DNA of 64,000 nucleotides from NCBI RefSeq assembly GCF_020177375.1, contig NZ_JAIWHV010000017.1:1-64000 (forward strand), given 5' to 3'. Shown here one piece after another: positions 1 to 64,000 of this stretch. Under the pieces are notes generated by a model. The model saw nothing but the letters and a program-made list of their open reading frames with translations. It was not told the origin of the DNA and ran no database searches. A program made the translations under genes and the position numbers. Each line of letters opens with the position of its first letter. Position 1 is the first letter of the stretch. The stretch is from Saliphagus infecundisoli. GTDB lineage: Archaea > Halobacteriota > Halobacteria > Halobacteriales > Natrialbaceae.

Positions 1-1
1 G

Positions 2-448
2 AGCATCGGAACGCGGTTGACCGACTCATCGATTGGCAGTTCACCACCGACGACGCACGAATCAAGCTACGGCGACTCTACCCGGTTGAAATTGACGAGG
101 ACCAGCAAGTTCAGAGTTGAAGCTTCACTTAGTGAGTTTCAAGACTACTGTTCGAACGCTCACATTCCCCTCGAAGTCGGTCGCATCTACAATCCCGTGC
201 GTCCGGGAACCGGGATGTGGTATGGAGTGACGCAGGCCCAGCGTGAAACGCTGATGCGTGCTGTTCAGGGCGGGTACTATTCGATTCCACGACGAATGTC
301 CACGCAGGATCTGGCCGATGACCTCGGTATCTCCGACCAGGCGGTCACAGAGCGACTCCGCCGGGCGATTGTGGCACTCACCGAAAACACGCTCATTGCG
401 ATGGAGGAAGAACTCGCAGAGGAGTTCGAGCACGTCCCGGACTCCTGA
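2..448 (+). CDS. Bat-type HTH_10 transcriptional regulator, C-terminal part (5' end outside window)
   Basis: The frame is open from the first base of the window to a TGA at 446-448, and the first possible start inside it is a TTG at 17, so the gene probably begins upstream. The last ~75 residues match the haloarchaeal bacterio-opsin-activator HTH: the run WYGVTQAQRETLMRAVQGGY followed by a Ser/Thr-rich turn and LADDLGISDQAVTERLRRA. The preceding ~45 residues (LEVGRIYNPV) are the usual linker strand seen before this HTH. Such proteins are DNA-binding regulators that usually carry PAS/GAF sensor domains in front; none can be seen here. The regulated genes are unknown. Confidence 0.8.
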   Translation, partial: SIGTRLTDSSIGSSPPTTHESSYGDSTRLKLTRTSKFRVEASLSEFQDYCSNAHIPLEVGRIYNPVRPGTGMWYGVTQAQRETLMRAVQGGYYSIPRRMSTQDLADDLGISDQAVTERLRRAIVALTENTLIAMEEELAEEFEHVPDS

Positions 449-541
449 ACACCTCATCCCAGCAAAAGGACTACTGCGCCGGATGCTACCCGATACAACC
501 TTGTCTACCATGCAGTACAAGCACCCGTATGGAAAGCATCT

Positions 542-865
542 ATGGGTATCGTGGGACCAACTATGGGATTCAACGACATTGCTGATGCCCTCGGGACCCG
601 AACGCGACGGCAGATCCTGTTGGAGGTTCTATATCATAATCCAGTGGAACAATCAGAAGTTGTGACGAAGAACGATGCGCGAGAGAACGAGAAACGAGAA
701 CTGGAACTCATCCACATACATCTCCCGAAACTCCACGAGACGGGCTACATCGTGTGGAACAGGGACGATCGGGATATCGTAAAGGGGCCAAACTGGGAAG
801 AGATCGAACCGACGGTTCGATTACTCAGTGACAGCAGGGAACGTCTCCCTGACGACACGTTCTGA
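542..865 (+). CDS. Small winged-helix protein, DUF7344 type
   Basis: A 107-residue protein with the haloarchaeal winged-helix signature: a short ALGTRTRRQILLEVL helix, a variable acidic stretch, then IHIHLPKLHETGYIVWNRD, where the recognition helix and wing sit, and a tail of charged residues. An alternative ATG seven codons downstream (563) would also give a complete domain. It is soluble, without a membrane segment, unlike the two related proteins at 8613-9116 and 12397-12933. The family is presumed to bind DNA; no target is known and the function is inferred from fold only. Confidence 0.75.
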   Translation: MGIVGPTMGFNDIADALGTRTRRQILLEVLYHNPVEQSEVVTKNDARENEKRELELIHIHLPKLHETGYIVWNRDDRDIVKGPNWEEIEPTVRLLSDSRERLPDDTF

Positions 866-1012
866 CGCTCTCAAAGTTGTTTCTGACGCCTGTTCGAGAA
901 ATGAGTGGTTGTTCCGGTAACGCCTCCGACTGTACCGAGCACGAGATTCGCAGTTAGTCACAATGAAATAAAATTTCTCGTGAACTGTTCCGTGACACCC
1001 GACAACGATGCG

Positions 1013-1020
1013 TATTTACG
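1013..1020 (+). promoter_or_regulatory. TATA-like box of the Gfo/Idh/MocA gene
   Basis: TATTTACG lies centred about 28 bases before the ATG at 1045, the spacing of a leaderless haloarchaeal transcript. This is why the ATG at 1045 is preferred over the GTG at 1021. Confidence 0.5.
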
Positions 1021-1044
1021 GTGGCCCCGAACACGCGCTACCGA

Positions 1045-2127
1045 ATGACTTACGACGTCATCCAGGTCGGGACCGGCGGTCAGGGCGAGCAGTGGTGCAA
1101 GAAATTCCTCCCGCCGAACGTCGAGGACGGGCTGGTCAACCCCGTCGCCGCCGTCGACGTCGACGAGGCCGCACTCGACAACGCCCGGGAGGGGCTGGGG
1201 CTCAGTCCCGACGAGTGCTACACCGACGTCGAGGCGGCCTTCTCCGAACACGACGCCGACTTCTGTACGGTCGTCGTCCCGCCGGCGTTCCACGAGGACG
1301 TCGTCGACGCCGCGATCGAACACGACCTCCACGTCCTCTCCGAGAAGCCGATTGCGGACACGCTGGAGGCGTCCGTCCGGATCGCCCGGAAGGTGGAGGC
1401 GGCAGGCCTGAAGATGGGCGTGACGATGAGCCACCGCTTCGACCGCGACAAGACGACCCTGCGCCGCGAGCTCCGGTCGGGCGACCACGGCCCGATCGAC
1501 TACCTCGTCTGTCGCTTTACCTGTAACTGCCGGACGTACGGAAGCTGGGGTGCGTTCCGCCACGATATCGAGGACACGCTGATGGTCGAGGGGGCGGTCC
1601 ACCACCTCGACATCCTCGCGGACCTCGCGGGCGCGGACTGCGAAACGCTCTACGCCCAGACCTGGCTCCCCGAGTGGGGCGAGTACGAGGGCGACGCCCA
1701 GGGGCTCGTCCAGCTGAGCTTCGAGAACGGGGTTCGAGGGACGTACGAGGGCGCGAAGACCAACGCCGTCGGGCTCAACGGCTGGGGCCACGAGTACGTC
1801 CGCGCGGAGTGTCGGGACTCGACGCTCGTTCTCGACGGGCGCGAACTCCGCAAGCACGCCTACGACCCCGACGCGGAAGCCAGATTCGGCGAGGACCCCG
1901 GCGCGGGTGAGCCGATCCCGCTGGACGAACAAGACAAATGGGCGAACACGTGGCTGATCGAGCAGTTCGTCGAGTGGCTCGACGGCGGCGGTCCGATGGC
2001 GACCAACGTGCGGGACAACCTCCAGTCGATGGCGCTCATCGCTGCGGCGATGGAGAGCTCGGAGACGGGCGAGGCCGTCGACGTTCAGGAGCTGCTGGCG
2101 GAGGCCGAAGCGACGGTCGAGGGTTAG
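1045..2127 (+). CDS. Gfo/Idh/MocA family oxidoreductase
   Basis: A 360-residue NAD(P)-dependent sugar or polyol dehydrogenase-like protein. The N-terminus YDVIQVGTGGQGEQW is the Rossmann nucleotide loop, and LSEKPIADT carries the family EKP motif with its catalytic lysine. The C-terminal half, with VEGAVHHLDILADLAG, is the substrate-binding alpha/beta domain and supplies the conserved HHLD. A GTG 24 bases upstream would add eight residues before the Rossmann fold. It converges with, and overlaps by four bases, the SMP-30-like gene, so the two are not co-transcribed, although dehydrogenase and lactonase could act on the same sugar acid. The substrate cannot be read from the sequence. Confidence 0.85.
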   Translation: MTYDVIQVGTGGQGEQWCKKFLPPNVEDGLVNPVAAVDVDEAALDNAREGLGLSPDECYTDVEAAFSEHDADFCTVVVPPAFHEDVVDAAIEHDLHVLSEKPIADTLEASVRIARKVEAAGLKMGVTMSHRFDRDKTTLRRELRSGDHGPIDYLVCRFTCNCRTYGSWGAFRHDIEDTLMVEGAVHHLDILADLAGADCETLYAQTWLPEWGEYEGDAQGLVQLSFENGVRGTYEGAKTNAVGLNGWGHEYVRAECRDSTLVLDGRELRKHAYDPDAEARFGEDPGAGEPIPLDEQDKWANTWLIEQFVEWLDGGGPMATNVRDNLQSMALIAAAMESSETGEAVDVQELLAEAEATVEG

Positions 2128-2999
2128 GGCTCGCCGATCGCAGACCGGAACTCGGGAACCCCCGGCACGTCGACGTCCGAATACCGGAAGAGCGCGCCCG
2201 CGCCCTCGCCTTCCTCCTCGCGGGTCGCGTCCGGCCCGCCCAGGGCCGTCGTCAGGTAGAGTTCGTCGTACTCCTCGCCGCCGAAGGTGAGACTCGAGAC
2301 CTTCCGGGCGGGCACCTCGATTTCGGCGACGACCTCTCCTTCGGGGTCGTAGCGGACGGCCCGGCCGCCGTCCCAGCGAGCCGACCAGACGTACCCCTCC
2401 TCGTCGACGGTCATCCCGTCGGGGATACCGTCGCCCTCGGGGGTCTCGACGAACGTCCGTCGGTCAGATATCTCGCCGGAGTCCTGGTCGTAGTCAAAGG
2501 CGTAGATCCGGTGGACCTCGGACTCGGTGAAGTAGAAGGTCTCGAGGTCGCGGCTGAAGCCCATCCCGTTGGCGATGTCGACGTCGGGAACGACGACCTC
2601 CCAGCTCCCGTCGGTTTCGAGGCGATAGAGGTCGCCCAGCTCCTCGCCGGGCATCGTCCCACAGAAGACTCTCCCCTCGGGGTCGGCGATCACGTCGTTG
2701 AACCGGGTGTCGGCGTCGATGCGGGCGAGTTCCTCGCTCTCGCCGCCCTCGGCGGGGTCCCACCGGCTCACCCGTCCGTCGTCGGTAAACAGACAGAGCG
2801 CGCCGTCGGTCTGGATCGTGTACCCCCCGAGCGGGCTCCCGTCGGGGGTTTGGTACACCCGCTCGTGGTCGCCCGTGGTGGGTTCGTACCGGTAGAGGTG
2901 GCCCGGCGGGATGTCGACCCAGTACACCCGCTCCTCGTCGGGGTGCCACAGCGGTCCCTCGCCCGTCTCGGCGTGCGTGTCCGCGATCCGTTCGGCCAT
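2124..2999 (-). CDS. SMP-30/gluconolactonase/LRE family protein
   Basis: A ~291-residue six-bladed beta-propeller hydrolase-like protein. The start region ADTHAETGEGPLWHP carries the conserved metal-ligand Glu of the family (GEGPLW), ADTRFNDVIADPEGRVFCGT has the conserved Asn, and VDIANGMGFSRD and GIPDGMTVDEEGYVW carry the Asn and Asp ligands. Family members open sugar lactones (gluconolactone, galactarolactone) with a divalent metal. A start nine codons upstream (3026) is possible, but MAERIADTHAETGEGP fits the family. With the convergent Gfo/Idh/MocA dehydrogenase it would form a plausible oxidise-then-delactonise pair; that is inference. Confidence 0.85.
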   Translation of the reverse strand: MAERIADTHAETGEGPLWHPDEERVYWVDIPPGHLYRYEPTTGDHERVYQTPDGSPLGGYTIQTDGALCLFTDDGRVSRWDPAEGGESEELARIDADTRFNDVIADPEGRVFCGTMPGEELGDLYRLETDGSWEVVVPDVDIANGMGFSRDLETFYFTESEVHRIYAFDYDQDSGEISDRRTFVETPEGDGIPDGMTVDEEGYVWSARWDGGRAVRYDPEGEVVAEIEVPARKVSSLTFGGEEYDELYLTTALGGPDATREEEGEGAGALFRYSDVDVPGVPEFRSAIGEP

Positions 3000-3060
3000 A
3001 CCCGGGCGTTCCCGATGATCGTACATGAAGCTATGGTCCCTCGCCGGCGGTTCCCGCCTG

Positions 3061-3813
3061 CTACTCCCGGGGCGCTTCCTCCGCGGTGAACGCCTCGAGG
3101 ACGGTGTCGCCGCTCCGCGAGAGGACGGTCACGATGTCGTCCGACCGGATCGTGGTCGTCCCGTGGGGCGTCACCACCCGATCGCCCCGTTCGATGGCGA
3201 TCACCAGCGAGTCCTCGGCGAGGAGGTCGTCCTCGACTGCCTCCTCCAAGGTGTGATCGACGATGGGGGCGTCGGGCTCGACGGTGACGTCGACGACGTT
3301 CGCCCCGCCGGCGAGGCTGATGACGTCGGTCGCCTGTGAGGTCGTGATCTCCTCGTCGGGCCCGAAGGACGTGTACGGGCTGTGGGTTTCGGACTCCACG
3401 AGCGTCTCGTCTTCGATCTCGATCCCCAGCCGCGAGAGCGCCCGGGTGATCCGCCTGAGCTGTTCCGTGTCCTCGCCGACGGCCATGACGTGGAGGTTCC
3501 GGCGGCCGGTCATCAGCTGTCGGACGTTGATGACGCCGGGGACGACGCTCGCTTCCCTGGCGAGGGCGGTTCGCTCCGAGACCGGCGCGTTGCAGACGTA
3601 CAGCGTCGTCAGATGGCCCTCGGCCCGCTCGAAGTCGATCTCGGCGGTGTACGTCCGGATGATCTCGTGCTCTTCGAGCTGGGCGATCCGGTTGCGGATC
3701 GTTCCCGGCGAGACGTTGACCGCGTCGGCGATCGTCGGCGCGGACGTGTTTCGGGCGTCATCCATCAGTTCGTAGATGATGCGCCGGTCGATCTCGTCGA
3801 GCCGATAGTCCAT
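3061..3813 (-). CDS. Lrp/AsnC-type regulator with C-terminal TrkA-C domain
   Basis: About 250 residues. Residues 1-60 are the AsnC-type HTH (LDEIDRRIIYELMDDARNTS, then SPGTIRNRIAQLEEHEII). The middle section resembles the ligand-sensing region of Lrp proteins and contains LHVMAVGEDTEQLRRITR. Residues ~165-245 form a TrkA-C (RCK-C) domain with VVDVTVEPDAPIVDHTL and IRSDDIVTVLSRSG. This is a haloarchaeal architecture often placed beside transporters. The longer frame adds 20 residues without HTH character, so the start at 3813 is chosen. The gene diverges from the amino-acid permease at 3947 and the spacer holds two palindromes. It probably controls that permease in response to an amino acid or nucleotide ligand. 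Confidence 0.85.
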   Translation of the reverse strand: MDYRLDEIDRRIIYELMDDARNTSAPTIADAVNVSPGTIRNRIAQLEEHEIIRTYTAEIDFERAEGHLTTLYVCNAPVSERTALAREASVVPGVINVRQLMTGRRNLHVMAVGEDTEQLRRITRALSRLGIEIEDETLVESETHSPYTSFGPDEEITTSQATDVISLAGGANVVDVTVEPDAPIVDHTLEEAVEDDLLAEDSLVIAIERGDRVVTPHGTTTIRSDDIVTVLSRSGDTVLEAFTAEEAPRE

Positions 3814-3857
3814 GTGGCCCCTCTCGTCGGACGGGACTTCATAACGAGGGTTCGGGA

Positions 3858-3867
3858 ATTGCGCAAT
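3858..3867. promoter_or_regulatory. 10-bp palindrome in the lrp/permease spacer
   Basis: ATTGCGCAAT is a perfect inverted repeat, immediately followed by CAGCAAT. It lies 45 bases before the lrp-like start, a position fit for autoregulation. Binding is inferred. Confidence 0.4.
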
Positions 3868-3887
3868 CAGCAATCAAGATTAGGGAT

Positions 3888-3904
3888 ATTACTGATTCAG
3901 TAAT
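3888..3904. promoter_or_regulatory. Perfect 8+1+8 inverted repeat, candidate Lrp-type operator
   Basis: ATTACTGATTCAGTAAT has exact 8-base arms around one base. It sits just upstream of the permease TATA element (3916-3924, GGTTATATG), itself about 27 bases before the ATG at 3947. A divergently encoded Lrp-family protein is the obvious candidate to bind it. Confidence 0.55.
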
Positions 3905-3946
3905 CCTACCGGAGTGGTTATATGTGTGGTGTCCGATGGCCAGGAC

Positions 3947-6223
3947 ATGAGCCAGGACGGGAGCGACGAGGAACTCGCGAAGGACCTCGGGCTCGTCTCC
4001 GCGATGACGATCGGGATTGGGACGATGATCGGTGCCGGGATCTTCGTCCTCCCCGGCGTCGCCGCCAATGCTGCGGGCCCGGTCGTCGTCGTCTCGTTCG
4101 TCGTCGGCGGGCTGATCGCGATGGTCAACGCCCTCTCGGTTTCGGAACTCGGGACCGCGATGCCGAAAGCCGGCGGCGGTTACTACTACATCAACAAGTC
4201 CCTGGGGCCGCTGTTCGGCTCGATCGCCGGCATGGGCGACTGGATGGGCCTCGCCTTTGCTTCGGCGTTCTACTGTATCGGCTTCGGCCAGTACCTCGCC
4301 GTCTTCGTTCCCCTCCCCGAGGTTGCTTTCCTCAATCCCATCCAGCTGGGGGCGCTCCTCGCGGGCGGGATCTTCGTCGGGATCAACTATATCGGTGCCA
4401 AGGAGACCGGCGGGATCCAGACGGTCATCGTGTTCGTACTGCTCGCGATCCTCAGCGCGTTCGCCGTCGCCGGCTTCGCCTCGTTCGACTACCCGACGCT
4501 CGCAGGGGAGGATGGACTCGCGCCGTTTGGTACTAGTGCGATCCTACCGGCGACCGCCCTCGTCTTCGTCTCCTTCCTGGGCTACGCCAAGATCGCGACC
4601 GTTGCCGAGGAACTGAAGAATCCGGGACGGAACCTCCCCATTGCGATCATCGGGAGCGTCGCCATCGTCACCGTCATCTACGCCGTCCTCGTGACGACGA
4701 TGCTCGGGGTCGTCTCCTGGCCCGACCTGAGCCAGGACGCCCCGGTCGCCCAGGCCGCCGAGGTCGCGTTCCCGGTCTCGATCGGTCCCATCGAGGGCGT
4801 CGCCGCGGCCGCCGCGGCGGTGATGACCGTCGGCGCCCTGTTGGCGACGGCATCGTCTGCCAACGCCTCGATCCTCGCGTCGGCCCGGATCAACTTCGCG
4901 ATGGGCCGGGATCGGATCGTCACCGACTGGCTGAACGAGATCCACCCGAGCTTCGCGACGCCCTACCGGTCGATCCTCGTCACCGGCGGGCTGATCGTCG
5001 CGTTCATCGCCCTGCTGGGCCGGGACATCGAGATTCTCGCGAAGGCCGCGAGCGTCCTCCACCTGATCGTCTACGCGCTGATGAACGTCGCGCTGATCGT
5101 CTTCCGCGAGGCCGACGTCCCCGAGTACGACCCCGATTTCCGGGTCCCGCTCTATCCGCTGACGCCGATCCTCGGGGCGGTCCTCTCGCTGGGACTCGTC
5201 GCGTTCATGGAGGCCCAGGAGATCGCGCTGTCGGTCGGGTTCGTCGCCGCCGCGGTCGTCTGGTACTTCGCGTACGCGCGCCGGAACACGACCCAACGGG
5301 GCGTCCTCTCGGACTACATCCGTCACCGCGAGGAGGAGCTTCCCGATCGGGTCGTCGACGCCGCCGACGCGGTCGCCCCCGACGGGGCGGAGGGGCCGAC
5401 GATCATGGTCGCGGTGTCGAACCCGCGGACCGAGAGCGCGCTCATCACGCTCGCGAGTGCCCTCGCCGCCCACGAGGGCGGGCGGGTCCTCGCGACCCAC
5501 ATCGTCTCGGTCCCCGACCAGACCTCACTCGAGGCCGCCGCTGACAACCGGGCGGACCTCGACGCGGCCTCAGAGGGCCTGCTCCAGGCCGCACGAGAGG
5601 ACGCGGCGCCGTTCGACGTCCCGATCGAGACGCGGACGATCCTCTCGCACCGTGGGTTAGAGGAGGTCTACGATGCGGCGCGAACGAACGACGCCGACAT
5701 GGTCGTGATGGGCTACGGCGGCGCCCGCTTTACGGGCGGGCGTGCCGAGGGCGCCATCGACGAACTGACTCACGACCTGCCGTGTGACTTCCTCGTGCTG
5801 GACGGGGCGGACCTCGATCCCGAGCGGGTTCTGGTCCCCACTGCAGGGGGAGGATCGTCGGACCTCTCCGCGGAGGTCGCCCTCGCACTCCGGGAGACCG
5901 CCGGCGTCGAGGTGTCGCTGTTGTACGTCGCGGGCGAGGGCGAGGAAGGGGCGGGCCGGGAGTTCCTCGGCGAGTGGGCTGACGACCACGGGCTGGCCGA
6001 CGCCGACCTGCGCGTCGAGACGGGCGATCCCGAGGCGACGATCGAGCGCCTCGGTGCCGACTACGACCTGGTCGTCCTCGGCGCGACCGAGCAGGGGCTC
6101 CTGGCGCGGATCGTCGAGGGATCGCTCGTCTTCGACGTTCTCGAGACCCTGGAGACGCCGGTGTTGCTGACCGAGCGACCATCGTCGCGGTCGCTCCGGG
6201 CCCGGCTCTTCGGACGGCGCTGA
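3947..6223 (+). CDS. APC-family amino-acid permease fused to two universal-stress-protein domains
   Basis: 758 residues. Residues ~10-440 form a 12-helix APC carrier that starts with LGLVSAMTIGIGTMIGAGIF, the conserved first helix with its unwound G-rich substrate site. Charged HREEELPDRVV follows the last helix, then two cytosolic USP domains (about 485-620 and 625-745) with the MVVMGYGG and DLVVLGATEQG strands. APC carriers move amino acids by proton coupling or exchange; fused USP domains often bind ATP and are thought to gate or tune transport. The ATG at 3947 is chosen because a TATA box lies 27 bases upstream; a GTG at 3914 overlaps that box. The divergent lrp-like gene and intervening palindrome suggest local control, and a free USP follows convergently. 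Confidence 0.9.
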   Translation: MSQDGSDEELAKDLGLVSAMTIGIGTMIGAGIFVLPGVAANAAGPVVVVSFVVGGLIAMVNALSVSELGTAMPKAGGGYYYINKSLGPLFGSIAGMGDWMGLAFASAFYCIGFGQYLAVFVPLPEVAFLNPIQLGALLAGGIFVGINYIGAKETGGIQTVIVFVLLAILSAFAVAGFASFDYPTLAGEDGLAPFGTSAILPATALVFVSFLGYAKIATVAEELKNPGRNLPIAIIGSVAIVTVIYAVLVTTMLGVVSWPDLSQDAPVAQAAEVAFPVSIGPIEGVAAAAAAVMTVGALLATASSANASILASARINFAMGRDRIVTDWLNEIHPSFATPYRSILVTGGLIVAFIALLGRDIEILAKAASVLHLIVYALMNVALIVFREADVPEYDPDFRVPLYPLTPILGAVLSLGLVAFMEAQEIALSVGFVAAAVVWYFAYARRNTTQRGVLSDYIRHREEELPDRVVDAADAVAPDGAEGPTIMVAVSNPRTESALITLASALAAHEGGRVLATHIVSVPDQTSLEAAADNRADLDAASEGLLQAAREDAAPFDVPIETRTILSHRGLEEVYDAARTNDADMVVMGYGGARFTGGRAEGAIDELTHDLPCDFLVLDGADLDPERVLVPTAGGGSSDLSAEVALALRETAGVEVSLLYVAGEGEEGAGREFLGEWADDHGLADADLRVETGDPEATIERLGADYDLVVLGATEQGLLARIVEGSLVFDVLETLETPVLLTERPSSRSLRARLFGRR

Positions 6224-6229
6224 CGCGGA

Positions 6230-6670
6230 TTACTTCTCGGGCCCCGATCGGGGCAGGGCGACGACGGGTCGGTCGGCCTCTGTGACGAGCTTGGTCGACA
6301 GGTCGCCCGAGAGAAACTGTACGAGCCGGTTCCCGCCGCGGGACCGGTAGACGATGGCGCTGGCCTCGACCTCCTCTGCGGCCTCGAAAACGGCGTCGAC
6401 GACGTCCCGGTCGTAGGCGGTACGATCGTCGGCCTCGGGGAACACGCGCCGGACGGCGACGAAGGCGTCCTCGGCGACCTCCTCGGACTGCTCGACGGGC
6501 GTCTTGTCGGGTACGCCCCCGCCTTTCTCGACGACGTGGAGGGCCGTCACCCGGTCGGGATCGTATGGCTCGAGCGCCATCGCGGTCCTCTTGGCGTCCT
6601 CCTCGTCGGCGATCGGGACGAGCACGTTTGCGAGGAGCTCGCGGCGGTGCGGATCGCGTTCGCTGGTCAT
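6230..6670 (-). CDS. Universal stress protein (UspA family)
   Basis: A 146-residue single USP domain: ANVLVPIADEEDAKRTAMAL is the first strand and helix, ASAIVYRSRGGNRLVQFLSG is the degenerate nucleotide loop, and VTEADRPVVALPR is the closing strand. The usual G-2x-G-9x-G-S/T ATP loop is altered, so ATP binding is uncertain. It converges on the permease-USP fusion with six bases between stops, and may pair with those USP domains as USP proteins dimerise. Confidence 0.85.
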   Translation of the reverse strand: MTSERDPHRRELLANVLVPIADEEDAKRTAMALEPYDPDRVTALHVVEKGGGVPDKTPVEQSEEVAEDAFVAVRRVFPEADDRTAYDRDVVDAVFEAAEEVEASAIVYRSRGGNRLVQFLSGDLSTKLVTEADRPVVALPRSGPEK

Positions 6671-6852
6671 ACCGACACGAGGGGAACCGATCCCATAACT
6701 GTTCGGTGGCTCACGGCTTCTCCGTCAACCGTCGAATCGTCTCGAAACCGGCGCCTACCCCCGGGGTAGGCCGGTCCGAACCCGACCCCGGGAGAGCCGG
6801 CAACCGGATACGCGAGCCATACTAATCGGGCGGGAAGGGGACCGGACAGTCG

Positions 6853-7809
6853 ATGGACGACTCGCTGGACGGACGGACGATCCTGGTCACCGGCGGCCTC
6901 GGCTTCGTCGGGAGCCACCTCGTCGACGCGCTCGTCTCCGACGCCGAACTCCGGATTCTCGACGACTGCTCGACGGGCCGGCGGTCGCGCTGTCCCGCCG
7001 AGGCGACGCTGATCGAGGGCGACCTCCGGGAGCCCGGCGTCCTCGAGCGGGCGACCCGCGGCGTCGACGTGATCTTCCACCAGGCCGCCGTCGTCAGCGT
7101 CGAGGAGAGCGTCGCCGACCCCATAGGGACGAACCGGACGAACCTCGAGGCGAGCCTGCGGTTGTTGGAACGGGCCCGCCGGGAGGACGCCCGGGTCGTG
7201 GTCGCCTCCAGCGCCGCGATCTACGGCGACCCCGAGACGGTTCCGATCACCGAAGACCAGCCCACCGAACCGACCTCGCCCTACGGCCTCCAGAAGCGCG
7301 CCGTCGACGGCTACGCCCGCCTCTACGCCGACCTCTACGGCCTGGAGACCGTCGCCCTGCGCTACTTCAATATTTACGGTCCTCGCCAGCGAGGCCCCTA
7401 CAGCGGCGTCGTCTCGGCGTTCCTCGAGCGGGCCGAGGCGGGCGATCCCATCGAGATCGAGGGCGACGGCGAGCAGACTCGCGACTTCGTCCACGTCTCC
7501 GACGTCGTCCGGGCGAACCTGCTCGCGGCGACCACGGACCGCACGGGGGAGGCGTTCAACGTCGGCACCGGCCGCCGACACACGATCCGGCGCCTCGCGG
7601 AGGTCGTCCGGGAGGCGACGGACTCCCCGGCCGGGATCGTCCACCGCGAGCCCCGCGCAGGCGACATCCGACACAGCGTCGCGGACGTCTCGAAGGCCTG
7701 CCGGGAGCTCGGGTTCGAGCCGACGGTCGGGCTCGAGGCGGGGATCCGGGCCCTGGCCCAAGAGCGCCCGGCTCTCGGGGCGACGACCGGCGACGGCTCG
7801 ACCGGGTAA
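6853..7809 (+). CDS. NAD-dependent nucleotide-sugar epimerase/dehydratase (extended SDR)
   Basis: 318 residues. TGGLGFVGSHL near residue 13 is the GxxGxxG NAD loop; FHQAAVVSVEESV, SSAAIYGD (catalytic Ser/Thr region) and SPYGLQKRAVDGY (YxxxK) are the SDR active-site elements, and RYFNIYGPRQ is typical of UDP-glucose 4-epimerase-like enzymes. It probably interconverts a UDP- or dTDP-sugar for surface glycans. It stands alone, with a short spacer on each side, but lies 5.5 kb from the nucleotide-sugar operon at 13.3-18.4 kb. The exact substrate (UDP-Glc, UDP-GlcNAc or uronate) cannot be determined. Confidence 0.88.
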   Translation: MDDSLDGRTILVTGGLGFVGSHLVDALVSDAELRILDDCSTGRRSRCPAEATLIEGDLREPGVLERATRGVDVIFHQAAVVSVEESVADPIGTNRTNLEASLRLLERARREDARVVVASSAAIYGDPETVPITEDQPTEPTSPYGLQKRAVDGYARLYADLYGLETVALRYFNIYGPRQRGPYSGVVSAFLERAEAGDPIEIEGDGEQTRDFVHVSDVVRANLLAATTDRTGEAFNVGTGRRHTIRRLAEVVREATDSPAGIVHREPRAGDIRHSVADVSKACRELGFEPTVGLEAGIRALAQERPALGATTGDGSTG

Positions 7810-8029
7810 CGGTTCCTCGGGGGAAGACCCGCGCTGGCGACCGAAAACCGTGGTGCGGTTTCGGGACGGGAGCACGTCCCCCAAGCGGACCCTCACTGCG
7901 ATCGCGGCCCCGTACGATCGGCCACACCTCGTTCGCGGTTCTCGCCCGAGGTGGCGAGAATCAGCACATAGTTACGGCCGGCAGTATCAGTTTCTCGCGA
8001 GATACGGATGTTCCAATAACAGCTCCTAT

Positions 8030-8040
8030 CTTATAAAAAA
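8030..8040 (+). promoter_or_regulatory. TATA box before the membrane-tethered HTH gene
   Basis: CTTATAAAAAA is a strong archaeal TATA element in an AT-rich patch. It is followed 33-40 bases later by the GTG start at 8074. Confidence 0.6.
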
Positions 8041-8073
8041 CACTTTGTTCGGTGGCGTCGTCCGTCGGTCCCT

Positions 8074-8616
8074 GTGAGAGCGAGCACGAGAGGAGGGACG
8101 GAGGGGTCTCGGGGACCGATCACGAGCCCGGTCGTCGCGGCGACGATCGCGGTGCTCGTCGCGAGCGCGGCCTATCCGGTCGGCGCCGGCGCGGTCGATG
8201 CCGGGGTCGTCGAGTCCGACGGGGAGGCGGCGGTTTCGTCGATCGATACGTCCGAGGCGATCGGCGAGGACCGCCCCCACGTCGCCGCGTTCGCCGGAAT
8301 CGTCGCGCTCGCCGTCCTCGGGGGGAGCCTGATCGTCAGGAACCGCCTCGCCGGAGGAGGGGCGACGGCGCCAAGAGAGGAGGTCGTCACCGACCGCGAG
8401 CGGGTCCGCCGGCTGCTCGTCGACCACGGCGGCCGGATGCGCCAGAGCGAGATCGTCGACTCCGTCGAGTGGTCGAAAGCGAAGGTGAGCCGGCTGCTCG
8501 CCGACCTGGAGGCCGACGGGGAGATCACGAAGCTCCGGCTCGGCCGCGAGAACCTGATCTGTCTGCCGGGCCACGAACCCCGAGCCTCCCGGCCACCCCA
8601 CACTCCCGACCCCTAA
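8074..8616 (+). CDS. Membrane-anchored winged-helix regulator
   Basis: 180 residues starting at a GTG, the only start compatible with the strong TATA box upstream. Residues ~17-40 form a signal-like hydrophobic helix, then ~25 polar residues (probably outside), then a second helix at ~69-88 (AAFAGIVALAVLGGSLIV). After it comes a cytosolic winged helix: RERVRRLLVDHGGRMRQSEI, then SVEWSKAKVSRLLADLEADG and ITKLRLGRENLI. This layout, two helices followed by a MarR/IclR-like HTH, is known from haloarchaeal membrane-linked regulators. It overlaps the stop of the convergent DUF7344-type gene by four bases. Target and signal are unknown. Confidence 0.75.
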   Translation: MRASTRGGTEGSRGPITSPVVAATIAVLVASAAYPVGAGAVDAGVVESDGEAAVSSIDTSEAIGEDRPHVAAFAGIVALAVLGGSLIVRNRLAGGGATAPREEVVTDRERVRRLLVDHGGRMRQSEIVDSVEWSKAKVSRLLADLEADGEITKLRLGRENLICLPGHEPRASRPPHTPDP

Positions 8617-9116
8617 GCGAGCAGGCGATAGAGGCTGCTCGCGCCGACGACGAGGAGCGCGAGGATCGCCACGAGTACGGGATCGACCGAGCCGACCACG
8701 GGGACGTCGAAGCCGGTGACGGCGATGACCGCGAGGGCAAGGACACAGGTCACGAGATGAACGACGAGGGCCGTCGCGCGATCGCCCCGGTCGCCGTCGA
8801 CGTAGCCCAGGACGTCCTCGAATCGGGGGCCTCGATCGACGGTCTTCTCGTCGGGGTCGTAGACGACGATGGCGTCCTCCTCTAGCTGCGGGAGGTGGGT
8901 CTGCTGGAGGGAGACGTAGACGCTCTTGTAGAGGTTGTTCGGGACCGGCGTCCCGGTGGCTTCGGTCTCGGCGATCCGGGTCGCCACCTCCGAGACGTCG
9001 ATCCGGCCCTCGCTCTCGGTCAGATACCGGATGATCGCCCGCCGCCTGTCGTTGCCCAGGAGATGAAAGATCTCGCTCTCCTCGAGCGTGCCCGAGTCTC
9101 CGGTCTGGACGGACAT
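8613..9116 (-). CDS. DUF7344-type winged-helix protein with two C-terminal membrane helices
   Basis: 167 residues. Residues 14-95 are the winged helix: IFHLLGNDRRRAIIRYL, then LYKSVYVSLQQTHLPQLEED and IVVYDPDEKTV. Residues ~113-165 are two hydrophobic helices (VVHLVTCVLALAVIAV and PVLVAILALLVVGASSL). The domain order is opposite to the convergent neighbour at 8074-8616, whose membrane part comes first. A paralogue with the same architecture lies at 12397-12933. Proteins of this type are presumed transcription regulators held at the membrane; no target is known. Confidence 0.8.
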   Translation of the reverse strand: MSVQTGDSGTLEESEIFHLLGNDRRRAIIRYLTESEGRIDVSEVATRIAETEATGTPVPNNLYKSVYVSLQQTHLPQLEEDAIVVYDPDEKTVDRGPRFEDVLGYVDGDRGDRATALVVHLVTCVLALAVIAVTGFDVPVVGSVDPVLVAILALLVVGASSLYRLLA

Positions 9117-9427
9117 GGATCAGCGAACGGCCGGCGACGTCTCCGCTCTGTCGAGGCTCTGGTTCGTCATGAGCTGTGGGTGGCACCGGTTGGTGCTAGG
9201 CGCGACATGCCCCGTGATATCTCACGCGGTCGTATAAACCATCGGGTCGGTACGAAAACGGTAGCGGGGTCGGTCAACGGTTCGTCGGTGACTACTCGAC
9301 GAATCCGCGGACGAGTCGTAGTGGGACGGGGAGACGGACGGTCCCTCGTCCGACCGTCGATACGCGGCTCGAGACTCTCGACGGACGCAGGTGGCGGACC
9401 GCCACGGGGGTACCGCCGCCGGCAGTA
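9117..9427. other. Intergenic, no gene seen
   Basis: 311 bases upstream of the DUF7344-type gene and downstream of the zinc-finger gene. On the minus strand a TATA-like TTTATAC (complement of ~9233-9239) could serve the DUF7344-type gene with a leader of roughly 90 bases. No reading frame in either direction has coding character. Confidence 0.5.
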
Positions 9428-9616
9428 TCAGTCGCCCGGAAGGTGGTCGCCGGACTGCATCTCCCGGTAGGTGGTACAGGCGGGACAGCCGTGGACGACG
9501 TCGCCGTTGTCGCCGAAGACGCGGGCGAACTGCTGGGTGACGTGGGCGTCGCAGTTTCGACAGCGGGTTCCCGCCGTCGACGATTCCGTCGGCATCCAGG
9601 GCGTTCGAGTGGACAT
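9428..9616 (-). CDS. Small two-CxxC zinc-finger protein (DUF7563 type)
   Basis: 62 residues with TRCRNCDAHVTQQFARVFGD followed by VHGCPACTTYREM. The two CxxC pairs form a zinc-binding knuckle pair, and the pattern matches the short haloarchaeal DUF7563 family. A TATA-like element (complement of ~9652-9660) lies about 40 bases upstream. Proteins of this size often act as regulators or protein-protein adaptors; the role is unknown. Confidence 0.75.
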   Translation of the reverse strand: MSTRTPWMPTESSTAGTRCRNCDAHVTQQFARVFGDNGDVVHGCPACTTYREMQSGDHLPGD

Positions 9617-9996
9617 CGTGTGATCTCGGTCGTATCAGGCTCTGGGACGCGAATAAAAGCGATCGACCGTTCAGTATCTGAGGTGGTATTAGGAGCGGTA
9701 AACACCACCTTGGTCGGCGCGAGACGGGTCGTGGCGGACGATTTCGCGTCCTGCACGAGACGATCGGTCGACACGACTTCAGCCGCCTTGGCCAGTATTC
9801 GATCGGAAACGCGGTATTGTGGCGGGCGGACGGGCGCGAAATTCCGGGTTTCTATCCACTAACGAGGTGTTTCCGGTCGGTACGGTACTATTTCCCGAAA
9901 TAAGGAACATCGTTATAAAGTACCACAACGGCATACCGTGTTCCACCCGGGCCGGGGTCGACAGGGCGGCCGACCCCGACCGACCGAACGATAATC
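9617..9996. other. Divergent intergenic region, regulatory only
   Basis: 380 bases between the divergent zinc-finger and ArsR-like genes. It is more AT-rich than its surroundings. It contains a near-palindrome ATTTCCCGAAAT at 9890-9901, followed by a TATA-like GTTATAAAGTA near 9911-9921, about 80 bases before the ArsR-like start. No coding frame was recognised. Confidence 0.5.
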
Positions 9997-10353
9997 ATGT
10001 CTGGAAAAGTCAATGACGCGGGGGCGACCACGGTACCGGAGCCGACGAGACAACTCGACGTGCTGGGCGACGACTGCGCCCGGACGATCCTCGTCGCGAC
10101 GAGCGAGGGGCCACACACCGCAAAGGAACTCGCCGACCGGACGAACTGTTCGTCGGCGACGGTCTACCGGCGTCTCAACGACCTCCTCGAGAGCGACCTC
10201 GTCGAGGAGTGTATCCGGTTCGCGGACGACGGCTCGCATACGACCGCCTACGAGGCGACCGTCGACCGGGTGCACGTAGAGATCGGTGGTGGTGGGATCG
10301 ACGTCGGCGTGGTCCGGTCGGGCGGGCCATCGAATCCGGGCGAACTGGAATGA
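9997..10353 (+). CDS. ArsR-like winged-helix regulator
   Basis: 118 residues. The core is QLDVLGDDCARTILVATSEG, then TAKELADRTNCSSATVYRRL and NDLLESDLVEECIRFADDGS, a complete ArsR/HTH_20-type winged helix, followed by a beta strand with YEATVDRVHVEIGGGGIDVG. It lacks the CxC metal motif of classical ArsR sensors, so the ligand is not arsenite-like by this test. It begins the short run of regulators that includes the PadR-like gene 145 bases downstream. Confidence 0.8.
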   Translation: MSGKVNDAGATTVPEPTRQLDVLGDDCARTILVATSEGPHTAKELADRTNCSSATVYRRLNDLLESDLVEECIRFADDGSHTTAYEATVDRVHVEIGGGGIDVGVVRSGGPSNPGELE

Positions 10354-10452
10354 GCGGTCGGGAACGTCGATCCCCTCGGGAGACGGCGGGCGGAAAATCG
10401 TGCTTATCGTCGCACCCGCAGCCAGTAACGAACGACGACCGTCTGTACGCGG

Positions 10453-10469
10453 CGGATAACAAATATCCG
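10453..10469. promoter_or_regulatory. Inverted repeat at the padR-like promoter
   Basis: CGGATA and TATCCG arms around ACAAA sit 30-46 bases before the PadR-like ATG, overlapping the place expected for the TATA element. This is the geometry of an autoregulatory operator. Confidence 0.5.
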
Positions 10470-10498
10470 ATCAGTCGAACGGTCCGTGTGAGTGAACA

Positions 10499-10774
10499 AT
10501 GCACGACCTGACCGGGTTCCAGCGAGACCTACTGTACGTGATCGCGGGCGCGGACCAACCCTCCGGCCAGTCGGTCAAAGACGAGGTCGAGACCTACTAC
10601 GAGAGCGAGATCAACCACGGTCGGCTCTATCCGAACCTCGACACGCTCGTCAACAAGGAGTTAGTCGAGAAGGGCCAGCTCGATCGCCGGACGAACTACT
10701 ACGCGATCACCGACGACGGGGTAGAACGGATCGAGCAACGCCGCGAGTGGGAGTCCCAGTACGTCGATTTGTAG
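10499..10774 (+). CDS. PadR-family transcriptional regulator
   Basis: 91 residues: LTGFQRDLLYVIAGADQPSG, INHGRLYPNLDTLVNKELVE and NYYAITDDGVERIEQRREWE cover the PadR winged helix from first helix to wing. The dimer-forming C-terminal extension of long PadR proteins is absent, as in the short archaeal subgroup. Such regulators repress and autoregulate through inverted repeats, and one overlaps this gene's presumed promoter. Confidence 0.88.
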   Translation: MHDLTGFQRDLLYVIAGADQPSGQSVKDEVETYYESEINHGRLYPNLDTLVNKELVEKGQLDRRTNYYAITDDGVERIEQRREWESQYVDL

Positions 10775-10887
10775 GGGTAACCCGGCCATAACAAAACCGA
10801 TATCGAGCGACGGGCCCAGGTAACCATGCCAGCCAGGAGCCGCCCTCACGCGCGTCGTAATCGATCCCGAACGCCGGCGGTGGCCGG

Positions 10888-12105
10888 ATGAGCTTTCCGG
10901 TCCGGTCGGGAACCAGGTTCGGGGCCGGATGGTATCCGGGCGACCTCGCGGCCTGTACGGTCGGTGGGCTCGCCGCCGGCTACCTCGTGACCGTCCTGCC
11001 GGCGGGGAGCACTCTCCGGCTCGCGGTTGCGCTCCCGCTCGTGTTCTTCCTGCCCGGCTACGCGCTGACGGCGGCGCTGTTCCCGGCATCGGCACGCGCG
11101 GGCCGGGGCTGGAACCCCGTGGGTGCCTCCGAGGGAGAGACAGACCGCTCCCGGCCCGGCGGGATCGACACGGCCGAACGCCTCGCGTGTGCGCTCGCGC
11201 TTTCGATCGCGACCGTCCCGACGGCGGTGATCGCCCTCGCGCCGACGGTCGGGCTGACGACCGGAACGGTCGCGGCCGCCCTCGCGGGCGTGACGGCGGT
11301 CGTCGCACAGGTGGGCGTCCTCCGGCGCCTGCGGGTGCCCGAGGGGGAGCGTTACACGGTCTCGGCTCGGAACGCCTTCCGGCGGCTGCGGGGCGAGCAG
11401 GGCGCCGTCGCGACCGCGTCGGCGCTCGTGCTCGTCGCTGGGGTCGTCGCCGCCGCTCTGGCACTGGGTTCCGGGCTGGTCGCCCCACAGCCGACGCCCG
11501 GATTCACCGAACTCGGACTGTACACCGAGGAGGAAGACGGCGACCTCGTCGCCGACGGCTTCCCCGACGCTATCGAGCCCGGCGAGTCCGTCCCGTTCGT
11601 CGTCGCCGTCGAGAACCACGAGCGTGAGGCGGCCAACTATACGGTCGTCGTCGAGGAGCAACGCATCGCTGACGGGGGCGTCGCGGATCGAACCCGGCTG
11701 GATGAGGCGTCGTTCGCCGTCGAGGACGGGGACAGCGAGCGGACGGAGTGGACGGTCACGCCGACCGCGGAGGAGGGGACGGTCCGGATCGCGGTCCTGC
11801 TATACGAGGGCGAATCTCCCGCTTCCGACGCGGAGCCCGCGGAGGACGTCCACTTCTGGCTCGAGATCGCCGACGGCGGGGACGAAACCGACGCCGACGA
11901 CACGGACGAGACGGTGGAGGCCGAGGACGGAACGAACGGGGCCGGAAACGAGTCGAACGACTCCGGGACGAGCGGGGGCGACGACGTCGGGACCGACGAC
12001 GGGGACGACGCGAGCGCCGACGGAGAAAGCGGCAACGACACCGAGGACGTCCTCGAGGAGATCTTCGGCAACGGGTCGGACGACGTGGGAGACGGCGGCG
12101 AGTGA
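10888..12105 (+). CDS. DUF1616 membrane protein with acidic low-complexity tail
   Basis: 405 residues. Two pairs of hydrophobic helices fill residues ~15-190 (LAACTVGGLAAGYLVTVLPA, LALPLVFFLPGYALTAALF, a pair around TVPTAVIALAPTVGL, and ALVLVAGVVAAALALGSGLV), with the DUF1616 hallmark FFLPGYAL. Residues ~195-320 form an outside beta domain containing TELGLYTEEEDG and FVVAVENHEREAANYTVVV, which resembles the CARDB-like half of the family. Residues ~325-400 are Asp/Glu/Gly/Asn/Ser-rich, typical of an exposed haloarchaeal linker. In other haloarchaea DUF1616 genes sit with cell-surface and glycosylation genes, which agrees with the operon downstream. The molecular role is unknown. Confidence 0.8.
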   Translation: MSFPVRSGTRFGAGWYPGDLAACTVGGLAAGYLVTVLPAGSTLRLAVALPLVFFLPGYALTAALFPASARAGRGWNPVGASEGETDRSRPGGIDTAERLACALALSIATVPTAVIALAPTVGLTTGTVAAALAGVTAVVAQVGVLRRLRVPEGERYTVSARNAFRRLRGEQGAVATASALVLVAGVVAAALALGSGLVAPQPTPGFTELGLYTEEEDGDLVADGFPDAIEPGESVPFVVAVENHEREAANYTVVVEEQRIADGGVADRTRLDEASFAVEDGDSERTEWTVTPTAEEGTVRIAVLLYEGESPASDAEPAEDVHFWLEIADGGDETDADDTDETVEAEDGTNGAGNESNDSGTSGGDDVGTDDGDDASADGESGNDTEDVLEEIFGNGSDDVGDGGE

Positions 12106-12396
12106 TCTCGAGGACGCGACCGAACCTGGAGCTTCGACGGATGACCGGTGCTCTTCTCCGAATCGGTGGGCGAGGAGTGATCGGCGGACGGCGAACCGAA
12201 CGGGAGCGGCCGCTCCGTATGGGTTGCGCCAGTCGACAAATCAGTCAGTTCGTTCGGTCGGCCAGGCCGTGAGTTCCGCCCGTTTGTTCCGATGGTCACG
12301 GCCCGTCCGCCGAACCGCGAGAGCGCCGGGAGGAAACCGATGGAGAGCCGTCGCAAGTCCCAACGAGCCCGTCCTCCGGCCGGCGTGATCGGAGAG

Positions 12397-12933
12397 CTAT
12401 CCGCGGCCGACGGGACCCGATGGTCCGGCGGACCGTTCGGAGGCGTGGTGTACGAGCGCGAGCGCGAAGATTCCGACCGCGAGCGCGAGCGCGACGATCG
12501 GGGCGTCCGTCGGAGAGAGCGGGCCGACCGAGAGGGTCGCGGCGACGAACCCGACCACTCCGACGGCGGCGAGGGAGGCGTAGAGGGCGTGCCAGCGGCC
12601 GAACGGCTCGCCCCGGTCCAGGTAGGGGTCGAACGTCCCGCTTCCTTCCCGGAGCTCGACCCGTCGGTCGTCGGGATCCCAGTCGACGATGCCGTGCTCT
12701 GCGAGCATCGGGAGGTGGGTCTGGTAGAGCGAGATGTAGACACGCCGGCGCTGCGGACGGGTCAACTCGTTGGGGCCGACGTCGTTCTCCCGGAGGGCGA
12801 CCCGTTCGACCAGCTCGTCGAGATCGCAGGCGCCGCCACAGTCCTCGAGATACCGGACCGCCCAGCGCCGGCGGGCATTGCTGAAGACGTCGAACAGCTC
12901 CGCCTGCGTGAGTTCCGCCGTGGCCGCCGTCAT
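12397..12933 (-). CDS. DUF7344-type winged-helix protein with two C-terminal membrane helices
   Basis: 178 residues, a paralogue of the gene at 8613-9116. Residues 10-100 hold LFDVFSNARRRWAVRYLEDC, then QRRRVYISLYQTHLPMLAEH and GIVDWDPDDRRVEL. Two hydrophobic helices follow at ~117-163 (LYASLAAVGVVGFVAATLSV and IVALALAVGIFALALV). It is divergent from the sugar-nucleotide operon that begins at 13.25 kb, making it a candidate local regulator of surface-glycan genes; that link rests on position only. Confidence 0.8.
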   Translation of the reverse strand: MTAATAELTQAELFDVFSNARRRWAVRYLEDCGGACDLDELVERVALRENDVGPNELTRPQRRRVYISLYQTHLPMLAEHGIVDWDPDDRRVELREGSGTFDPYLDRGEPFGRWHALYASLAAVGVVGFVAATLSVGPLSPTDAPIVALALAVGIFALALVHHASERSAGPSGPVGRG

Positions 12934-13249
12934 CGGATCCCCCGATCTGAGGGCGTCGCAGTCGTCGCCGGTTCGGTAGCGGTGAGATGGCTCACGTGGG
13001 CCGATCCCACGGGCCGGGCCTTTACTATCGATCCGCTACCCGCCACGAAAGGACGGAATACCCGTCGGAACGGCTGAAAGAGGGGTATGGCGATGAATTA
13101 CGCGGTCCCGTCGCGGGCCTGCGGCGGTCGGGAGGGGGAGGGCAACGCGGGCCGATCCGGCGGCGGCCTGTAGCTCCGGGCTACCCCGGCGCAGGTCGGG
13201 GATAACAAAGCCACGGTAACGTCTGTCTCCCGATGACCGCCCCCATCCC
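12934..13249. other. Divergent intergenic region
   Basis: About 315 bases between the DUF7344-type gene and the glycan operon. GATAACAAAG near 13201 is a weak TATA-like element about 45 bases ahead of the leader ORF. No longer frame has coding character. Confidence 0.4.
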
Positions 13250-13306
13250 ATGACCGAACCACACACGGAGCTTCGAAGCCTCGCCCCGCGAGGTGAGCCG
13301 AGATGA
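13250..13306 (+). CDS. Possible 18-codon leader ORF ahead of the glycan operon
   Basis: ATG at 13250 opens an 18-residue frame (MTEPHTELRSLAPRGEPR) whose TGA overlaps the ATG of the acyltransferase in the same ATGA arrangement used by the next genes. A Shine-Dalgarno-like GAGGTGA lies inside it, 7 bases before the acyltransferase start. It may serve translational coupling, but an ORF this short also arises by chance. Confidence 0.3.
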   Translation: MTEPHTELRSLAPRGEPR

Positions 13307-13911
13307 GCGCCGACCGGAGCCACGTCGATTGCGGCGCGGGTTCCCGCATCGATCCCTCCGCCGACGTGGGGTACGCCGCCCACGTCGAGGGGAGCGAGAG
13401 CCCGCCCCCGACGCGGATCGGGGACGGCGCGCGGATCCGCGCCGGAACGATCGTCTACGCCGGCGTCGAGATCGGCGACGGCTTTGCGACCGGCCACGAC
13501 GCCCTCGTCCGCGAGGAGACGACCGTCGGCGACGACGTCCTCGTCGGAACGAAGACGGTCGTCGACGGCGCGACCGAGATCGGCGACCACGTCAGCCTCC
13601 AGACGGGGGTCTACGTCCCCCGGGAGACGGAGATCGGATCGAACGTCTTCGTCGGTCCCGGCGCCGTCCTCACGAACGACCCCTACCCGATCCGGGCCGA
13701 CGACGGCCTCCGCGGGCCCACGATCGCAGAAGGCGCATCCGTCGGCGCGAACGCGACGGTCCTCCCCGGCGTCCGGATCGGCGAGAACGCCTTCGTCGCC
13801 GCCGGCGCCGTCGTCTGCGAGGACGTCCCTCCCGACACGCTCGCCGTCGGCGCGCCCGCACGCGAGCGGGAGCTTCCCGACCGGCTGGCGGGACCGAACC
13901 AACTCGCATGA
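13303..13911 (+). CDS. Left-handed beta-helix acyltransferase (WbpD-like UDP-sugar N-acetyltransferase)
   Basis: 202 residues built of hexapeptide repeats, for example the series ERIGDGARIRAGTIV-like turns, VGDDVLVGTKTVVDGATEIG, GSNVFVGPGAVLTND and VGANATVLPGVRIG, ending GAVVCEDVPPDTLAVGAPAR. The family transfers acetyl groups from acetyl-CoA; the sequence after the helix (PYPIR) and the neighbours match WbpD, which N-acetylates UDP-3-amino-GlcNAcA at C3. It is gene 1 of an operon with ATGA overlaps at every junction, and has a good ribosome site (GAGGTGA). Confidence 0.85.
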   Translation: MSADRSHVDCGAGSRIDPSADVGYAAHVEGSESPPPTRIGDGARIRAGTIVYAGVEIGDGFATGHDALVREETTVGDDVLVGTKTVVDGATEIGDHVSLQTGVYVPRETEIGSNVFVGPGAVLTNDPYPIRADDGLRGPTIAEGASVGANATVLPGVRIGENAFVAAGAVVCEDVPPDTLAVGAPARERELPDRLAGPNQLA

Positions 13912-15005
13912 GCCGAGTCCCCATCGCCGACCCCGACCTCGGGGCGGCGGCCGTCGATCGCGTGAGCGGCGTCGTCCAGAGCGGCCACCTCGCCGACGGG
14001 CCGGAGGTCCGGTCGTTCGAATCCGCGTTCGCCGACTACTGTGGGACGGCCCACGGGGTCGGAACCTCGAACGGGACGACCGCGCTCGTCGCCGCCCTCC
14101 ACGCACTCGGAGTCGGCGAGGACGATTGCGTCGTCACGCCCTCCTTTTCGTTTATCGCGAGCGCCAACGCCGTCCGGCTGGCGGGTGCGACCCCCGTCTT
14201 CGCCGACGTCGATCCCGCGACCTACACGCTCGATCCGGCGTCGGTCCGGGCGGTCGTCGAGGCCCGCGAGGACATCGTCGGGTTGCTCCCGGTCCACCTC
14301 TACGGGCTCCCCGCGCCGATGGCAGAGCTGGGAGAGATCGCCGACGACCACGACCTGTTCGTCGTCGAGGACGCCTGCCAGGCCCACGGCGCCGCGATCG
14401 ACGGCGACCGGGTCGGGAGCCTCGGCGACGCCGCCTGCTTCTCCTTCTACCCGACGAAGAACATGACCACGGGCGAGGGAGGAATGATCACCACCGATCG
14501 CGGAGAGGTCGCAGAGCGTGCGGCCTCCTACGTCAACCACGGCCGCTCGCCCGACGCCGGCTACGACCACGCTCGCCTGGGCCACAACCACCGGATGACG
14601 AGCCTCGCGGCCGCCATCGGGCTCGCCCAACTCGAACGGCTGCCCGCGTTCAACGAGGCAAGGCGGGAGAACGCCGCCTGGTACGACGACCGACTGGCCG
14701 AGTTCCCGGTCGAGACACCGTCGGTTCCCGAGGGCTACCGCCATGTCTACCACCAGTACACGGTCGCCTGCGAGGACCGCGACGCGCTGGCCGAGAGCCT
14801 CGAGGAGGCCGGCGTCGGCTGTGGCGTCTACTACCCGACGCCGATCCACCGCCAGCCCGCCTACGAGGACGTCGCGGCCGCCGACGTCTCCCTTCCCGCC
14901 ACGGACCGCGCCGCCGACCGGGTGCTCTCCGTCCCCGTCCATCCCGGTCTCTCGGAGGCGGACCGCCGTACCGTCCGCGAAGCCCTTTCGACCCACTACT
15001 CATGA
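13908..15005 (+). CDS. DegT/DnrJ/EryC1/StrS sugar aminotransferase (WbpE-like)
   Basis: 365 residues, PLP-dependent. VGTSNGTTALVAALHALGV is the phosphate-binding turn, VEDACQAHGA holds the conserved Asp, and SFYPTKNMTTGEGG contains the Schiff-base Lys184. GHNHRMTSLAAAIGLAQL and VYHQYTV are family signatures. It would transaminate the 3-keto sugar made by the adjacent oxidoreductase, using glutamate. The frame is open far upstream, but the start at 13908 overlaps the previous stop as ATGA and precedes the first conserved residues. Confidence 0.9.
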   Translation: MSRVPIADPDLGAAAVDRVSGVVQSGHLADGPEVRSFESAFADYCGTAHGVGTSNGTTALVAALHALGVGEDDCVVTPSFSFIASANAVRLAGATPVFADVDPATYTLDPASVRAVVEAREDIVGLLPVHLYGLPAPMAELGEIADDHDLFVVEDACQAHGAAIDGDRVGSLGDAACFSFYPTKNMTTGEGGMITTDRGEVAERAASYVNHGRSPDAGYDHARLGHNHRMTSLAAAIGLAQLERLPAFNEARRENAAWYDDRLAEFPVETPSVPEGYRHVYHQYTVACEDRDALAESLEEAGVGCGVYYPTPIHRQPAYEDVAAADVSLPATDRAADRVLSVPVHPGLSEADRRTVREALSTHYS

Positions 15006-16003
15006 CTGCCACCGAATCGACAACGATCGAACCGTCACCCCTCCGCGTCGGCGTCGTCGGCGTCGGCGCGATGGGCGCAAACCACGCCCGGATCTACAGC
15101 GAGATCCGGGAAGCCGACCTCGTCGGCGTCGCCGACCTCGACAGCGCGGCCGCAGAACGTGTCGCCGGCGAGTACGGCACCGAGGCGATCCCCGCCGACG
15201 TGCTGGCCCGCCAGTGTGACGCCGTCACCGTCGCCGTCCCGACGCCGGCCCACGAGACGGTCGTCCGGGACTGCCTCGACGCCGGCGCCCACGTTCTGGT
15301 CGAGAAGCCGATCGCCGAGGACCCCGCCCAGGCGAGGGCGTTGGCCGACCGGGCCCGCGAGGCCGGCCTGGTGCTCCAGGTCGGCCACATCGAGCGGTTC
15401 AACCCGGCGGTCCAGGCCCTCAAGGGAATCGTCGAGAACCTCGACGTGATCGCGGTCGAGGCCGAACGCCTGGGGCCGCCGGTCGACCGGGCGGGCGCCG
15501 ATTCGGTCACCGCCGACCTGATGATCCACGACATCGACGTCGTCAACTCCCTCCTCGGGGGAGAGCCCGACTCGATCGCCGCGACGGGAACCGACGACGG
15601 CCAGTACGCGACCGCGACGATGGAGTACCCCGGCGGCGTCGTCGCCTCGCTGACCGCGAGCCGGATCACCAGGAAGAAAGTCCGCCGGCTCGTGATCACC
15701 GCCGCCGAGTGTCTCGTCGAGGTCGACTACGTCGACCAGTCGGTGCTGATCCACCGCGAGTCGTTCCCCGAGTACGTCACCGTCGACGGAACCAACCGCT
15801 ACCGCCACGAGAGCGTCATCGAACGCCCCCGGATCGCCAACCGCGAACCGCTCCGGGTCGAACTCGAGTCGTTCCTCGCGGCCGCGTCGTCGGGACTCGT
15901 TCCCGAGGTCACCGCCGAGGACGGCATTCGGGCCCTGGAGACGGTCCGGCGGATCGACCGGCTGATCGGCGAGAGCGAGGGGATCGAGGTGCGGGCCGGA
16001 TGA
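15002..16003 (+). CDS. Gfo/Idh/MocA nucleotide-sugar 3-dehydrogenase (WbpB-like)
   Basis: 333 residues. LRVGVVGVGAMGANHARIY is the Rossmann loop, VLVEKPIAEDPAQA the EKP motif, LQVGHIERFNPA and DLMIHDIDVV the substrate domain. The GHIERFNPA signature is characteristic of members acting on UDP-N-acetyl sugars. In the WbpB role it oxidises C3 of UDP-GlcNAcA, providing the ketone for the aminotransferase upstream. ATGA overlap with both neighbours shows tight co-translation. Confidence 0.9.
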   Translation: MTATESTTIEPSPLRVGVVGVGAMGANHARIYSEIREADLVGVADLDSAAAERVAGEYGTEAIPADVLARQCDAVTVAVPTPAHETVVRDCLDAGAHVLVEKPIAEDPAQARALADRAREAGLVLQVGHIERFNPAVQALKGIVENLDVIAVEAERLGPPVDRAGADSVTADLMIHDIDVVNSLLGGEPDSIAATGTDDGQYATATMEYPGGVVASLTASRITRKKVRRLVITAAECLVEVDYVDQSVLIHRESFPEYVTVDGTNRYRHESVIERPRIANREPLRVELESFLAAASSGLVPEVTAEDGIRALETVRRIDRLIGESEGIEVRAG

Positions 16004-17397
16004 GCCGGGGTCCCTACGGCGCGAGCGAGGAGCGCCTCCGTGAGGGGTTCCACGCGGGCGAGTACCCGATCGCAGTGTACGGCCTCGGCAAGATGGGGCT
16101 GCCGCTCGCGGCCGTCTTCGCCGAAGCGACCGGCGCCGTCACCGGCGTCGACGTCGATCCTTCCGTGGTCGAGACCGTCGCTACCGGCGACTGCCACGTC
16201 ACGGCCGAACCCGGACTCGCCGACCTCGTCGCCGGGCAGGTCGAGGGCGGCCGGTTGACGGCGACCACCGACGGGGAGCGGGCGGCCCGGGAGGCGACCG
16301 TCCACGTCGTCATCGTCCCGACGCTCGTCTCCGGGGGCGAACCCGACCTCTCGACGGTCGAGGCCGTCCTCGACGTCGTCGCGGCCGGCCTCTCGCCGGG
16401 CGACCTCGTGATCGCCGAATCGACGCTTCCGCCCGGGACCTGCCGGGACGCCATCGTTCCTCACCTGGCCGCCGGAAGCGGTCTCGAACCCGCGGAGTTC
16501 GGCGTCGCGGCCTGCCCCGAGCGGACGGCCTCGGGGACCGCCCTCCGGGACATCCGGGGTGCGTACCCGAAGGTCGTCGGCGGGGTAGACGAGGTGAGCG
16601 CACGGGCCGCGAGCGCCCTCTACCGGGAGGTCAGCAATAACGAGATCCACGTCGTGGGCGACGCGGCGACCGCCGAGGCCGTCAAGGTCTTCGAGGGCGT
16701 CTACCGGGACGCCAACATCGCGCTCGCGAACGAACTCGGCCTCCTGGGCGACGAACTCGGGATCTCCGCCCGCGAGGCGATCGCGGCCGCGAACGCGATC
16801 CCGATGTGTGACCTCCACGATCCGGGTCCCGGCGTCGGCGGCCACTGCATCCCCAACTACCCCTACTTCCTGCTCGCGGGCAGCGAGACGCCCCTCGAGG
16901 TGATCCGCACGGCCAGAACGCGAAACGAGACGATGCCGGCGGCGACCGCCGACGCCTTCGCCGACGAACTCGCGGCCGCCGGCGAGGAGGTGGCGGGTGC
17001 GTCGGTGCTCGTCCTCGGACTCACGTATCGCCCAGGGGTCGCCGAGACCCGCAGATCGCCCGCGCTGGGCGTCATCGACCGACTGGAGGAACTGGGTGCC
17101 GACGTCGCCGCCTGCGACCCGCTGGTCGATCCGGGGGAGTTCGGCGTCCGCCCGGTCGCGGTCGGCGAGATCCCCGACCAAGAGTTCGACGGCGCGATCC
17201 TCGTGACGCCCCAGACGGAATTCGAGACGATCGAGTGGAAACGCATCGACCCGATGGTCGTCGTAGACGGCCGGGACGCCCTCGATCTCACGGGGACCGA
17301 CCACCGGTGTCGGACGCTCGCGGGGTCGGTCGGCGACCGGCCGCGGGTCGTCTCCCGCGCCGAACGCGAAGCACCCGACTACCTTCCCGATCAGTGA
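16000..17397 (+). CDS. Nucleotide-sugar 6-dehydrogenase (WbpA/UDP-N-acetylhexosamine dehydrogenase family)
   Basis: 465 residues in the UDP-glucose/GDP-mannose dehydrogenase family. IAVYGLGKMGLPLAAVFA binds NAD, VIAESTLPPGTCRD and ACPERTASG are domain-1 signatures, AEAVKVFEGVYRDANIALAN has the catalytic Lys, and GVGGHCIPNYPYFL contains the nucleophile Cys283. It oxidises the C6 hydroxyl of a UDP-HexNAc to the uronate with two NAD+. It would be the first enzymatic step of the pathway encoded by the operon. UDP-ManNAc is the alternative substrate; sequence alone cannot separate the two. Confidence 0.92.
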   Translation: MSRGPYGASEERLREGFHAGEYPIAVYGLGKMGLPLAAVFAEATGAVTGVDVDPSVVETVATGDCHVTAEPGLADLVAGQVEGGRLTATTDGERAAREATVHVVIVPTLVSGGEPDLSTVEAVLDVVAAGLSPGDLVIAESTLPPGTCRDAIVPHLAAGSGLEPAEFGVAACPERTASGTALRDIRGAYPKVVGGVDEVSARAASALYREVSNNEIHVVGDAATAEAVKVFEGVYRDANIALANELGLLGDELGISAREAIAAANAIPMCDLHDPGPGVGGHCIPNYPYFLLAGSETPLEVIRTARTRNETMPAATADAFADELAAAGEEVAGASVLVLGLTYRPGVAETRRSPALGVIDRLEELGADVAACDPLVDPGEFGVRPVAVGEIPDQEFDGAILVTPQTEFETIEWKRIDPMVVVDGRDALDLTGTDHRCRTLAGSVGDRPRVVSRAEREAPDYLPDQ

Positions 17398-18374
17398 TGG
17401 AGGTTCTCACGCTCACTACGAACGAGAACGCGCCGTTCATGATCCAGCAGCAGGCCGCCCTCGAGGAACGCGGCGTCTCCTTTAGCACCCTCTCCGTCGG
17501 CGGCGAGATCGGAAACGGAACCTCGAGGTCGCCCGCGGACTACCTCCGATTCTTTCCGCGAGTCCGGCGGGAGGCGAGAGAGGGCTACGACCTGATCCAC
17601 GCCCACTACGGGCTGACGGCGCCGATGGCCCTCGCCGGGCGGGAGGTTCCAGTCGTCCTCTCGCTGTGGGGCTCGGACGTCCACGGCCCCGTCGCCCCGG
17701 TGAGCCGGGCCTGTGTGCCCTTCTGTGCGGCGGTCGTCGTCATGTCCCCCGAGATGCGCCGGGCGATCGGCACGGGCGAGGTGATCCCCGATGGGGTCGA
17801 TCTCGCCCTGTTCCGGCCACGGGATCGGAACGAGGCCCGCGAGCGCGTCGGCTGGAACGGCGAGGGGTACGACGTCCTCTTTCCCTACCACCCCAGCCGC
17901 GAGGTCAAGGACTACCCGCGGGCAAAGCGGATCGCGGGCGTCGCCGACGCCCTCCTCGACCGCCCGGTTCGCCTCCGGACGGTTTCGGGCGTGGACCACG
18001 ACCGGATTCCCGACTACATGAACGCCGCCGACGCGCTCCTGCTGACCTCCCACAGCGAGGGGTCGCCGAACTCCGTCAAGGAGGCCATGGCCTGCAATCT
18101 TCCCGTGGTCACTACCGACGTCGGCGACGTCCGCGAGCGCCTCCGGGGGGTCTCTCCCTCCGTGGTCGCTCGAACCGACGACGAACTGATCGACGGGCTG
18201 ATCGGGGTTCTGGAACGCAGCGAGCGATCGAACGGACGGGAGGCCGCTCGAACGGTGAGCATCGAGGCGACCGCCGACGCGATGCACTCGGTCTACGAGC
18301 GGGTCTGCGGGGCCGATGCGGTCGGCGACGGCGAGCGGTCCGTCGATCCCGCCGTCCGACCGGACGCGCGGTGA
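17397..18374 (+). CDS. GT4-family glycosyltransferase
   Basis: 325 residues of GT-B type. The N-terminal domain has DLIHAHYGLTAPMALAG, a WGSDVHGPV acceptor loop and VIPDGVDLALFRP; the C-terminal nucleotide-sugar half has MNAADALLLTSHSEGSPNSV, then KEAMACNLPVVTTDVGDV with the E-x7-E signature. ATGA overlap with the dehydrogenase makes it the last gene of the operon. It likely transfers the uronate made by the operon, or the next sugar, to a lipid-linked or surface glycan. The first ~30 codons in the longer open frame are unrelated, so the ATG at 17397 is used. Confidence 0.88.
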   Translation: MEVLTLTTNENAPFMIQQQAALEERGVSFSTLSVGGEIGNGTSRSPADYLRFFPRVRREAREGYDLIHAHYGLTAPMALAGREVPVVLSLWGSDVHGPVAPVSRACVPFCAAVVVMSPEMRRAIGTGEVIPDGVDLALFRPRDRNEARERVGWNGEGYDVLFPYHPSREVKDYPRAKRIAGVADALLDRPVRLRTVSGVDHDRIPDYMNAADALLLTSHSEGSPNSVKEAMACNLPVVTTDVGDVRERLRGVSPSVVARTDDELIDGLIGVLERSERSNGREAARTVSIEATADAMHSVYERVCGADAVGDGERSVDPAVRPDAR

Positions 18375-18463
18375 CGCCTCCCATCGGCACGGTCACCGCA
18401 TCGGGACGAGACGGGGTGGTGTCGTCTGCAGAAGGGTGTGAGTATATATCGCTTCTGGCCGAT

Positions 18464-18477
18464 CATATAAATATTTT
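18464..18477 (+). promoter_or_regulatory. TATA box of the giant exported nuclease-fusion gene
   Basis: CATATAAATATTTT, the most AT-rich patch of the area, ends 26 bases before the ATG at 18503. It separates this gene from the glycan operon. Confidence 0.6.
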
Positions 18478-18502
18478 TGACCGGTTGGCGGGATCGACAG
18501 TC

Positions 18503-21500
18503 ATGGCCAACAGCAATGGCGGCGACCGGCTCGACCGACGTGGCTTCCTCGCGGGCGTCGGGGCCGCGGTCGGCTCGCTCGCGCTCCCGGCGACCGTCTT
18601 CGGGTCCGAGGCCGCGAGCGCGGCGGAGGGGGTCGAACTCGACCGGCTCACGTTCTACTCGTCGGCGAGCCAGATCGCCGCCGACGGCGAGAGCGAGCTG
18701 GGAGACGAGGATCACGTCGTCGTGTGGGCCGAGCCGACGGCATACAACTTCGAGACGACCGCCGACGGTCCCGAGACCGTGGTGTACGACGAGAACCCGA
18801 TCCCGCTCGTCTCGGAGGACGGCGGCGTCGTCGGGATCGGCACCGCCGACTTCGTCAGCGACTCCAACGGCGGCTTCGACGCCGACAACGAGCAGTTCAT
18901 GCTCAACCTCTTCGACGCGAGGATGGGCGGCGAGGGCACGGTCGTCTGGGACGAGGGCCACGACCAGTTCTACGAACTCGGCCTCGACTACTACGACTCC
19001 TTCCGTCAGTACGCCGGCGACTCCGGCTACGACCTGCGGGCGACGACGGACCTCCTGGGAAGCGGATCGCTCACCCTCCCCTCGACGGCGAGCCAGGTGG
19101 CCCCCGACGGCGGGGCCCTGACCGACCCCGAGCGCGTGATGGTATGGGCCGAGGACACCGCCGAGAACGTGGACAACGCGGGCGACGAAGCCGCACACCT
19201 CTACGGAGAGGACGAGGAGATCCCGCTGATCTCGCGCGAGGGGGACGTCGTCGGCTTCGGCACGCCCGAACTGATCGCGGACGACGACTTCGGCGACGCA
19301 AACAAGGAGTTCGCGCTCGCTCTCCTGGAGGACACGATCGGCGCTTCGGGAACCGTCGTCTGGGACGACGCCCACGACACCTTCTACGACTCCTCGAACT
19401 TCGGCGCGTTCGCCGACGCGGTCGAGAACGAGGGCTACGGGTTCGAGGCGAGCGAGGACCTGCTCGCCGGCTCCGGCGGCAGTGGCGGCGGCAGCACGGA
19501 GGGTGGCGTGCTGGCGGCCGACCCCGCTACCCCCGGCGAACCCTCGACGCACACCTGGACGCTCGAGGACCTCGCTTTCGGCGAGTCGGGAGCCGACGGC
19601 GACGAGGTCGACACGATCGCCGTCGAGTACGAAAGCGCCTCGCTGGACGGGCTGACCGACGACGACGTCACAGTGACGATGACCCGAACCCTCTCGGGCG
19701 GGCCGGACACGACCGAGATCAGCGTCAACCAGGGGAGCTACGGCGGGTCGTCGGCGACGTTCGACCTCTCGGGGAGCTTCCAGAGCGACGTCGCCGGTCC
19801 CGTAATCGTCGAGATCGACGGCGTCGAGAACCCCGCCGAAAGCGAGACGGCGACGATCACGCTCAAGGGTGACGCCGATCCAGTAAGCGTCGAGGCCGAA
19901 CTCGCGGTCGGCGACGGGATATCGGATCTCGAGGGCGCCGACCTGCTCGCGGTCCCGTCGCCAAGCGAGGCCTATACCGACAATGAACTCGCCGCGCTCG
20001 ATGACCACCTCGCTGGCGGCGGTGCCGTGTTCCTGCTCGATCAGTCCGATTACAACGGGTATGACGAAACCCCGAATCTGAACGCCATCGCCGACCACCT
20101 CGATCTCGGCTTCCGCTTCAACGCTGACCAGGTCGAGGACCCCGAGAACAACGCGGGCGCCCCCTACGTCCCGACGACCGCCAACTTCAACGACGGGTTC
20201 GACGTCTTCTCTGACCTCGGCGGGATCGGCCTCGCCGACGCCGACGGCCTCGTGGTCGCCTCGCCGACCGAGGCGTTCTCGGGGCCCGAACTCGACGCCC
20301 TCTCTTCGTTCGTCGATTCGGGCGGCGCCGTCTTCCTGCTCGACGAGTCGGACTTCGGCGGGGTGGGCAACACGGAGACGGGCTTCGACGAAACCGAAAA
20401 TCTGAACGGAATCGCCGACGCCCTCGAGCTCGCCTTCCGCTTTAACTCCGATCAGGTCAACAACGGCGACGGCGAGTTCGACATCGAGACGACGAACTTC
20501 AACACCGACTTCGACTACTTCGCCGAGCGCGACACCGTCCTCGGGATCGACTTCGATCCCGCGGAGACCTACTACGGACGGATCGTGAGCGTGATCGACG
20601 GCGATACGGTGGACGTCGAGTTCGATGGCGAGTACGACTACACCGACAGGGTCCGGACGCTCGGCTTCGACACGCCCGAGACGGGCGGCGGAAACGAGAT
20701 CGAGGAGTGGTTCGGGATCGAGAGCGAGTCCCATCTCGACGAGTGGGGCGGGAAGGCCGCCTCGTTCTCGCTCGATCGGCTGGCGCCGGATGGAGCCGGA
20801 ACCGGCGAGTCCATCGAGGGCCGGCGGATCGAACTCAGCTTCGACGAGGTCGAGCCCCTGCGCGGGAACTACGGCCGGCTCCTGGGCTACCTGAGCTACG
20901 ACCCCGACGACTTCGACGCCGGTCCCGACGGGAACTACACCGCCGAGTACAACCTCGAGATGGTCGAGGAGGGGTACGCCCGGGTCTACTCCTCGGGATT
21001 CGCGCGCCACGACGAGTTCGCGGCCACGGAAGAGGCCGCCCTCGCCGACGGCCGCGGGGTCTGGGAGGCGTCCGACTTCGAGGCCGTCCCCGAACACCGC
21101 AACGACCCCGTCGAGGAGGTGTACGTCCCGCGGGCCTCGAGCATCACGACGAGTTCGGGTCCCCTTCCGGCCGACCGGTCGCCGGTGCTCGCAGGCGAGA
21201 GCGCCGAACAGGACTCCCTCGGCGGCGAGTTCGAGAGCTACGACGACGCCCCGCTCGTGGGCGTCGACGAGGACAGCCGCGTCGGGATGGTCGGCGGGGT
21301 TCTCATCGACGAGGCCTACGAGGAGGACGAGGATCTCGGCGTGGACACGAGCGGCTACGGCAACTTCCCCCTGGTAACCAACCTCGCGGCCTCTCTCTCG
21401 GAGAACGACGGGGACTTCCTGATCGAGGGCGGCCACGCCCAGTTCGGTGCCGCCGGCTCGATCTCGCTCGAGGACGCCCGGTACTACCTCAGATTCGTCG

Positions 21501-22438
21501 AGGGCGTCGGGAGCCGCCTGCGCCAGATCAACGACGTCGTGAACACGTTGCCCGAGGAGGACGAACCGACGGCCGTCTTCCTCACCGCGCCGGGGCGGGC
21601 GTACACCGACGCCGAACTCGCCGCGCTCGCGGAGTACCGCGACGCGGGCGGCGCGGTCGTCCTCCTGGGAAGCGCCGAGGCGAGCGCCGCCCACCGGGGG
21701 AACCTCGAGGCGGTCGCGGCGGGACTGGGCTCGGACCTCCGACTGAACGACGACCGCGTGATCGATCCCGAGTCGAACCTCGCCGACGACCCCGGACTCC
21801 CGGTCACGGGCCGCTTCGACGAGCGGTTCGGGCTGTTCCATCCGGTCGGTGAGCCACCCGTCGAGGAGCTGACCGTCCGCTACGGCGAGCACGATCCCGT
21901 CTCGGTCGGCTCGGTCACCGGCGACGTCCACGTCAGCGGCTCGGCAGCGGTGCCGGCGATCGAGATCGCCGGCGACGTCGGCGGCGACCTCGTCGTGGAC
22001 GGTGCCGCCGAGGTCGGAGAGATCTCGGTCGCGGGCGACGTCGCGGGCGAGGTCCGAATCACTGCCGGCTCCCTGGTCGCCGACGTCGCGATCGACGGCT
22101 CGGTCGGTGGCCTCGCCCTCCGCGGGAACGCCGCGGTCGAGGGCGGTTTCTCGATCGGATCGGTCGCGGGCGCGATCGGCCTCGCGGGATCGGCGACCGT
22201 CGAGGGCGATCTCTCGGTCGCAGGCGACGTGGCCGACGGCGTGGACCTGAGCGGCGCGAGCGCCATCGAGGGGACGCTCTCCGCTGGGGGCGTCGGCGGC
22301 GACGTCGTCCTCCGGGGGAGCCCGACGGTCGGCGCCATCGAGATCGAAGAGCTCGAGGGCGAGGTGATCGATCGGAGCAACCCGCAGGTCGGATCGGCGA
22401 GCGGGCCGGGTCAGACCGGCCGGCGGGGCCGACCCTGA
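18503..22438 (+). CDS. Tat-exported chimeric protein: GATase1-like domains, thermonuclease domain, bactofilin-like repeats
   Basis: 1311 residues. A Tat signal (DRRGFLAGVGAAV, cleavage near residue 40) is followed by two related GATase1-like/DUF4350-like units (~45-189 and ~192-326; each ends in GTVVWDxxHDxFY), a GSGG linker, a beta domain (~336-473), two further such units (~473-571, 572-673) and a staphylococcal-nuclease domain (~688-860). That domain keeps the DGDT calcium site and the Arg-Glu-Arg catalytic set (VRTLGFDTPET, YGRLLGYL). A Gly/Gln/His-rich stretch, another GATase1-like unit (~1020-1117) and bactofilin-like beta-helix repeats (~1118-1300, GDVGGDLVVDG type) follow. The frame opens 279 codons upstream over the previous gene, but the ATG at 18503 follows a TATA box and begins the Tat signal. 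It probably cuts nucleic acids outside the cell. Confidence 0.85.
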   Translation: MANSNGGDRLDRRGFLAGVGAAVGSLALPATVFGSEAASAAEGVELDRLTFYSSASQIAADGESELGDEDHVVVWAEPTAYNFETTADGPETVVYDENPIPLVSEDGGVVGIGTADFVSDSNGGFDADNEQFMLNLFDARMGGEGTVVWDEGHDQFYELGLDYYDSFRQYAGDSGYDLRATTDLLGSGSLTLPSTASQVAPDGGALTDPERVMVWAEDTAENVDNAGDEAAHLYGEDEEIPLISREGDVVGFGTPELIADDDFGDANKEFALALLEDTIGASGTVVWDDAHDTFYDSSNFGAFADAVENEGYGFEASEDLLAGSGGSGGGSTEGGVLAADPATPGEPSTHTWTLEDLAFGESGADGDEVDTIAVEYESASLDGLTDDDVTVTMTRTLSGGPDTTEISVNQGSYGGSSATFDLSGSFQSDVAGPVIVEIDGVENPAESETATITLKGDADPVSVEAELAVGDGISDLEGADLLAVPSPSEAYTDNELAALDDHLAGGGAVFLLDQSDYNGYDETPNLNAIADHLDLGFRFNADQVEDPENNAGAPYVPTTANFNDGFDVFSDLGGIGLADADGLVVASPTEAFSGPELDALSSFVDSGGAVFLLDESDFGGVGNTETGFDETENLNGIADALELAFRFNSDQVNNGDGEFDIETTNFNTDFDYFAERDTVLGIDFDPAETYYGRIVSVIDGDTVDVEFDGEYDYTDRVRTLGFDTPETGGGNEIEEWFGIESESHLDEWGGKAASFSLDRLAPDGAGTGESIEGRRIELSFDEVEPLRGNYGRLLGYLSYDPDDFDAGPDGNYTAEYNLEMVEEGYARVYSSGFARHDEFAATEEAALADGRGVWEASDFEAVPEHRNDPVEEVYVPRASSITTSSGPLPADRSPVLAGESAEQDSLGGEFESYDDAPLVGVDEDSRVGMVGGVLIDEAYEEDEDLGVDTSGYGNFPLVTNLAASLSENDGDFLIEGGHAQFGAAGSISLEDARYYLRFVEGVGSRLRQINDVVNTLPEEDEPTAVFLTAPGRAYTDAELAALAEYRDAGGAVVLLGSAEASAAHRGNLEAVAAGLGSDLRLNDDRVIDPESNLADDPGLPVTGRFDERFGLFHPVGEPPVEELTVRYGEHDPVSVGSVTGDVHVSGSAAVPAIEIAGDVGGDLVVDGAAEVGEISVAGDVAGEVRITAGSLVADVAIDGSVGGLALRGNAAVEGGFSIGSVAGAIGLAGSATVEGDLSVAGDVADGVDLSGASAIEGTLSAGGVGGDVVLRGSPTVGAIEIEELEGEVIDRSNPQVGSASGPGQTGRRGRP

Positions 22439-22439
22439 G

Positions 22440-23060
22440 TCACTCGAGGTAGGCCACCGCTTCCTCGTCGCCCACCTGGGGGAACTCCCGGTAGTGGGCG
22501 CCGACCGCCCGGAACGCGACGGGGAGCTCGAGGGCGACGACCTCGTCGGCTTCGTCCTCGAGGCGCTCGAGGGCGTCGGGCGGCCCGACCGGGACGGCGA
22601 TCGAGACGGTCGCCGGTCGGGCCGCCCGGAGCCCCCGCAGGGCCGCGATCGCGGTCGCGCCGGTCGCCACCCCGTCGTCGACGACCAGCAGCCGTTTGCC
22701 GGCGACCTCCGGGACCTTTCCCCCCGGACGGTACTGCTCGGCTTTCGTCCGGGCCGCCTCGACCGCGCGGTCGCGTTCGCGCTCGAAATGGGCCTCGGAG
22801 ACCTCCAGTCGGGCACAGAGGTCGTCGTTTTGCCAGACCCCGCCCTCGCTCGTCGCGGCGCCGATCGCGAGTTCGGGGTTGCCCGGCGCGGCGATCTTCT
22901 TGGCGGCGACGACGTCGAGGGGAGCTTCGAGGGCGTCGGCGACCGGCCGGGCGACCGGGAGCCCGCCCCGCGGGATCGCGAGGACGACGTCCGCACGGGT
23001 TCCCCGGTCCTCGAGGGCAGCGGCGAGGCGCCGGCCGGCCTCGGTCCTGTTCTCGAACAT
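22440..23060 (-). CDS. Phosphoribosyltransferase-domain protein
   Basis: About 206 residues. The PRPP-binding loop is LLVVDDGVATGATAIAAL (~124-141); the N-terminus VVLAIPRGGLPVARPVADAL and AAKKIAAPGNPELAIGAA correspond to the nucleoside/pyrophosphate loops of the "putative phosphoribosyltransferase" group found beside dienelactone hydrolases in many prokaryotes. The substrate is unknown. A longer start at 23105 would add 15 residues without similarity; the ATG at 23060 is the family start (MFENRTEAGRRLA). It converges on the giant gene with one base between stops. Confidence 0.85.
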   Translation of the reverse strand: MFENRTEAGRRLAAALEDRGTRADVVLAIPRGGLPVARPVADALEAPLDVVAAKKIAAPGNPELAIGAATSEGGVWQNDDLCARLEVSEAHFERERDRAVEAARTKAEQYRPGGKVPEVAGKRLLVVDDGVATGATAIAALRGLRAARPATVSIAVPVGPPDALERLEDEADEVVALELPVAFRAVGAHYREFPQVGDEEAVAYLE

Positions 23061-23137
23061 GGGGGGAGTACGGCGGCCAGCTATTTCGTCCTTGGCGGTG
23101 CCCAAGGATTACCTCCGTCGATCCCGTCGGTGGGACC

Positions 23138-23794
23138 ATGAGCGACGCGACGACGGACGAACACGGGGAGATCTCCCACCCCCGATTCGCCCGAATCTAC
23201 GATCTGGCGCCCGACGAGCGGCTGCTGGAAGCCCACCGCGACTATCTCGTCCGGGATCTCTCCGGACGGCTCCTCGACCTCGGTGCCGGCACTGGATCGC
23301 TGTTCTCCCACGTGGCCGAGCAAGCAGCGCGCGGCGAGGGCGCGCTCTCGCTTTCCGCGATCGAACCCGATCCCCACATGCGCCGGCGGGCAGCCGCGCG
23401 GGCGTCGGAACTCGACCTCGAGATCGACCTCCGGGACGCCCGCGCCGAGTCGCTTCCCTTCCCCGACGACAGCTTCGACGCGGTGGTCGCGAGCGTCGTC
23501 TTCTGTACGATCGGGGAGCCCGAGGCGGCCGTCGGGGAGGTCGCCCGGGTCCTGAAACCCGGCGGCGAGTTCCGCTTTCTCGAACACGTCCACGCCGACG
23601 GCCCGACCGGCCGGCTTCAGGATCTCATCAACCCCGTCTGGGCGCGGGCCGCCGGGGGGTGCCAGCTCAACCGCGACACGCTCGAGCTGTTCGTCTCTCG
23701 GGACGCGTTCGACGTCGTCGAAATCGAGCGTCTCGACCGCGGGCTGTTCCCCGCGACTCCGTTCGTCCGGGGACGGCTCCGGCGCCGGCGCTGA
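23138..23794 (+). CDS. SAM-dependent methyltransferase, class I
   Basis: 218 residues with motif I LLDLGAGTGSLF (45-56), acidic motif II end IEPDPHMRRRA, motif post I/III AESLPFPDDSFDAVVASVV, and ARVLKPGGEFRFLEHVHADG. The pattern is that of UbiE/Methyltransf_11 small-molecule methyltransferases. No substrate can be assigned, and the neighbours do not help. Confidence 0.85.
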   Translation: MSDATTDEHGEISHPRFARIYDLAPDERLLEAHRDYLVRDLSGRLLDLGAGTGSLFSHVAEQAARGEGALSLSAIEPDPHMRRRAAARASELDLEIDLRDARAESLPFPDDSFDAVVASVVFCTIGEPEAAVGEVARVLKPGGEFRFLEHVHADGPTGRLQDLINPVWARAAGGCQLNRDTLELFVSRDAFDVVEIERLDRGLFPATPFVRGRLRRRR

Positions 23795-23935
23795 CCCCCG
23801 ACCCCGCGGGTGCCTGCAGGGATTGTTTCCGTTCCCTGTTCGTGGTCGGTGACGTGCCCCGTCGTGACACCTCGATTTGGTATCGGTCGGTGACAATCAC
23901 GAACTCTTATCACAGTGGTCGTGGTGACCCCGCCA

Positions 23936-25543
23936 ATGGCTGAGGACCGCCCCGACGATCGGTACCGGGCCGATCGACTCCCCCTCCACCCGAGCAGGCG
24001 CACCGTTCTCGCGGCCGCGAGCGCCACGATGGCCGCGACCGCCGGCTGTACGGACGACGGCGGGGACGCGAACGTCGCCGATCCCGAGACCTTGGACGAC
24101 GAGGAGGCCACCGAACTCGCCGACAACGACAGCGGAGGCGACGCCAACGGAACCGACGACGGGACGGGCAACGAATCGACACCCGAAACCGCCACGGAAA
24201 CGGAGACGGTCAACGACACCGCAACGGACGACGACACCGGGTCCCCGACCGAGAACGGGACGGAGCTCCGAGAGGCGACCGAAAACGACACTGGGGAGAC
24301 GAAATCCGAGTCGCCGACGGACGACCCTACCGAGGAGACGGAGACCGAAACCCAGGAGACCGAGCCGGAAACGACCGAGGAGACCGAAGAAACCGACGGC
24401 CCCACCGAGGAGACGGAGACCGAAACCCAGGAGACCGAGCCGGAAACGACCGAGGAAACCGAGCGGACCGAGCCTCCGGAGACGGACGAACCGACCGAGG
24501 AGACCGCGACGGAATCGGAGACGACCGAGGAGACGGAGACCGAAACCCAGGAGACAGAGACCGAAACCCAGGAGACCGAAGAGACCGAAACCCAGGAGAC
24601 CGAAGAGACCGAAACCCAGGAGACCGAAGAGACCGAAGGAACCGACGAGCCAGGGGACGACGGTGACGGAAACGACGGCAGTAGCGGCGATGGGGACGAT
24701 GGCGGCACCGACGGTGGAGGAAGTGACGGCGATGACGGCAGTAGCGGGGACGACAACGATGGTGGGGAGTCCGACGGCGAAAGCGGAGACGACGGCGGCA
24801 ACGAGAACGACGGCGATGGCGGTGACGGGAGTGAGGAGGGTAATGACGATGGTGGCAACGGAAACGGTAGTGACGGCGACGGCGGTAGTGATGACGAGAA
24901 CGGCAGTGATGGCAACAACGGAGATGACGGCGATGGTGGTGACGGGAACGATGGCGGAGACGGCAGCGAGGACGGCTGGGAGGTGGACCACCCCTCGACG
25001 CGGAACATGGGCCACTCGCCGGTGATCGGTCCCGATCCGGAGGACGTGGATGCGACAATCGTGATGTTCGACGACCCGAGCTGTCCGGCGTGTGCCGACT
25101 TCGAGGCGGAGGTCATGCCCGACCTGCGCGAGCATACGGCGGCCGGCGAGCTCTCCATCGTCGTGCGCGGACTGGGCGTCATCCAGGAGTGGGGCGGCCC
25201 CGCACTCCAGTTCCAGTGGGGGACCTACGAACGCGACACGGACGCCTTCTGGGACCTCCGGGAGCACGTCTTCGAGGTCCAGGAGTCGATCGACGACGTG
25301 GAGGGCGCTCTCGACGAATCGGTCTCGTTCCTCGAGGAGAACACCTCCCTCGACGCCGGGGCGATCCGGGCGGAAGCGGAGTCGGGCGCCTACGAGGACC
25401 GGGTGGTCCTGGACGAGGACGCCGCCGGGCGCTCGGGCGTCGACGCTACCCCCTACTTCCACCTCTTCCGGGACGGCGAACACCGCACCGAGGCACGGGG
25501 TTACCAGAACTACCAGGTCTTCGAGAACGCCTTGGAGCTGTAA
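23936..25543 (+). CDS. Tat lipoprotein with thioredoxin-fold (DsbA-like) domain and long Thr/Glu linker
   Basis: 535 residues. SRRTVLAAASATMAATAGC (20-38) is a Tat lipoprotein signal with its lipobox Cys38. Residues ~40-370 are low complexity: first Asp/Asn/Thr, then Thr-Glu repeats (TEETETETQETE), then Gly/Asp/Asn-rich. Residues ~375-530 form a DsbA/thioredoxin-fold domain: IVMFDDPSCPACADF with CPAC (383-386), and GVDATPYFHLF with the cis-Pro loop. It would handle disulfides or thiols outside the membrane, the linker projecting it through the S-layer. The ATG at 23936 (seven codons inside the longer frame) gives a normal Tat n-region. It converges on the eRF1-like gene. Confidence 0.85.
   Translation: MAEDRPDDRYRADRLPLHPSRRTVLAAASATMAATAGCTDDGGDANVADPETLDDEEATELADNDSGGDANGTDDGTGNESTPETATETETVNDTATDDDTGSPTENGTELREATENDTGETKSESPTDDPTEETETETQETEPETTEETEETDGPTEETETETQETEPETTEETERTEPPETDEPTEETATESETTEETETETQETETETQETEETETQETEETETQETEETEGTDEPGDDGDGNDGSSGDGDDGGTDGGGSDGDDGSSGDDNDGGESDGESGDDGGNENDGDGGDGSEEGNDDGGNGNGSDGDGGSDDENGSDGNNGDDGDGGDGNDGGDGSEDGWEVDHPSTRNMGHSPVIGPDPEDVDATIVMFDDPSCPACADFEAEVMPDLREHTAAGELSIVVRGLGVIQEWGGPALQFQWGTYERDTDAFWDLREHVFEVQESIDDVEGALDESVSFLEENTSLDAGAIRAEAESGAYEDRVVLDEDAAGRSGVDATPYFHLFRDGEHRTEARGYQNYQVFENALEL
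24331..24640 (+). repeat. Thr/Glu codon repeats in the DsbA-like lipoprotein gene
   Basis: Two ~50-base near-identical copies near 24330 and 24405 (GAGGAGACGGAGACCGAAAC...), then three 24-base units of the type GAAACCCAGGAGACCGAAGA near 24560-24630. All are in frame, so copy-number change alters linker length without breaking the protein. Confidence 0.7.
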
Positions 25544-25551
25544 TCGACGAA

Positions 25552-26700
25552 TCAGTCGATCGGGTACCGGAGCAGTGCCGCGACGCCGTCGAACTCCTCG
25601 GCGAGTCGCTGGCCGCCCTCGACGTCCTCGGGAACCGCGATCGACTCGCCGCCGGTCTCGGCCACGCGGCGCTCGAACCCGTGACGGCGCTCGACGGACA
25701 ACTCGCCGGTGACCAACAGGGTCTCGACGGCCTCGAACTCGAGAGCGCGATCGACCTCCTCGGGGCCGGATGCGACCGGTTCGTCGGTCTCGACCCCGCT
25801 GTAGAAGCGATCGAGGGCCTCGGCGACCCGCTCGCGGCTCGCCGCCTCGATCTCCTCGCGGCCCCGATCGGCCAGTTGCTCCAGTCCGTTCTCGGAGGCG
25901 TCCTCGACGGGAATCGGGTCGGCGACGAGGGCCTCCTCGAGGCGGTAGTCGAGGCGGTCGTCGGCGAGGAACTGTTCGGCCGAGTGGCTGGTCCCGCCGA
26001 CGAGGAGTCCGGCGACGGCGGCTCCGTCCCCGTCTCCGGTTCGCTCCGCGGCCGCCGGGGAGGCCCCGGTCGCGGCGGAATCCGCGAGGAAGGCCTCGGC
26101 GGCGTCCTCGGCCACCCGGTCGTAGAACGCCTCCGCCTGCCGGTCGTCCTCGCGCTCGTAACTCCCCTCGGCGTAGCCGCTCGTGCTCGCACGCTCCGAG
26201 ACCTCGCTGTCGTACTCCGCTACGACGGTGACCTCGTCGTCGGAGAGTCGCCCGAGGGCCACGCCGCCGCGCTCGACGACGAGGAGGCCGAACTCGCCGT
26301 CGAGGTCCGCGCTCGCCCCGGAGCCCGACTCGAGGGGCGCGGTGACGAACTCGTTGTCCTGGGCGACCGTGCCGGTCTCGACGGGCGTCGGCAGGTCGTC
26401 GAAGACGAAATCGACGACCTCGCTCTCGACGACGCCAGCGTAGATCACGAGGCCGTTCTCGGGGATCGTGTCGTACTCCTCGAGGCGCTCGCGGGCGCGT
26501 TCGAGGGCCTGCCGGATCGGCTTCGAGGCCCGCTGAGGGTCGACGTAGTCGGCGGTCGCCCGGTCTGGCTCAAGCCGTTCGTGACCCTGCGCGATCGGCT
26601 CGTCGGCGGCGACCGCGAGCGTAAAGAGGTGGTCGTCGTCGGCCTCGATGGAGGCGACGCGTTCGATTCGCTCGGCGATATCCGTAGTCGAAGACGACAT
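25552..26700 (-). CDS. eRF1-like (Vms1/baeRF-type) protein without GGQ
   Basis: 382 residues. The middle has FGLLVVERGGVALGRLSDDE, followed where release factors carry GGQ by SGYAEGSYEREDDRQAEAFY, with no GGQ; the C-terminus AVAGLLVGGTSHSAEQFLAD and DYRLEEALVAD matches domain 3 of aRF1/Pelota. The N-terminal ~120 residues replace the NIKS stop-codon domain. Such proteins (Vms1/ANKZF1 relatives and baeRF families) act on or near ribosomes, some as peptidyl-tRNA hydrolases during ribosome rescue. Lacking GGQ it is unlikely to be a classical release factor. The start at 26700 is the ATG preceding the alpha-helix SSTTDIAERIERV. Confidence 0.75.
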   Translation of the reverse strand: MSSSTTDIAERIERVASIEADDDHLFTLAVAADEPIAQGHERLEPDRATADYVDPQRASKPIRQALERARERLEEYDTIPENGLVIYAGVVESEVVDFVFDDLPTPVETGTVAQDNEFVTAPLESGSGASADLDGEFGLLVVERGGVALGRLSDDEVTVVAEYDSEVSERASTSGYAEGSYEREDDRQAEAFYDRVAEDAAEAFLADSAATGASPAAAERTGDGDGAAVAGLLVGGTSHSAEQFLADDRLDYRLEEALVADPIPVEDASENGLEQLADRGREEIEAASRERVAEALDRFYSGVETDEPVASGPEEVDRALEFEAVETLLVTGELSVERRHGFERRVAETGGESIAVPEDVEGGQRLAEEFDGVAALLRYPID

Positions 26701-26810
26701 GGTCGTCGGTGGTTCGCGTCCGGGTTGAACCTGGTGCAGGAACTGGTAGGCACGGGCGGGTCGTCGGAGATCGGCGACGCGGTTTTGTGCCCGACCCCCG
26801 TTGGCCATCC

Positions 26811-27899
26811 ATGAACGTGGACGACCCTGCGGACGATCCCGACGGCCCGCTGCGGATGACCCCCGGTCCGACCGAGATCCCCTCCGCAGTCCGCGAGCGG
26901 ATAGCGAGCCAACCGCCGAATCCCGACGTCGAACCCGAGTTCTTCGCGTTCTACCGCGATCTCTGTGGGAAACTCGAGCCGATCTACGGCGGCGACGACG
27001 TCGTGATTCTGGGGGGCGAGGGCATCCTGGGGCTCGAGGCCGCCATCGCATCGCTCGTCGCGGAGGGCGACCGGGTGCTCTCGCTCTCGAACGGCGTCTA
27101 TGGGGAGGGCTTTGCGGAGTTCGTCGAGTCGTACGGCGGCGAGGCCGTCGTCTGTGAGGCGCCGCCGGACGAACCCCTGGACCGGGAGGCGATGGAGAAC
27201 CACCTCTCCGAGGGGGAGTTCGACGTCGCGACGATGGTCCACTGCGAGACCCCGACCGGCACCTTGAACGACCTCGAGGGGATCCTCGCGACCCTCGCCG
27301 ACCACGACGTCCTGACGGTCGTCGATGCGGTTTCCTCGCTCGGGGGCGTTCCGGTACCGACCGAGCACATCGACGTCTGTCTCGGGGCCTCCCAGAAGTG
27401 TTTCAGCGCGCCGCCCGGGCTGGCGGTGCTGTCGGTGAGTGAGGCGGCCTGGGACCGGATCGAGGCGGTCGAGACCCGCGCGCTCTACACCGATCTCGAA
27501 CCCTGGCGGGACGCCGCCGACGAGGAGTGGTTTCCCTACACCCACCTCGCCTCGAACCTGCTCGCGCTCGATTCGGCGATCGACCTCCTCCGCGAGGAGG
27601 GTCTCGAGTCGGTCTACGAGCGCCACGAGGCGGCGGCGCGGCGGTGTCGGGAACGCGCCCGGGAGATGGGCCTGGAACTCTACGCCGACGAATCGATGGC
27701 CTCGCCGACGGTGACGGCGCTGTCAGTCGCCGACGCCGACGGGATCAAAGAGCGTCTGTGGGACGAAGAGGACGTCCTGCTCGCGACCGGGATCGGCGAG
27801 GAAGCCGACGAGATCCTCCGGGTAGGCCACATGGGCCACAACGCCCGGATCGATCGCGTCGAGCGGACGATGGACGCCCTGGATCGGGTCCTCGATTGA
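26811..27899 (+). CDS. PLP-dependent alanine-glyoxylate-type aminotransferase (class V)
   Basis: 362 residues. LRMTPGPTEIPSAVRERIAS is the family start, VILGGEGILGLEAAIASLV the phosphate loop, ATMVHCETPTGTLNDLEGI and TVVDAVSSLGGVPV the PLP-pyridine region with its Asp, and CLGASQKCFSAPPGLAVLSV holds the Schiff-base Lys near residue 195. The group includes alanine-glyoxylate, serine-glyoxylate and (S)-ureidoglycine-glyoxylate aminotransferases. The dihydroorotase 82 bases downstream does not settle which. Confidence 0.88.
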   Translation: MNVDDPADDPDGPLRMTPGPTEIPSAVRERIASQPPNPDVEPEFFAFYRDLCGKLEPIYGGDDVVILGGEGILGLEAAIASLVAEGDRVLSLSNGVYGEGFAEFVESYGGEAVVCEAPPDEPLDREAMENHLSEGEFDVATMVHCETPTGTLNDLEGILATLADHDVLTVVDAVSSLGGVPVPTEHIDVCLGASQKCFSAPPGLAVLSVSEAAWDRIEAVETRALYTDLEPWRDAADEEWFPYTHLASNLLALDSAIDLLREEGLESVYERHEAAARRCRERAREMGLELYADESMASPTVTALSVADADGIKERLWDEEDVLLATGIGEEADEILRVGHMGHNARIDRVERTMDALDRVLD

Positions 27900-27980
27900 G
27901 CTCACGATCCGATTCTGTCCGGGGGCGCCGACGGCCCGACAACGGGAAGCTATTTGCCCGGTCCGGGCCACACCCGGGCA

Positions 27981-29336
27981 ATGAGCGTCGATCTCGCCGT
28001 CGAGCACTGCACCGTCGTCACTCCCCAGGGGAAAAGCGAGGACGCAGGCGTCGCCGTCGAGGACGGAAAGATCGTCGCCGTCGGCCGGAGCGACCGACTG
28101 CCCGACGCAGAGCGGACGGTAGACGGCGAGGGAAACCTCCTGGTGCCGGGGATCCTCGACTGTCACATCCACAACCGCGAGCCCGGACTCGAGCACAAGG
28201 GCGACTGGGAGTCCGAGAGCCGGGCGGCCGCGGCGGGGGGCGTGACGACCGTCGTCGGGATGCCCAACACCGATCCGGTGATCGATCGGCCCGCCCGCCT
28301 CGAGGACAAACTCGCTGCCGGCGGGGAGAAATCGCACGTCGATTTCGGCAGCTTCGCGGTCGTCACGAGCGAGAACGTAGAGCGGATTCCCGTGATCGCC
28401 GACGCGGGCCCGGTCGGCTTCAAGATATTTCTGGGCTCGACGGTCGGGGACGTGCCGCCGCCGGGAGACGGCGAGATCCTGGCGGCGATGGAAGAAATCG
28501 CCGAGACCGGCTATCGGCTGGGGTTCCACGAGGAAAACGGCGAGATCATCGACTTCTACGGCGAGCAGTTCCGCGCTGAGGGCCGCAACGAGCCGATCGA
28601 CCACGCCCGGTCGCGGCCGACCATCGCCGAGCGCGAGGCCGTCGAGCGGATGATCACCTTCGCCGAGGACGTGGGGGTACGGATCCACATGTTCCACGTC
28701 TCCTCGGGCTCTGCGGCGGAGGCGGTCGCCCGCGGGAAAGAGCGGGGCGTGGACGTCACCTGCGAGACCTGCCCGCACTACCTCCGGTTCACCGAGGACG
28801 TCCTCCGGGAGAAGGGCAACGTCGCCCGCGTCCAGCCCCCGATCCGGGACGCCGGCGAGCAGGCACGGCTCTGGGCGGCGTTCGAGGAGGGGACGATCGA
28901 CTTCGTGACGACCGACCACGCGCCCCACACCGACCGCGAGAAGGGCGTCGACGACCCGTTCAGGAACACCTGGGAGTCGGTCTCGGGCTTCGTCGGCCTC
29001 GAGAGCGAGGTGCCCGCGATGCTCACGTTTGTCGACGAGGGACGGCTCATCCTCGAAGAATGGGTCTACAGACACTCGACCCGGCCCGCGCAGGTCTGGG
29101 ACCTGTATCCCGAGAAGGGCTCCCTGCAGATCGGCACCGACGCGGACCTCACGCTCGTCGATCCCGACGTCGAGTGGACTCTCGACCGGGCGGACCTCCA
29201 CTCCAAGAACACGGTCACGCCGTTCGACGGGGAGGAGTTCGTCGGGCGAGCGACGGCGACGGTCGTCCGCGGCGAGGTCGTCTACGCCGACGGCGAGGTC
29301 GTCGGCGACTCCGGCTGGGGTCGCCGGGTCGGGTAG
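27981..29336 (+). CDS. pyrC: Dihydroorotase
   Basis: 451 residues, type I amidohydrolase barrel. DCHIHNREPGLEHKGDWESE carries metal ligands His62 and His64 and Arg66 (HxHxR), the arginine that binds the orotate carboxylate and is replaced by Asn in allantoinases. GFKIFLGS has the carboxylated Lys148, FHEEN and MFHVSSGSAAEA the next histidines, and VTTDHAPHTDRE the catalytic Asp. It closes N-carbamoyl-aspartate to dihydroorotate in pyrimidine synthesis; the dihydroorotate dehydrogenase is 1.6 kb away. A start nine codons upstream (27954) is less likely. Confidence 0.85.
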   Translation: MSVDLAVEHCTVVTPQGKSEDAGVAVEDGKIVAVGRSDRLPDAERTVDGEGNLLVPGILDCHIHNREPGLEHKGDWESESRAAAAGGVTTVVGMPNTDPVIDRPARLEDKLAAGGEKSHVDFGSFAVVTSENVERIPVIADAGPVGFKIFLGSTVGDVPPPGDGEILAAMEEIAETGYRLGFHEENGEIIDFYGEQFRAEGRNEPIDHARSRPTIAEREAVERMITFAEDVGVRIHMFHVSSGSAAEAVARGKERGVDVTCETCPHYLRFTEDVLREKGNVARVQPPIRDAGEQARLWAAFEEGTIDFVTTDHAPHTDREKGVDDPFRNTWESVSGFVGLESEVPAMLTFVDEGRLILEEWVYRHSTRPAQVWDLYPEKGSLQIGTDADLTLVDPDVEWTLDRADLHSKNTVTPFDGEEFVGRATATVVRGEVVYADGEVVGDSGWGRRVG

Positions 29337-29432
29337 GGCTTCGACGGCCCCGGGTTCGGTTTCTGATCCGAACTACCGGCCCGAACGGGCGCTTCGCTCA
29401 GGTTTTTCACCCCCGCAGAGAGAACACCGATC

Positions 29433-30746
29433 ATGACGGAACGAGCCGAGGTCTCCGGTCCCGTCGACGCCTTCAGGCAGTTCTTCTCGCTCGAGCGCGA
29501 CGTGCTGGTGCTCTCGCTCGCGATGTTCGCCTTCAGCCTCGGCTTCCAGATGACCAACCGGTTTCTCTCGGAGTACCTCGTCTATCTGGGTGCGACGGCG
29601 GTCGTCGTCGGTGCCTTTGCCACCCTCGGCAACGTCATCGGGGCGGTCTACCCCTACTACGGAGGGATCGTCTCCGATCGCGTGGGGTCGCGCTACGCGC
29701 TGACGGTCTTCGGCTTCCTCTCGGCGATCGGCTTCGGAATCTGGCTGCTCGCGGCGTACGTGCCCGCGATCGATCTGGGGGTCGTCACCCTCGAGCCGTG
29801 GGTCTGGGTGTTTGTCGGTCTGTTGCTCGCTCAGTGCTGGAAGTCGTTCGGGATCGGGGGCCACTACGCCATCGTCAAGCAGGCGACCGAACCCGGACGG
29901 CTGGCTCGTGGCTTTGCGAGCACGGAGACCTTTCGCCGAACGGCGTTTCTGATCGCACCCCTGATCGTCGCCGTCCTCGTCGCCGACGACCTGATGCCCG
30001 GCTTCCTCTGGGTGCTCGCGATCGGGATCGTCTTCGCGTTGCTGGGCACCATCCTCCAACACTACCTCTACGAGGCCGACGAGGATAGCGTCGGCTCGGA
30101 GTTCGAGGGGCTCTCCCGAATCCTCGCGGACCTCCGGGCGCTTCCCGAGCCCCTGCGCCCGCTGCTCGTCGCCGACACGTTCGTCCGCTTTGCGAACGGG
30201 ATGGTCTACGCCTTCTTCATCCTGGTGATCACCCAGCTGATGGAGATCGGACTCACCCTCTCCGTGCCCGCGGTCGGCACGATCGACCTCGCGCCCGCTG
30301 CCTTTTTCGGCGTCCTCCTCGGCGTCGAGATGACGGTCGCCCTGCTCACGATGGCACCCGCCGCGAAGGTCGCGGAGTACACCGGGCTCAAACCCGTCGT
30401 CGGCCTCGGCTTTCTCGTCTACGCGGCCTTCCCGATCGTGCTGATCTTCGCGCCCGAGAACGTGTGGGTCCTGGTCGCGCTGTTTGCGTTCTCGGGGCTT
30501 CGCTTCGCCGGGCTGCCCGCCCACAAGGCCCTGATCGTCGGCCCCGCCGAACGGGGTGCCGGCGGACGGGTCACCGGTTCGTACTACCTCGTCCGGGGCG
30601 CGGTCGTGATTCCCAGCGGCCTGCTCGGGGGCGCCCTCTGGGAGTTCGCCACCCCCGAAACCTCGTTCGGGGTCGCCTCTGCGGTCGGCATGGTCGGCGT
30701 CGTCTACTTCGCGATCTTCGGCCAGGAGTTCGAGGCCTACCGCTGA
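29433..30746 (+). CDS. Major facilitator superfamily transporter
   Basis: 437 residues, twelve hydrophobic helices. The first pair is LVLSLAMFAFSLGFQMTNRF, the loop-2 motif is GGIVSDRVGSRYALTVFGFL (degenerate GxxxDRxGRR), and a second half starts near PLLVADTFVRFANGMVYAFF. It resembles multidrug or small-molecule efflux MFS carriers. No ligand can be inferred; placing between dihydroorotase and dihydroorotate dehydrogenase may be coincidental. Confidence 0.82.
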   Translation: MTERAEVSGPVDAFRQFFSLERDVLVLSLAMFAFSLGFQMTNRFLSEYLVYLGATAVVVGAFATLGNVIGAVYPYYGGIVSDRVGSRYALTVFGFLSAIGFGIWLLAAYVPAIDLGVVTLEPWVWVFVGLLLAQCWKSFGIGGHYAIVKQATEPGRLARGFASTETFRRTAFLIAPLIVAVLVADDLMPGFLWVLAIGIVFALLGTILQHYLYEADEDSVGSEFEGLSRILADLRALPEPLRPLLVADTFVRFANGMVYAFFILVITQLMEIGLTLSVPAVGTIDLAPAAFFGVLLGVEMTVALLTMAPAAKVAEYTGLKPVVGLGFLVYAAFPIVLIFAPENVWVLVALFAFSGLRFAGLPAHKALIVGPAERGAGGRVTGSYYLVRGAVVIPSGLLGGALWEFATPETSFGVASAVGMVGVVYFAIFGQEFEAYR

Positions 30747-30905
30747 TCAGGTGAAGTCGCCCTCGAGGTCAGCCTCGTGGTTGGCGACGACGAACGCCGC
30801 AAGCTCTCGCCGGCGATGGGCGCGGACCAGGTGGGTCTCGAGGTCGTGGTCCTCGTCGGGAACCTCGTTGCAGAGGGGACATTCGACCGGGGGTTTGCTC
30901 GCCAT
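30747..30905 (-). CDS. 52-residue C2H2-like zinc-finger protein
   Basis: A short frame, ATG at 30905 to TGA ending at 30747: residues 9-30 read CPLCNEVPDEDHDLETHLVR then AH, a Cys-x2-Cys ... His-x4-His finger, followed by an acidic tail. Short single-finger proteins of this type are common in haloarchaea and some affect biofilm formation or transcription. It lies head-to-tail against the MFS stop with no gap and just upstream of the dihydroorotate dehydrogenase stop. Confidence 0.7.
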   Translation of the reverse strand: MASKPPVECPLCNEVPDEDHDLETHLVRAHRRRELAAFVVANHEADLEGDFT

Positions 30906-30958
30906 ACCCCCTCCACGACGCCGGCGGCCAAAAACGACTCCCCTCCGCTCGCCCCGAC

Positions 30959-32023
30959 TCAGAGATCGGCGCCGACGGCCTCCTCCACGGATGAAAAGCC
31001 ATCGCGGTGGAGCAGGGAAACCAGTCCCCGGTTGATCTCGCGGGCGACCGTCGGCCCCTCGTAGACGAACGCGGTGTAGAGTTCGACCAGGGAGGCGCCG
31101 GCACGGATCTTCCGGTAGGCGCTTTCGGCGGAGTCGACGCCGCCGACGCCGATCACCGGAAGGTCGGTGTGGGAGGCGACCGTGCGGACGACTCGGGTCG
31201 AACGCTCCTCAAGCGGGGCGCCGCTCAGGCCGCCCCACTCCTTTCGGTTAGTCGACTCGAGATCGAACCCCTCGCGGTCGCTCGCGGTGTTCGTCGCGAC
31301 GATGCCGTCGATCCCGTGGCTCTCGGCGATCTCGACGAGTTCGCCGATTCCCTCCGCCGTGGCGTCGGGGCCGATCTTCACGAGGATCGGCTCGTCGGCG
31401 TCGTTCTCGGCCTGGAGCGTTCCGAAAACTCGCTCCAAGTGCTCTGGGGAGCTCTCGTCGAACGTCTCGGGGGTGTTCGGACAGGAGACGTTGACGACGA
31501 AGTAGTCGGGATAAGGGGAGAGCCTGGCGAACACCCGCCGGTAGTCCTCGATCGCCTCCTCCTCGCCCGCGGCGTTCATCCTGCCGACGTTGGCGCCGAC
31601 CGGGATCTCCGGGCGGCCGGCCGCCAGGCGCTCGGCGACCGCGTCGGCACCCGCACCGTTGAATCCCATCCGGTTGACCAGCGCCCGGTCCTCCGCGAGC
31701 CGGAACAGACGGGGCTTTCGGTTGCCCGACTGGGGCCCGGGGGTGACGGTGCCGACCTCGACGAACCCGAAGCCGAGCGCCGCCAGCCCGCCCATGACCT
31801 CGGCGTCCTTGTCGAAGCCGGCCGCGACCCCCACGGGGTTCGGGAACGTCGTGTCGAACAGGTCGATCTCGAGGGCGGGGTGGTCGTAGCGGTAGACCCG
31901 CTCCAGCGCGGCCCGGCTCGGCCGGGTCGCCCCGGCGACCCGGAGCAGCCCCTTGCTCGCCTCGTGGGCCATTTCGGCGGGCAGCCGGAAGGCGTACGGG
32001 CGGAGCCGCGCGTACAGCGTCAT
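30959..32023 (-). CDS. pyrD: Dihydroorotate dehydrogenase, quinone-type (class 2)
   Basis: 354 residues. The N-terminal helix region RPYAFRLPAEMAHEASKGLL is the membrane-association segment of class 2. FMN-binding elements are NPVGVAAGFDKDAEVMGGLA, GTVTPGPQSGNRKPRLFRL and NRMGFNG; VVNVSCPNTPETFDE has the catalytic base Ser180, and GVGGVDSAESAYRKIRAGAS the phosphate site. It oxidises dihydroorotate to orotate with respiratory quinone. The start at 32023 is chosen because the upstream 39 codons lack similarity. With the dihydroorotase at 27981 it completes two consecutive pyrimidine steps. Confidence 0.93.
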   Translation of the reverse strand: MTLYARLRPYAFRLPAEMAHEASKGLLRVAGATRPSRAALERVYRYDHPALEIDLFDTTFPNPVGVAAGFDKDAEVMGGLAALGFGFVEVGTVTPGPQSGNRKPRLFRLAEDRALVNRMGFNGAGADAVAERLAAGRPEIPVGANVGRMNAAGEEEAIEDYRRVFARLSPYPDYFVVNVSCPNTPETFDESSPEHLERVFGTLQAENDADEPILVKIGPDATAEGIGELVEIAESHGIDGIVATNTASDREGFDLESTNRKEWGGLSGAPLEERSTRVVRTVASHTDLPVIGVGGVDSAESAYRKIRAGASLVELYTAFVYEGPTVAREINRGLVSLLHRDGFSSVEEAVGADL

Positions 32024-32224
32024 CGTCCCGTCGTCGGGGTGGCGGGACCGTAAACGTCTCGGCTCGCCGGCCAGAGGATCGCCGATCGAACGGACGTCCA
32101 CTCCTCTCCGGGAAACGAAGACGTGTTCCGCAAACGCCACCCTCGACCTCGATCATTTCCAAAACGGGCTCGTCACACCTTGAATCAGGAACATTGAAGG
32201 CCGCTCGGTAGCAATCCCAGCGCA

Positions 32225-33310
32225 ATGACTACCGACCCCGGGAGTGGAGACGCGGATATCCGGTTTCTCGTCCCCGTCTCCGACTCGCCGACCCTCGACG
32301 CGACCGTCGAGTACGCGGCCCGCGAGGCACGGGAGGTGGCCGCCGAAACCGACGACCGCGTCGCGTTCGTTCTCCTCGTTCCCTCCCCCCGCGACGGACC
32401 TCCCGGGGACCCAGAGCGCGAGCGCGAGGCCCTCCTCGCCGAGGCGGAGGCGACGGCCGCCGACATCCTCAAGATGACCGACCCGGAGGGAACGGTCGAC
32501 CTGGAGCGGGCGACCCTCGAACTCGAGCGCTATCCTGTCGACTCCGTCGAGTACGCCGACGCCATCGTCGAGTTCGTCGCGGGCGAACGACACACGGTCG
32601 TCGTCGATCCCGACCACCGGACCGCGGGCGGGTCGCCGATCGGACACACCTTCGAGTCGGTGCTCCGGGAGGCCGACTCGATCGACCTCGAGGTCGCGCC
32701 GGTCGAGCGCCTGGCCCGCCAGCGCCGCTTTGCCACCCGGGGCGGACTCGCGCAGTTTCTGACGCTCGCGGGGCTTTCCTTTGGCTTCTACATGCTCGTC
32801 GGCGGTTTCTCCCAGCCCGTCTTCGATGTCGTCACCGGCACCGCGACGGCACTCGTCGTTGCGGGAGCGCTCTCGCGGATCACCTTCGAGCGGGCGCCCG
32901 CGCCGGTTGGGATGGTCCGGGCGACCGCCCGCTGGCTCGCGTACGTCCCCTACCTGCTCTGGCAGATACTCACGGCGAACGTCCGGATCGCCTACGTCGT
33001 TCTCCACCCCGATCTGCCGATCGACCCCTCCGTCCAGCGCTTCGAGGCCGGCGTCTGGGGTGGGACGGCGACCGCGACTCTCGCCAATAGCATCACGCTG
33101 ACCCCCGGGACGCTCACCCTCGACGTCCGCAACCGGGAGTTCGTCGTCCACTCGCTGACCGAGGACGCCCGCGCGGACCTGCTCGACGGCGGCCTGGAGC
33201 GGGCGGTCCGGTTCGTCTTCTACGGCCGGGAGGCGATGCGGTATCCCTCGCCGCGCGAACGGTTGGCCGCGGGCGACGCGGACGACGACCGGACGGGTGA
33301 GGCCGCGTGA
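32225..33310 (+). CDS. mnhE: USP domain fused to Mrp antiporter subunit E (MnhE)
   Basis: 361 residues. Residues ~12-165 are USP-like (RFLVPVSDSPTLDATVEYAA, IVEFVAGERHTVVVDPDHRT). Residues ~178-350 are the MnhE module: two or three helices (AQFLTLAGLSFGFYMLVGGF, GTATALVVAGALSRITF, WLAYVPYLLWQILTANV) and the signature NSITLTPGTLTLDVRN. The TATA-like signal is not obvious; the ATG at 32225 opens the antiporter operon and overlaps subunit F by four bases. A soluble USP fused to E is unusual among bacterial Mrp systems and gives the complex a cytosolic nucleotide-binding candidate. Confidence 0.9.
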   Translation: MTTDPGSGDADIRFLVPVSDSPTLDATVEYAAREAREVAAETDDRVAFVLLVPSPRDGPPGDPEREREALLAEAEATAADILKMTDPEGTVDLERATLELERYPVDSVEYADAIVEFVAGERHTVVVDPDHRTAGGSPIGHTFESVLREADSIDLEVAPVERLARQRRFATRGGLAQFLTLAGLSFGFYMLVGGFSQPVFDVVTGTATALVVAGALSRITFERAPAPVGMVRATARWLAYVPYLLWQILTANVRIAYVVLHPDLPIDPSVQRFEAGVWGGTATATLANSITLTPGTLTLDVRNREFVVHSLTEDARADLLDGGLERAVRFVFYGREAMRYPSPRERLAAGDADDDRTGEAA

Positions 33311-33588
33311 TCGACGTTGGGGAGTCGACGCTCCTGCTCGCCGGAGCGGTCGGCACGGTCCTCGTCTCGGTGCTCCTGTTGGGCCGGGCGATGATCGGGC
33401 CGACGATGCAGGATCGGGTGATCGCGCTGAACGTCATCGGCTCGAACGCCGTTATCGTGATCGCCCTGCTGGCGGCCGCCTTCGCCGAACCCGCCTTCCT
33501 CGACATCGCCTTGGTCTACGCCCTGCTCAACTTCCTGATGAGCGTCGCCATCTCGAAGTTCACCGTCGAGCGCGGGGGGGTGCTCTGA
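33307..33588 (+). CDS. mnhF: Mrp antiporter subunit F (MnhF)
   Basis: 93 residues with three helices: LLLAGAVGTVLVSVLLLGRA, then GPTMQDRVIALNVIGSNAVI (the PTxxDR motif) and DIALVYALLNFLMSVAISKF. The size and the GPTxxDRVIALN signature are those of MrpF. It overlaps both E and G. Confidence 0.92.
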   Translation: MIDVGESTLLLAGAVGTVLVSVLLLGRAMIGPTMQDRVIALNVIGSNAVIVIALLAAAFAEPAFLDIALVYALLNFLMSVAISKFTVERGGVL

Positions 33589-33896
33589 TGATCAGGACCC
33601 TCGCGATCGGCGCGTTCGTCGCCGCAGGCCTCTTTTTCGTCTGCGTCGCCGCGGTCGGCGTTTACCGACTTCCCGACCTCTACACGCGGGCCCACTCGGC
33701 CTCCAAGAGCGACACGCTGGGCTCGTTGCTCTCCTTGGTCGCCGTCGGGATCGCCTTCGGGGCCGACGCCGCGACGATCAAGGTCGCCCTGCTCGCCTTG
33801 TTCATGCTGATCACGAGCCCGACGGCCGCCCACGCCATCGCGCGTGCGGCCCACGACCAGGGGATCGAGCCCTGGCAGCGGGGTGACGAGCGGTGA
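33588..33896 (+). CDS. mnhG: Mrp antiporter subunit G (MnhG)
   Basis: 102 residues: FFVCVAAVGVYRLPDLYTRA, then HSASKSDTLGSLLSLVAVGI and LLALFMLITSPTAAHAIARA. The GxxRLPDxYxRxHAxxxxDTLG signature identifies MrpG/PhaG. One base is shared with subunit F. Confidence 0.92.
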   Translation: MIRTLAIGAFVAAGLFFVCVAAVGVYRLPDLYTRAHSASKSDTLGSLLSLVAVGIAFGADAATIKVALLALFMLITSPTAAHAIARAAHDQGIEPWQRGDER

Positions 33897-34435
33897 TCAC
33901 CCCGATCGAGGCCGGACTGCTCGTCTTCATCGTCGCCACGGCGGTGATGACCGCCCTGCTCCGGGACGTCCTCGCCGCGATCATCGTCTTCGGGGGGTAC
34001 AGCCTCGGGATGGCGATCCTCTGGATCGTCCTCCAGGCCCCCGACGTCGGGCTGACCGAGGCCGCCGTCGGCGCGGGCGTGATGACCGTCCTCTTCCTGG
34101 CGACGATCGCCCGAACGACCCGCCTGACCGGACTCGAGGCGACCACCGTCGACGTCAACCTGCCGGCGGCGGCGCTCTGTGTCGTCTTCGTCCTGGCGGT
34201 GTTGACGACGGTCCCCGCGCTGCCGGCGGTCGGCGCCGGCCCCGGCGAGAACCCCGCCTTCGGCGAGATCTCGGAGTACTACGTCGAGGAGGCGTACGAC
34301 GACACCCACGTCGAGAACGTCGTGACCGCGGTGCTCGTCGCGTATCGCGGGTTCGACACGTTCGGCGAGGCGACGGTCGTCTTCGCCGCCGGCGTCGGCG
34401 TGCTCGCGGTGCTCCGCCGGGGGGTGTTCGAATGA
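33893..34435 (+). CDS. MbhD/MbhE-like subunit (DUF4040), counterpart of the MrpA C-terminus
   Basis: 180 residues. The first half (AGLLVFIVATAVMTALLRDV, GYSLGMAILWIVLQAPDVGL, TEAAVGAGVMTVLFLATI) is DUF4040/MbhD; the second half (ALCVVFVLAVLTTVPALPAV, then NVVTAVLVAYRGFDTFGEAT) is the MbhE-like region. In canonical MrpA both are fused after the NuoL-like domain; here they are a free protein, as in archaeal membrane-bound hydrogenases. It likely forms part of the cation-translocating path. Confidence 0.85.
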   Translation: MITPIEAGLLVFIVATAVMTALLRDVLAAIIVFGGYSLGMAILWIVLQAPDVGLTEAAVGAGVMTVLFLATIARTTRLTGLEATTVDVNLPAAALCVVFVLAVLTTVPALPAVGAGPGENPAFGEISEYYVEEAYDDTHVENVVTAVLVAYRGFDTFGEATVVFAAGVGVLAVLRRGVFE

Positions 34436-35019
34436 GTTCCCGGCGTCCGTACGTCGAGAGCCCGGTGATCATGGCGACGGTCCGGCTGGTCGCCCCCTTC
34501 GTCCTCACGTACGGGATCTTCGTCACCCTCCACGGCGCGTCCTCGCCCGGCGGAGGGTTCCAGGGCGGCGTGATCGCCGCCGCGGTGATCATCATGCTTT
34601 CGTTTGCCTACGGGATCGACCTCACCTGGGAGTGGATCGACAAACGGGTCCTCGTGGGCCTCGTCGGCGGCGGCGTCGCCCTCTTCGGCGCGATCGCCCT
34701 CGGCGCCGTCCTCTTCGGGGGCCAATTCCTCGAGGTCGGCGTCTACCCGATTCCCGAGCCCGACAAGTACGGGATCGAACTCGTCGAGGTCGGCATCGGG
34801 ATGACCGTCGCCGGCGTCGTCACGAGCCTCTTCTTTACGCTCGCCCGGGGGGCGATGCCCCCCGTCGGCGAGGACGGCGAGAGCGGCCGGGACGACGAGG
34901 GCACCGCAGCGACCGACGGCGGGACCTTCTCCTCAGAGGCCCCCGGTAGCGAGGAGACCGGCGGCGATGGGCCCGTCCGCGACGGGCCCGACGCACCCGA
35001 AGGGGGTGACCGGGCGTGA
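34432..35019 (+). CDS. mnhB: Mrp antiporter subunit B (MnhB)
   Basis: 195 residues. Helices include VRLVAPFVLTYGIFVTLHGA, and SSPGGGFQGGVIAAAVIIML is the MrpB signature HxxPGGGFxGG. Two further helices follow, then an acidic Gly/Ser-rich tail (~145-195) not found in bacterial MrpB, a typical haloarchaeal extension. Overlaps the DUF4040 gene (ATGA). Confidence 0.9.
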   Translation: MSSRRPYVESPVIMATVRLVAPFVLTYGIFVTLHGASSPGGGFQGGVIAAAVIIMLSFAYGIDLTWEWIDKRVLVGLVGGGVALFGAIALGAVLFGGQFLEVGVYPIPEPDKYGIELVEVGIGMTVAGVVTSLFFTLARGAMPPVGEDGESGRDDEGTAATDGGTFSSEAPGSEETGGDGPVRDGPDAPEGGDRA

Positions 35020-35375
35020 TCGAGGCGCTGTTCGCCCGGTACAACTACGTCGTCTTCGCGCTCCTGCTTGGAATCGGGCTCTACATCGTCATCGACGACG
35101 AGAACCTCGTCAAGAAGGTGATCGGCCTCAACGTCTTCCAGACGGGGATCTTCCTCTTTTTCATCACGGTCGCCGTCCAGGACGGCGCCGAGCCCGCGGT
35201 CACCAGCACCGGGGAGGGCACGTTCGTCAACCCCCTCCCCCACGTGTTGATCCTGACCGCCATCGTCGTCGGCGTCAGCCTCACCGCGCTGGCGCTGGCG
35301 CTCGTCGTCCGGATCCACGAGGAGTACGGCAGCATCCGCGAGGACGTCGTCGTGGAGGTGCTCGAGCGTGATTGA
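35016..35375 (+). CDS. mnhC: Mrp antiporter subunit C (MnhC, NuoK-like)
   Basis: 119 residues, three helices: YVVFALLLGIGLYIVIDDEN, KKVIGLNVFQTGIFLFFITV (the GLNxxQ motif of MrpC) and PHVLILTAIVVGVSLTALAL (the NuoK-like PLPHALVLTAIVV motif). It pairs with subunit D in the antiporter core. Confidence 0.92.
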   Translation: MIEALFARYNYVVFALLLGIGLYIVIDDENLVKKVIGLNVFQTGIFLFFITVAVQDGAEPAVTSTGEGTFVNPLPHVLILTAIVVGVSLTALALALVVRIHEEYGSIREDVVVEVLERD

Positions 35376-36930
35376 GCCTGCCGTCGGGATCGAGTTGGCC
35401 TCGATCCTGGTGGTCGTCGTCCCGATCCTCGCAGCGGTGATCCCGATCGCGTTCGGCCGGCTCTCGGAGTGGGTCGGCGTCGGGACCGCCCTCGCCGCGA
35501 CGGCGGTCCAGGCCGTTCTCGCCGGGGTCCTCGCCTGGACGACCCTCTCGGACGGCGAGGAGATCGTCACCGAGATCGGCGGCTACGGCCCCTCCCAGGG
35601 CGGGATCGCGCTCGTCGTCGACGGGATGTCGGCGCTCGTGGTCGCCCTGATCGGCGTCGCCGGCCTCGCCGTCGCCGTCGCGAGCCTCGACGACCGGCGC
35701 CGGGACACCTTCTATAGCCTCTATCTCCTCCTGGTCGCGGGGCTCGCTGGGGTCTGTGTCACCGGCGACGTCTTCAACCTCTACGTCTTCCTCGAGATCA
35801 GCGGCCTGGCGGCCTACGCCCTGATCGCCAGCGACGGGACCGGGCGATCGGCGCTCGCGGCCCTGAAGTACCTCATCATGGGGACCGTCGGCGCCTCCCT
35901 GTACCTGATCGGGGTCGGCTACGCCTACGTCTCGACGGGCTATCTCAACATGCGCGACCTCGCGCCCGCGCTGGCCGAAGCCGGCTACACCGACCCGCTC
36001 GTGCTTGCGGCGTTCGCGTTCGTGGCCGCCGGCCTCGCGATCAAGATCGCGCTCTTTCCGGTCCACACCTGGCAGCCCGACGCCTACACGACGGCGCCCG
36101 ACCGGGTGACGGCGCTGATCGCCGCGCTGGTCTCGACGACCGCGGCCTACGCGCTCGCCCGCCTCTCGCTTACGGTCTTCACCGTCGAGTTCTTCGCGGC
36201 GAACCCGGTCGTCCAGCAGGTCCTGCTGGCGGTCGCCGCCACGAGCGTCGTCGCCGGCAGCCTGCTCGCGGTGCTCCAGAGCCGGGTCAAGCGGATGCTC
36301 GCGTACTCCTCGGTCTCCCAGTTCGGCCTCGTCGTCGTCGGGATCGCCCTCCTCGAAGGGCCGGCGCTCGTCGGCGCCGTCGTCCACCTGATCGGTCACG
36401 CGATCGTCAAGGGCGGGCTCTTCCTCGGCGTCGCGGCCTTTGCGGGCGCCTACGGGGTCACCACCGTCGAGGAGTACGATGGGCTCGGCGAGCGCGCACC
36501 GTACGCAAGCGCCGCCTTCGCGGTCCTCGCGCTCGCGCTCGTGGGCGTCCCGCCGACGGTCGGCTTCGTCGGCAAGCTCTACGTCGCCATCGGCGCCGTC
36601 GAGGCCGGCGCGTGGCCGCTCGTCGCCGTCATCGTCGCGAGCACGGTACTCACGCTGGGTTACGTCCTGCGCCTGCTCGAACGGATCTACTTCACCGACC
36701 CCGCTCCCGATCGAGCCGCCCGGGCCGCCGCCGACGGTGGCCCCGGAGGCGGTTCCGAGGGCGGGCCCGTCGGCCTGTCCGGCCGCCCGGTCTCCCGCCG
36801 GCGGTCGGCCGGCCGGGCGATCGTCGCCGTTACCGTCGCCGCGGCGATCGCCGCGGTCGTCCTCGGCTTCGCCGGCGCCGGCATCGAATCGCTTCTCGAA
36901 CCCACCGTCTCCACCCTACTCGATAACTGA
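35368..36930 (+). CDS. mnhD: Mrp antiporter subunit D (NuoN/NuoM-like)
   Basis: 520 residues, about fourteen helices of the proton-conducting membrane transporter family (Proton_antipo_M). Key elements are VFNLYVFLEISGLAAYALIA (conserved Glu in TM5), AGLAIKIALFPVHTWQPDAY (Lys and His) and VHLIGHAIVKGGLFLGVAAF (TM10-like Lys). The C-terminus has a Gly/Arg-rich loop (~453-478) before the last helix. It overlaps subunit C by eight bases. Confidence 0.92.
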   Translation: MIEPAVGIELASILVVVVPILAAVIPIAFGRLSEWVGVGTALAATAVQAVLAGVLAWTTLSDGEEIVTEIGGYGPSQGGIALVVDGMSALVVALIGVAGLAVAVASLDDRRRDTFYSLYLLLVAGLAGVCVTGDVFNLYVFLEISGLAAYALIASDGTGRSALAALKYLIMGTVGASLYLIGVGYAYVSTGYLNMRDLAPALAEAGYTDPLVLAAFAFVAAGLAIKIALFPVHTWQPDAYTTAPDRVTALIAALVSTTAAYALARLSLTVFTVEFFAANPVVQQVLLAVAATSVVAGSLLAVLQSRVKRMLAYSSVSQFGLVVVGIALLEGPALVGAVVHLIGHAIVKGGLFLGVAAFAGAYGVTTVEEYDGLGERAPYASAAFAVLALALVGVPPTVGFVGKLYVAIGAVEAGAWPLVAVIVASTVLTLGYVLRLLERIYFTDPAPDRAARAAADGGPGGGSEGGPVGLSGRPVSRRRSAGRAIVAVTVAAAIAAVVLGFAGAGIESLLEPTVSTLLDN

Positions 36931-38645
36931 TGGACTCAGTCGCCTCCCTCCGACCGTTGCTCGCCGTCTCGCTCCCGGCCATGGCCGTCCTCCTGGTGCT
37001 GGCCTCGCGGGGCCGGCCGAACCTCCGGGAGGGCTGGACCTTCCTCGCCGCGATCGCGACCTTCCTTACCGTCGCGAGCATGGTCCCCGGCGCGCTCTCC
37101 GAGACCGTCTACGTCACCGACCTCGGAACGTACGCCACGGGTCTCGAGTTCGCGCTCCGGGCAGACCCTCTGGGGGTTCTCTTCGGCACCCTCGCGGGCT
37201 TTCTCTGGATCGTCACGAGCAGCTACAGCGTCGGCTACATGCGCGGGCTCAATGAGCACGATCAGACGCGCTACTTCGCGGCGTTCGCGGCGAGCATCGC
37301 GACCGCGATGGGCGTCGCCTTCGCCGCGAACCTCCTCACCCTGTTCGTCTTCTACGAGTTGCTCTCGGTGGCGACCTACCCGCTGGTCGCCCACGACGAG
37401 TCCGAGGAGGCCATCTGGGCCGGCCGGAAGTACCTGATCTACACCTTCGGCGGCGGGGTCGCGATCCTCGCGGGAACGCTCATCGTCCTCTCGCTTTCGG
37501 GGACGACCGCCTTTACCCCCGGCGGGATCGCGGGGCTCGCGACGAGCGATCCGACCCTCGCGCGGGTCGCCTTCGCCCTGCTCGTCGCCGGCTTCGGCGT
37601 GAAGGCCGCGCTCATGCCGTTTCACTCCTGGCTGCCCGACGCGATGGTCGCGCCGACGCCCGTCTCCGCGCTGCTCCACGCCGTCGCGGTCGTCAAGAGC
37701 GGCGTCTTCGCCATCGCGCGGGTCGTCCTCGACGTCTTCGGGCCCGAGGCAGTCGCCGACCTCGGCGTCGGGATCCCGCTGGCGGCCGTCGCGGCCGTCA
37801 CCCTACTCGTCGCGAGCGTCATCGCGCTCAGACAGGACCACCTCAAGCGCCGTCTGGCGTACTCGACGGTCTCACAGCTCTCCTACATCGTCCTCGGGCT
37901 CGGACTGTTCCACGAGTACGCGCTGGTCGGCGCGCTCTTGCACATCCCCGCCCACGCGTTCATGAAGATCACCCTCTTCTTCTGTGCGGGCGCGGTCCAC
38001 GTCGAGACCCACACCGACTACATCAGCGAGATGGGCGGCATCGGCCGGCGGATGCCTCTGACGATGGGCGCCTTTACCGTCGCCGCCGCCGGGATGGCGG
38101 GCATGCCCCTGCTTGCGGGCTTCGTCAGCAAGTGGTTCCTCGTCGTCGGCAGCGTCTCGATCGACGCCTACGCCTTCGCGGCCGTCCTGCTGCTCTCGGG
38201 GATCCTGAATATCGGCTACTACTGGCCGGTCGTCTCCCAGGCGTTCTTCGAGGGGGCCGACCCCGATCCCAAACCGCTGCTCGAGTACCCTGCCGGCGGC
38301 TCGCCGAGAGGGGGCCGAGCCGGGAGCGAGGCCAGGGCGGTCCCCAACGGAGGGTCGCCCGCCGCCGACTTCTACGCCCGCGAGGACGACCGCACGGACG
38401 CCGAGGAGCCGGCGGGCTCCCACGGCGCCCACACCGAAACCGGCGATCACGGCGGCCACGCCGCCACTGACCACGCCGCCGGCTGGGAGCGCCGGAGCCC
38501 GCTCACCGAGAGCACCTGGTTCATGCTCGGGCCGATCGTCGTCGCCGCCGTCGGCGCCGTCGCCCTTGGGCTGGTTCCCGACCGGCTCGTCTTCCTGGAT
38601 CTGATCCAGTTGATCGTCGAGAACGCGATGGGGGTGAGCCTCTGA
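36930..38645 (+). CDS. NuoL-like antiporter subunit (MrpA N-terminal-type)
   Basis: 571 residues. Conserved sites: LLTLFVFYELLSVATYPLVA (Glu), GFGVKAALMPFHSWLPDAMV (Lys, His) and LLHIPAHAFMKITLFFCAGA. GVAFAANLLTLF and the length fit the NuoL/MrpA core without the long C-terminal arm. A His-rich insert near residues 495-525 (HGAHTETGDHGGHAATDHAA) precedes the last helix. It is the second of three antiporter-like proteins in the operon; which carries Na+ and which H+ cannot be read. Confidence 0.88.
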   Translation: MDSVASLRPLLAVSLPAMAVLLVLASRGRPNLREGWTFLAAIATFLTVASMVPGALSETVYVTDLGTYATGLEFALRADPLGVLFGTLAGFLWIVTSSYSVGYMRGLNEHDQTRYFAAFAASIATAMGVAFAANLLTLFVFYELLSVATYPLVAHDESEEAIWAGRKYLIYTFGGGVAILAGTLIVLSLSGTTAFTPGGIAGLATSDPTLARVAFALLVAGFGVKAALMPFHSWLPDAMVAPTPVSALLHAVAVVKSGVFAIARVVLDVFGPEAVADLGVGIPLAAVAAVTLLVASVIALRQDHLKRRLAYSTVSQLSYIVLGLGLFHEYALVGALLHIPAHAFMKITLFFCAGAVHVETHTDYISEMGGIGRRMPLTMGAFTVAAAGMAGMPLLAGFVSKWFLVVGSVSIDAYAFAAVLLLSGILNIGYYWPVVSQAFFEGADPDPKPLLEYPAGGSPRGGRAGSEARAVPNGGSPAADFYAREDDRTDAEEPAGSHGAHTETGDHGGHAATDHAAGWERRSPLTESTWFMLGPIVVAAVGAVALGLVPDRLVFLDLIQLIVENAMGVSL

Positions 38646-40378
38646 TGGATCCCTTCGTGATCCCGCCGGTCCTGATCGTCCTCGCCGTGCTGGCGGTCCT
38701 GGCGATCCGCCCGCGGCTTATCCACCCGGCGGGGCTGCTCGCGGTCGGGCTCGCATTCGTCTACGCCGCCGTCGTTCCCGACGGCTACGAGCTGTCGGCG
38801 ACCGCCTTCGGCCAGTTCGAAGTCCTGCTGGTCTCGGTCGATCCCGTCTCGCGGCTGATGGGGCTGATCTTCGGGTTCATCGGCGTCATCGCCGTCCTCT
38901 ACTCGTGGTCGACCGACGCCGACCCGGTCCAGACCGGCTACGCGCTGGCCTACGTCGCCTCGAGCCTCGGCGCCGTCTTCGCGGGCGACTGGCTCACGCT
39001 CGTCTTCTGCTGGGAGCTGATGGCGGTGACGAGCACCCTCCTGGTGTGGCACCACGGCGGGGTCGCGGTCCGGGCCGGGCTCCGGTACGCGATCCTCCAC
39101 GGAATCGGCGGCAGCGTGCTGATCGCGGCGGTCGTCTGGCACTACGCCGCGGCCGGTTCGTTCCTGATCACCGACGCCGGAATCGAGGGGACGGTCGCCT
39201 CGGTCCTGGCGGCGCTCGGAATCGGCGTCAACGTCGCCTTCGTCGGCCTCCACGCCTGGCTTCCCGACACCTACCCCCGCCCCCACGTCGCCGCGAGCGT
39301 CTTCCTCTGTGTCTTTACGACCAAGACCGGCGTCTACGGGCTCTACCGTGCGTTCCCCGACGGCCATCTCTGGATCGCCTACATGGGCGGCGCGATGGCG
39401 GTCGTCGGCGTCACCCTCGCCTTGTTACAGAACGACATGCGCCGGCTGCTCTCCTATCACATCCAGTCCCAGGTCGGCTACATGGTCGCGGGCGTCGGCA
39501 TCGGCACCGAACTCGCCGCCTCCGGGGCCTTTGCCCACGTCTTCAACCACATCCTCTACAAGGCCCTACTCTTCATGACCGTCGGCGTCGTCATCTACCG
39601 GACCGGCGCTGAGAGCCTCAAACGGGTCCATGGGATGGCCCGGGCGATGCCGGTCACGTTCGTCGCCTTCACGATCGCGGCGCTCTCGATCGCCGGCTTC
39701 CCGGGCTTCAACGGCTTCGTTAGCAAGGGGATCGTCATCGCCGAGGCCCACCACTACGCCGAGTACGAGCCGCTGTGGTACATGCTCCTGATCGGCGGCG
39801 TCGGCACGTTCATGTCATTTCTCAAACTCGGCTACTACGTCTTCTTCTACGACGACCGGACCCACGACGTCGAGCGCGCGACCATCGGCCAGTCGGTCGC
39901 GATGGGATCGGTCGCCGTCCTCTGTGTCTTCTACGGCCTGTTCCCCGACCAACTGTTCGCGATCCTTCCCAACCGGGCCGTGGTCTCCGAGTTCCACGTC
40001 TTCACCGTGGGCCACCTCCAGGAGGGTCTCGGGCTCGCGCTCGGCGGCGTGATCGGCTTCGCGCTCGTCAAGAACCCGCTCTCGCGGGCGCCGAAGCTCC
40101 CCGACATCGACCTGGCGTACAACCCGGTGTCGATCGGGCTCATGCGGGGGCTCCTTCGGGGCGTCAACGACGGCATCGGCGTCCTCGACCGGGGCTCCTC
40201 CCGGGCCGTCCTCGGCAGCCTGCGGACGGTGACGACGGTCTCGACGGCGGCCGGCGAGGGTCGCCGACGCCCGACCGAGCGCGCGCTGTCGGCGGTCCTG
40301 ACGCGACGAGCGGGAATCGGGATCGGCGTCTTCCTCGTGTTGCTGGCGACGACGGTCGCGCTCTTGGTGTCGCTGTAG
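38645..40378 (+). CDS. NuoM-like antiporter subunit, third in the operon
   Basis: 577 residues. LTLVFCWELMAVTSTLLVWH (Glu), GVNVAFVGLHAWLPDTYPRP (His/Pro motif) and HVFNHILYKALLFMTVGVVI (Lys) are the family's functional sites. A final hydrophobic helix follows a ~75-residue polar tail (PKLPDIDLAYNPVSIG...). It shares one base with the preceding gene and ends the operon. Three paralogous channels in one operon resemble the triple antiporter modules of complex I-type machines rather than two-channel bacterial Mrp. Confidence 0.88.
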   Translation: MDPFVIPPVLIVLAVLAVLAIRPRLIHPAGLLAVGLAFVYAAVVPDGYELSATAFGQFEVLLVSVDPVSRLMGLIFGFIGVIAVLYSWSTDADPVQTGYALAYVASSLGAVFAGDWLTLVFCWELMAVTSTLLVWHHGGVAVRAGLRYAILHGIGGSVLIAAVVWHYAAAGSFLITDAGIEGTVASVLAALGIGVNVAFVGLHAWLPDTYPRPHVAASVFLCVFTTKTGVYGLYRAFPDGHLWIAYMGGAMAVVGVTLALLQNDMRRLLSYHIQSQVGYMVAGVGIGTELAASGAFAHVFNHILYKALLFMTVGVVIYRTGAESLKRVHGMARAMPVTFVAFTIAALSIAGFPGFNGFVSKGIVIAEAHHYAEYEPLWYMLLIGGVGTFMSFLKLGYYVFFYDDRTHDVERATIGQSVAMGSVAVLCVFYGLFPDQLFAILPNRAVVSEFHVFTVGHLQEGLGLALGGVIGFALVKNPLSRAPKLPDIDLAYNPVSIGLMRGLLRGVNDGIGVLDRGSSRAVLGSLRTVTTVSTAAGEGRRRPTERALSAVLTRRAGIGIGVFLVLLATTVALLVSL

Positions 40379-40553
40379 GCGCTGTACGGCGACGCTACTG
40401 GCACATAGGTCGACGTTACGACTCCGCAGGCCGCGGCTTACAAAACCGCTCTCCCCGGTGGGGACGGTCGATGAACGCACGCGCCCCGCCCCTGAGTCGG
40501 ACGTGGACGGCGACCGACCCGAAGAGAGTTCCCGGAACCCGCCCCGGTCGCTG

Positions 40554-41537
40554 ATGTATCGCGATCACACCGTCGCCGTCGTCGTCCCGGCGTACGACGA
40601 GGAGGGGTTCGTCGGGGAGGTACTCGACACCGTTCCGGGTTTCGTCGACCGGATCTACGCCGTCGACGACCGCTCGACGGACGGCACCTGGGCCGAGATC
40701 GAACGCCACGCCGGCCGCCGGGCGCTCGCGGGGCCGGCCTCGAGCGCCGACGGCGAGGGACGGATCGTCTCGATCCGCCACGACCGGAACCGGGGCGTCG
40801 GGGCCGCGATCGCTACCGGCTACGAGCGTGCCCTGGAGGAGGGGATCGACGTCGTCGCCGTGATGGCCGGCGACGGCCAGATGGACCCCGAGCACCTCGA
40901 TCGGCTCCTCGATCCGATCGTCGAGGACCGGGCGGGCTACGCCAAGGGGAATCGCCTGGGCGGACGGACCGACCTCCGGGAGATGTCGGGCTGGCGGCTG
41001 TTCGGGAACGCCCTGCTGACGGGTCTGACGCGGGTCGCAAGCGGCTACTGGGGGATGGCCGACCCCCAGAACGGCTACACCGCGATCTCGCGGGCTGCCC
41101 TGGAGGACCTCGCGCTCGACGACCTCTACGAGGGCTACGGCTTCACGAACGACGTCCTCGTCGCGCTCAACGCCCGCGGGGTACAGGTCGCCGACGTCGC
41201 GATGCCCGCGCGGTACGGCGAGGAGGAGAGCGGCATCGTCTACCGATCGTTCGTCCCCGGGCTCTCCCGGCTGCTCCTCCGGGCGTTCGTCCGCCGGCTC
41301 CGCAGCGGGGACTCCAGCCGTCCGCCGGTCGGCGCGCTCGTCGCCGTCGGCGCGCTCGGGCTGGCGGCCGGGTTCGCGGGCTCGCTCTTGGAGAGTATCG
41401 CCGCGCTTCGTGGGCGATCGCCGGCCGGGCGCCGACGGCCCGCGATCCTCCTCGCGGTCGTGGGCGCCTGGAGCCTGCTGGCCGGACTCGTTCTCGATCG
41501 CCGGGACAACCGGGGAACGGTGGTGTCGGTCCGATGA
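40554..41537 (+). CDS. GT2-family glycosyltransferase
   Basis: 327 residues from the ATG at 40554; a GTG at 40458 would add 32 unstructured residues. VAVVVPAYDEEGFVGEVLDT, IYAVDDRSTDGTWAEI (DD motif) and VDVVAVMAGDGQMDPEHLDR (DGQM acidic site) form the GT-A domain; TAISRAALEDLALDDLYEGY follows, and two hydrophobic helices close the protein (~277-296 and ~305-325). Architecture matches dolichol-phosphate glycosyltransferases. It overlaps the DUF354 gene as ATGA, so the two act together, probably in surface glycan assembly. Confidence 0.85.
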   Translation: MYRDHTVAVVVPAYDEEGFVGEVLDTVPGFVDRIYAVDDRSTDGTWAEIERHAGRRALAGPASSADGEGRIVSIRHDRNRGVGAAIATGYERALEEGIDVVAVMAGDGQMDPEHLDRLLDPIVEDRAGYAKGNRLGGRTDLREMSGWRLFGNALLTGLTRVASGYWGMADPQNGYTAISRAALEDLALDDLYEGYGFTNDVLVALNARGVQVADVAMPARYGEEESGIVYRSFVPGLSRLLLRAFVRRLRSGDSSRPPVGALVAVGALGLAAGFAGSLLESIAALRGRSPAGRRRPAILLAVVGAWSLLAGLVLDRRDNRGTVVSVR

Positions 41538-42607
41538 AGGTCGTCCTCACGATCCAGCATCCCGCCCACGTCCATTTCTTCAGGCACGCGATCGGAGAAC
41601 TCGAGGCCGGCGACGACGAGGTGTTCGTCTTTGCCCGCGAAAACGACCTCGCGGTGCCCCTGCTCGAGCGCTACGGGATCGCCCACGAGGTCCTCGCGGG
41701 TCCGCCCTCCTCGATGGCGGGCCTCGCGGCCGTCCAGGCGACGTACGAACTCCGCCTGCTCCGGCGGGCGCGGGCGATCGAACCTGACGTCATGGCCGCC
41801 ATCGGCGGGGTCGCGGTCGCCCACGTCGCCCCGCTCGTCGGGGCCCGCAGCGTCGTCTTCGTCGACAATGAGGGCGTCGCCTCCCACCGGCTCATGGCTC
41901 CCTTCGCCGACGTGATCTGTACGCCACGGCGGTTCGAGGGCGACTTCGGCGAGAAACACCGCCGCTACGACGGCTACCACGAACTCGCCTACCTCCATCC
42001 CGATCGGTTCGAGCCCGACCCCGACGCGCTCCGGGAACGAGGCGTCGAGCCCGACGACCGCTACTTCCTCCTGCGATTCCGTCGGTGGGACGCGCTCCAC
42101 GACGTCGGCGAGGCCGGCCTCTCGCGGGCGGGAAAGCGCCGGCTCGTCTCGGAGCTCGCCGACCGCGGCACGGTCTACATCACGAGCACCGACCCCCTTC
42201 CGGACGCGTTCGAGCCCTACCGGCTCCCGGTCGCCCCCGAACGGATCCACGACCTGCTGTACTACGCCGACCTCTATGCGGGGGACTCAGCGACGATGGC
42301 AACCGAGGCCGCGGTTCTGGGCACCCCCGCGGTCCGGGTCCAGTCGTTCGCCGGGCGCGACCGGGACATGAGCAACTTCCGGGAGCTTGCAGGCTACGGG
42401 CTCCTCCGCTCGACGCCCGACGAGGACCGCGCGATCGACTCGGCGCTCGCGCTGGCCGACGCCCCGCCGGGCCGACAGTCCGCCCGCCGCGACCGCCTCC
42501 TCGCCGAGAAGATCGACGTCACGGAGTTTCTCGTCTCCCTCCTGCGTGCCCAGAATCGGAGCGGAGACGGGAGAAGCAGCCACCCCCGACCGCGGATCCG
42601 CCGGTAA
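41534..42607 (+). CDS. DUF354 protein, GT-B-like
   Basis: 357 residues. VVLTIQHPAHVHFFRHAIGE, DVMAAIGGVAVAHVAPLVGA, VDNEGVASHRLMAPFAD, and late GDSATMATEAAVLGTPAVRV and SFAGRDRDMSNFRELAGYGL are the DUF354 signatures. The fold is GT-B-like, similar to UDP-GlcNAc 2-epimerase/MurG. Archaeal DUF354 genes stand in polysaccharide loci; the activity is not established. Translationally coupled to the GT2 gene. Confidence 0.82.
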   Translation: MKVVLTIQHPAHVHFFRHAIGELEAGDDEVFVFARENDLAVPLLERYGIAHEVLAGPPSSMAGLAAVQATYELRLLRRARAIEPDVMAAIGGVAVAHVAPLVGARSVVFVDNEGVASHRLMAPFADVICTPRRFEGDFGEKHRRYDGYHELAYLHPDRFEPDPDALRERGVEPDDRYFLLRFRRWDALHDVGEAGLSRAGKRRLVSELADRGTVYITSTDPLPDAFEPYRLPVAPERIHDLLYYADLYAGDSATMATEAAVLGTPAVRVQSFAGRDRDMSNFRELAGYGLLRSTPDEDRAIDSALALADAPPGRQSARRDRLLAEKIDVTEFLVSLLRAQNRSGDGRSSHPRPRIRR

Positions 42608-42982
42608 CGCGCTCTAAGTGCTCCGTCGATCCACTCGACCTCTCGTCGGACGACGTCCGACTCCGGCTTCGCCACCCTCGGCACGTGATCGCCGGACGAG
42701 CTCCGGCCGTCCTGAGTCCCATGATATCAGATCAGATATCCATATTTGAAACGGACTAATTGATATTTCGGATATGATAAATAACTCGGTCAAAGACGTT
42801 TCGTGAACTGAAACGGAACTATACCCCCGTTCGGCTCGACTCGATCGTTATCTCTCGACGGAGGGTGTATTGGAGTAATAACGTTTATCTTATCATTTTG
42901 TCGTTCAGTCAAAGAACGAATATGGCTAGTACGAACGGCGGGCATCGGAACCTTTAGGGCGTTCACTCTCCGCGAGCCGGAT
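42608..42982. other. AT-rich intergenic region with short repeats
   Basis: 375 bases. The stretch ~42720-42925 is far AT-richer than its surroundings. It has GATATC twice with six bases between (42723-42740), ATGATAA (42774-42780) opposite TTATCAT (42890-42896), and GTCAAAGACG (42789-42798) repeated as GTCAAAGAACG (42908-42918). A TATA-like CCTTTAGGG at 42951 lies about 28 bases before the aldo/keto reductase. No gene seen. Confidence 0.5.
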
Positions 42983-43798
42983 ATGTCAGGACGCATGCCC
43001 CGGATCGGGCTCGGGACGTACTCCGACGACGACCGACACCGGTGGGCCGACCGGGTCGAGACCGCCCTCGAGCTCGGCTATCGCCACGTCGATACGGCAC
43101 AGGTCTACGGAAACGAGGAGTACGTCGGCGAGGGGCTTGCGGCTTCGGACGTCCCCCGCCAGGAGGTCTTCCTCGCGACGAAGACCGTCCACGTCGACGT
43201 CCCCGGCCCCGACCGGTCGGATCTCACCGACGCCATCGAGGGCTGTCTCGACCGACTCGGGACGGACTACCTCGACTTGCTGTACGTCCACTGGCCCGCG
43301 GGCGTCTACGATCCCGAGACGACTCTGGAGGTCTACCAAGAGTTCTACGACGACGGCGTCGTCGGACATATCGGCGTCTCGAACTTCGAGCCCGAGAACC
43401 TCGACAGGGCCCGTGAGATCCTCGACGCGCCGATCTTCGCCAACCAGGTCGAGTGTCACCCCCTGTGCCCCCAGGACGAACTTCGGGCGTACGCCCGCGA
43501 GGACGACCACTGGCTGGTGGCCTACTGTCCGCTCGCCCGCGGCGAGGTCTTCGACCGCCCCGAGATCCGGGCGGTCGCCGACCGCCACGACGCCTCGCCG
43601 GCCCAGGTGAGCCTCGCGTGGCTGCTCTCGAAGGAAAACGTCGCGGTCATCCCCAAGGCAAGCAGCGAGGAACACATGCGCGACAACTTCGCGGCCTGCG
43701 AACTCGTCGAGGACCTCACCGAGGAGGACATCGAGCGGATCGACGCTATCGACGACCGAACGCGCCTGATCGACCGGGAGTACGCCCCCTGGAACTAA
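42983..43798 (+). CDS. Aldo/keto reductase
   Basis: 271 residues. LGTYSDDDRHRWADRV, ALELGYRHVDTAQVYGNEEY (catalytic Asp and Tyr), VFLATKTVHVD (catalytic Lys), DLLYVHWPAGVYDPET (His), HIGVSNFEPENL and VAVIPKASSEEHMRDNFAAC give the complete AKR tetrad and NADP-binding C-terminus. Such enzymes reduce aldehydes and ketones; no substrate can be assigned. The leaderless promoter begins at ~42951. Confidence 0.92.
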   Translation: MSGRMPRIGLGTYSDDDRHRWADRVETALELGYRHVDTAQVYGNEEYVGEGLAASDVPRQEVFLATKTVHVDVPGPDRSDLTDAIEGCLDRLGTDYLDLLYVHWPAGVYDPETTLEVYQEFYDDGVVGHIGVSNFEPENLDRAREILDAPIFANQVECHPLCPQDELRAYAREDDHWLVAYCPLARGEVFDRPEIRAVADRHDASPAQVSLAWLLSKENVAVIPKASSEEHMRDNFAACELVEDLTEEDIERIDAIDDRTRLIDREYAPWN

Positions 43799-43841
43799 CC
43801 GTTCCGGCCGGCTCGAGTCGAGGGCGGCGACCGGGAACCGA

Positions 43842-44036
43842 TCAGGGGAGTTCGCCGGGACCGCTCGCCTCCCCGGAGTCCTCGTCGCCCTCTGCCGCCG
43901 CGAGGAACTCGGAGCCACAGGCCGGACACGACTGGTGGTTCCGTTCGTACCCCTCTCCACACCGGATACAGCGGTAGTTTGCCTCCCCCTCGTCGTCCCC
44001 ACCGAACAGCCCGCGGATCCGTTCTACCAGTCCCAT
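43842..44036 (-). CDS. Small zinc-ribbon protein
   Basis: 64 residues: GLVERIRGLFGGDDEGEANY, then CIRCGEGYERNHQSCPACGS with two CxxC pairs, and an acidic tail. Short single zinc ribbons with an amphipathic N-terminus are common in haloarchaea. The function is unknown. Confidence 0.75.
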   Translation of the reverse strand: MGLVERIRGLFGGDDEGEANYRCIRCGEGYERNHQSCPACGSEFLAAAEGDEDSGEASGPGELP

Positions 44037-44097
44037 TGGTGGATCGACAGCTGCCCGGCCAATAACGGTATCGGCCGGTGACTCCCGGCGGTGTGGC

Positions 44098-44871
44098 CTA
44101 CGCGAGCCGGTCGCCGCCCTCGTCCAGAGCCACGGGAACGGCCCGCGAGGCGACGTCGCCGGCGAACTCGCGGGACTCGGACCGGAGGTCGTCGAAGGTG
44201 TTGTAGTGGATCGGAACGACGAGGTCCGGCCGGAGGTCGCCGGCCAGCTCGGCGGCGTCGTGGCGGTCCATCGTGAAGCTGCGCGCGATCGAGGGCATCA
44301 GCAGCGAGACGTCGAGACCGTCGTGTTCGTCGACGACGTCGGAGTCGCCCGTCCAGAAGCAGGGGGTGTCATCGATCGTGAGCACGAACCCACAGCCCAG
44401 TCCTCTCGGGTGGGCGACGTTTCCCTCGTCGTCGGCGCGCGGGCCGTCCTCGCGGTTGTACGCGGGGACGACCTCGACGTCGACGCCCTCGACCGTGAGT
44501 TCGTCGCCGTACTCCACGCGCCGGACGTCGTAGGGGAGTTCCTCGGGTTCGACGACGTCCCGGCCGCTGTTGTCGGCGACGCCCTCGGCGGATACGCCTT
44601 CGTAAACGAGCACCGTCGCGTCCTCGCTCGCGACCCGCCGGACGCCGTCGTCGTCGTAGTGGTGGTCGTGGGTGACGACGACGAGGTCACCATCCTGGGC
44701 GTCGTAGGGGCCGCCGCTGGGATGGCCCTCAAGGCCGTACTCCTCGTCCCACTCGCCGGTGAGCACGCCGTAGCGTCCGGGATCCGTGTAGGCGATGACT
44801 CCCTCGCCCTCGAGCCGTGCGGTCGCGTAGCCGAGCCAGTCAACCGCGAGTCCGTCGTGGGGTACGGTCAT
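44098..44871 (-). CDS. Metallo-beta-lactamase-fold hydrolase
   Basis: 257 residues. VDWLGYATARLEGEGVIAY is the first beta-sandwich region; VVVTHDHHYDDDGVRRVASE carries the metal-ligand motif in a variant form (HDHHYDD, HxHxxDH-like), and DTPCFWTGDSDVVDE and DLVVPIHYNTF supply the later Asp and His. The pattern fits the UlaG-like/COG2220 group of archaeal metal-dependent hydrolases. The substrate is unknown. Confidence 0.85.
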   Translation of the reverse strand: MTVPHDGLAVDWLGYATARLEGEGVIAYTDPGRYGVLTGEWDEEYGLEGHPSGGPYDAQDGDLVVVTHDHHYDDDGVRRVASEDATVLVYEGVSAEGVADNSGRDVVEPEELPYDVRRVEYGDELTVEGVDVEVVPAYNREDGPRADDEGNVAHPRGLGCGFVLTIDDTPCFWTGDSDVVDEHDGLDVSLLMPSIARSFTMDRHDAAELAGDLRPDLVVPIHYNTFDDLRSESREFAGDVASRAVPVALDEGGDRLA

Positions 44872-44919
44872 GTCTCAGGCTATCCCGGATGGCGCGTAAA
44901 TAGGTTGTGCTCCCGGCGA

Positions 44920-46065
44920 TCACTCGGCCTCCCGATCGAAGAGGAGGGTTCCGTCCGCGTCCTCGATCCGGATTCTCGACCCGTCGGCGAGGACCGACGG
45001 GCGCTCGCGGGCGGGGGAATCGGGTTCGGTCGTCCCCAGGACGGCAGTGACGAGCCAGGAGGTGCCCGGCTCGTGTCTCCCCCGGAGAACCGGGACGGCC
45101 GTCCGGGGATGGAGGACGTTCGTGTTCGGGTCCTGGTCGATTACCTCCCCCTCGCGGCCCCCCAAGAGGTCACGAATCGCGCTATGGGCGACGGGATATC
45201 GCGCGACCGCGGCGCCTTCCTCCTCGTTGCGCTCGGCGTCGGCCTCGCCGGTTCGATCGACCGGGAACCCGCCCTCGACGCTACGGAGCCGCCGATCGGT
45301 CTCGAGGCGGTGGACCCGGACGTGCCGGGGCGTCGCCGGGACGAGCCAGCTTTCGACGATAACGTCCGGCCAGGGCTCCCACCGCGAGCGGGGGCGGCCG
45401 TCCTCGAGCCAGCCCTCGACGTTCTCGCGGACTCGGAGGTGTTCTCTATCCTCGCCGAGCCCGAGCATGCCGTCGATGCCCGCACTCGCGACCCCGCTCA
45501 CGTCGCTTCCGACGCCAAACCCGAACGCCGTCGAGTACGCGAACTTGTCGTACTTGTGGGGATAGTGGGTGTCCCTCCCGGCGACTAGTGCGGTCACTTC
45601 GCCCGCAGAGCGGGTGACGATCATCGCCGGCGTCTCCATCGCCCGTTCGTGGTCGAGATCTCGGCCGACCACTGATTCCTTCTTGCCGACGGGCGAGAGG
45701 CCTGGCTCGGCCCGCCAGAACGGATGGCTCTCGGGGAGGGCGAGCGGGAGAAACGCTTTCATCGCCCAGTAGGGCGAACTCGGGGAGTTGTAGGTCTCGG
45801 TCGTCTTCAGCGTCGGGTAGCGGTAGCCAAGCGAGAGGATTCCGCCATCCGTGAAGATCGGCTGGTCGAGCCACCATCGGAGGGTGCGCTCCCAGAGCCC
45901 GCGGATCTCGGTCCAGGGAAGGGGGTCACGGTCGGCGACGGCGAGGGCGCCCCAGAAGGCGGCCTGGGGGAACCGGTAGGTCAGGCTCCGGCCGTAGGGC
46001 AGCGCCGAGCCGTCGTCGGCGAACGATTTACTTCGCTGCGGGGAAAACCGCGAGTCGAATAACAC
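44920..46065 (-). pseudogene. DUF2264 protein lacking its N-terminal half
   Basis: The frame from a GTG at 46065 gives 381 residues beginning inside the DUF2264 core (SFADDGSALPYGRSLTYRFP, YNSPSSPYWAMKAFLPLALP, ESHPFWRAEPGL). Intact DUF2264 proteins have several hundred residues before PYGRSLTYRF, whereas here TAA lies two codons upstream of the first start and the 250 bases up to the next gene show no matching sequence in any frame. The C-terminal beta domain looks intact. DUF2264 genes accompany pectin/rhamnogalacturonan loci in bacteria. Either a 5' deletion or a truncated but translated protein. Confidence 0.7.
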
Positions 46066-46316
46066 GCGTTACCGCGGCGGCGATCGGGACGGGCCCGGAG
46101 AACATCGTCTGGGACGAGAGCGCGGCGGGACGAGCGCGAAGAAGCTCTCCGATTTCGGCACTCGCCTCGCGGTCTGGGCGTCCCCACGCCGCCGAGGCCG
46201 GAGAGTTCTCGCCGGTCGCACGCGAGAGCGACGACGAACGCGAGCGGGGAGGGGGACGACGAACGACCTCGATGCGGAACCGTAACGCGGATACGGGAGA
46301 GCTGTGAGGCCGATCC

Positions 46317-47054
46317 ATGACACGAACCGCGATCAACCTCTACAGCGTGCGCGACCTCGACGAGTCGATGCTCGAGATCCTCGACCGAGTCGCGGCGGCG
46401 GGCTACGACGGCGTCCAGTTCTCCGGCGGGCTTCGGGACACGGACCCCGAGGATGTCGTCGAGAAGCTCTCGGAGACGGGCCTGGAGACGACCGGGGCTC
46501 ACGTCGACATCGACGACCTCGAGTCCGATCTCGCGGGGAGCTACGACCTCTACGGCGACCGGCTGAGATGTGCGAGCGCGGTCGTCCCCTATCTCGGCCA
46601 AGAGCGCTTCGAGAGCGAGGCGGCCGTTCGCGAGACCGCAGAGCGACTGAGTGACCTCGCCGCAGACGCCGAGGACTATGCCTGGCCGATCCACTACCAC
46701 AACCATGCCCACGAGTTCGTCGATGTCGGCGGGGAGACTTTCTTCGAGCGGCTGGCCGACCTCGCTCCGGAGGTCGGACTCGAACTCGACGTCGGCTGGG
46801 CGCTCGTCGGGGGCGAGGATCCCGTGGAGCTAATCGAGCGCTACGGCGATCGGATCGACCTTCTGCACATGAAGGATATGGTCACTGACGAGAAACGGGG
46901 CTTCCGGGAGATCGGTGACGGAGACGTCGACATGGCGGCGTGTGCCGAAGCTGCCCGGAAGGCGGAGGTCGAGTGGCTCATCTACGAACACGACGAGCCC
47001 GAGGACCCCGCGGCATCGATCGAGACCGGCGCGACGGTTCTCCGATCGATCTGA
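46317..47054 (+). CDS. Sugar-phosphate isomerase/epimerase (xylose-isomerase-like TIM barrel)
   Basis: 245 residues. INLYSVRDLDESMLEILDRV, AGYDGVQFSGG, GLETTGAHVDIDD, IHYHNHAHEFVDVGGETFFE, VGLELDVGWALVGGEDPVEL and RIDLLHMKDMVTDEKRGF (metal-ligand Asp/His set) give the AP_endonuc_2 barrel. The family includes sugar isomerases, epimerases and dehydratases. Placed at the edge of the pectin locus it may handle a keto-uronate, but the substrate is undetermined. A missing operon partner upstream (the truncated DUF2264 gene, opposite strand) gives no help. Confidence 0.85.
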   Translation: MTRTAINLYSVRDLDESMLEILDRVAAAGYDGVQFSGGLRDTDPEDVVEKLSETGLETTGAHVDIDDLESDLAGSYDLYGDRLRCASAVVPYLGQERFESEAAVRETAERLSDLAADAEDYAWPIHYHNHAHEFVDVGGETFFERLADLAPEVGLELDVGWALVGGEDPVELIERYGDRIDLLHMKDMVTDEKRGFREIGDGDVDMAACAEAARKAEVEWLIYEHDEPEDPAASIETGATVLRSI

Positions 47055-47539
47055 GCGGCTGTCAGATCGGTCAGTATGTCGGATGCGTATCAGCAGGATT
47101 GGTCGTAGCCACCGTGGAACGAGGGCTTACCCGCCGACGGTTCGTCAGATCGGCGGACGTCCCGATACTCTCTCCATGGACACGAGGAGGTCGTTCGCGA
47201 GTCCGAGACTCTTCACTGACAGGTCGCCCGTCGTTCTCCGGAGAAGTTACGTTTTCGACGCCGGTGATGACGTACCGTTCTCGAGAAAGGAACGGATTTG
47301 TCGGGAGGGACGATCGATTTGAACCGCCGGATGTTCATGTCGTGTGGTATCATACGTCCCAGCCGATTCTCGAGGGAAGGGGAGTCGAACGCGTGTCGCT
47401 TCAAAATTACAAACATATGGATGTAATCTTACCCCGGAACGGCGGTTTCCGGGCCAGCCATGGCCTCAACTTGGGGACGCTCGGTTCAAGCATGATCGGA
47501 ATCCGCGACGGGTTCTGTTCCCCCTTCGGGAACGAGTGT
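47055..47539. other. Non-coding stretch with a stem-loop
   Basis: No coding frame recognised. An exact inverted repeat GTTCCC-CCTTC-GGGAAC spans 47517-47533; the same arms with another 5-base spacer occur at 52105-52121 beside the IclR gene. The stretch is probably debris next to the decayed genes that follow. Confidence 0.45.
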
Positions 47540-48067
47540 GGCGCCAGGGAACCCATAGCACGAGTCGTTGGCGAACCGGCCGAGGTCGATCGAGATGGGC
47601 CAATTCGCGTGCCCGCGACCGGTGCCACACCGGACGGTCACCCCGCCGGCCTGCCGTTCGGCGCCATCGGTCCGGACCGTCGTGAACTCGTGTTCGCCAT
47701 AGACACCGGTCTGGACGTTAGCTCCCGGGATCGAGCGTCGGTGTTGACAAGCCAGTTCCCCGTCCCCGACGAGTGTTTGCGCCCAGGAGGAGCCCTGGCC
47801 CACGGCGGTCGGGATCGACACGGCGAAGCCGGGCCATCACCAGCCCGCCGGAGTACACTGGCCGGAGGGCGCCCGTCGTGAGCCGGAGCAGCCCCGACTG
47901 AAAACGGGACCCGATCCCGAGATCGTCCTCGTCGAGCTCGACCGGTTCCCCGGCCTTCGCGTCCGTCACCTAGAGAGGGTTCCGGACCCGCACGGGTCGC
48001 CGCCAGGATTCGCTCCGGTGGTCCGGAAACCTGTCTTTCACGTCCGTGAGTCGGGCGTACTCGTGGC
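47540..48067 (-). pseudogene. Frameshifted C-terminal fragment of a paralogue of the 50131-52059 gene
   Basis: Read on the minus strand, pieces in changing frames line up with the C-terminus of the gene at 50131-52059: SHEYARL ~ GHEYAWL, PERILAATRA ~ PERILAASRA, TDAKAGEPVELDEDDL ~ MDAEGGEPADLDEDYL, RFQSGLLRLTTGALRPVYSG ~ VFHRGLLQLTMGAPQPVYYG, and GVYGEHEFTTVRTDGAERQA ~ GAYGEHEFTTVRADGAERRA, ending near GRFANDSCYGFPG. At least three frameshifts and a TAG separate them. The N-terminal three quarters are missing. Confidence 0.8.
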
Positions 48068-48073
48068 TAGTGC

Positions 48074-48363
48074 TCAGGACACCTCGATCGTCACCGTGTC
48101 CGTCGTCGAGTAGCCGGTGTTGTCGGTTGCGTCAGGGAAACGGTGTAGGTGCCGGCTTCGTCGTAGCGGTGGTCGCTCCACCACCCCGTCTCGGTGGTGC
48201 CGTCGCCAAAGTCCCACTCGAGGGAATCGATCCAGCGGTCGTCGCCCATCTGGATCGCGTCGGGCTCCCAGCCCGTCTCCTGGCCGGCGTCGCCGAGCCG
48301 GACGAGTGCCCTCGTATGGTGGGTCTCGGGCTCGGAGAACACGGTAGAGACAGCCGTCGCCAC
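48074..48363 (-). pseudogene. Remnant of a pectate-lyase/PKD-domain gene with a one-base frameshift
   Basis: The minus strand encodes LVRLGDAGQETGWEPDAIQM, resembling VRVRPGDANQEEGWVPDGVR of the intact pectate lyase next door, followed by a PKD domain (SLEWDFGDGTTETGWWSDHR, YDEAGTYTVSLT). There the frame shifts by one missing base near 48131, and the next frame continues ATDNTGYSTTDTVTIEVS to a stop at 48074. The 5' end is absent, so this is a truncated, frameshifted relic. Confidence 0.75.
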
Positions 48364-48736
48364 GGCGATGGACCGCGAAATCAGCTCGCCGCTGTCATGA
48401 CCGTCAGGACGTTCGTCCGGGCGGTTGGTCAGTCACTTCGACAAGGCGGCTGAAACGAGATCGCCAATGGTCGCTTGCCTGGGGCAAGCCGCAGGACTCA
48501 CGTTCCCTCTCCACAATCACGTGTTGCGCGCCACTCAGCATGTCTTGCTCTACGACTCGCAGAGTGTCACCGACGTTCGACAGAATGCCCCTCCGATTTC
48601 ATCTGGTTCCACCACGATTCGTCTGTAGACGCTTTATCCCAGAAGCGTGGGGTCGACGTAGCCCTCGACGTGATTGAGGAGCACCCTTCGAAGAGGGGGC
48701 CGTGGACCGAGTTCCACTACGACGAGTGAGCGCGCG
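48364..48736. other. Non-coding, possibly decayed sequence
   Basis: Base composition is more even than in the genes around. A plus-strand frame ends VALDVIEEHPSKRGPWTEFH just before 48729, reminiscent of nothing I can name. No gene is called here. Confidence 0.4.
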
Positions 48737-49987
48737 TTAGCGCGACCCGGCGCCGGGCTGTTCGACCCGGACAGCGTGGGATTCGAGCCACTGCCACAGT
48801 TCCCCCTTCGGGACGTTCAGCTGCCGGGTGTTGACCGGGAGGTCGGGGTAGCCGCCGACCTCCTCTTGGCTGTCGATGTAGTCGCCGTCGAAGGTCCGGA
48901 CGTCGCTGACGACCCGGCGGTCGTGGTAGGTCCGGTCGGCCGGTCGCGCGCCCGCGTACGCGAGAGCGTGGTCCTCCGCCCGTTCGGCCGACAGCGGCGA
49001 GAGGCCGTCGGGCCAGACCGGCGGTTCGTCGAGACGGACCACCTCGGGGCCGACCATCGGCGTCTCCGGGTCGGTGATGTTTCCCTCAATGTACATCTCG
49101 GCGCTGCCGCCCTCGATGTTGTAGTCCCCCTCGTCGACGCGGAGGTAGGAGTTCCCGACGACGCTCGCGACCGTCGAGTCGTCGACGTTGGTCGCCTCGT
49201 CGTAGTGGTACATCACGTTGTTCACCACGACGCTCTCCGTCTCGGCTTTCAGCCGGGGGTTGCGCCCGATGTTGTGCGCCCAGACGTTGCCGAGGAGGGC
49301 GACCCCGGTCGACCCGTCGCCGACGAGCGTCCCGTACGAGTGGGTCCCCTTCGGGTGGGTGGCGTCGGCCAGCCCCTCCGCCATGATGCAGTTCGAGTAC
49401 GTCGTGTCGACGGAGTCGTAACCGGGCGAGCCGTTCTCGTCGACGGCCCACGTGATCGAACAGTGGTCGATTACGTTGTTCTGGGTCCCGTCTGCCGTCC
49501 GGACCCCGTCGGGAACCCACCCCTCCTCCTGGTTAGCGTCGCCCGGGCGGACCCGAACGTGTCGGAGGAGGCAGTCGTCGGCGTCGACCCACATGCCCCC
49601 ACGGATCAGCGTGATTCCGGGCGAGGGGGCCGTCTGTCCCGCGAGGTACAGTCCGTCCTCCTTGATGGTGAACCGCTCCGCGCCGAGGTCGATGGTGCCA
49701 CTCGTCTCGAACACCACGACCCGGGGACCGCTCCGGTTTACGGCCGCGTCGAGCGCCTCGCGTGTCGGCTCCGTCACCTTATACACTGGCGTGTCGTCGT
49801 CGAGCCACGGGGCCGCGTCGGCGAACCCGTCATCGGGGTCGAAGTACGACCCTGCGGCCGGGCCGCCCCGACCACCCGGGCCGCTGCGTCCGTTCCCCGC
49901 CGCAGCCGCGTTGCTCGCGAACAGTCCCGCGCCGCCGATGCTCCCCGCACCGATCGCTCCGAGAAACGTCCGTCTGTCCTGTGTCAT
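48737..49987 (-). CDS. Tat-exported pectate lyase (right-handed beta-helix)
   Basis: 416 residues. MTQDRRTFLGAIGAGSIGGA is a Tat signal ending near the AAAAG at residue 31. The mature protein is a pectate-lyase-like parallel beta-helix: VVVFETSGTIDLGAERFTIK, GLYLAGQTAPSPGITLIRGG, LLRHVRVRPGDANQEEGWVP, NNVIDHCSITWAVDENG (WAxDE Ca-site motif of PL1/PL10-like lyases), GNVWAHNIGRNPRLK. It would cleave polygalacturonate by beta-elimination outside the cell using Ca2+. It is the only exported polysaccharide enzyme of the locus. The 50131-52059 gene lies upstream in the same direction, 143 bases away, so co-transcription is possible. Confidence 0.88.
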   Translation of the reverse strand: MTQDRRTFLGAIGAGSIGGAGLFASNAAAAGNGRSGPGGRGGPAAGSYFDPDDGFADAAPWLDDDTPVYKVTEPTREALDAAVNRSGPRVVVFETSGTIDLGAERFTIKEDGLYLAGQTAPSPGITLIRGGMWVDADDCLLRHVRVRPGDANQEEGWVPDGVRTADGTQNNVIDHCSITWAVDENGSPGYDSVDTTYSNCIMAEGLADATHPKGTHSYGTLVGDGSTGVALLGNVWAHNIGRNPRLKAETESVVVNNVMYHYDEATNVDDSTVASVVGNSYLRVDEGDYNIEGGSAEMYIEGNITDPETPMVGPEVVRLDEPPVWPDGLSPLSAERAEDHALAYAGARPADRTYHDRRVVSDVRTFDGDYIDSQEEVGGYPDLPVNTRQLNVPKGELWQWLESHAVRVEQPGAGSR

Positions 49988-50130
49988 TGGCGTCGCACCG
50001 TTATCGAGACTATCACCAACACTAATAAGTATTATTTAGAGCGACGAACAGATCCCGAGCGCGGACGGATCGACCACGACCGCGGTGGGTCGTCTACGGA
50101 GGACCCGTGCGAATACGGAGGAGATCGGGC

Positions 50131-52059
50131 CTACGTCCAGGGGAGCGCGTAGCTCGGGTCGTTGATGAACCGTTCGAGGCCCGCCGAGAGGCTCATGCGC
50201 GTGCCCGCGGGCAGCGTCACGTCGAGCGTCGCCCCGCCGGCTCGCCGTTCGGCGCCGTCGGCCCGGACCGTCGTGAACTCGTGTTCGCCGTAGGCGCCGG
50301 CCTGGACGATCACCTCCCGGGGCCGGGCGCCGGTGTTGACGAGCGTCAGTTCGACGCCCTCGGCGGTCACGTCCTCGACGAGCGCGCTCACGCCCGGGGG
50401 GAGCCCCGGTCGGCGGCGGTCGGGATCGAAGTGGCGAAGCTGGGCCATCACCAGCCCGCCGTAGTACACGGGCTGGGGGGCACCCATCGTGAGCTGGAGC
50501 AGCCCCCGGTGGAACACCGGGTTGCGGTCCCGGAGGTAGTCCTCGTCGAGGTCGGCCGGCTCCCCACCCTCCGCGTCCATCAGATCGAGTCGATCCTGGA
50601 CCCGCGCGCGACTCGCCGCGAGGATCCGCTCGGGGTAGTCGGGGAACTCGCCGTCGAGGTAGGCGAGCCAGGCGTACTCGTGGCCGGCGCCGTGTTTGCT
50701 CTTCGGGCGCGGATCGACCCGGTCCCAGTCGCGGCTCCCCCAGTCCCGGAGCCGTCGGAGCCGCTCGCGGTCGGCCCCGTCCATCGAGGCGTACCAGAGG
50801 TGGACGGCGTAGGGGTCGTCCCGGTGGGTTCGGAACTCGTACCAGCCGTCGCGCCACAGCACCTCGCCGTCGGGTTCGGTGAGGACGCCCGAGGCGTCGT
50901 AGTGGTAGTCGCCCGGATCGCCGTGCTTGTGGGGGATGTAGAGGGTGTCGTGGATCGGGTCCTCGCTCACCTCGATCCCGCGCTCGATCAGGTTCTCGAG
51001 CTGTGACCGGGGGAAGTCGAGGACCTCACGGTCGCCCGAGAGGAGGACGGCATTTTCGGCGGCCACCGTCGGCCCGATCCCGACGTAGTGCCAGCCGCCC
51101 CACGACCAGCCGTAGAAGCCGCCGTACCACTTCCCGTTAGTATACTCGCCGATCTCGCCCGAACGCCCGACGTTGTCGGGGATGATCCCGCCGTTTTCGG
51201 CCGTGCGCTCGCGCCAAGCCTCCGTGTACTCCTCGACCCACTCCCGGTAGCGATCGTCGCCGGTGTGGAGGTAGGCATTGGTCATCAGGCTCGTGATCGC
51301 GAGGTTCAACGGGATATCCCCCTTCGAACACCGTTCGGCGTAGATCTCGTACAGCCGCTCCTCGTTGTCGGGATCGAGCAACTCGGTCGCCGACTCGAAC
51401 TCGAGGTCCCGCCAGGGGAGCCCGTGGCGCGCCCACCGGTACTCCGAGCCGTAGCCGCCGAAGGTGGACTGGGAGCCAAAGGCCGAGAGATCGGCGTACT
51501 CCGGGCCCATGCTGCCGGTCTGTGGTGCCCGGACCAGCCGCCGGTCGGCGTCGTAGTTCTCCACGTCGCCGTCGCCGAGGTAGAGCCCGGCGAATCGCTT
51601 GGCCCGGGAGACGACGCCCTGGTCCTCGGGCGCAGCCAGGCCCATGTTGTAGGTCAGCTGGTTCGACTCGCCGAGGTGGAACCAGTCGCGACACTGCTCG
51701 AACCCGTCGACGACCATCGGATGGCCGAAGGGCGTCTCCGTCTCCGCTCCCCGCTCGACGGCCGCCTCGCGGGCCTCCCGAGCGTACTCGAGGAAGCGCT
51801 CGTCCCCACCCATCGCGTAAACGAGCGGCCAGTTGTAGAACCCCTCGAGGACGTCGTCGAAGCCGTCGACGCCGACGTGGTCCTCCGGCGGCCAGAACGG
51901 TTCGCCGCTCTCGCCGAAGTAGTCGCCGTAGAACCGCTCGACGGCGGTCTCGAGCAGGTCGAACAGTCGTCGCTGGTCGGTCGCCCAGTCGGGCGGCTGG
52001 TCGATCGCGGTCGTGGCCTCGAGTTCGAGCATGTCCGTGCCCGGGTCGTTCGCGAGCAT
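50131..52059 (-). CDS. Uncharacterised ~640-residue enzyme, candidate alpha/alpha-barrel polysaccharide-degrading protein
   Basis: About 642 residues without a signal peptide (alternative ATG at 52032). Recurrent amphipathic helix pairs with aromatic-rich loops (RDWFHLGESNQLTYNMGLAA, TNGKWYGGFYGWSWGGWHYV, GHEYAWLAYLDGEFPDYPER) suggest an (alpha/alpha)6 toroid, as in several polysaccharide lyases and glycoside hydrolases. The last ~80 residues (VELTLVNTGARPREVIVQAG, AYGEHEFTTVRADGAERRAG) look like a beta-sandwich. I could not place it in a named family. Its position between pectate lyase and IclR regulator, with a decayed paralogue nearby, points to pectin-oligosaccharide processing in the cytosol. 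Shares a palindrome-rich spacer with the IclR gene. Confidence 0.65.
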   Translation of the reverse strand: MLANDPGTDMLELEATTAIDQPPDWATDQRRLFDLLETAVERFYGDYFGESGEPFWPPEDHVGVDGFDDVLEGFYNWPLVYAMGGDERFLEYAREAREAAVERGAETETPFGHPMVVDGFEQCRDWFHLGESNQLTYNMGLAAPEDQGVVSRAKRFAGLYLGDGDVENYDADRRLVRAPQTGSMGPEYADLSAFGSQSTFGGYGSEYRWARHGLPWRDLEFESATELLDPDNEERLYEIYAERCSKGDIPLNLAITSLMTNAYLHTGDDRYREWVEEYTEAWRERTAENGGIIPDNVGRSGEIGEYTNGKWYGGFYGWSWGGWHYVGIGPTVAAENAVLLSGDREVLDFPRSQLENLIERGIEVSEDPIHDTLYIPHKHGDPGDYHYDASGVLTEPDGEVLWRDGWYEFRTHRDDPYAVHLWYASMDGADRERLRRLRDWGSRDWDRVDPRPKSKHGAGHEYAWLAYLDGEFPDYPERILAASRARVQDRLDLMDAEGGEPADLDEDYLRDRNPVFHRGLLQLTMGAPQPVYYGGLVMAQLRHFDPDRRRPGLPPGVSALVEDVTAEGVELTLVNTGARPREVIVQAGAYGEHEFTTVRADGAERRAGGATLDVTLPAGTRMSLSAGLERFINDPSYALPWT

Positions 52060-52068
52060 GACTGTTGG

Positions 52069-52121
52069 GGTTCCGGAACCACGGGGGTCGACCCCCTCCC
52101 GCTGGTTCCCCACGCGGGAAC
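52069..52121. promoter_or_regulatory. Three palindromes in the divergent iclR promoter region
   Basis: GGTTCCGGAACC (52069-52080), GGGGGTCGACCCCC (52083-52096) and GTTCCC-CACGC-GGGAAC (52105-52121) lie between the 50131 gene and the IclR gene, the last just ahead of the TATA-like GTTTATG at 52124-52130, which is about 28 bases before the ATG at 52155. IclR proteins bind palindromes of this size. Confidence 0.55.
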
Positions 52122-52154
52122 AGGTTTATGATGCATTGGGACAGTCCTCCCGGT

Positions 52155-52928
52155 ATGACACAGCCACCCGAATCCCGCCCCGGCCGGACGATCAGATCGG
52201 TCGAGATCGCGTTCAGCATCATCGACGCCCTGGAACGACGGGACGGTGCCGGCGTGACCGAACTCGCCGACCGGCTGGACCACTCGAAGAGCACGATCCA
52301 CAGCCACCTTCGAACCCTCGAGGAGCTGGAGTACGTCGTCCGGAAGGGCGACGAGTACCGGCTGAGCCTGCAGATCCTGGGGATGGCCGAACACGTCCGC
52401 GATCAGGTCGGCAACTACGACGTCATCGAGGAGGAAGTCGACGCGCTGGCCGATGAAACCGGCGAGATCGCCCAGTTTGGGATCGAAGAGCACGGCCAGG
52501 TCACCTACCTCCACAAGGCGAGTGGGGAGCAAGCGGTCGAGACCGCTTCGAGCGTCGGCGCCCAGCAGCCGATCTACGCGACGGCACTCGGCAAGACCAT
52601 CCTCACATTCCTGCCTCCCGAGCGCATCGACGAGATCGTCAGCGCGACCGAGTTCGTCGCCCACACGTCCCACACGATCACCTCGCCCGAGAAACTGTAC
52701 GACGAGATCGAGACGATCGCCGAGCGAGGGTACGGGATCGACGACGAGGAGAACATCGCGGGGCTACGGTGTGTCGCCGCTCCCGTCAAGAGCGAATCCG
52801 AGATCCTGGGCGCGGTGAGCATCTCCGGCCCGAAGAGCCGGTTCACGGACGACCGGATCCACGACGAGCTCCCGGAGTTCGTCACCCGGGCGGCGAACGT
52901 GATCGAACTCAACACCAAGTTCTCGTAG
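52155..52928 (+). CDS. IclR-family transcriptional regulator
   Basis: 257 residues. Residues ~9-75 are the winged helix (IRSVEIAFSIIDALERRDGA, ADRLDHSKSTIHSHLRTLEE); residues ~90-255 are the GAF-like ligand domain (EIAQFGIEEHGQVTYLHKAS, QPIYATALGKTILTFLPPER, RGYGIDDEENIAGLRCVAAP, ILGAVSISGPKSRFTDDRIH). IclR regulators of uronate catabolism (KdgR group) sense keto-deoxy sugar acids. Placement amid pectin genes and the palindromic spacer make it the probable local regulator. The ATG at 52155 follows a TATA box. Confidence 0.9.
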   Translation: MTQPPESRPGRTIRSVEIAFSIIDALERRDGAGVTELADRLDHSKSTIHSHLRTLEELEYVVRKGDEYRLSLQILGMAEHVRDQVGNYDVIEEEVDALADETGEIAQFGIEEHGQVTYLHKASGEQAVETASSVGAQQPIYATALGKTILTFLPPERIDEIVSATEFVAHTSHTITSPEKLYDEIETIAERGYGIDDEENIAGLRCVAAPVKSESEILGAVSISGPKSRFTDDRIHDELPEFVTRAANVIELNTKFS

Positions 52929-53000
52929 CGGGCCCTGCGACTGGCGATCAGTTCGGGAAGCGGGGCCAGGAACCCGCCGTCGCCATCGTCGTTCCCGTCG

Positions 53001-53957
53001 CTATCGCCGTTCCGGGGATACTGGAGACTGCTCCCGGAGACCGTCCTGAATGTGGTCGTAGGCGCGTTCGGCACGCTCGCGGTCCTCGTCGTCGAGTTCG
53101 ACGAGGGGTTCCCGGACGGGACCGCCGTACTGGCCGGCGCACTCGAGACCGGTCTTGAGCACGGGGACGCTGTTGGCCCCGGGGTAGACGTTGTCCGTGC
53201 CGGGTTCGCTCCGGAGGTTCATGAACGGCTGGGCGAGGTCCCGGAGGTCGCGGGCCCGTTCGACGTCGCCGGCCTCGAGGGCCTCGAAGATCGCCAGTCC
53301 CAGGCGGGGTTCGACGTTGGTCGCGCCCGCAGTAAAGCCCTCGGCGCCCTCGAGGTAGTAGGCGGGCGCGGGCGGCTCGGCCATCCCGCAGACCCAGACG
53401 ACGTCGCTGTCGACGGTCGCGACGCACTCGGCGAACAGTTCGATGTCGGAGATCGCCCACTTGATCCCGACGACGTTGTCGTGGTCGGCGATCGCCTCCA
53501 CGAGTCCGACCGTGACCTCGAAGTTCCGAAGGTAGGGGACGACGCCGACGTCGACGGCGTCGGCGATCCGACCGTAGTAGTCGGCGACGCCGCGTTCGTG
53601 TTTGAACGTGTGGTGGGGCGGCATCACCATGATCGCGTCCGCGCCGTGTTCCTCGTGGGTCCGCGCGAGGTCGACCGCGGTCTTCGTGCTCCCGCCGACG
53701 CCCGCGAGGACGGTCGCGTCCGCGGGAAGCGTCTCGCAGGGGACGCGGACGACGTCGATCCGCTCCTGGCGCGAGAGCGAGTGATACTCGCTGACGTTGG
53801 CTCCCGCCAGAAAGAGGCGAATCCCCTCGTCGTAGAGCCAGTCGGTCGTCGCCGACAGCTCCGCTAACAGTATCTCGTCCGTATCGGCGTCGTCGAACGG
53901 GGTCAACAGTCCCGCAGCGACGTCTTTCAGGTCGGATGCGACTTCTGCGGACGGCAT
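53001..53957 (-). CDS. DHDPS-family aldolase/dehydratase, KdgD-like candidate
   Basis: 318 residues of the class-I lyase barrel. LLTPFDDADTDEILLAELSA is the start, AGVGGSTKTAVDLARTHEEH has the GxGxxxT-type loop, VVPYLRNFEVTVGLVEAI holds Tyr142 and NVVGIKWAISDIELFAECV the Schiff-base Lys166. The family includes dihydrodipicolinate synthase, 2-keto-3-deoxy-acid aldolases and 5-dehydro-4-deoxyglucarate dehydratase (KdgD). The SxTAxN signature of DapA is replaced (ANVSEYHS), and the pectin context favours a keto-deoxy-glucarate or galacturonate role. Transcribed opposite to the IclR gene. Confidence 0.75.
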   Translation of the reverse strand: MPSAEVASDLKDVAAGLLTPFDDADTDEILLAELSATTDWLYDEGIRLFLAGANVSEYHSLSRQERIDVVRVPCETLPADATVLAGVGGSTKTAVDLARTHEEHGADAIMVMPPHHTFKHERGVADYYGRIADAVDVGVVPYLRNFEVTVGLVEAIADHDNVVGIKWAISDIELFAECVATVDSDVVWVCGMAEPPAPAYYLEGAEGFTAGATNVEPRLGLAIFEALEAGDVERARDLRDLAQPFMNLRSEPGTDNVYPGANSVPVLKTGLECAGQYGGPVREPLVELDDEDRERAERAYDHIQDGLREQSPVSPERR

Positions 53958-54070
53958 GGGTTGGAAACGACCCGACGGGATAATAAGTTTTTGTGTCGGG
54001 GTATCCGACGCCGTTCGAAACGTCTCGTCGATTCGGGTCCGATTCGCCCTGAGCTACGGGTACGCACAAC

Positions 54071-54078
54071 GCTTATGT
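54071..54078 (+). promoter_or_regulatory. TATA-like element of the GH28 gene
   Basis: GCTTATGT lies about 28 bases before the ATG at 54102, arguing for that start rather than the upstream ATGs at 53961 or 54075, which lie before or inside it. Confidence 0.45.
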
Positions 54079-54101
54079 CCGTCCTGAAAAACGTGGGAAC
54101 G

Positions 54102-55634
54102 ATGCCCGAGCAAGACGACACGACGGTAGATATCCGTTCGTTCGGCGCCGAGCGCGGGTCGGACGCCGTGAACACCGAGGCGATCCAGCAGGCGCTGGAC
54201 GACCGGGCCGGGACCGGCGGCACCGTGTCGATCCCGCCCGGCGAGTTCGTCACGGGACCGCTGCAGGTCGGCGACGAGACGACCCTCCGGATCGAGAACG
54301 GCGCGACGCTCCGGTTCGTTGAGGACTACGATGCCTTCCCGACCGCCGAGAGCCGCTGGGAGGGTTGGGATCAGGTCGGCTTCCACCCCTGCCTCTGGGT
54401 CCGGGACGCCGAGAACGTCGAGATCACCGGGAAGGGCGCGGTCGACGGCTCCGGGGAGTACTGGTGGGGGTTCTACGACGCAGAGTACCCCGAGGGGTTG
54501 GCCGACCGGCTGGCGGAGTTCGCCGAGAGAAACGAGTACCAGGACGACGTCAGTTCCTTCACCCTTCGGCCGCCCCTGCTCCAGATCTACGACTCCGAGA
54601 ACGTCACGGTGTCGGGAGTCACCCTCCGGAACTCGCCGTTCTGGAACACCCACGTCGTCTACTCCGCGGACGTCACGATCCACGATGTCTCGATCGAGAA
54701 CCCCGCGGACGCGCCAAACGGCGACGGGATCGACGTCGACTCCTCGCGGTTCGTCCGGATCAGCGACACCTACATCAACGCGGGCGACGACGCGATCTGT
54801 CTCAAGTCGGGCAAGGACGAGCCGGGACGCGAGGTCGGCGAGCCGGCCCGAAACATCGTGGTCACGAACTGCACGGTCGAGGCCGGCCACGGGGGCGTCG
54901 TCATCGGCTCGGAGATGTCCGGGGACGTCCGGGACGTGACCGTCTCCAACTGCACGTTCACCGAGACCGACCGCGGCATCCGGATCAAGACCCAGCGGGG
55001 TCGGGGCGGCGTCGTCGAGGACCTCCACTTCGAGAACATCGTCATGCGAACCGTTGCCTGCCCGTTCGTGGTCAACGGCTACTACTTCACGCCGCTGGAT
55101 AGCGATCCCCAACCGGTTGACGAGTCGACGCCGATGGTCCGGAACGTCCACTTCAGCAACATCACCGCGCGGGACGTCGAGTCGGCGGCCTTCCTCGCGG
55201 GTCTCCCCGAGCGACGCCTTGAGGGGATCACGTTCTCCGACGTCCGGATCGACGCGACCCGCTCTCTGGACGCGACGGATCTCGACCCCGCGATGGCCGA
55301 CGGCTACGAGCAGGCCCACGGGCTGTTCTGCAAGTCGATCGCCGACGTCTCCCTCTCGGACGTGACGGTCCGAACCCCTGACGCCCCCGCGATGCGCTTC
55401 GAGGATACGGACCGCGTCTCGCTCGACGGCCTCTCCGTCAAGTCCGGCTCTCCGCCCCCGCTCGAACTCGAAGACGTCGGGGCGACCCGGATCCGGGGCT
55501 GCGTTCTTCCCGACGACGGCCCCTTCCTGCGGGCCGACGGCGAGGAGACGCGGACGATCTCGCTTCGCGGGAACCACGGCTCGCCGACGATCGACGTGGA
55601 CGGAGCCCCGAACCTCGAGATTGACCGGCAGTAG
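54102..55634 (+). CDS. GH28 polygalacturonase-type glycoside hydrolase
   Basis: 510 residues, right-handed beta-helix. The active-site set of GH28 is complete: NGDGIDVD (206-213), INAGDDAICLKSGKDEP (Asp229, Asp230), AGHGGVVIGS (His263) and RGIRIKTQRG (Arg/Lys near 294-296). The N-terminal domain has VDIRSFGAERGSDAVNTEAI, the pectate-lyase-like fold start of bacterial exo-polygalacturonases. No signal peptide is present, so it probably trims imported oligogalacturonides or related uronide oligomers. The Gfo/Idh/MocA gene follows 49 bases downstream with its own TATA signal (55650-55657). Confidence 0.9.
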   Translation: MPEQDDTTVDIRSFGAERGSDAVNTEAIQQALDDRAGTGGTVSIPPGEFVTGPLQVGDETTLRIENGATLRFVEDYDAFPTAESRWEGWDQVGFHPCLWVRDAENVEITGKGAVDGSGEYWWGFYDAEYPEGLADRLAEFAERNEYQDDVSSFTLRPPLLQIYDSENVTVSGVTLRNSPFWNTHVVYSADVTIHDVSIENPADAPNGDGIDVDSSRFVRISDTYINAGDDAICLKSGKDEPGREVGEPARNIVVTNCTVEAGHGGVVIGSEMSGDVRDVTVSNCTFTETDRGIRIKTQRGRGGVVEDLHFENIVMRTVACPFVVNGYYFTPLDSDPQPVDESTPMVRNVHFSNITARDVESAAFLAGLPERRLEGITFSDVRIDATRSLDATDLDPAMADGYEQAHGLFCKSIADVSLSDVTVRTPDAPAMRFEDTDRVSLDGLSVKSGSPPPLELEDVGATRIRGCVLPDDGPFLRADGEETRTISLRGNHGSPTIDVDGAPNLEIDRQ

Positions 55635-55683
55635 CGCCGGCATCACAACCTATAACTCGGTGCCTCCTCCTCGTTCCCGACGA

Positions 55684-56691
55684 ATGGCATCCGAGATCCG
55701 ATACGGTATCGTCGGCTGTGCCGGGATGGGAACGAACCACGCCGACGTCGTCCGCGACGCCGAGGGGGCGACCCTCGCCGCCTGCGCCGACGTCAGCGAG
55801 GAGAACGCACGCGCGTTCGCAGAGAGCTACGGGACCGAGTGGTACACCGACCCCGGAGCAATGGCCGTCGAGGCCGACCTGGACGCCGTAAGCGTCTGTA
55901 CGCCCAACGGGACCCATGCGGAGATCGTCGCCGATCTCGCGGCGGCGGGCGTCGACGTCCTCTGTGAGAAGCCCCTCGAGGTCACCCCCGAGCGGGTCGC
56001 CCGAACCGTCGAGTCCTGCGAGGAGGCGGGGGTGAAACTCGGCTGTATCCTCCAGCGGCGCACCTTCGGCGGGCCACGCCTCGCGCGGGAGGCCGCGGCC
56101 GACGGCCGGCTGGGCGAGCTGGTCCTCGCGGACGTCCAGGTGAAGTGGCACCGCGAGCCCGCCTACTACGAGGACGTCGCCTGGCACGGGACGACCGACC
56201 TCGACGGCGGGATCCTGCTGACGCAGGCGCTCCACGGCGTCGACCTGCTCCAGTGGGCCGCCGGCGGGGTCGACCGGGTCGCTGCGGGCCTGGACACGCT
56301 CCACCACGACGTCGAGGCCCCCGACACCGCTGCGCTCATGGTCGAGTTCTCCGAGGGCGGCTACGGCCAGCTTGCGGCCACGACCGCGACTTACCCCCAG
56401 CGCCCGATCACGCTCCAGGTCCACGGCACCGAGGGGACCGTCCGCTGGCACGAGGACGACGTCGACGAGGCCGTCACCGTCGATGGCCCGATCGAGGACG
56501 CGGCCGAGCCGTTCCCGATGGGCGTCGGGATCCCCGGCCAGGTCCGGGACTTCCTCGAGGCGATCCGCGAGGACCGAGAGCCGATGGTCACGCCCGTGGA
56601 CGCACGCGAGGCCCTCGACATCGTCTTCGCCGCCCAGCGGTCGTCCGAACGCGGGGAGTGGGTCGACGTCGGGAGCATCCGCGGGCGGTAA
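55684..56691 (+). CDS. Gfo/Idh/MocA family oxidoreductase of the pectin locus
   Basis: 335 residues. RYGIVGCAGMGTNHADVVRD (Rossmann loop), VDVLCEKPLEVTPERVARTV (EKP motif with catalytic Lys) and GILLTQALHGVDLLQWAAGG (substrate domain). Candidate substrates are D-galacturonate or a related uronic acid, the first oxidation of the oxidative uronate route, or a sugar of pectin side chains; not determinable from sequence. It sits between GH28 and the solute-binding protein and has a TATA-like CTATAACT about 30 bases before its ATG. Confidence 0.88.
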   Translation: MASEIRYGIVGCAGMGTNHADVVRDAEGATLAACADVSEENARAFAESYGTEWYTDPGAMAVEADLDAVSVCTPNGTHAEIVADLAAAGVDVLCEKPLEVTPERVARTVESCEEAGVKLGCILQRRTFGGPRLAREAAADGRLGELVLADVQVKWHREPAYYEDVAWHGTTDLDGGILLTQALHGVDLLQWAAGGVDRVAAGLDTLHHDVEAPDTAALMVEFSEGGYGQLAATTATYPQRPITLQVHGTEGTVRWHEDDVDEAVTVDGPIEDAAEPFPMGVGIPGQVRDFLEAIREDREPMVTPVDAREALDIVFAAQRSSERGEWVDVGSIRGR

Positions 56692-56781
56692 GGGATCGGG
56701 GCATCCGATACAGCTGTGGCGTGGATCCGCGATCCGGGGTGAAGGCCGTGGTTATATAGCTCTCCCGAGTCGCTAGGAAAG

Positions 56782-56790
56782 ATTTAAATC
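56782..56790 (+). promoter_or_regulatory. TATA-like element of the solute-binding protein gene
   Basis: ATTTAAATC sits about 29 bases before the ATG at 56815. A second candidate, GTTATATAG, lies at 56751-56759. Confidence 0.5.
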
Positions 56791-56814
56791 ATTGTATCCG
56801 AACATAGGGATCGC

Positions 56815-58860
56815 ATGTCGGGAGACAACGGTAGTCAAGGGGATCGATCGCTCAGTTACCTAACCCGTCGGGGACTTCTCAGAAACAGCGCCATCGCTGG
56901 AGCAGCCGGCCTCGCCGGCTGTATGGGTAATGACGGCGGAAACGGCAATGGGAACGGCAACGGTAATGGAAACGGCAATGGGAACGGCAACGGTAATGGA
57001 AACGGCAATGGGAACGGCAACGGTAATGGAAACGGCAATGGGAACGGCAACGGTAATGGAAACGGCAACGGAACCGGCAACGAGACCGGCAACGAAAGCG
57101 ATCCCGAGGGCGAGCCGGTCGAGGAGGTCACGGACGCCCGGCTGACGGTTCCGTACCCCCAATCGGCACAGCCGATTCCCGACCTCAACTGGAACGCCTA
57201 TAATCCGACCACGTACGCGTACAATCAGGAAGCACCGGGGAATTTCCTGAACGCTCACTTCAGCATCTACCACGGGAACACTGATAGCTGGACCATGGTG
57301 CTCGGGGACGACTATTCGTACGACCCCGACTCCTCGGTCCTCGAACTCACGCTTCGGGACGATGCCACCTGGCACGACGGAACCCAGGTGACGATGGAGG
57401 ACTACTACGTCCAGTTGCAACTCGACGAGGCGACGACCCGGATCTCGAACCCACCCGAGGACCGCGAGGACGACTGGTCCTGGTCGCCGGCCATCGAGAG
57501 CTACGAACAGACCGGCGATTTCACCATGGAGCTGACTCTCCGGGAGGAGGGTGAACTCAGCGAGTCCTATCTTCACTCGAACGTCATTCCCGAGAATATC
57601 CAGGTCAAGCGAGATCTCTACCAGGAGAGCGCCGAGGAACTTCACCAGCTCCTCGATGACGAGGACTGGAGCGGGGCCGAGAGCGCCCTAACCGACTTCC
57701 TGGAAATGCGGATCGACGAACCGTACGGGAACGGCCCGTTCATGTTCAGCGATTCCGACGACACGCGGTTCATCGCGGAACGTTACGAGGACTACCCCTA
57801 CGCCGACCAGGTCCTGTTCACGGAGTTCGCCTTCGTCGAGATCGAAAGTCCGCCCCAGGCGTTCGCCAACGGCCAGGTCGACGCCGTTTACTCGGGAATT
57901 CCTGCGGAGGAAGACATCCAAAACCAGTTCCCCGAGTACTACACGGTAAACGGTGACCACGCGTCGTTCACGCAAGTCATCTTCAACCTGGGACGGTTCG
58001 GAAGCGAGTGTTCGGACGCCTCCGAGGGCGTTTACAACCCCGCCACCACCAACCGCTACGTTCGGAAGGCCTTCCAGTCAGCGTTTAACAAGGCGAACAT
58101 GGCCCAATCGCTCGGCCAGAACGCCGAAATGATGGATGCGCCACCACTGAAAGTCTCGCCCGCGGACGTCGAGGCCGGCCGGTTCGACGAGTTCATCGAA
58201 CAGAACAACCTCGAGTCCTACGGCGGCGGCGAACCTGACATCGAGCAAGCCGAGGCCTATCTCGAGGAAGCCGGCTACAGCTGGGATGACGAGCAGGAAA
58301 ACTGGATGGACGACGAGGGCGAACCCCTCGAGATTACGGTCCTCTCGCCGGCCGGTGCCCCCCAGATCTTCATGGCACAGGTGATGACGGACAATCTAAT
58401 CGAGCTCGGTCTGGAGGTCAACCTCGACGCCAAGGACGGGACGACCTTCGGGAACCAGCGGTTCCAGGGTGCCTTCGAGATGATCCCCGACGGCACCTCG
58501 GTGATGTCCACTCGCGGTCTCTGGCCCGAGGGCTGTTGGTTCCACTCGCTGTGTCACGGGGTTCCATCCGATTGGAATCAGGTTCCGCCGATCGGCGAGC
58601 GCGACGGAGAGTACGAGTCAATCAACCAGGAACAGCTCGGCCTCCAGTGGCTCGCTCGGGGTAACGACGAGGACCTCCACCAATTGCTGTGGGCCTGGAA
58701 CCAGTACCTTCCCGCGGCCGAGCAGGCATACACGCCCGACGCGGGCGCAGTCCAGGCTAACGACTGGTATGTCGAGGGCGATCAGGGGCTCCGGGGAAGC
58801 CGGCAGGCCCTGTTCAACCTCGTGACTGCACCCGGCGGAAACATCGTTCCCCAGGCGTAA
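56815..58860 (+). CDS. ABC transporter family-5 substrate-binding lipoprotein
   Basis: 681 residues. [20 protein letters not shown] and Cys36 form a Tat lipoprotein signal, followed by an Asn-Gly repeat linker (~39-95). The remainder is a SBP_bac_5 (oligopeptide/oligosaccharide-binding) protein: [58 protein letters not shown] and [20 protein letters not shown]. Bacterial family-5 proteins bind oligopeptides but also oligosaccharides, and the pectin neighbours favour oligogalacturonides. The matching permease may be the partial gene at 63659, six genes away. Confidence 0.9.
56941..57060 (+). repeat. Four perfect 30-bp tandem repeats (Asn-Gly codons)
   Basis: The unit AACGGCAATGGGAACGGCAA plus ten bases occurs four times without a mismatch and encodes ten Asn-Gly residues each; a degenerate part follows. 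Perfect copies imply recent slippage. Copy number changes linker length in frame. Confidence 0.9.
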
Positions 58861-59113
58861 CTCGGAGCTCGACCGTTCGTAGCGACCGTCCCCGATTCGT
58901 CTTTCGTTCTCCCTTTGGGCGTCCGCTCCCGTATCCGGTATCGACCCCGAGGCTCTCGAAACGACGGTAGACTGCGACCGGGTTTAGGACCACGTCGAAC
59001 GGCTGAATCCGTCCGTTCCGAGTCGGGAGACGTTTCCTGCCGCCTTCTCTGTGAGGCAGCCTCATAATCGCACATAACTGTTATCCCTCACCGAAGAGTT
59101 CGGGACGTAAGGA

Positions 59114-60034
59114 ATGTCCGACACCGAGTACGATTTCGTCGTGGCCGGCGACGGAAGCGAGGCGTTCGAAACCGTTCAGGCGGCGATAAACGCGGTGCCC
59201 GACTTTCGGGATGCCGAGACCCGGATTCTGATCCGTGAGGGGGAGTATCGGGAGAAAATCGTTGTTCCGACCTCCAAGACAAACGTGACGCTCGTCGGCG
59301 ACGGCCCCGAGCGGACGGTCCTCACTTACGACGACTACAACGGAAAGCCAAACCGGTTCGGCGAGGCGATGGGGACGACCGAATCGTCGAGTTGTTTCGT
59401 GTTCGGCGACGGCTTTACCGCACGGGACCTCGCCTTCCGAAACGACGCCGGGCGGGTCGGCCAGGCCGTGGCGATCCGAGTCGACGGTGACCGCGCCGTC
59501 TTCGAGAACTGCGGTTTTCTCGGCAACCAGGATACCCTCTACACCCACGGCCGGGACAGCCGCCAGTACTACCGGGGATGCTATATCGAAGGAACGGTCG
59601 ATTTCGTGTTCGGCTGGTCGATCGCGGTCTTCGAGGGCTGCGAGATTGTTTGTAAGGGCGAGAGAGGTTACGTGACTGCCGCCTCGACCCCTGCGGACGC
59701 GGAGTTCGGCTACGTCTTCGAGGACTGTACCGTGGTCGGCGACGAGTCGGCGGAATCGTTCTATCTCGGCCGGCCATGGCGACCCCACGCGCGGACGGTT
59801 TTCACGGGCTCGTATTTAGGCGGCCACATCGAGCCCGACGGATGGCACAATTGGGACGAGCCCGCCAAGGAGGAGACGGCGTTCTACGCGGAGTACGACA
59901 ACGAGGGGCCAGGGAACGCACCCTCCGAGAGGGTCGAGTGGGCCCGCCAGCTTTCCGAGGAGGAAGCCACCGACTACAATAGAAGGACCATCTTCAACGG
60001 CTGGGACCCCCTCGGTCGGCTCGCAGCAGACTGA
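59114..60034 (+). CDS. Pectin methylesterase (CE8), no signal peptide
   Basis: 306 residues, the complete CE8 set: GQAVAIRV with Gln117, GNQDTLYTHG with Gln139 and the acid/base Asp140, EGTVDFVFGWSIAVFEGC with the nucleophile Asp163, and YLGRPWRPHARTVF with Arg220. It removes methyl groups from pectin homogalacturonan, releasing methanol. Plant and bacterial enzymes are exported; this one begins MSDTEYDFVVAGDGSEAFE with no signal, so it probably demethylates imported oligomers. TATA-like ATAACTGTTATCC lies at 59074-59086. It stands directly after the solute-binding protein. Confidence 0.92.
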   Translation: MSDTEYDFVVAGDGSEAFETVQAAINAVPDFRDAETRILIREGEYREKIVVPTSKTNVTLVGDGPERTVLTYDDYNGKPNRFGEAMGTTESSSCFVFGDGFTARDLAFRNDAGRVGQAVAIRVDGDRAVFENCGFLGNQDTLYTHGRDSRQYYRGCYIEGTVDFVFGWSIAVFEGCEIVCKGERGYVTAASTPADAEFGYVFEDCTVVGDESAESFYLGRPWRPHARTVFTGSYLGGHIEPDGWHNWDEPAKEETAFYAEYDNEGPGNAPSERVEWARQLSEEEATDYNRRTIFNGWDPLGRLAAD

Positions 60035-60156
60035 TCGCGCCGTGTCAGTCGAGTTATACGCGGCTCCGTGCTTGTGTACGTCGGAGTCGGTCACGTCATG
60101 ACTCACACTGATGGCGAGTGCTCGTTTTCCGTTCCGTCGAATCGCCCGCACAGACG

Positions 60157-60378
60157 TTACTGGTGGAACCACCAGACGAGCGAGTAGAGCCCGACACCGA
60201 CGACGATCAGGGCGGTCCCCCATATAGCCATGATCGCGGGCCAGACGCCCGTGCTCAGGATCACGGCGAGGACCCACAGCAGGACGCCGAACAGCGCGAC
60301 CTTGAGTGCCGTGGAGTTGGCGACGATCTCCAGGCCACGACCGAATCCCTCGGATTCCGTTCCCCGTGAAAGCGCCAT
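60157..60378 (-). CDS. Small membrane protein (two helices)
   Basis: 73 residues: polar N-terminus (ALSRGTESEGFGRGLEIVAN), then TALKVALFGVLLWVLAVILS and GVWPAIMAIWGTALIVVGVG as two helices, ending WWFHQ. Family not recognised. The ATG at 60378 is preferred over an upstream frame start. Confidence 0.6.
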   Translation of the reverse strand: MALSRGTESEGFGRGLEIVANSTALKVALFGVLLWVLAVILSTGVWPAIMAIWGTALIVVGVGLYSLVWWFHQ

Positions 60379-60475
60379 ACGCTCACACCTGTCCGCCGGA
60401 TAATAACAGTACTGGTCTCCTCCTCGATCGCCCCCGACCTGACGATTTATTAGCCGGGAGCGACGACGACAGGCT

Positions 60476-60676
60476 ATGCGTATCCCGACGCCCCTTCTGA
60501 AGATGATGGTCGCGGTCAACGTCACTTTTCTGCTGCTGCTCGGATTTTCCTATCCCTACGTCGAACCGGGGACGCCGTCGTACGTCGCTGCCGTGTTGAC
60601 GCTTGGAGCGGTCTGCGTGATGCTGACACTAGTCTCGATCCTGATCTTCATCAAGTGGCGCCGGGAGACCCTCTGA
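60476..60676 (+). CDS. Small membrane protein (two helices)
   Basis: 66 residues: LLKMMVAVNVTFLLLLGFSY and AAVLTLGAVCVMLTLVSILI are two helices, closing with the positive FIKWRRETL. Not recognised as a family. It diverges from the previous small protein, 97 bases between starts, and ends three bases before the GH4 stop. Confidence 0.55.
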   Translation: MRIPTPLLKMMVAVNVTFLLLLGFSYPYVEPGTPSYVAAVLTLGAVCVMLTLVSILIFIKWRRETL

Positions 60677-60678
60677 GA

Positions 60679-62133
60679 TCAGTCGTCGGCGACGGCCGGC
60701 GTGGGCCCCTCCGGAAGGATCCGCGACGCCTTGAGGTCCCAGTCGTCGAGGTACTCGCGCTCGGCCTCGATCAGCCGGGAGAACAGCTCCCGAGCGTCGG
60801 CCGTGTCGATCGTCACGAGCGGATCGTTGAGGAACGCACGGTAGGCCCGGTCGACGTCACCCTCCATGCCCGCCTCGACGATCGTCTCCTGATTGGTGAC
60901 GTGGGTCGTGAGAACGGTCCGGAGTTCCGGCGGGAACGACCCTGCCGTTTGGGGAGTGACGCCGCCCCCGTCCACTAAGACGTTCGTTTCGACGACTGCG
61001 CCTTCGGCGAGATCGGGACATTGGCCGACGTTGGGATAGTTGGCGTGGGTCTTCAGCGGCTCGAGCCCGCGGAGCGCGCGCATCCAGTCGACGGCCTCCT
61101 CGCCCGACTCCGTGAACTCGAAGGGGTCGTCACCCTCGAGATAGTCGCGGCGCTCGTGTTCTCCCTCGCCCCAGTGGTCGACTCTGTACTCGCTCGGTGT
61201 CCGGCGGATTCCCCACCGATGGACCTCCTCGGGTTCGTCGACCGAGAGGTACCAGGGGACGAACTCGACCAGGTGGCGGTCACCGGCCGCGGGCAGGATC
61301 TCGAACTGCCGGTAGAGATCCTGAGTGACGTCGCGGTGGTTGACGAAGTAAGAGGCCTCCGAGAGCTCGCCGGAATCGAACCGAGGCACAGGCTTCCGGG
61401 CGTCGAGCCACGTCTCAAGCAACCCGTAGAGGTCGCGGTCGCGCCAGTGGGCCTCGTCGACCCACGTGAAGTGGTTAACTCCCTTGACGGTGACGTCTAT
61501 CTCCTCGCGGGAGACGTCCTCAGCGCCCTTCACATGGTCCTCGACGAGATCGGCGAACAGCTCTTGGACCTTGAACACTTCGTGGCAAAGGCCGACGGCG
61601 TTGATATCGGGATACTCGGCGTAGAGGGTGCGGGTACAAACGGTCATCGGGTTGGTATAGTTGATGACCCAGGCGTCGGGACACTCCTCGCGGACGGTGG
61701 CGGCGATCTCGCGGTACTGGGGCACCGCCCGCATCGCCCGCATGGTTCCGCCCGGCCCGACGGTGTCGCCGACGGTCTGATGGATGCCGTACTCCGCCGG
61801 GAGCTCGAGGTCTTTCGCCATCGTCTCCGCAGGCGGATCCTGGGTCGAACAGATCACGAAGTCGGCGCCCGAGAGGGCGGCCGCTAAGCTCTCGACGACC
61901 TCGTAGCTCCAGTCGCCGACGGCGTCGTCGTGGCTCTGGATCCACTCGCCGAGTTCGGCGTTCGCCCGCGCGCTCTCGTGGTCGACGTCATAGAGAACGA
62001 CCTCTCCGGCGAGGTCCGTACACTGGGCCAGGTCGTTCATCAGCGTCGCTGCCCACGATCGGCTCCCGCCGCCGACGTAGCCGATCCTCACCCGTTCCGG
62101 CTCCACGGGCTGCTCGCGTCGTAATTCGTGCAT
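60679..62133 (-). CDS. GH4 NAD-dependent glycoside hydrolase, probable alpha-galacturonidase
   Basis: 484 residues. VRIGYVGGGSRSWAATLMND is the NAD loop; DFVICSTQDPPAETMAKD, VINYTNPMTVCTRTLYAEYP, GLCHEVFKVQELFADLVEDH (Cys183 metal-ligand motif, CHEV) and VKGVNHFTWVDEAHW are the GH4 active-site blocks. GH4 enzymes hydrolyse by an oxidation/elimination route with NAD+ and a divalent metal. The CHEV variant has been described as typical of alpha-galacturonidases, whereas alpha-galactosidases show CHSV. No signal peptide, so cytosolic. It would release galacturonate from oligogalacturonides, matching the locus. Confidence 0.9.
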   Translation of the reverse strand: MHELRREQPVEPERVRIGYVGGGSRSWAATLMNDLAQCTDLAGEVVLYDVDHESARANAELGEWIQSHDDAVGDWSYEVVESLAAALSGADFVICSTQDPPAETMAKDLELPAEYGIHQTVGDTVGPGGTMRAMRAVPQYREIAATVREECPDAWVINYTNPMTVCTRTLYAEYPDINAVGLCHEVFKVQELFADLVEDHVKGAEDVSREEIDVTVKGVNHFTWVDEAHWRDRDLYGLLETWLDARKPVPRFDSGELSEASYFVNHRDVTQDLYRQFEILPAAGDRHLVEFVPWYLSVDEPEEVHRWGIRRTPSEYRVDHWGEGEHERRDYLEGDDPFEFTESGEEAVDWMRALRGLEPLKTHANYPNVGQCPDLAEGAVVETNVLVDGGGVTPQTAGSFPPELRTVLTTHVTNQETIVEAGMEGDVDRAYRAFLNDPLVTIDTADARELFSRLIEAEREYLDDWDLKASRILPEGPTPAVADD

Positions 62134-62247
62134 TCAGCGCATCCACACTGACGTTGGGACATAGCTCTTTCGGCGCGGGCGGATCCCGCCGGTTGCGTTG
62201 CCGTGGCGATCGGCCACTTTGGCTCCCCGCGAGCAACTCCCACATAA

Positions 62248-62256
62248 ACTTTTAAC
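62248..62256 (+). promoter_or_regulatory. TATA box of the Yip1-like gene
   Basis: CTTTTAACC is centred about 27 bases before the ATG at 62279, with CACATAAA just upstream. It supports that start over the ATG at 62198. Confidence 0.5.
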
Positions 62257-62278
62257 CGGGGCCGCCCTTGTAGCCGAT

Positions 62279-62953
62279 ATGGCAACGAACGTCGGTGACT
62301 CCGCCAGTTCGACGACCACCGGAACCAGCCTCGGCCAGCGACTAAACTCCTTTTTCAAGGACCAAGCGCTGTACGGTCGGTTTCGGATCCCGACACTGAT
62401 CGCGCTGCTGGCAGGGATCGCCTGGGCGTTCCAGCCGGTCGCGACGTTCTACGCGCTCGATCAGGACGTTAGGATCGACATCATGAACGCCGCCGCCGCC
62501 GAGTGGATCGTCCACTTCATGATGCCATTTGGCATCTGGCTGTTCGTCTGGGCCGCCTTCTTCGCCCTCGCGAAGCTCCTAGGCGGCCGAATACGGGTCG
62601 GCCGGTTGTTCAAGCTCGCCGGCTGGGGACTCGCACCGATCGCCGCATTCGGAATCGTCCGCGCCGTCGGAAACTACTACGCGTTTCAGGGCGAGACCCT
62701 CCCCCACGAGGTTCGGCGGGGCGTCATGTCCGCCGAACTCGAGGGCTACGAAAACATGGTCGCGGAGGTCGGTGCCGACCCGGCGATCGTCGCCGCCACC
62801 GCCGCCGGCTGCCTCCTGCTCGTCCCCAGCGCCCTCCTCTGGATGTATGCGGTCCGGCACTCGACGGACCTCGAACACCGCCAGGTCCTCACTGTCGTCG
62901 TCGTCCCGACACTGGCCCTGGCCGCCTACTTCGTCGGGAATCTGTTCCTCTAG
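62279..62953 (+). CDS. Yip1-like multi-helix membrane protein
   Basis: 224 residues. After a polar N-terminus, helices include TLIALLAGIAWAFQPVATFY, EWIVHFMMPFGIWLFVWAAF, LFKLAGWGLAPIAAFGIVRA, ATAAGCLLLVPSALLWMYAV and VLTVVVVPTLALAAYFVGNL. The spacing resembles YIP1-domain proteins. Its stop overlaps the coiled-coil gene on the other strand by four bases. Confidence 0.65.
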   Translation: MATNVGDSASSTTTGTSLGQRLNSFFKDQALYGRFRIPTLIALLAGIAWAFQPVATFYALDQDVRIDIMNAAAAEWIVHFMMPFGIWLFVWAAFFALAKLLGGRIRVGRLFKLAGWGLAPIAAFGIVRAVGNYYAFQGETLPHEVRRGVMSAELEGYENMVAEVGADPAIVAATAAGCLLLVPSALLWMYAVRHSTDLEHRQVLTVVVVPTLALAAYFVGNLFL

Positions 62954-63426
62954 GAGTCGTATCCCCAGGCCTCGAGGACCCGTTCGCGGACCTCGTCGTT
63001 GACCCACTCCCAGTCGTCGGGATGGGGGAGCTGGTCGTCGTCCAGAGTCTCGTCGAGACGTTCCCGGAGCTGATTTAACTCCTCCATCATCGTCGTCAGT
63101 TCCTCGCGGATCGCCCGGTGTTTCTCCTCCAGGGGTGCTCCCTCGTCGATCAGTCTGCCTAACTCCCCGGTCCGAGAGTGGAGACGTCCTCTGACCTTTC
63201 CGACCGAACGGAACGGTTCCTCCTCTAGGTCGGCGGCCTGGAGGCGGTTGATCCCTTGAGAGAGCGCCTCCGTGCGCCCCCGGAGCCGCCGGGATCCGTC
63301 GCTGTCGGCGGTGTCGGCCTGCCGTTCATACTCCGCTTTCCGGTCACACCAGTCCGTGATCAGGTCCCGGAGGAGCGCGGTCGGTTCGTCACCATTGGCC
63401 TCGTCGGTCTCTCCGGCTGTCGTCAT
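62950..63426 (-). CDS. Coiled-coil hypothetical protein
   Basis: 158 residues, rich in Glu/Arg, with heptads through LLRDLITDWCDRKAEYERQA, GINRLQAADLEEEPFRSVGK and IREELTTMMEELNQLRERLD. No domain recognised. Soluble and acidic. It converges on the Yip1-like gene. Confidence 0.6.
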   Translation of the reverse strand: MTTAGETDEANGDEPTALLRDLITDWCDRKAEYERQADTADSDGSRRLRGRTEALSQGINRLQAADLEEEPFRSVGKVRGRLHSRTGELGRLIDEGAPLEEKHRAIREELTTMMEELNQLRERLDETLDDDQLPHPDDWEWVNDEVRERVLEAWGYDS

Positions 63427-63658
63427 GGACCTACCGTGGGTCGTCGATCACTTATAGCCACCGTCGGAGCGGTACGCTTGCCACGACCGTCGGCTCCGGC
63501 GAGTGCCACCAGAGAAGAAAAGATTTAGTAGGTACGCCTCTGAATCTCATGCCACATGCTTAATAGGCACAGAGTTCGGACTGCCCGCGTACGATCGTCG
63601 TCTGTCTCCTGGAGCGCACGATCGGGCGAACGGGTCGAGTTCGACAGGGAGGGAACCG

Positions 63659-64000
63659 ATGGATTGGCGTGTTGAACGACTCACACAGGGCCTCCTGACC
63701 GTCTTTCTGGTCATTACGCTCTCGTTCGTAATCATCCGGTTCATGCCGGGGAACCCGATGGACTACATCCTGGCACAGATGTCCGGCGACGCCACGGGCG
63801 CGACCTCCGGCGAGGGTGGTGCCTCCGGGTCGGACATGGAACAGCAGTACGAGCTCGTCCAGGCGTATCTCTCGATGAATCCGAGCGATCCGCTCCACGT
63901 CGCGTACTTCGATTACATGTCGAACACGCTCCGGGGCGACCTCGGCCAGTCGATCTACTACAGCCGGCCGGTCTCGGACATCCTGGGCCGTGCGATGCCC
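63659..64000 (+). CDS. ABC transporter permease (DppB/OppB type), cut by window end
   Basis: An ATG at 63659 opens a frame without stop to the window end (114 codons). RLTQGLLTVFLVITLSFVII is the first helix, FMPGNPMDYILAQMSG the conserved PGDPxxxxL-like motif, and RGDLGQSIYYSRPVSDIL the GDLGxSxxxxxPV motif of binding-protein-dependent permeases. It would pair with a DppC-like permease and ATPases to the right, and with the family-5 binding protein at 56815. The leader from a TATA-like CTTAATA (~63558) is about 75 bases. Confidence 0.88.
   Translation, partial: MDWRVERLTQGLLTVFLVITLSFVIIRFMPGNPMDYILAQMSGDATGATSGEGGASGSDMEQQYELVQAYLSMNPSDPLHVAYFDYMSNTLRGDLGQSIYYSRPVSDILGRAMP

Follow-up and report, generated by a model that had tools for sequence, protein, structure and literature searches.

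EcnA, a staphylococcal nuclease (SNase) protein of methanogens, has a role in competence. In the haloarchaeon Haloferax volcanii, HVO_1477 is a 327-aa putative lipoprotein that combines a surface SNase with a lamin-tail domain (LTD), and a strain lacking it grows poorly on DNA, from which the cells draw mainly phosphorus (PMC3929857). For GIFT domains, a sugar-binding role has been proposed only (PMC7226087). In the window (the whole stretch of Saliphagus infecundisoli DNA that was analysed, 64,000 nucleotides), we found a gene whose product joins an SNase to GIFT/DUF4350-type units and a predicted beta-helix tail. Our favoured reading, which we consider somewhat more probable than not, is that this product is a Tat-exported, surface- or matrix-associated haloarchaeal SNase that would cut extracellular DNA mainly for phosphorus or nucleotide uptake, with nested units and a tail as accessory parts.

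The frame on the plus strand comprises 1311 codons, translated into 1311 residues (Table 1). An archaeal-looking TATA stretch, ATATAAATATTTT, lies 27-38 bases upstream of the ATG, so this gene probably has its own promoter, for which the stretch is a candidate. A 1567-aa antisense frame (18293-22996, minus strand) was set aside as a gene because all homology is on the plus strand; a frame of this kind is expected of a high-GC genome. The N-terminus of the product carries the Tat motif DRRGFLAG, and among 79 relatives, 65 likewise have a Tat-like motif ahead of their first domain. The frame and the motif confirmed the exported Tat protein of 1311 residues proposed in the sequence-only reading of this DNA. 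Asp and Glu make up 20.5% of the protein, cysteine is absent, and no membrane anchor besides the signal was found among its hydrophobic stretches. The genome (4.5 Mb in 76 contigs) contains one copy of the nuclease fusion.

Table 1. Features of the nuclease-fusion gene, in positions of the window
Feature	Position	Strand	Basis
Whole gene	18503..22438 (ATG at 18503, stop at 22438)	+	translation; single copy in own genome
TATA-like promoter stretch	18465..18477 (approximate)	+	read in the sequence, putative
Tat export signal (RRGFLAG...)	18503..18622	+	sequence; Tat-like motif ahead of first domain in relatives
GIFT/DUF4350-type N-half 1, residues 42-186, putative outer unit	18626..19060	+	unit-profile positions 1-117 of 213
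GIFT/DUF4350-type N-half 2, residues 187-325, putative inner unit	19061..19477	+	unit-profile positions 1-118 of 213
Ig-like module, residues 330-462, between half-units	19490..19888	+	same module in relatives and in a separate downstream gene of some
C-half, residues 470-572, putative partner of N-half 2	19910..20218	+	unit-profile positions 115-213 of 213; PF09822
C-half, residues 573-682, putative partner of N-half 1	20219..20548	+	unit-profile positions 120-213 of 213; PF23355, best stretch 577-614
SNase domain, residues 690-858	20570..21076	+	PF00565; fold Z 17.7; six active-site residues
Complete GIFT/DUF4350-type domain, residues 890-1114, directly after SNase	21170..21844	+	PF14258, best stretch 1010-1104; alignment; model pLDDT mostly >90
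Bactofilin-like beta-helix tail, residues 1120-1300	21860..22402	+	model; family-profile matches to bactofilin chains

The SNase profile PF00565 matched residues 716-855 (E 5.9e-8, 33.6 bits vs. a gathering score of 21). In an AlphaFold model of residues 684-1311 obtained with 35 sequences (pLDDT 92.3), the first 172 residues superimposed on staphylococcal nuclease with a Z score of 17.7 and an rmsd of 1.8 over 126 aligned residues; SNase structures took up the hit list of this fold search against the PDB. The residues D21, R35, D40, T41, E43 and R87 of the nuclease are all present, as D701, R718, D723, T724, E726 and R792, and the six are invariant in the 33 relatives with an uninterrupted domain, at about 40-76% identity. 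The thermonuclease domain with an intact site that had been read from the letters is thereby corroborated; an SNase match and catalytic residues kept in orthologues were points on which that reading had declared beforehand that it could fail, and neither failed. These comparisons strongly support the export of an SNase whose active site is conserved, and nuclease activity of the fusion protein is predicted with high confidence.

The best NCBIfam match was EcnA (NF047969; residues 688-856, E 7.7e-22). This match would suit a DNA-uptake nuclease that, like EcnA, nicks surface-bound DNA which is then imported as genetic material, but its score of 77.9 bits did not reach the curated equivalog cut-off of 180, and other SNases would match EcnA too. 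No pilus or uptake genes were recognised adjoining the gene in the window, and we regard a competence role as very unlikely.

Outside the nuclease, three Pfam models exceeded their gathering scores: PF09822 (65.3 vs. 34.7), PF14258 (48.4 vs. 30.4) and PF23355 (38.9 vs. 27.2). The Pfam names for these units are ABC_transp_aux, DUF4350 and IFT52_GIFT. Where five GATase1-like units had been counted in the sequence-only reading, a unit profile of 213 positions, used to locate halves and whole units, gave two N-halves, two C-halves and one whole copy, that is, three domains' worth. Five separate domains are ruled out, and the four N-terminal pieces are halves of the unit, because all their breaks fall at profile positions 115-120; the unit after the SNase is complete (positions 2-213). 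An active domain of GATase1, amidotransferase or peptidase type was also rejected, since with 0 cysteines in 1311 residues there is no amidotransferase nucleophile. The Ig-like module, the sole copy found in its own genome, had gone unnamed.

The series of architectures in relatives suggests how the halves belong together. The common form, in many genera, is D-SNase-D, D being one whole unit; one clade has N-D-C-SNase-D, and the clade of the 1311-residue protein has N-N-D-C-C-SNase-D, with units inserted at the same seam two deep. A balanced nesting, N^k-D-C^k, was observed in about 16 relatives, and a whole unit in relatives sits at the seam occupied by halves in our protein. Here the innermost unit has been lost, and the Ig-like module that precedes this unit in the aligned relative L071 has been kept. 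From this series we infer the order N1(N2(Ig)C2)C1, in which the first half would pair with the last and the second with the third. The model of the N-terminal half was poor (pLDDT 45, seven sequences), so this nesting was derived from sequence alone. The growth of the units through nested insertion is strongly supported, and the accessory units would have grown by repeated insertion at one seam, N1(N2(...)C2)C1. The nuclease has received insertions as well: in about nine further paralogues the SNase is interrupted after the DTPE motif by at least one whole GIFT-type unit (read in the sequence for L060 and by profile for L059-L063, L050, L099, L101 and probably L109), with catalytic motifs on both flanks where inspected. 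A domain repeatedly inserted into its own copies and into the nuclease represents a rare kind of protein growth.

Residues 1115-1311 were modelled as regular short strands and turns, with a pLDDT of about 90 as far as approximately residue 1290. When nine tails were combined in a profile and run against all PDB sequences, the top two matches were 6ria (E 5.3e-4) and 2n3d (E 4.7e-3), which we take to be a Thermus bactofilin and bactofilin A (BacA) of Caulobacter, respectively. PF04519 matched eight of the nine family tails (best E 1.6e-4); this best match scored 22.3 bits, below the gathering score of 27.9. The sequence-only reading had described a C-terminal beta-helix of bactofilin type; the predicted beta-helix and the bactofilins found by the family profile agree with it, but PF04519 gave no match in the tail of the 1311-residue protein itself. 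Considering these weak matches and the lack of an own one, we use bactofilin-like for a predicted fold and not for a family, and the tail shows only a resemblance to bactofilins.

The tail part is a separate exported protein in six close relatives (L033-L038), encoded directly after the nuclease, whereas it is fused in our protein, as also in L031 and L032. Ig-like modules were found in four of the six separate tail proteins, and carboxypeptidase-regulatory-like repeats in both of those scanned (P0008 and L038). The nuclease stop and the tail-gene start overlap as ATGA in L034 and L037 and abut in L038 (TAATAATG). In the tree of the SNase plus D part, the fused and unfused forms belong to one well-supported clade of nine, indicating a fusion or fission within the clade, for which the tree gives no direction. 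This pair of forms leads to the prediction that the nuclease and the exported bactofilin-like protein act together. Elsewhere among the relatives this position is filled by an LTD, PKD, fn3 or Ig tail, so that the slot looks like a place for exchangeable surface modules.

Regarding the role of the tail, we see about an even chance that it is an anchor or a multimerisation module, and regard the formation of true filaments as quite unlikely. Slightly less likely again is an exported enzyme that assembles via the bactofilin-type beta-helix into filaments or sheets, so that the cell would be surrounded by a layer of polymerised nuclease tethered to glycans; if this were true, the close relatives would build the same layer from two coupled proteins, a nuclease and a beta-helix scaffold. 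One could also consider the protein as mainly a structural surface or filament component built on the beta-helix, its active part being secondary, given that most of its length is non-catalytic and that the predicted tail fold is bactofilin-like. This is highly improbable, since the tail occurs in few relatives and is swapped for LTD, PKD, fn3 or Ig tails, whereas the SNase and the domain paired with it are retained and the active site is invariant.

Genes for a hexapeptide transferase, a MocA oxidoreductase, a UDP-sugar dehydrogenase and a glycosyltransferase were recognised upstream of the nuclease fusion, together with P0003, read as a DegT-type aminotransferase; the gap between the UDP-sugar dehydrogenase/glycosyltransferase cluster and the nuclease gene is 128 bases, on the same strand. 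This proximity, the proposal that GIFT domains are sugar binders (PMC7226087) and the presence in L066 and L068 of a glycosyltransferase of 65-66% identity, located a few kb before SNase paralogues, would fit a nuclease that remodels the matrix or biofilm, trimming extracellular DNA in a polysaccharide matrix bound by the GIFT and Ig parts without feeding the cell. However, the sugar-nucleotide/glycosyltransferase cluster is absent beside the true orthologues, and the nuclease gene is apparently transcribed from a promoter of its own. For these reasons, an operon with the upstream polysaccharide genes is not supported, and we consider a matrix-remodelling role unlikely.

A different set of neighbours was observed in relatives that are further removed. 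The genes phnD-phnC-phnE are directly downstream of the nuclease gene in L057 (the same as the L100 record, Halorubellus salinus) and likewise in L064 and in L105 (the latter from Halorussus ruber); in L108 the nuclease gene is 2 kb before phnDCE, and in L082 it is close to pstSCAB, the pst names being read from sequence. The phn genes of L064, as well as phnD and phnC of L057, were checked with NCBIfam, and the remaining phn genes were assigned by similarity to these. PhnE gave about 1.2 matches per genome on average, from which a rough estimate puts the chance expectation for about 70 loci at about 0.2 such neighbours. These neighbours favour the scavenging of phosphorus from DNA, as for HVO_1477. 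The surface DNA scavenger suggested from the letters is therefore the best reading and has support from neighbourhoods, but the phosphorus genes accompany distant paralogous lineages and not the gene described here. The genome also encodes a second, more ordinary SNase of 557 aa, which counts against this reading, since the 1311-residue protein may then do something else; the location of its own gene beside the sugar-nucleotide/glycosyltransferase cluster counts against it too. Altogether, we give scavenging of phosphorus or DNA as the main role somewhat better than an even chance.

The base form, GIFT-SNase-GIFT with an LTD, PKD or Ig tail, was present in about 100 of the 391 sampled Halobacteria genomes, and the SNase with the following GIFT-type domain was matched over the full profile length in about 102 of 391 (our own count, best E below 1e-80). 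In other classes of the phylum the SNase part alone was matched, with no full SNase+GIFT pair. The nearest relatives are all in the same family as the source genome (Natrialbaceae within it). A search across Halobacteria for the same architecture, which the sequence-only reading had called for while stating that it knew of no described system with this order, showed that the exact domain order is unique to the 1311-residue protein, in agreement with that statement; near-identical orders occur in two relatives, and the core GIFT-SNase-GIFT order is common in Halobacteria. The SNase and its fixed C-terminal GIFT/DUF4350 partner form the working core, as their conservation shows. In annotations the relatives appear only under stray domains, as 'PKD domain-containing', 'lamin tail domain-containing' or 'thermonuclease family' proteins.

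A phage or mobile origin was rejected, as none of the phage records matched, though nine plasmid (megaplasmid) records did. A role in defence or antagonism was also considered, in which the nuclease would shield the cell surface from phage or foreign DNA or would be secreted as a weapon. The PADLOC candidate model SNc+LTD matched weakly (1.3e-7), via the SNase fold, but no immunity gene or defence-island context was recognised, and the protein is spread over numerous genomes, in most cases as an enzyme with Tat export, while phage records lack a relative; such a function is most improbable.

In the scavenging reading that we prefer, the Tat-exported SNase would be located at the cell surface or in the matrix, where it would cut extracellular DNA and perhaps RNA too, and the phosphate or nucleotides freed would enter the cell via other systems. 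The GIFT-type units, together with the Ig-like domain, would probably attach to glycans of the surface or hold the enzyme in position, and the tail would replace the LTD, PKD or Ig tails of relatives, probably as a rigid anchor or a self-association part. This ties the use of DNA as a phosphorus source by haloarchaea, which is known but thinly studied, to exported nucleases that make up a large family.

Compared with known systems, the protein resembles HVO_1477 in being an exported haloarchaeal SNase with the thermonuclease active site and in its proposed role, and its relatives share the LTD tail. It differs, however, in its Tat export, its fourfold length, its GIFT-type units and its beta-helix tail, and has neither a lipobox of the HVO_1477 type, lacking cysteine, nor an LTD match; HVO_1477, through which DNA is exploited for phosphorus, serves as the functional model. 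With EcnA it shares the SNase domain and the best NCBIfam match, but the score is far under the cut-off, there are extra domains here, and a competence role is not indicated. The three Pfam matches relate its units to the GIFT/DUF4350/ABC_transp_aux proteins (GldG, IFT52, Wbp1, arCOG01314), from which it differs in that the units are split, nested and flanking a nuclease, with no membrane anchor and no ABC transporter. The predicted beta-helix tail, whose family profile picks out BacA of Caulobacter and the Thermus bactofilin among PDB sequences, is similar to bactofilins and halofilins; unlike them, it is exported, fused to an enzyme and under the Pfam gathering score. The haloarchaeal GIFT-SNase-GIFT-(LTD/PKD) proteins have the same core and active site, but mostly with one whole N-terminal unit, no nested halves and other tails.

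Phosphonate- or phosphate-type ABC transporter genes (phnDCE or, from our reading of the sequences, pstSCAB) adjoin relatives of the nuclease at five loci, an arrangement that suggests phosphorus-linked operons. In the window, the cluster that precedes the nuclease encodes a hexapeptide transferase, DegT-like and MocA proteins, a UDP-sugar dehydrogenase and a glycosyltransferase. In two other genomes, a counterpart of this glycosyltransferase precedes a nuclease paralogue by approximately 5 kb.

At least one whole GIFT-type unit is inserted within the SNase domain, after the DTPE motif, at the relatives' loci L050, L059-L063, L099, L101 and L109, being less clear at L109 than at the others. 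In the relative at locus L036 (5400-10661), a frameshift or sequencing error breaks the nuclease frame, leaving one ORF of 615 aa and another of 826 aa. By eye, the second SNase of the window's own genome shows hydrophobic segments at its N-terminal end, a linker rich in Thr and Glu, and a C-terminus of Excalibur-like, Ca-binding type. The thioredoxin-fold protein of the window carries a very long low-complexity linker, rich in Glu, Thr, Gly and Asp.

Coordinates of the features described (L, locus handle; positions within each locus)
Feature	Location	Strand
Sugar-nucleotide and glycosyltransferase cluster, directly upstream of nuclease	window 13303-18374	+
Lipoprotein-like thioredoxin-fold protein	window 23915-25543	+
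Second SNase, 557 aa	L124 (own genome, C44) 1252-2925	-
Nuclease relative, phnDCE	L057:3058-8544	
Nuclease relative, phnDCE	L064:4302-9284	
Nuclease relative, phnDCE	L105:5926-10582	
Nuclease relative, phnDCE	L108:1426-8712	
Nuclease relative, pstSCAB	L082:5113-13236	
Glycosyltransferase, 65-66% identical to window's	L066 near 3413	
Glycosyltransferase, 65-66% identical to window's	L068 near 3256
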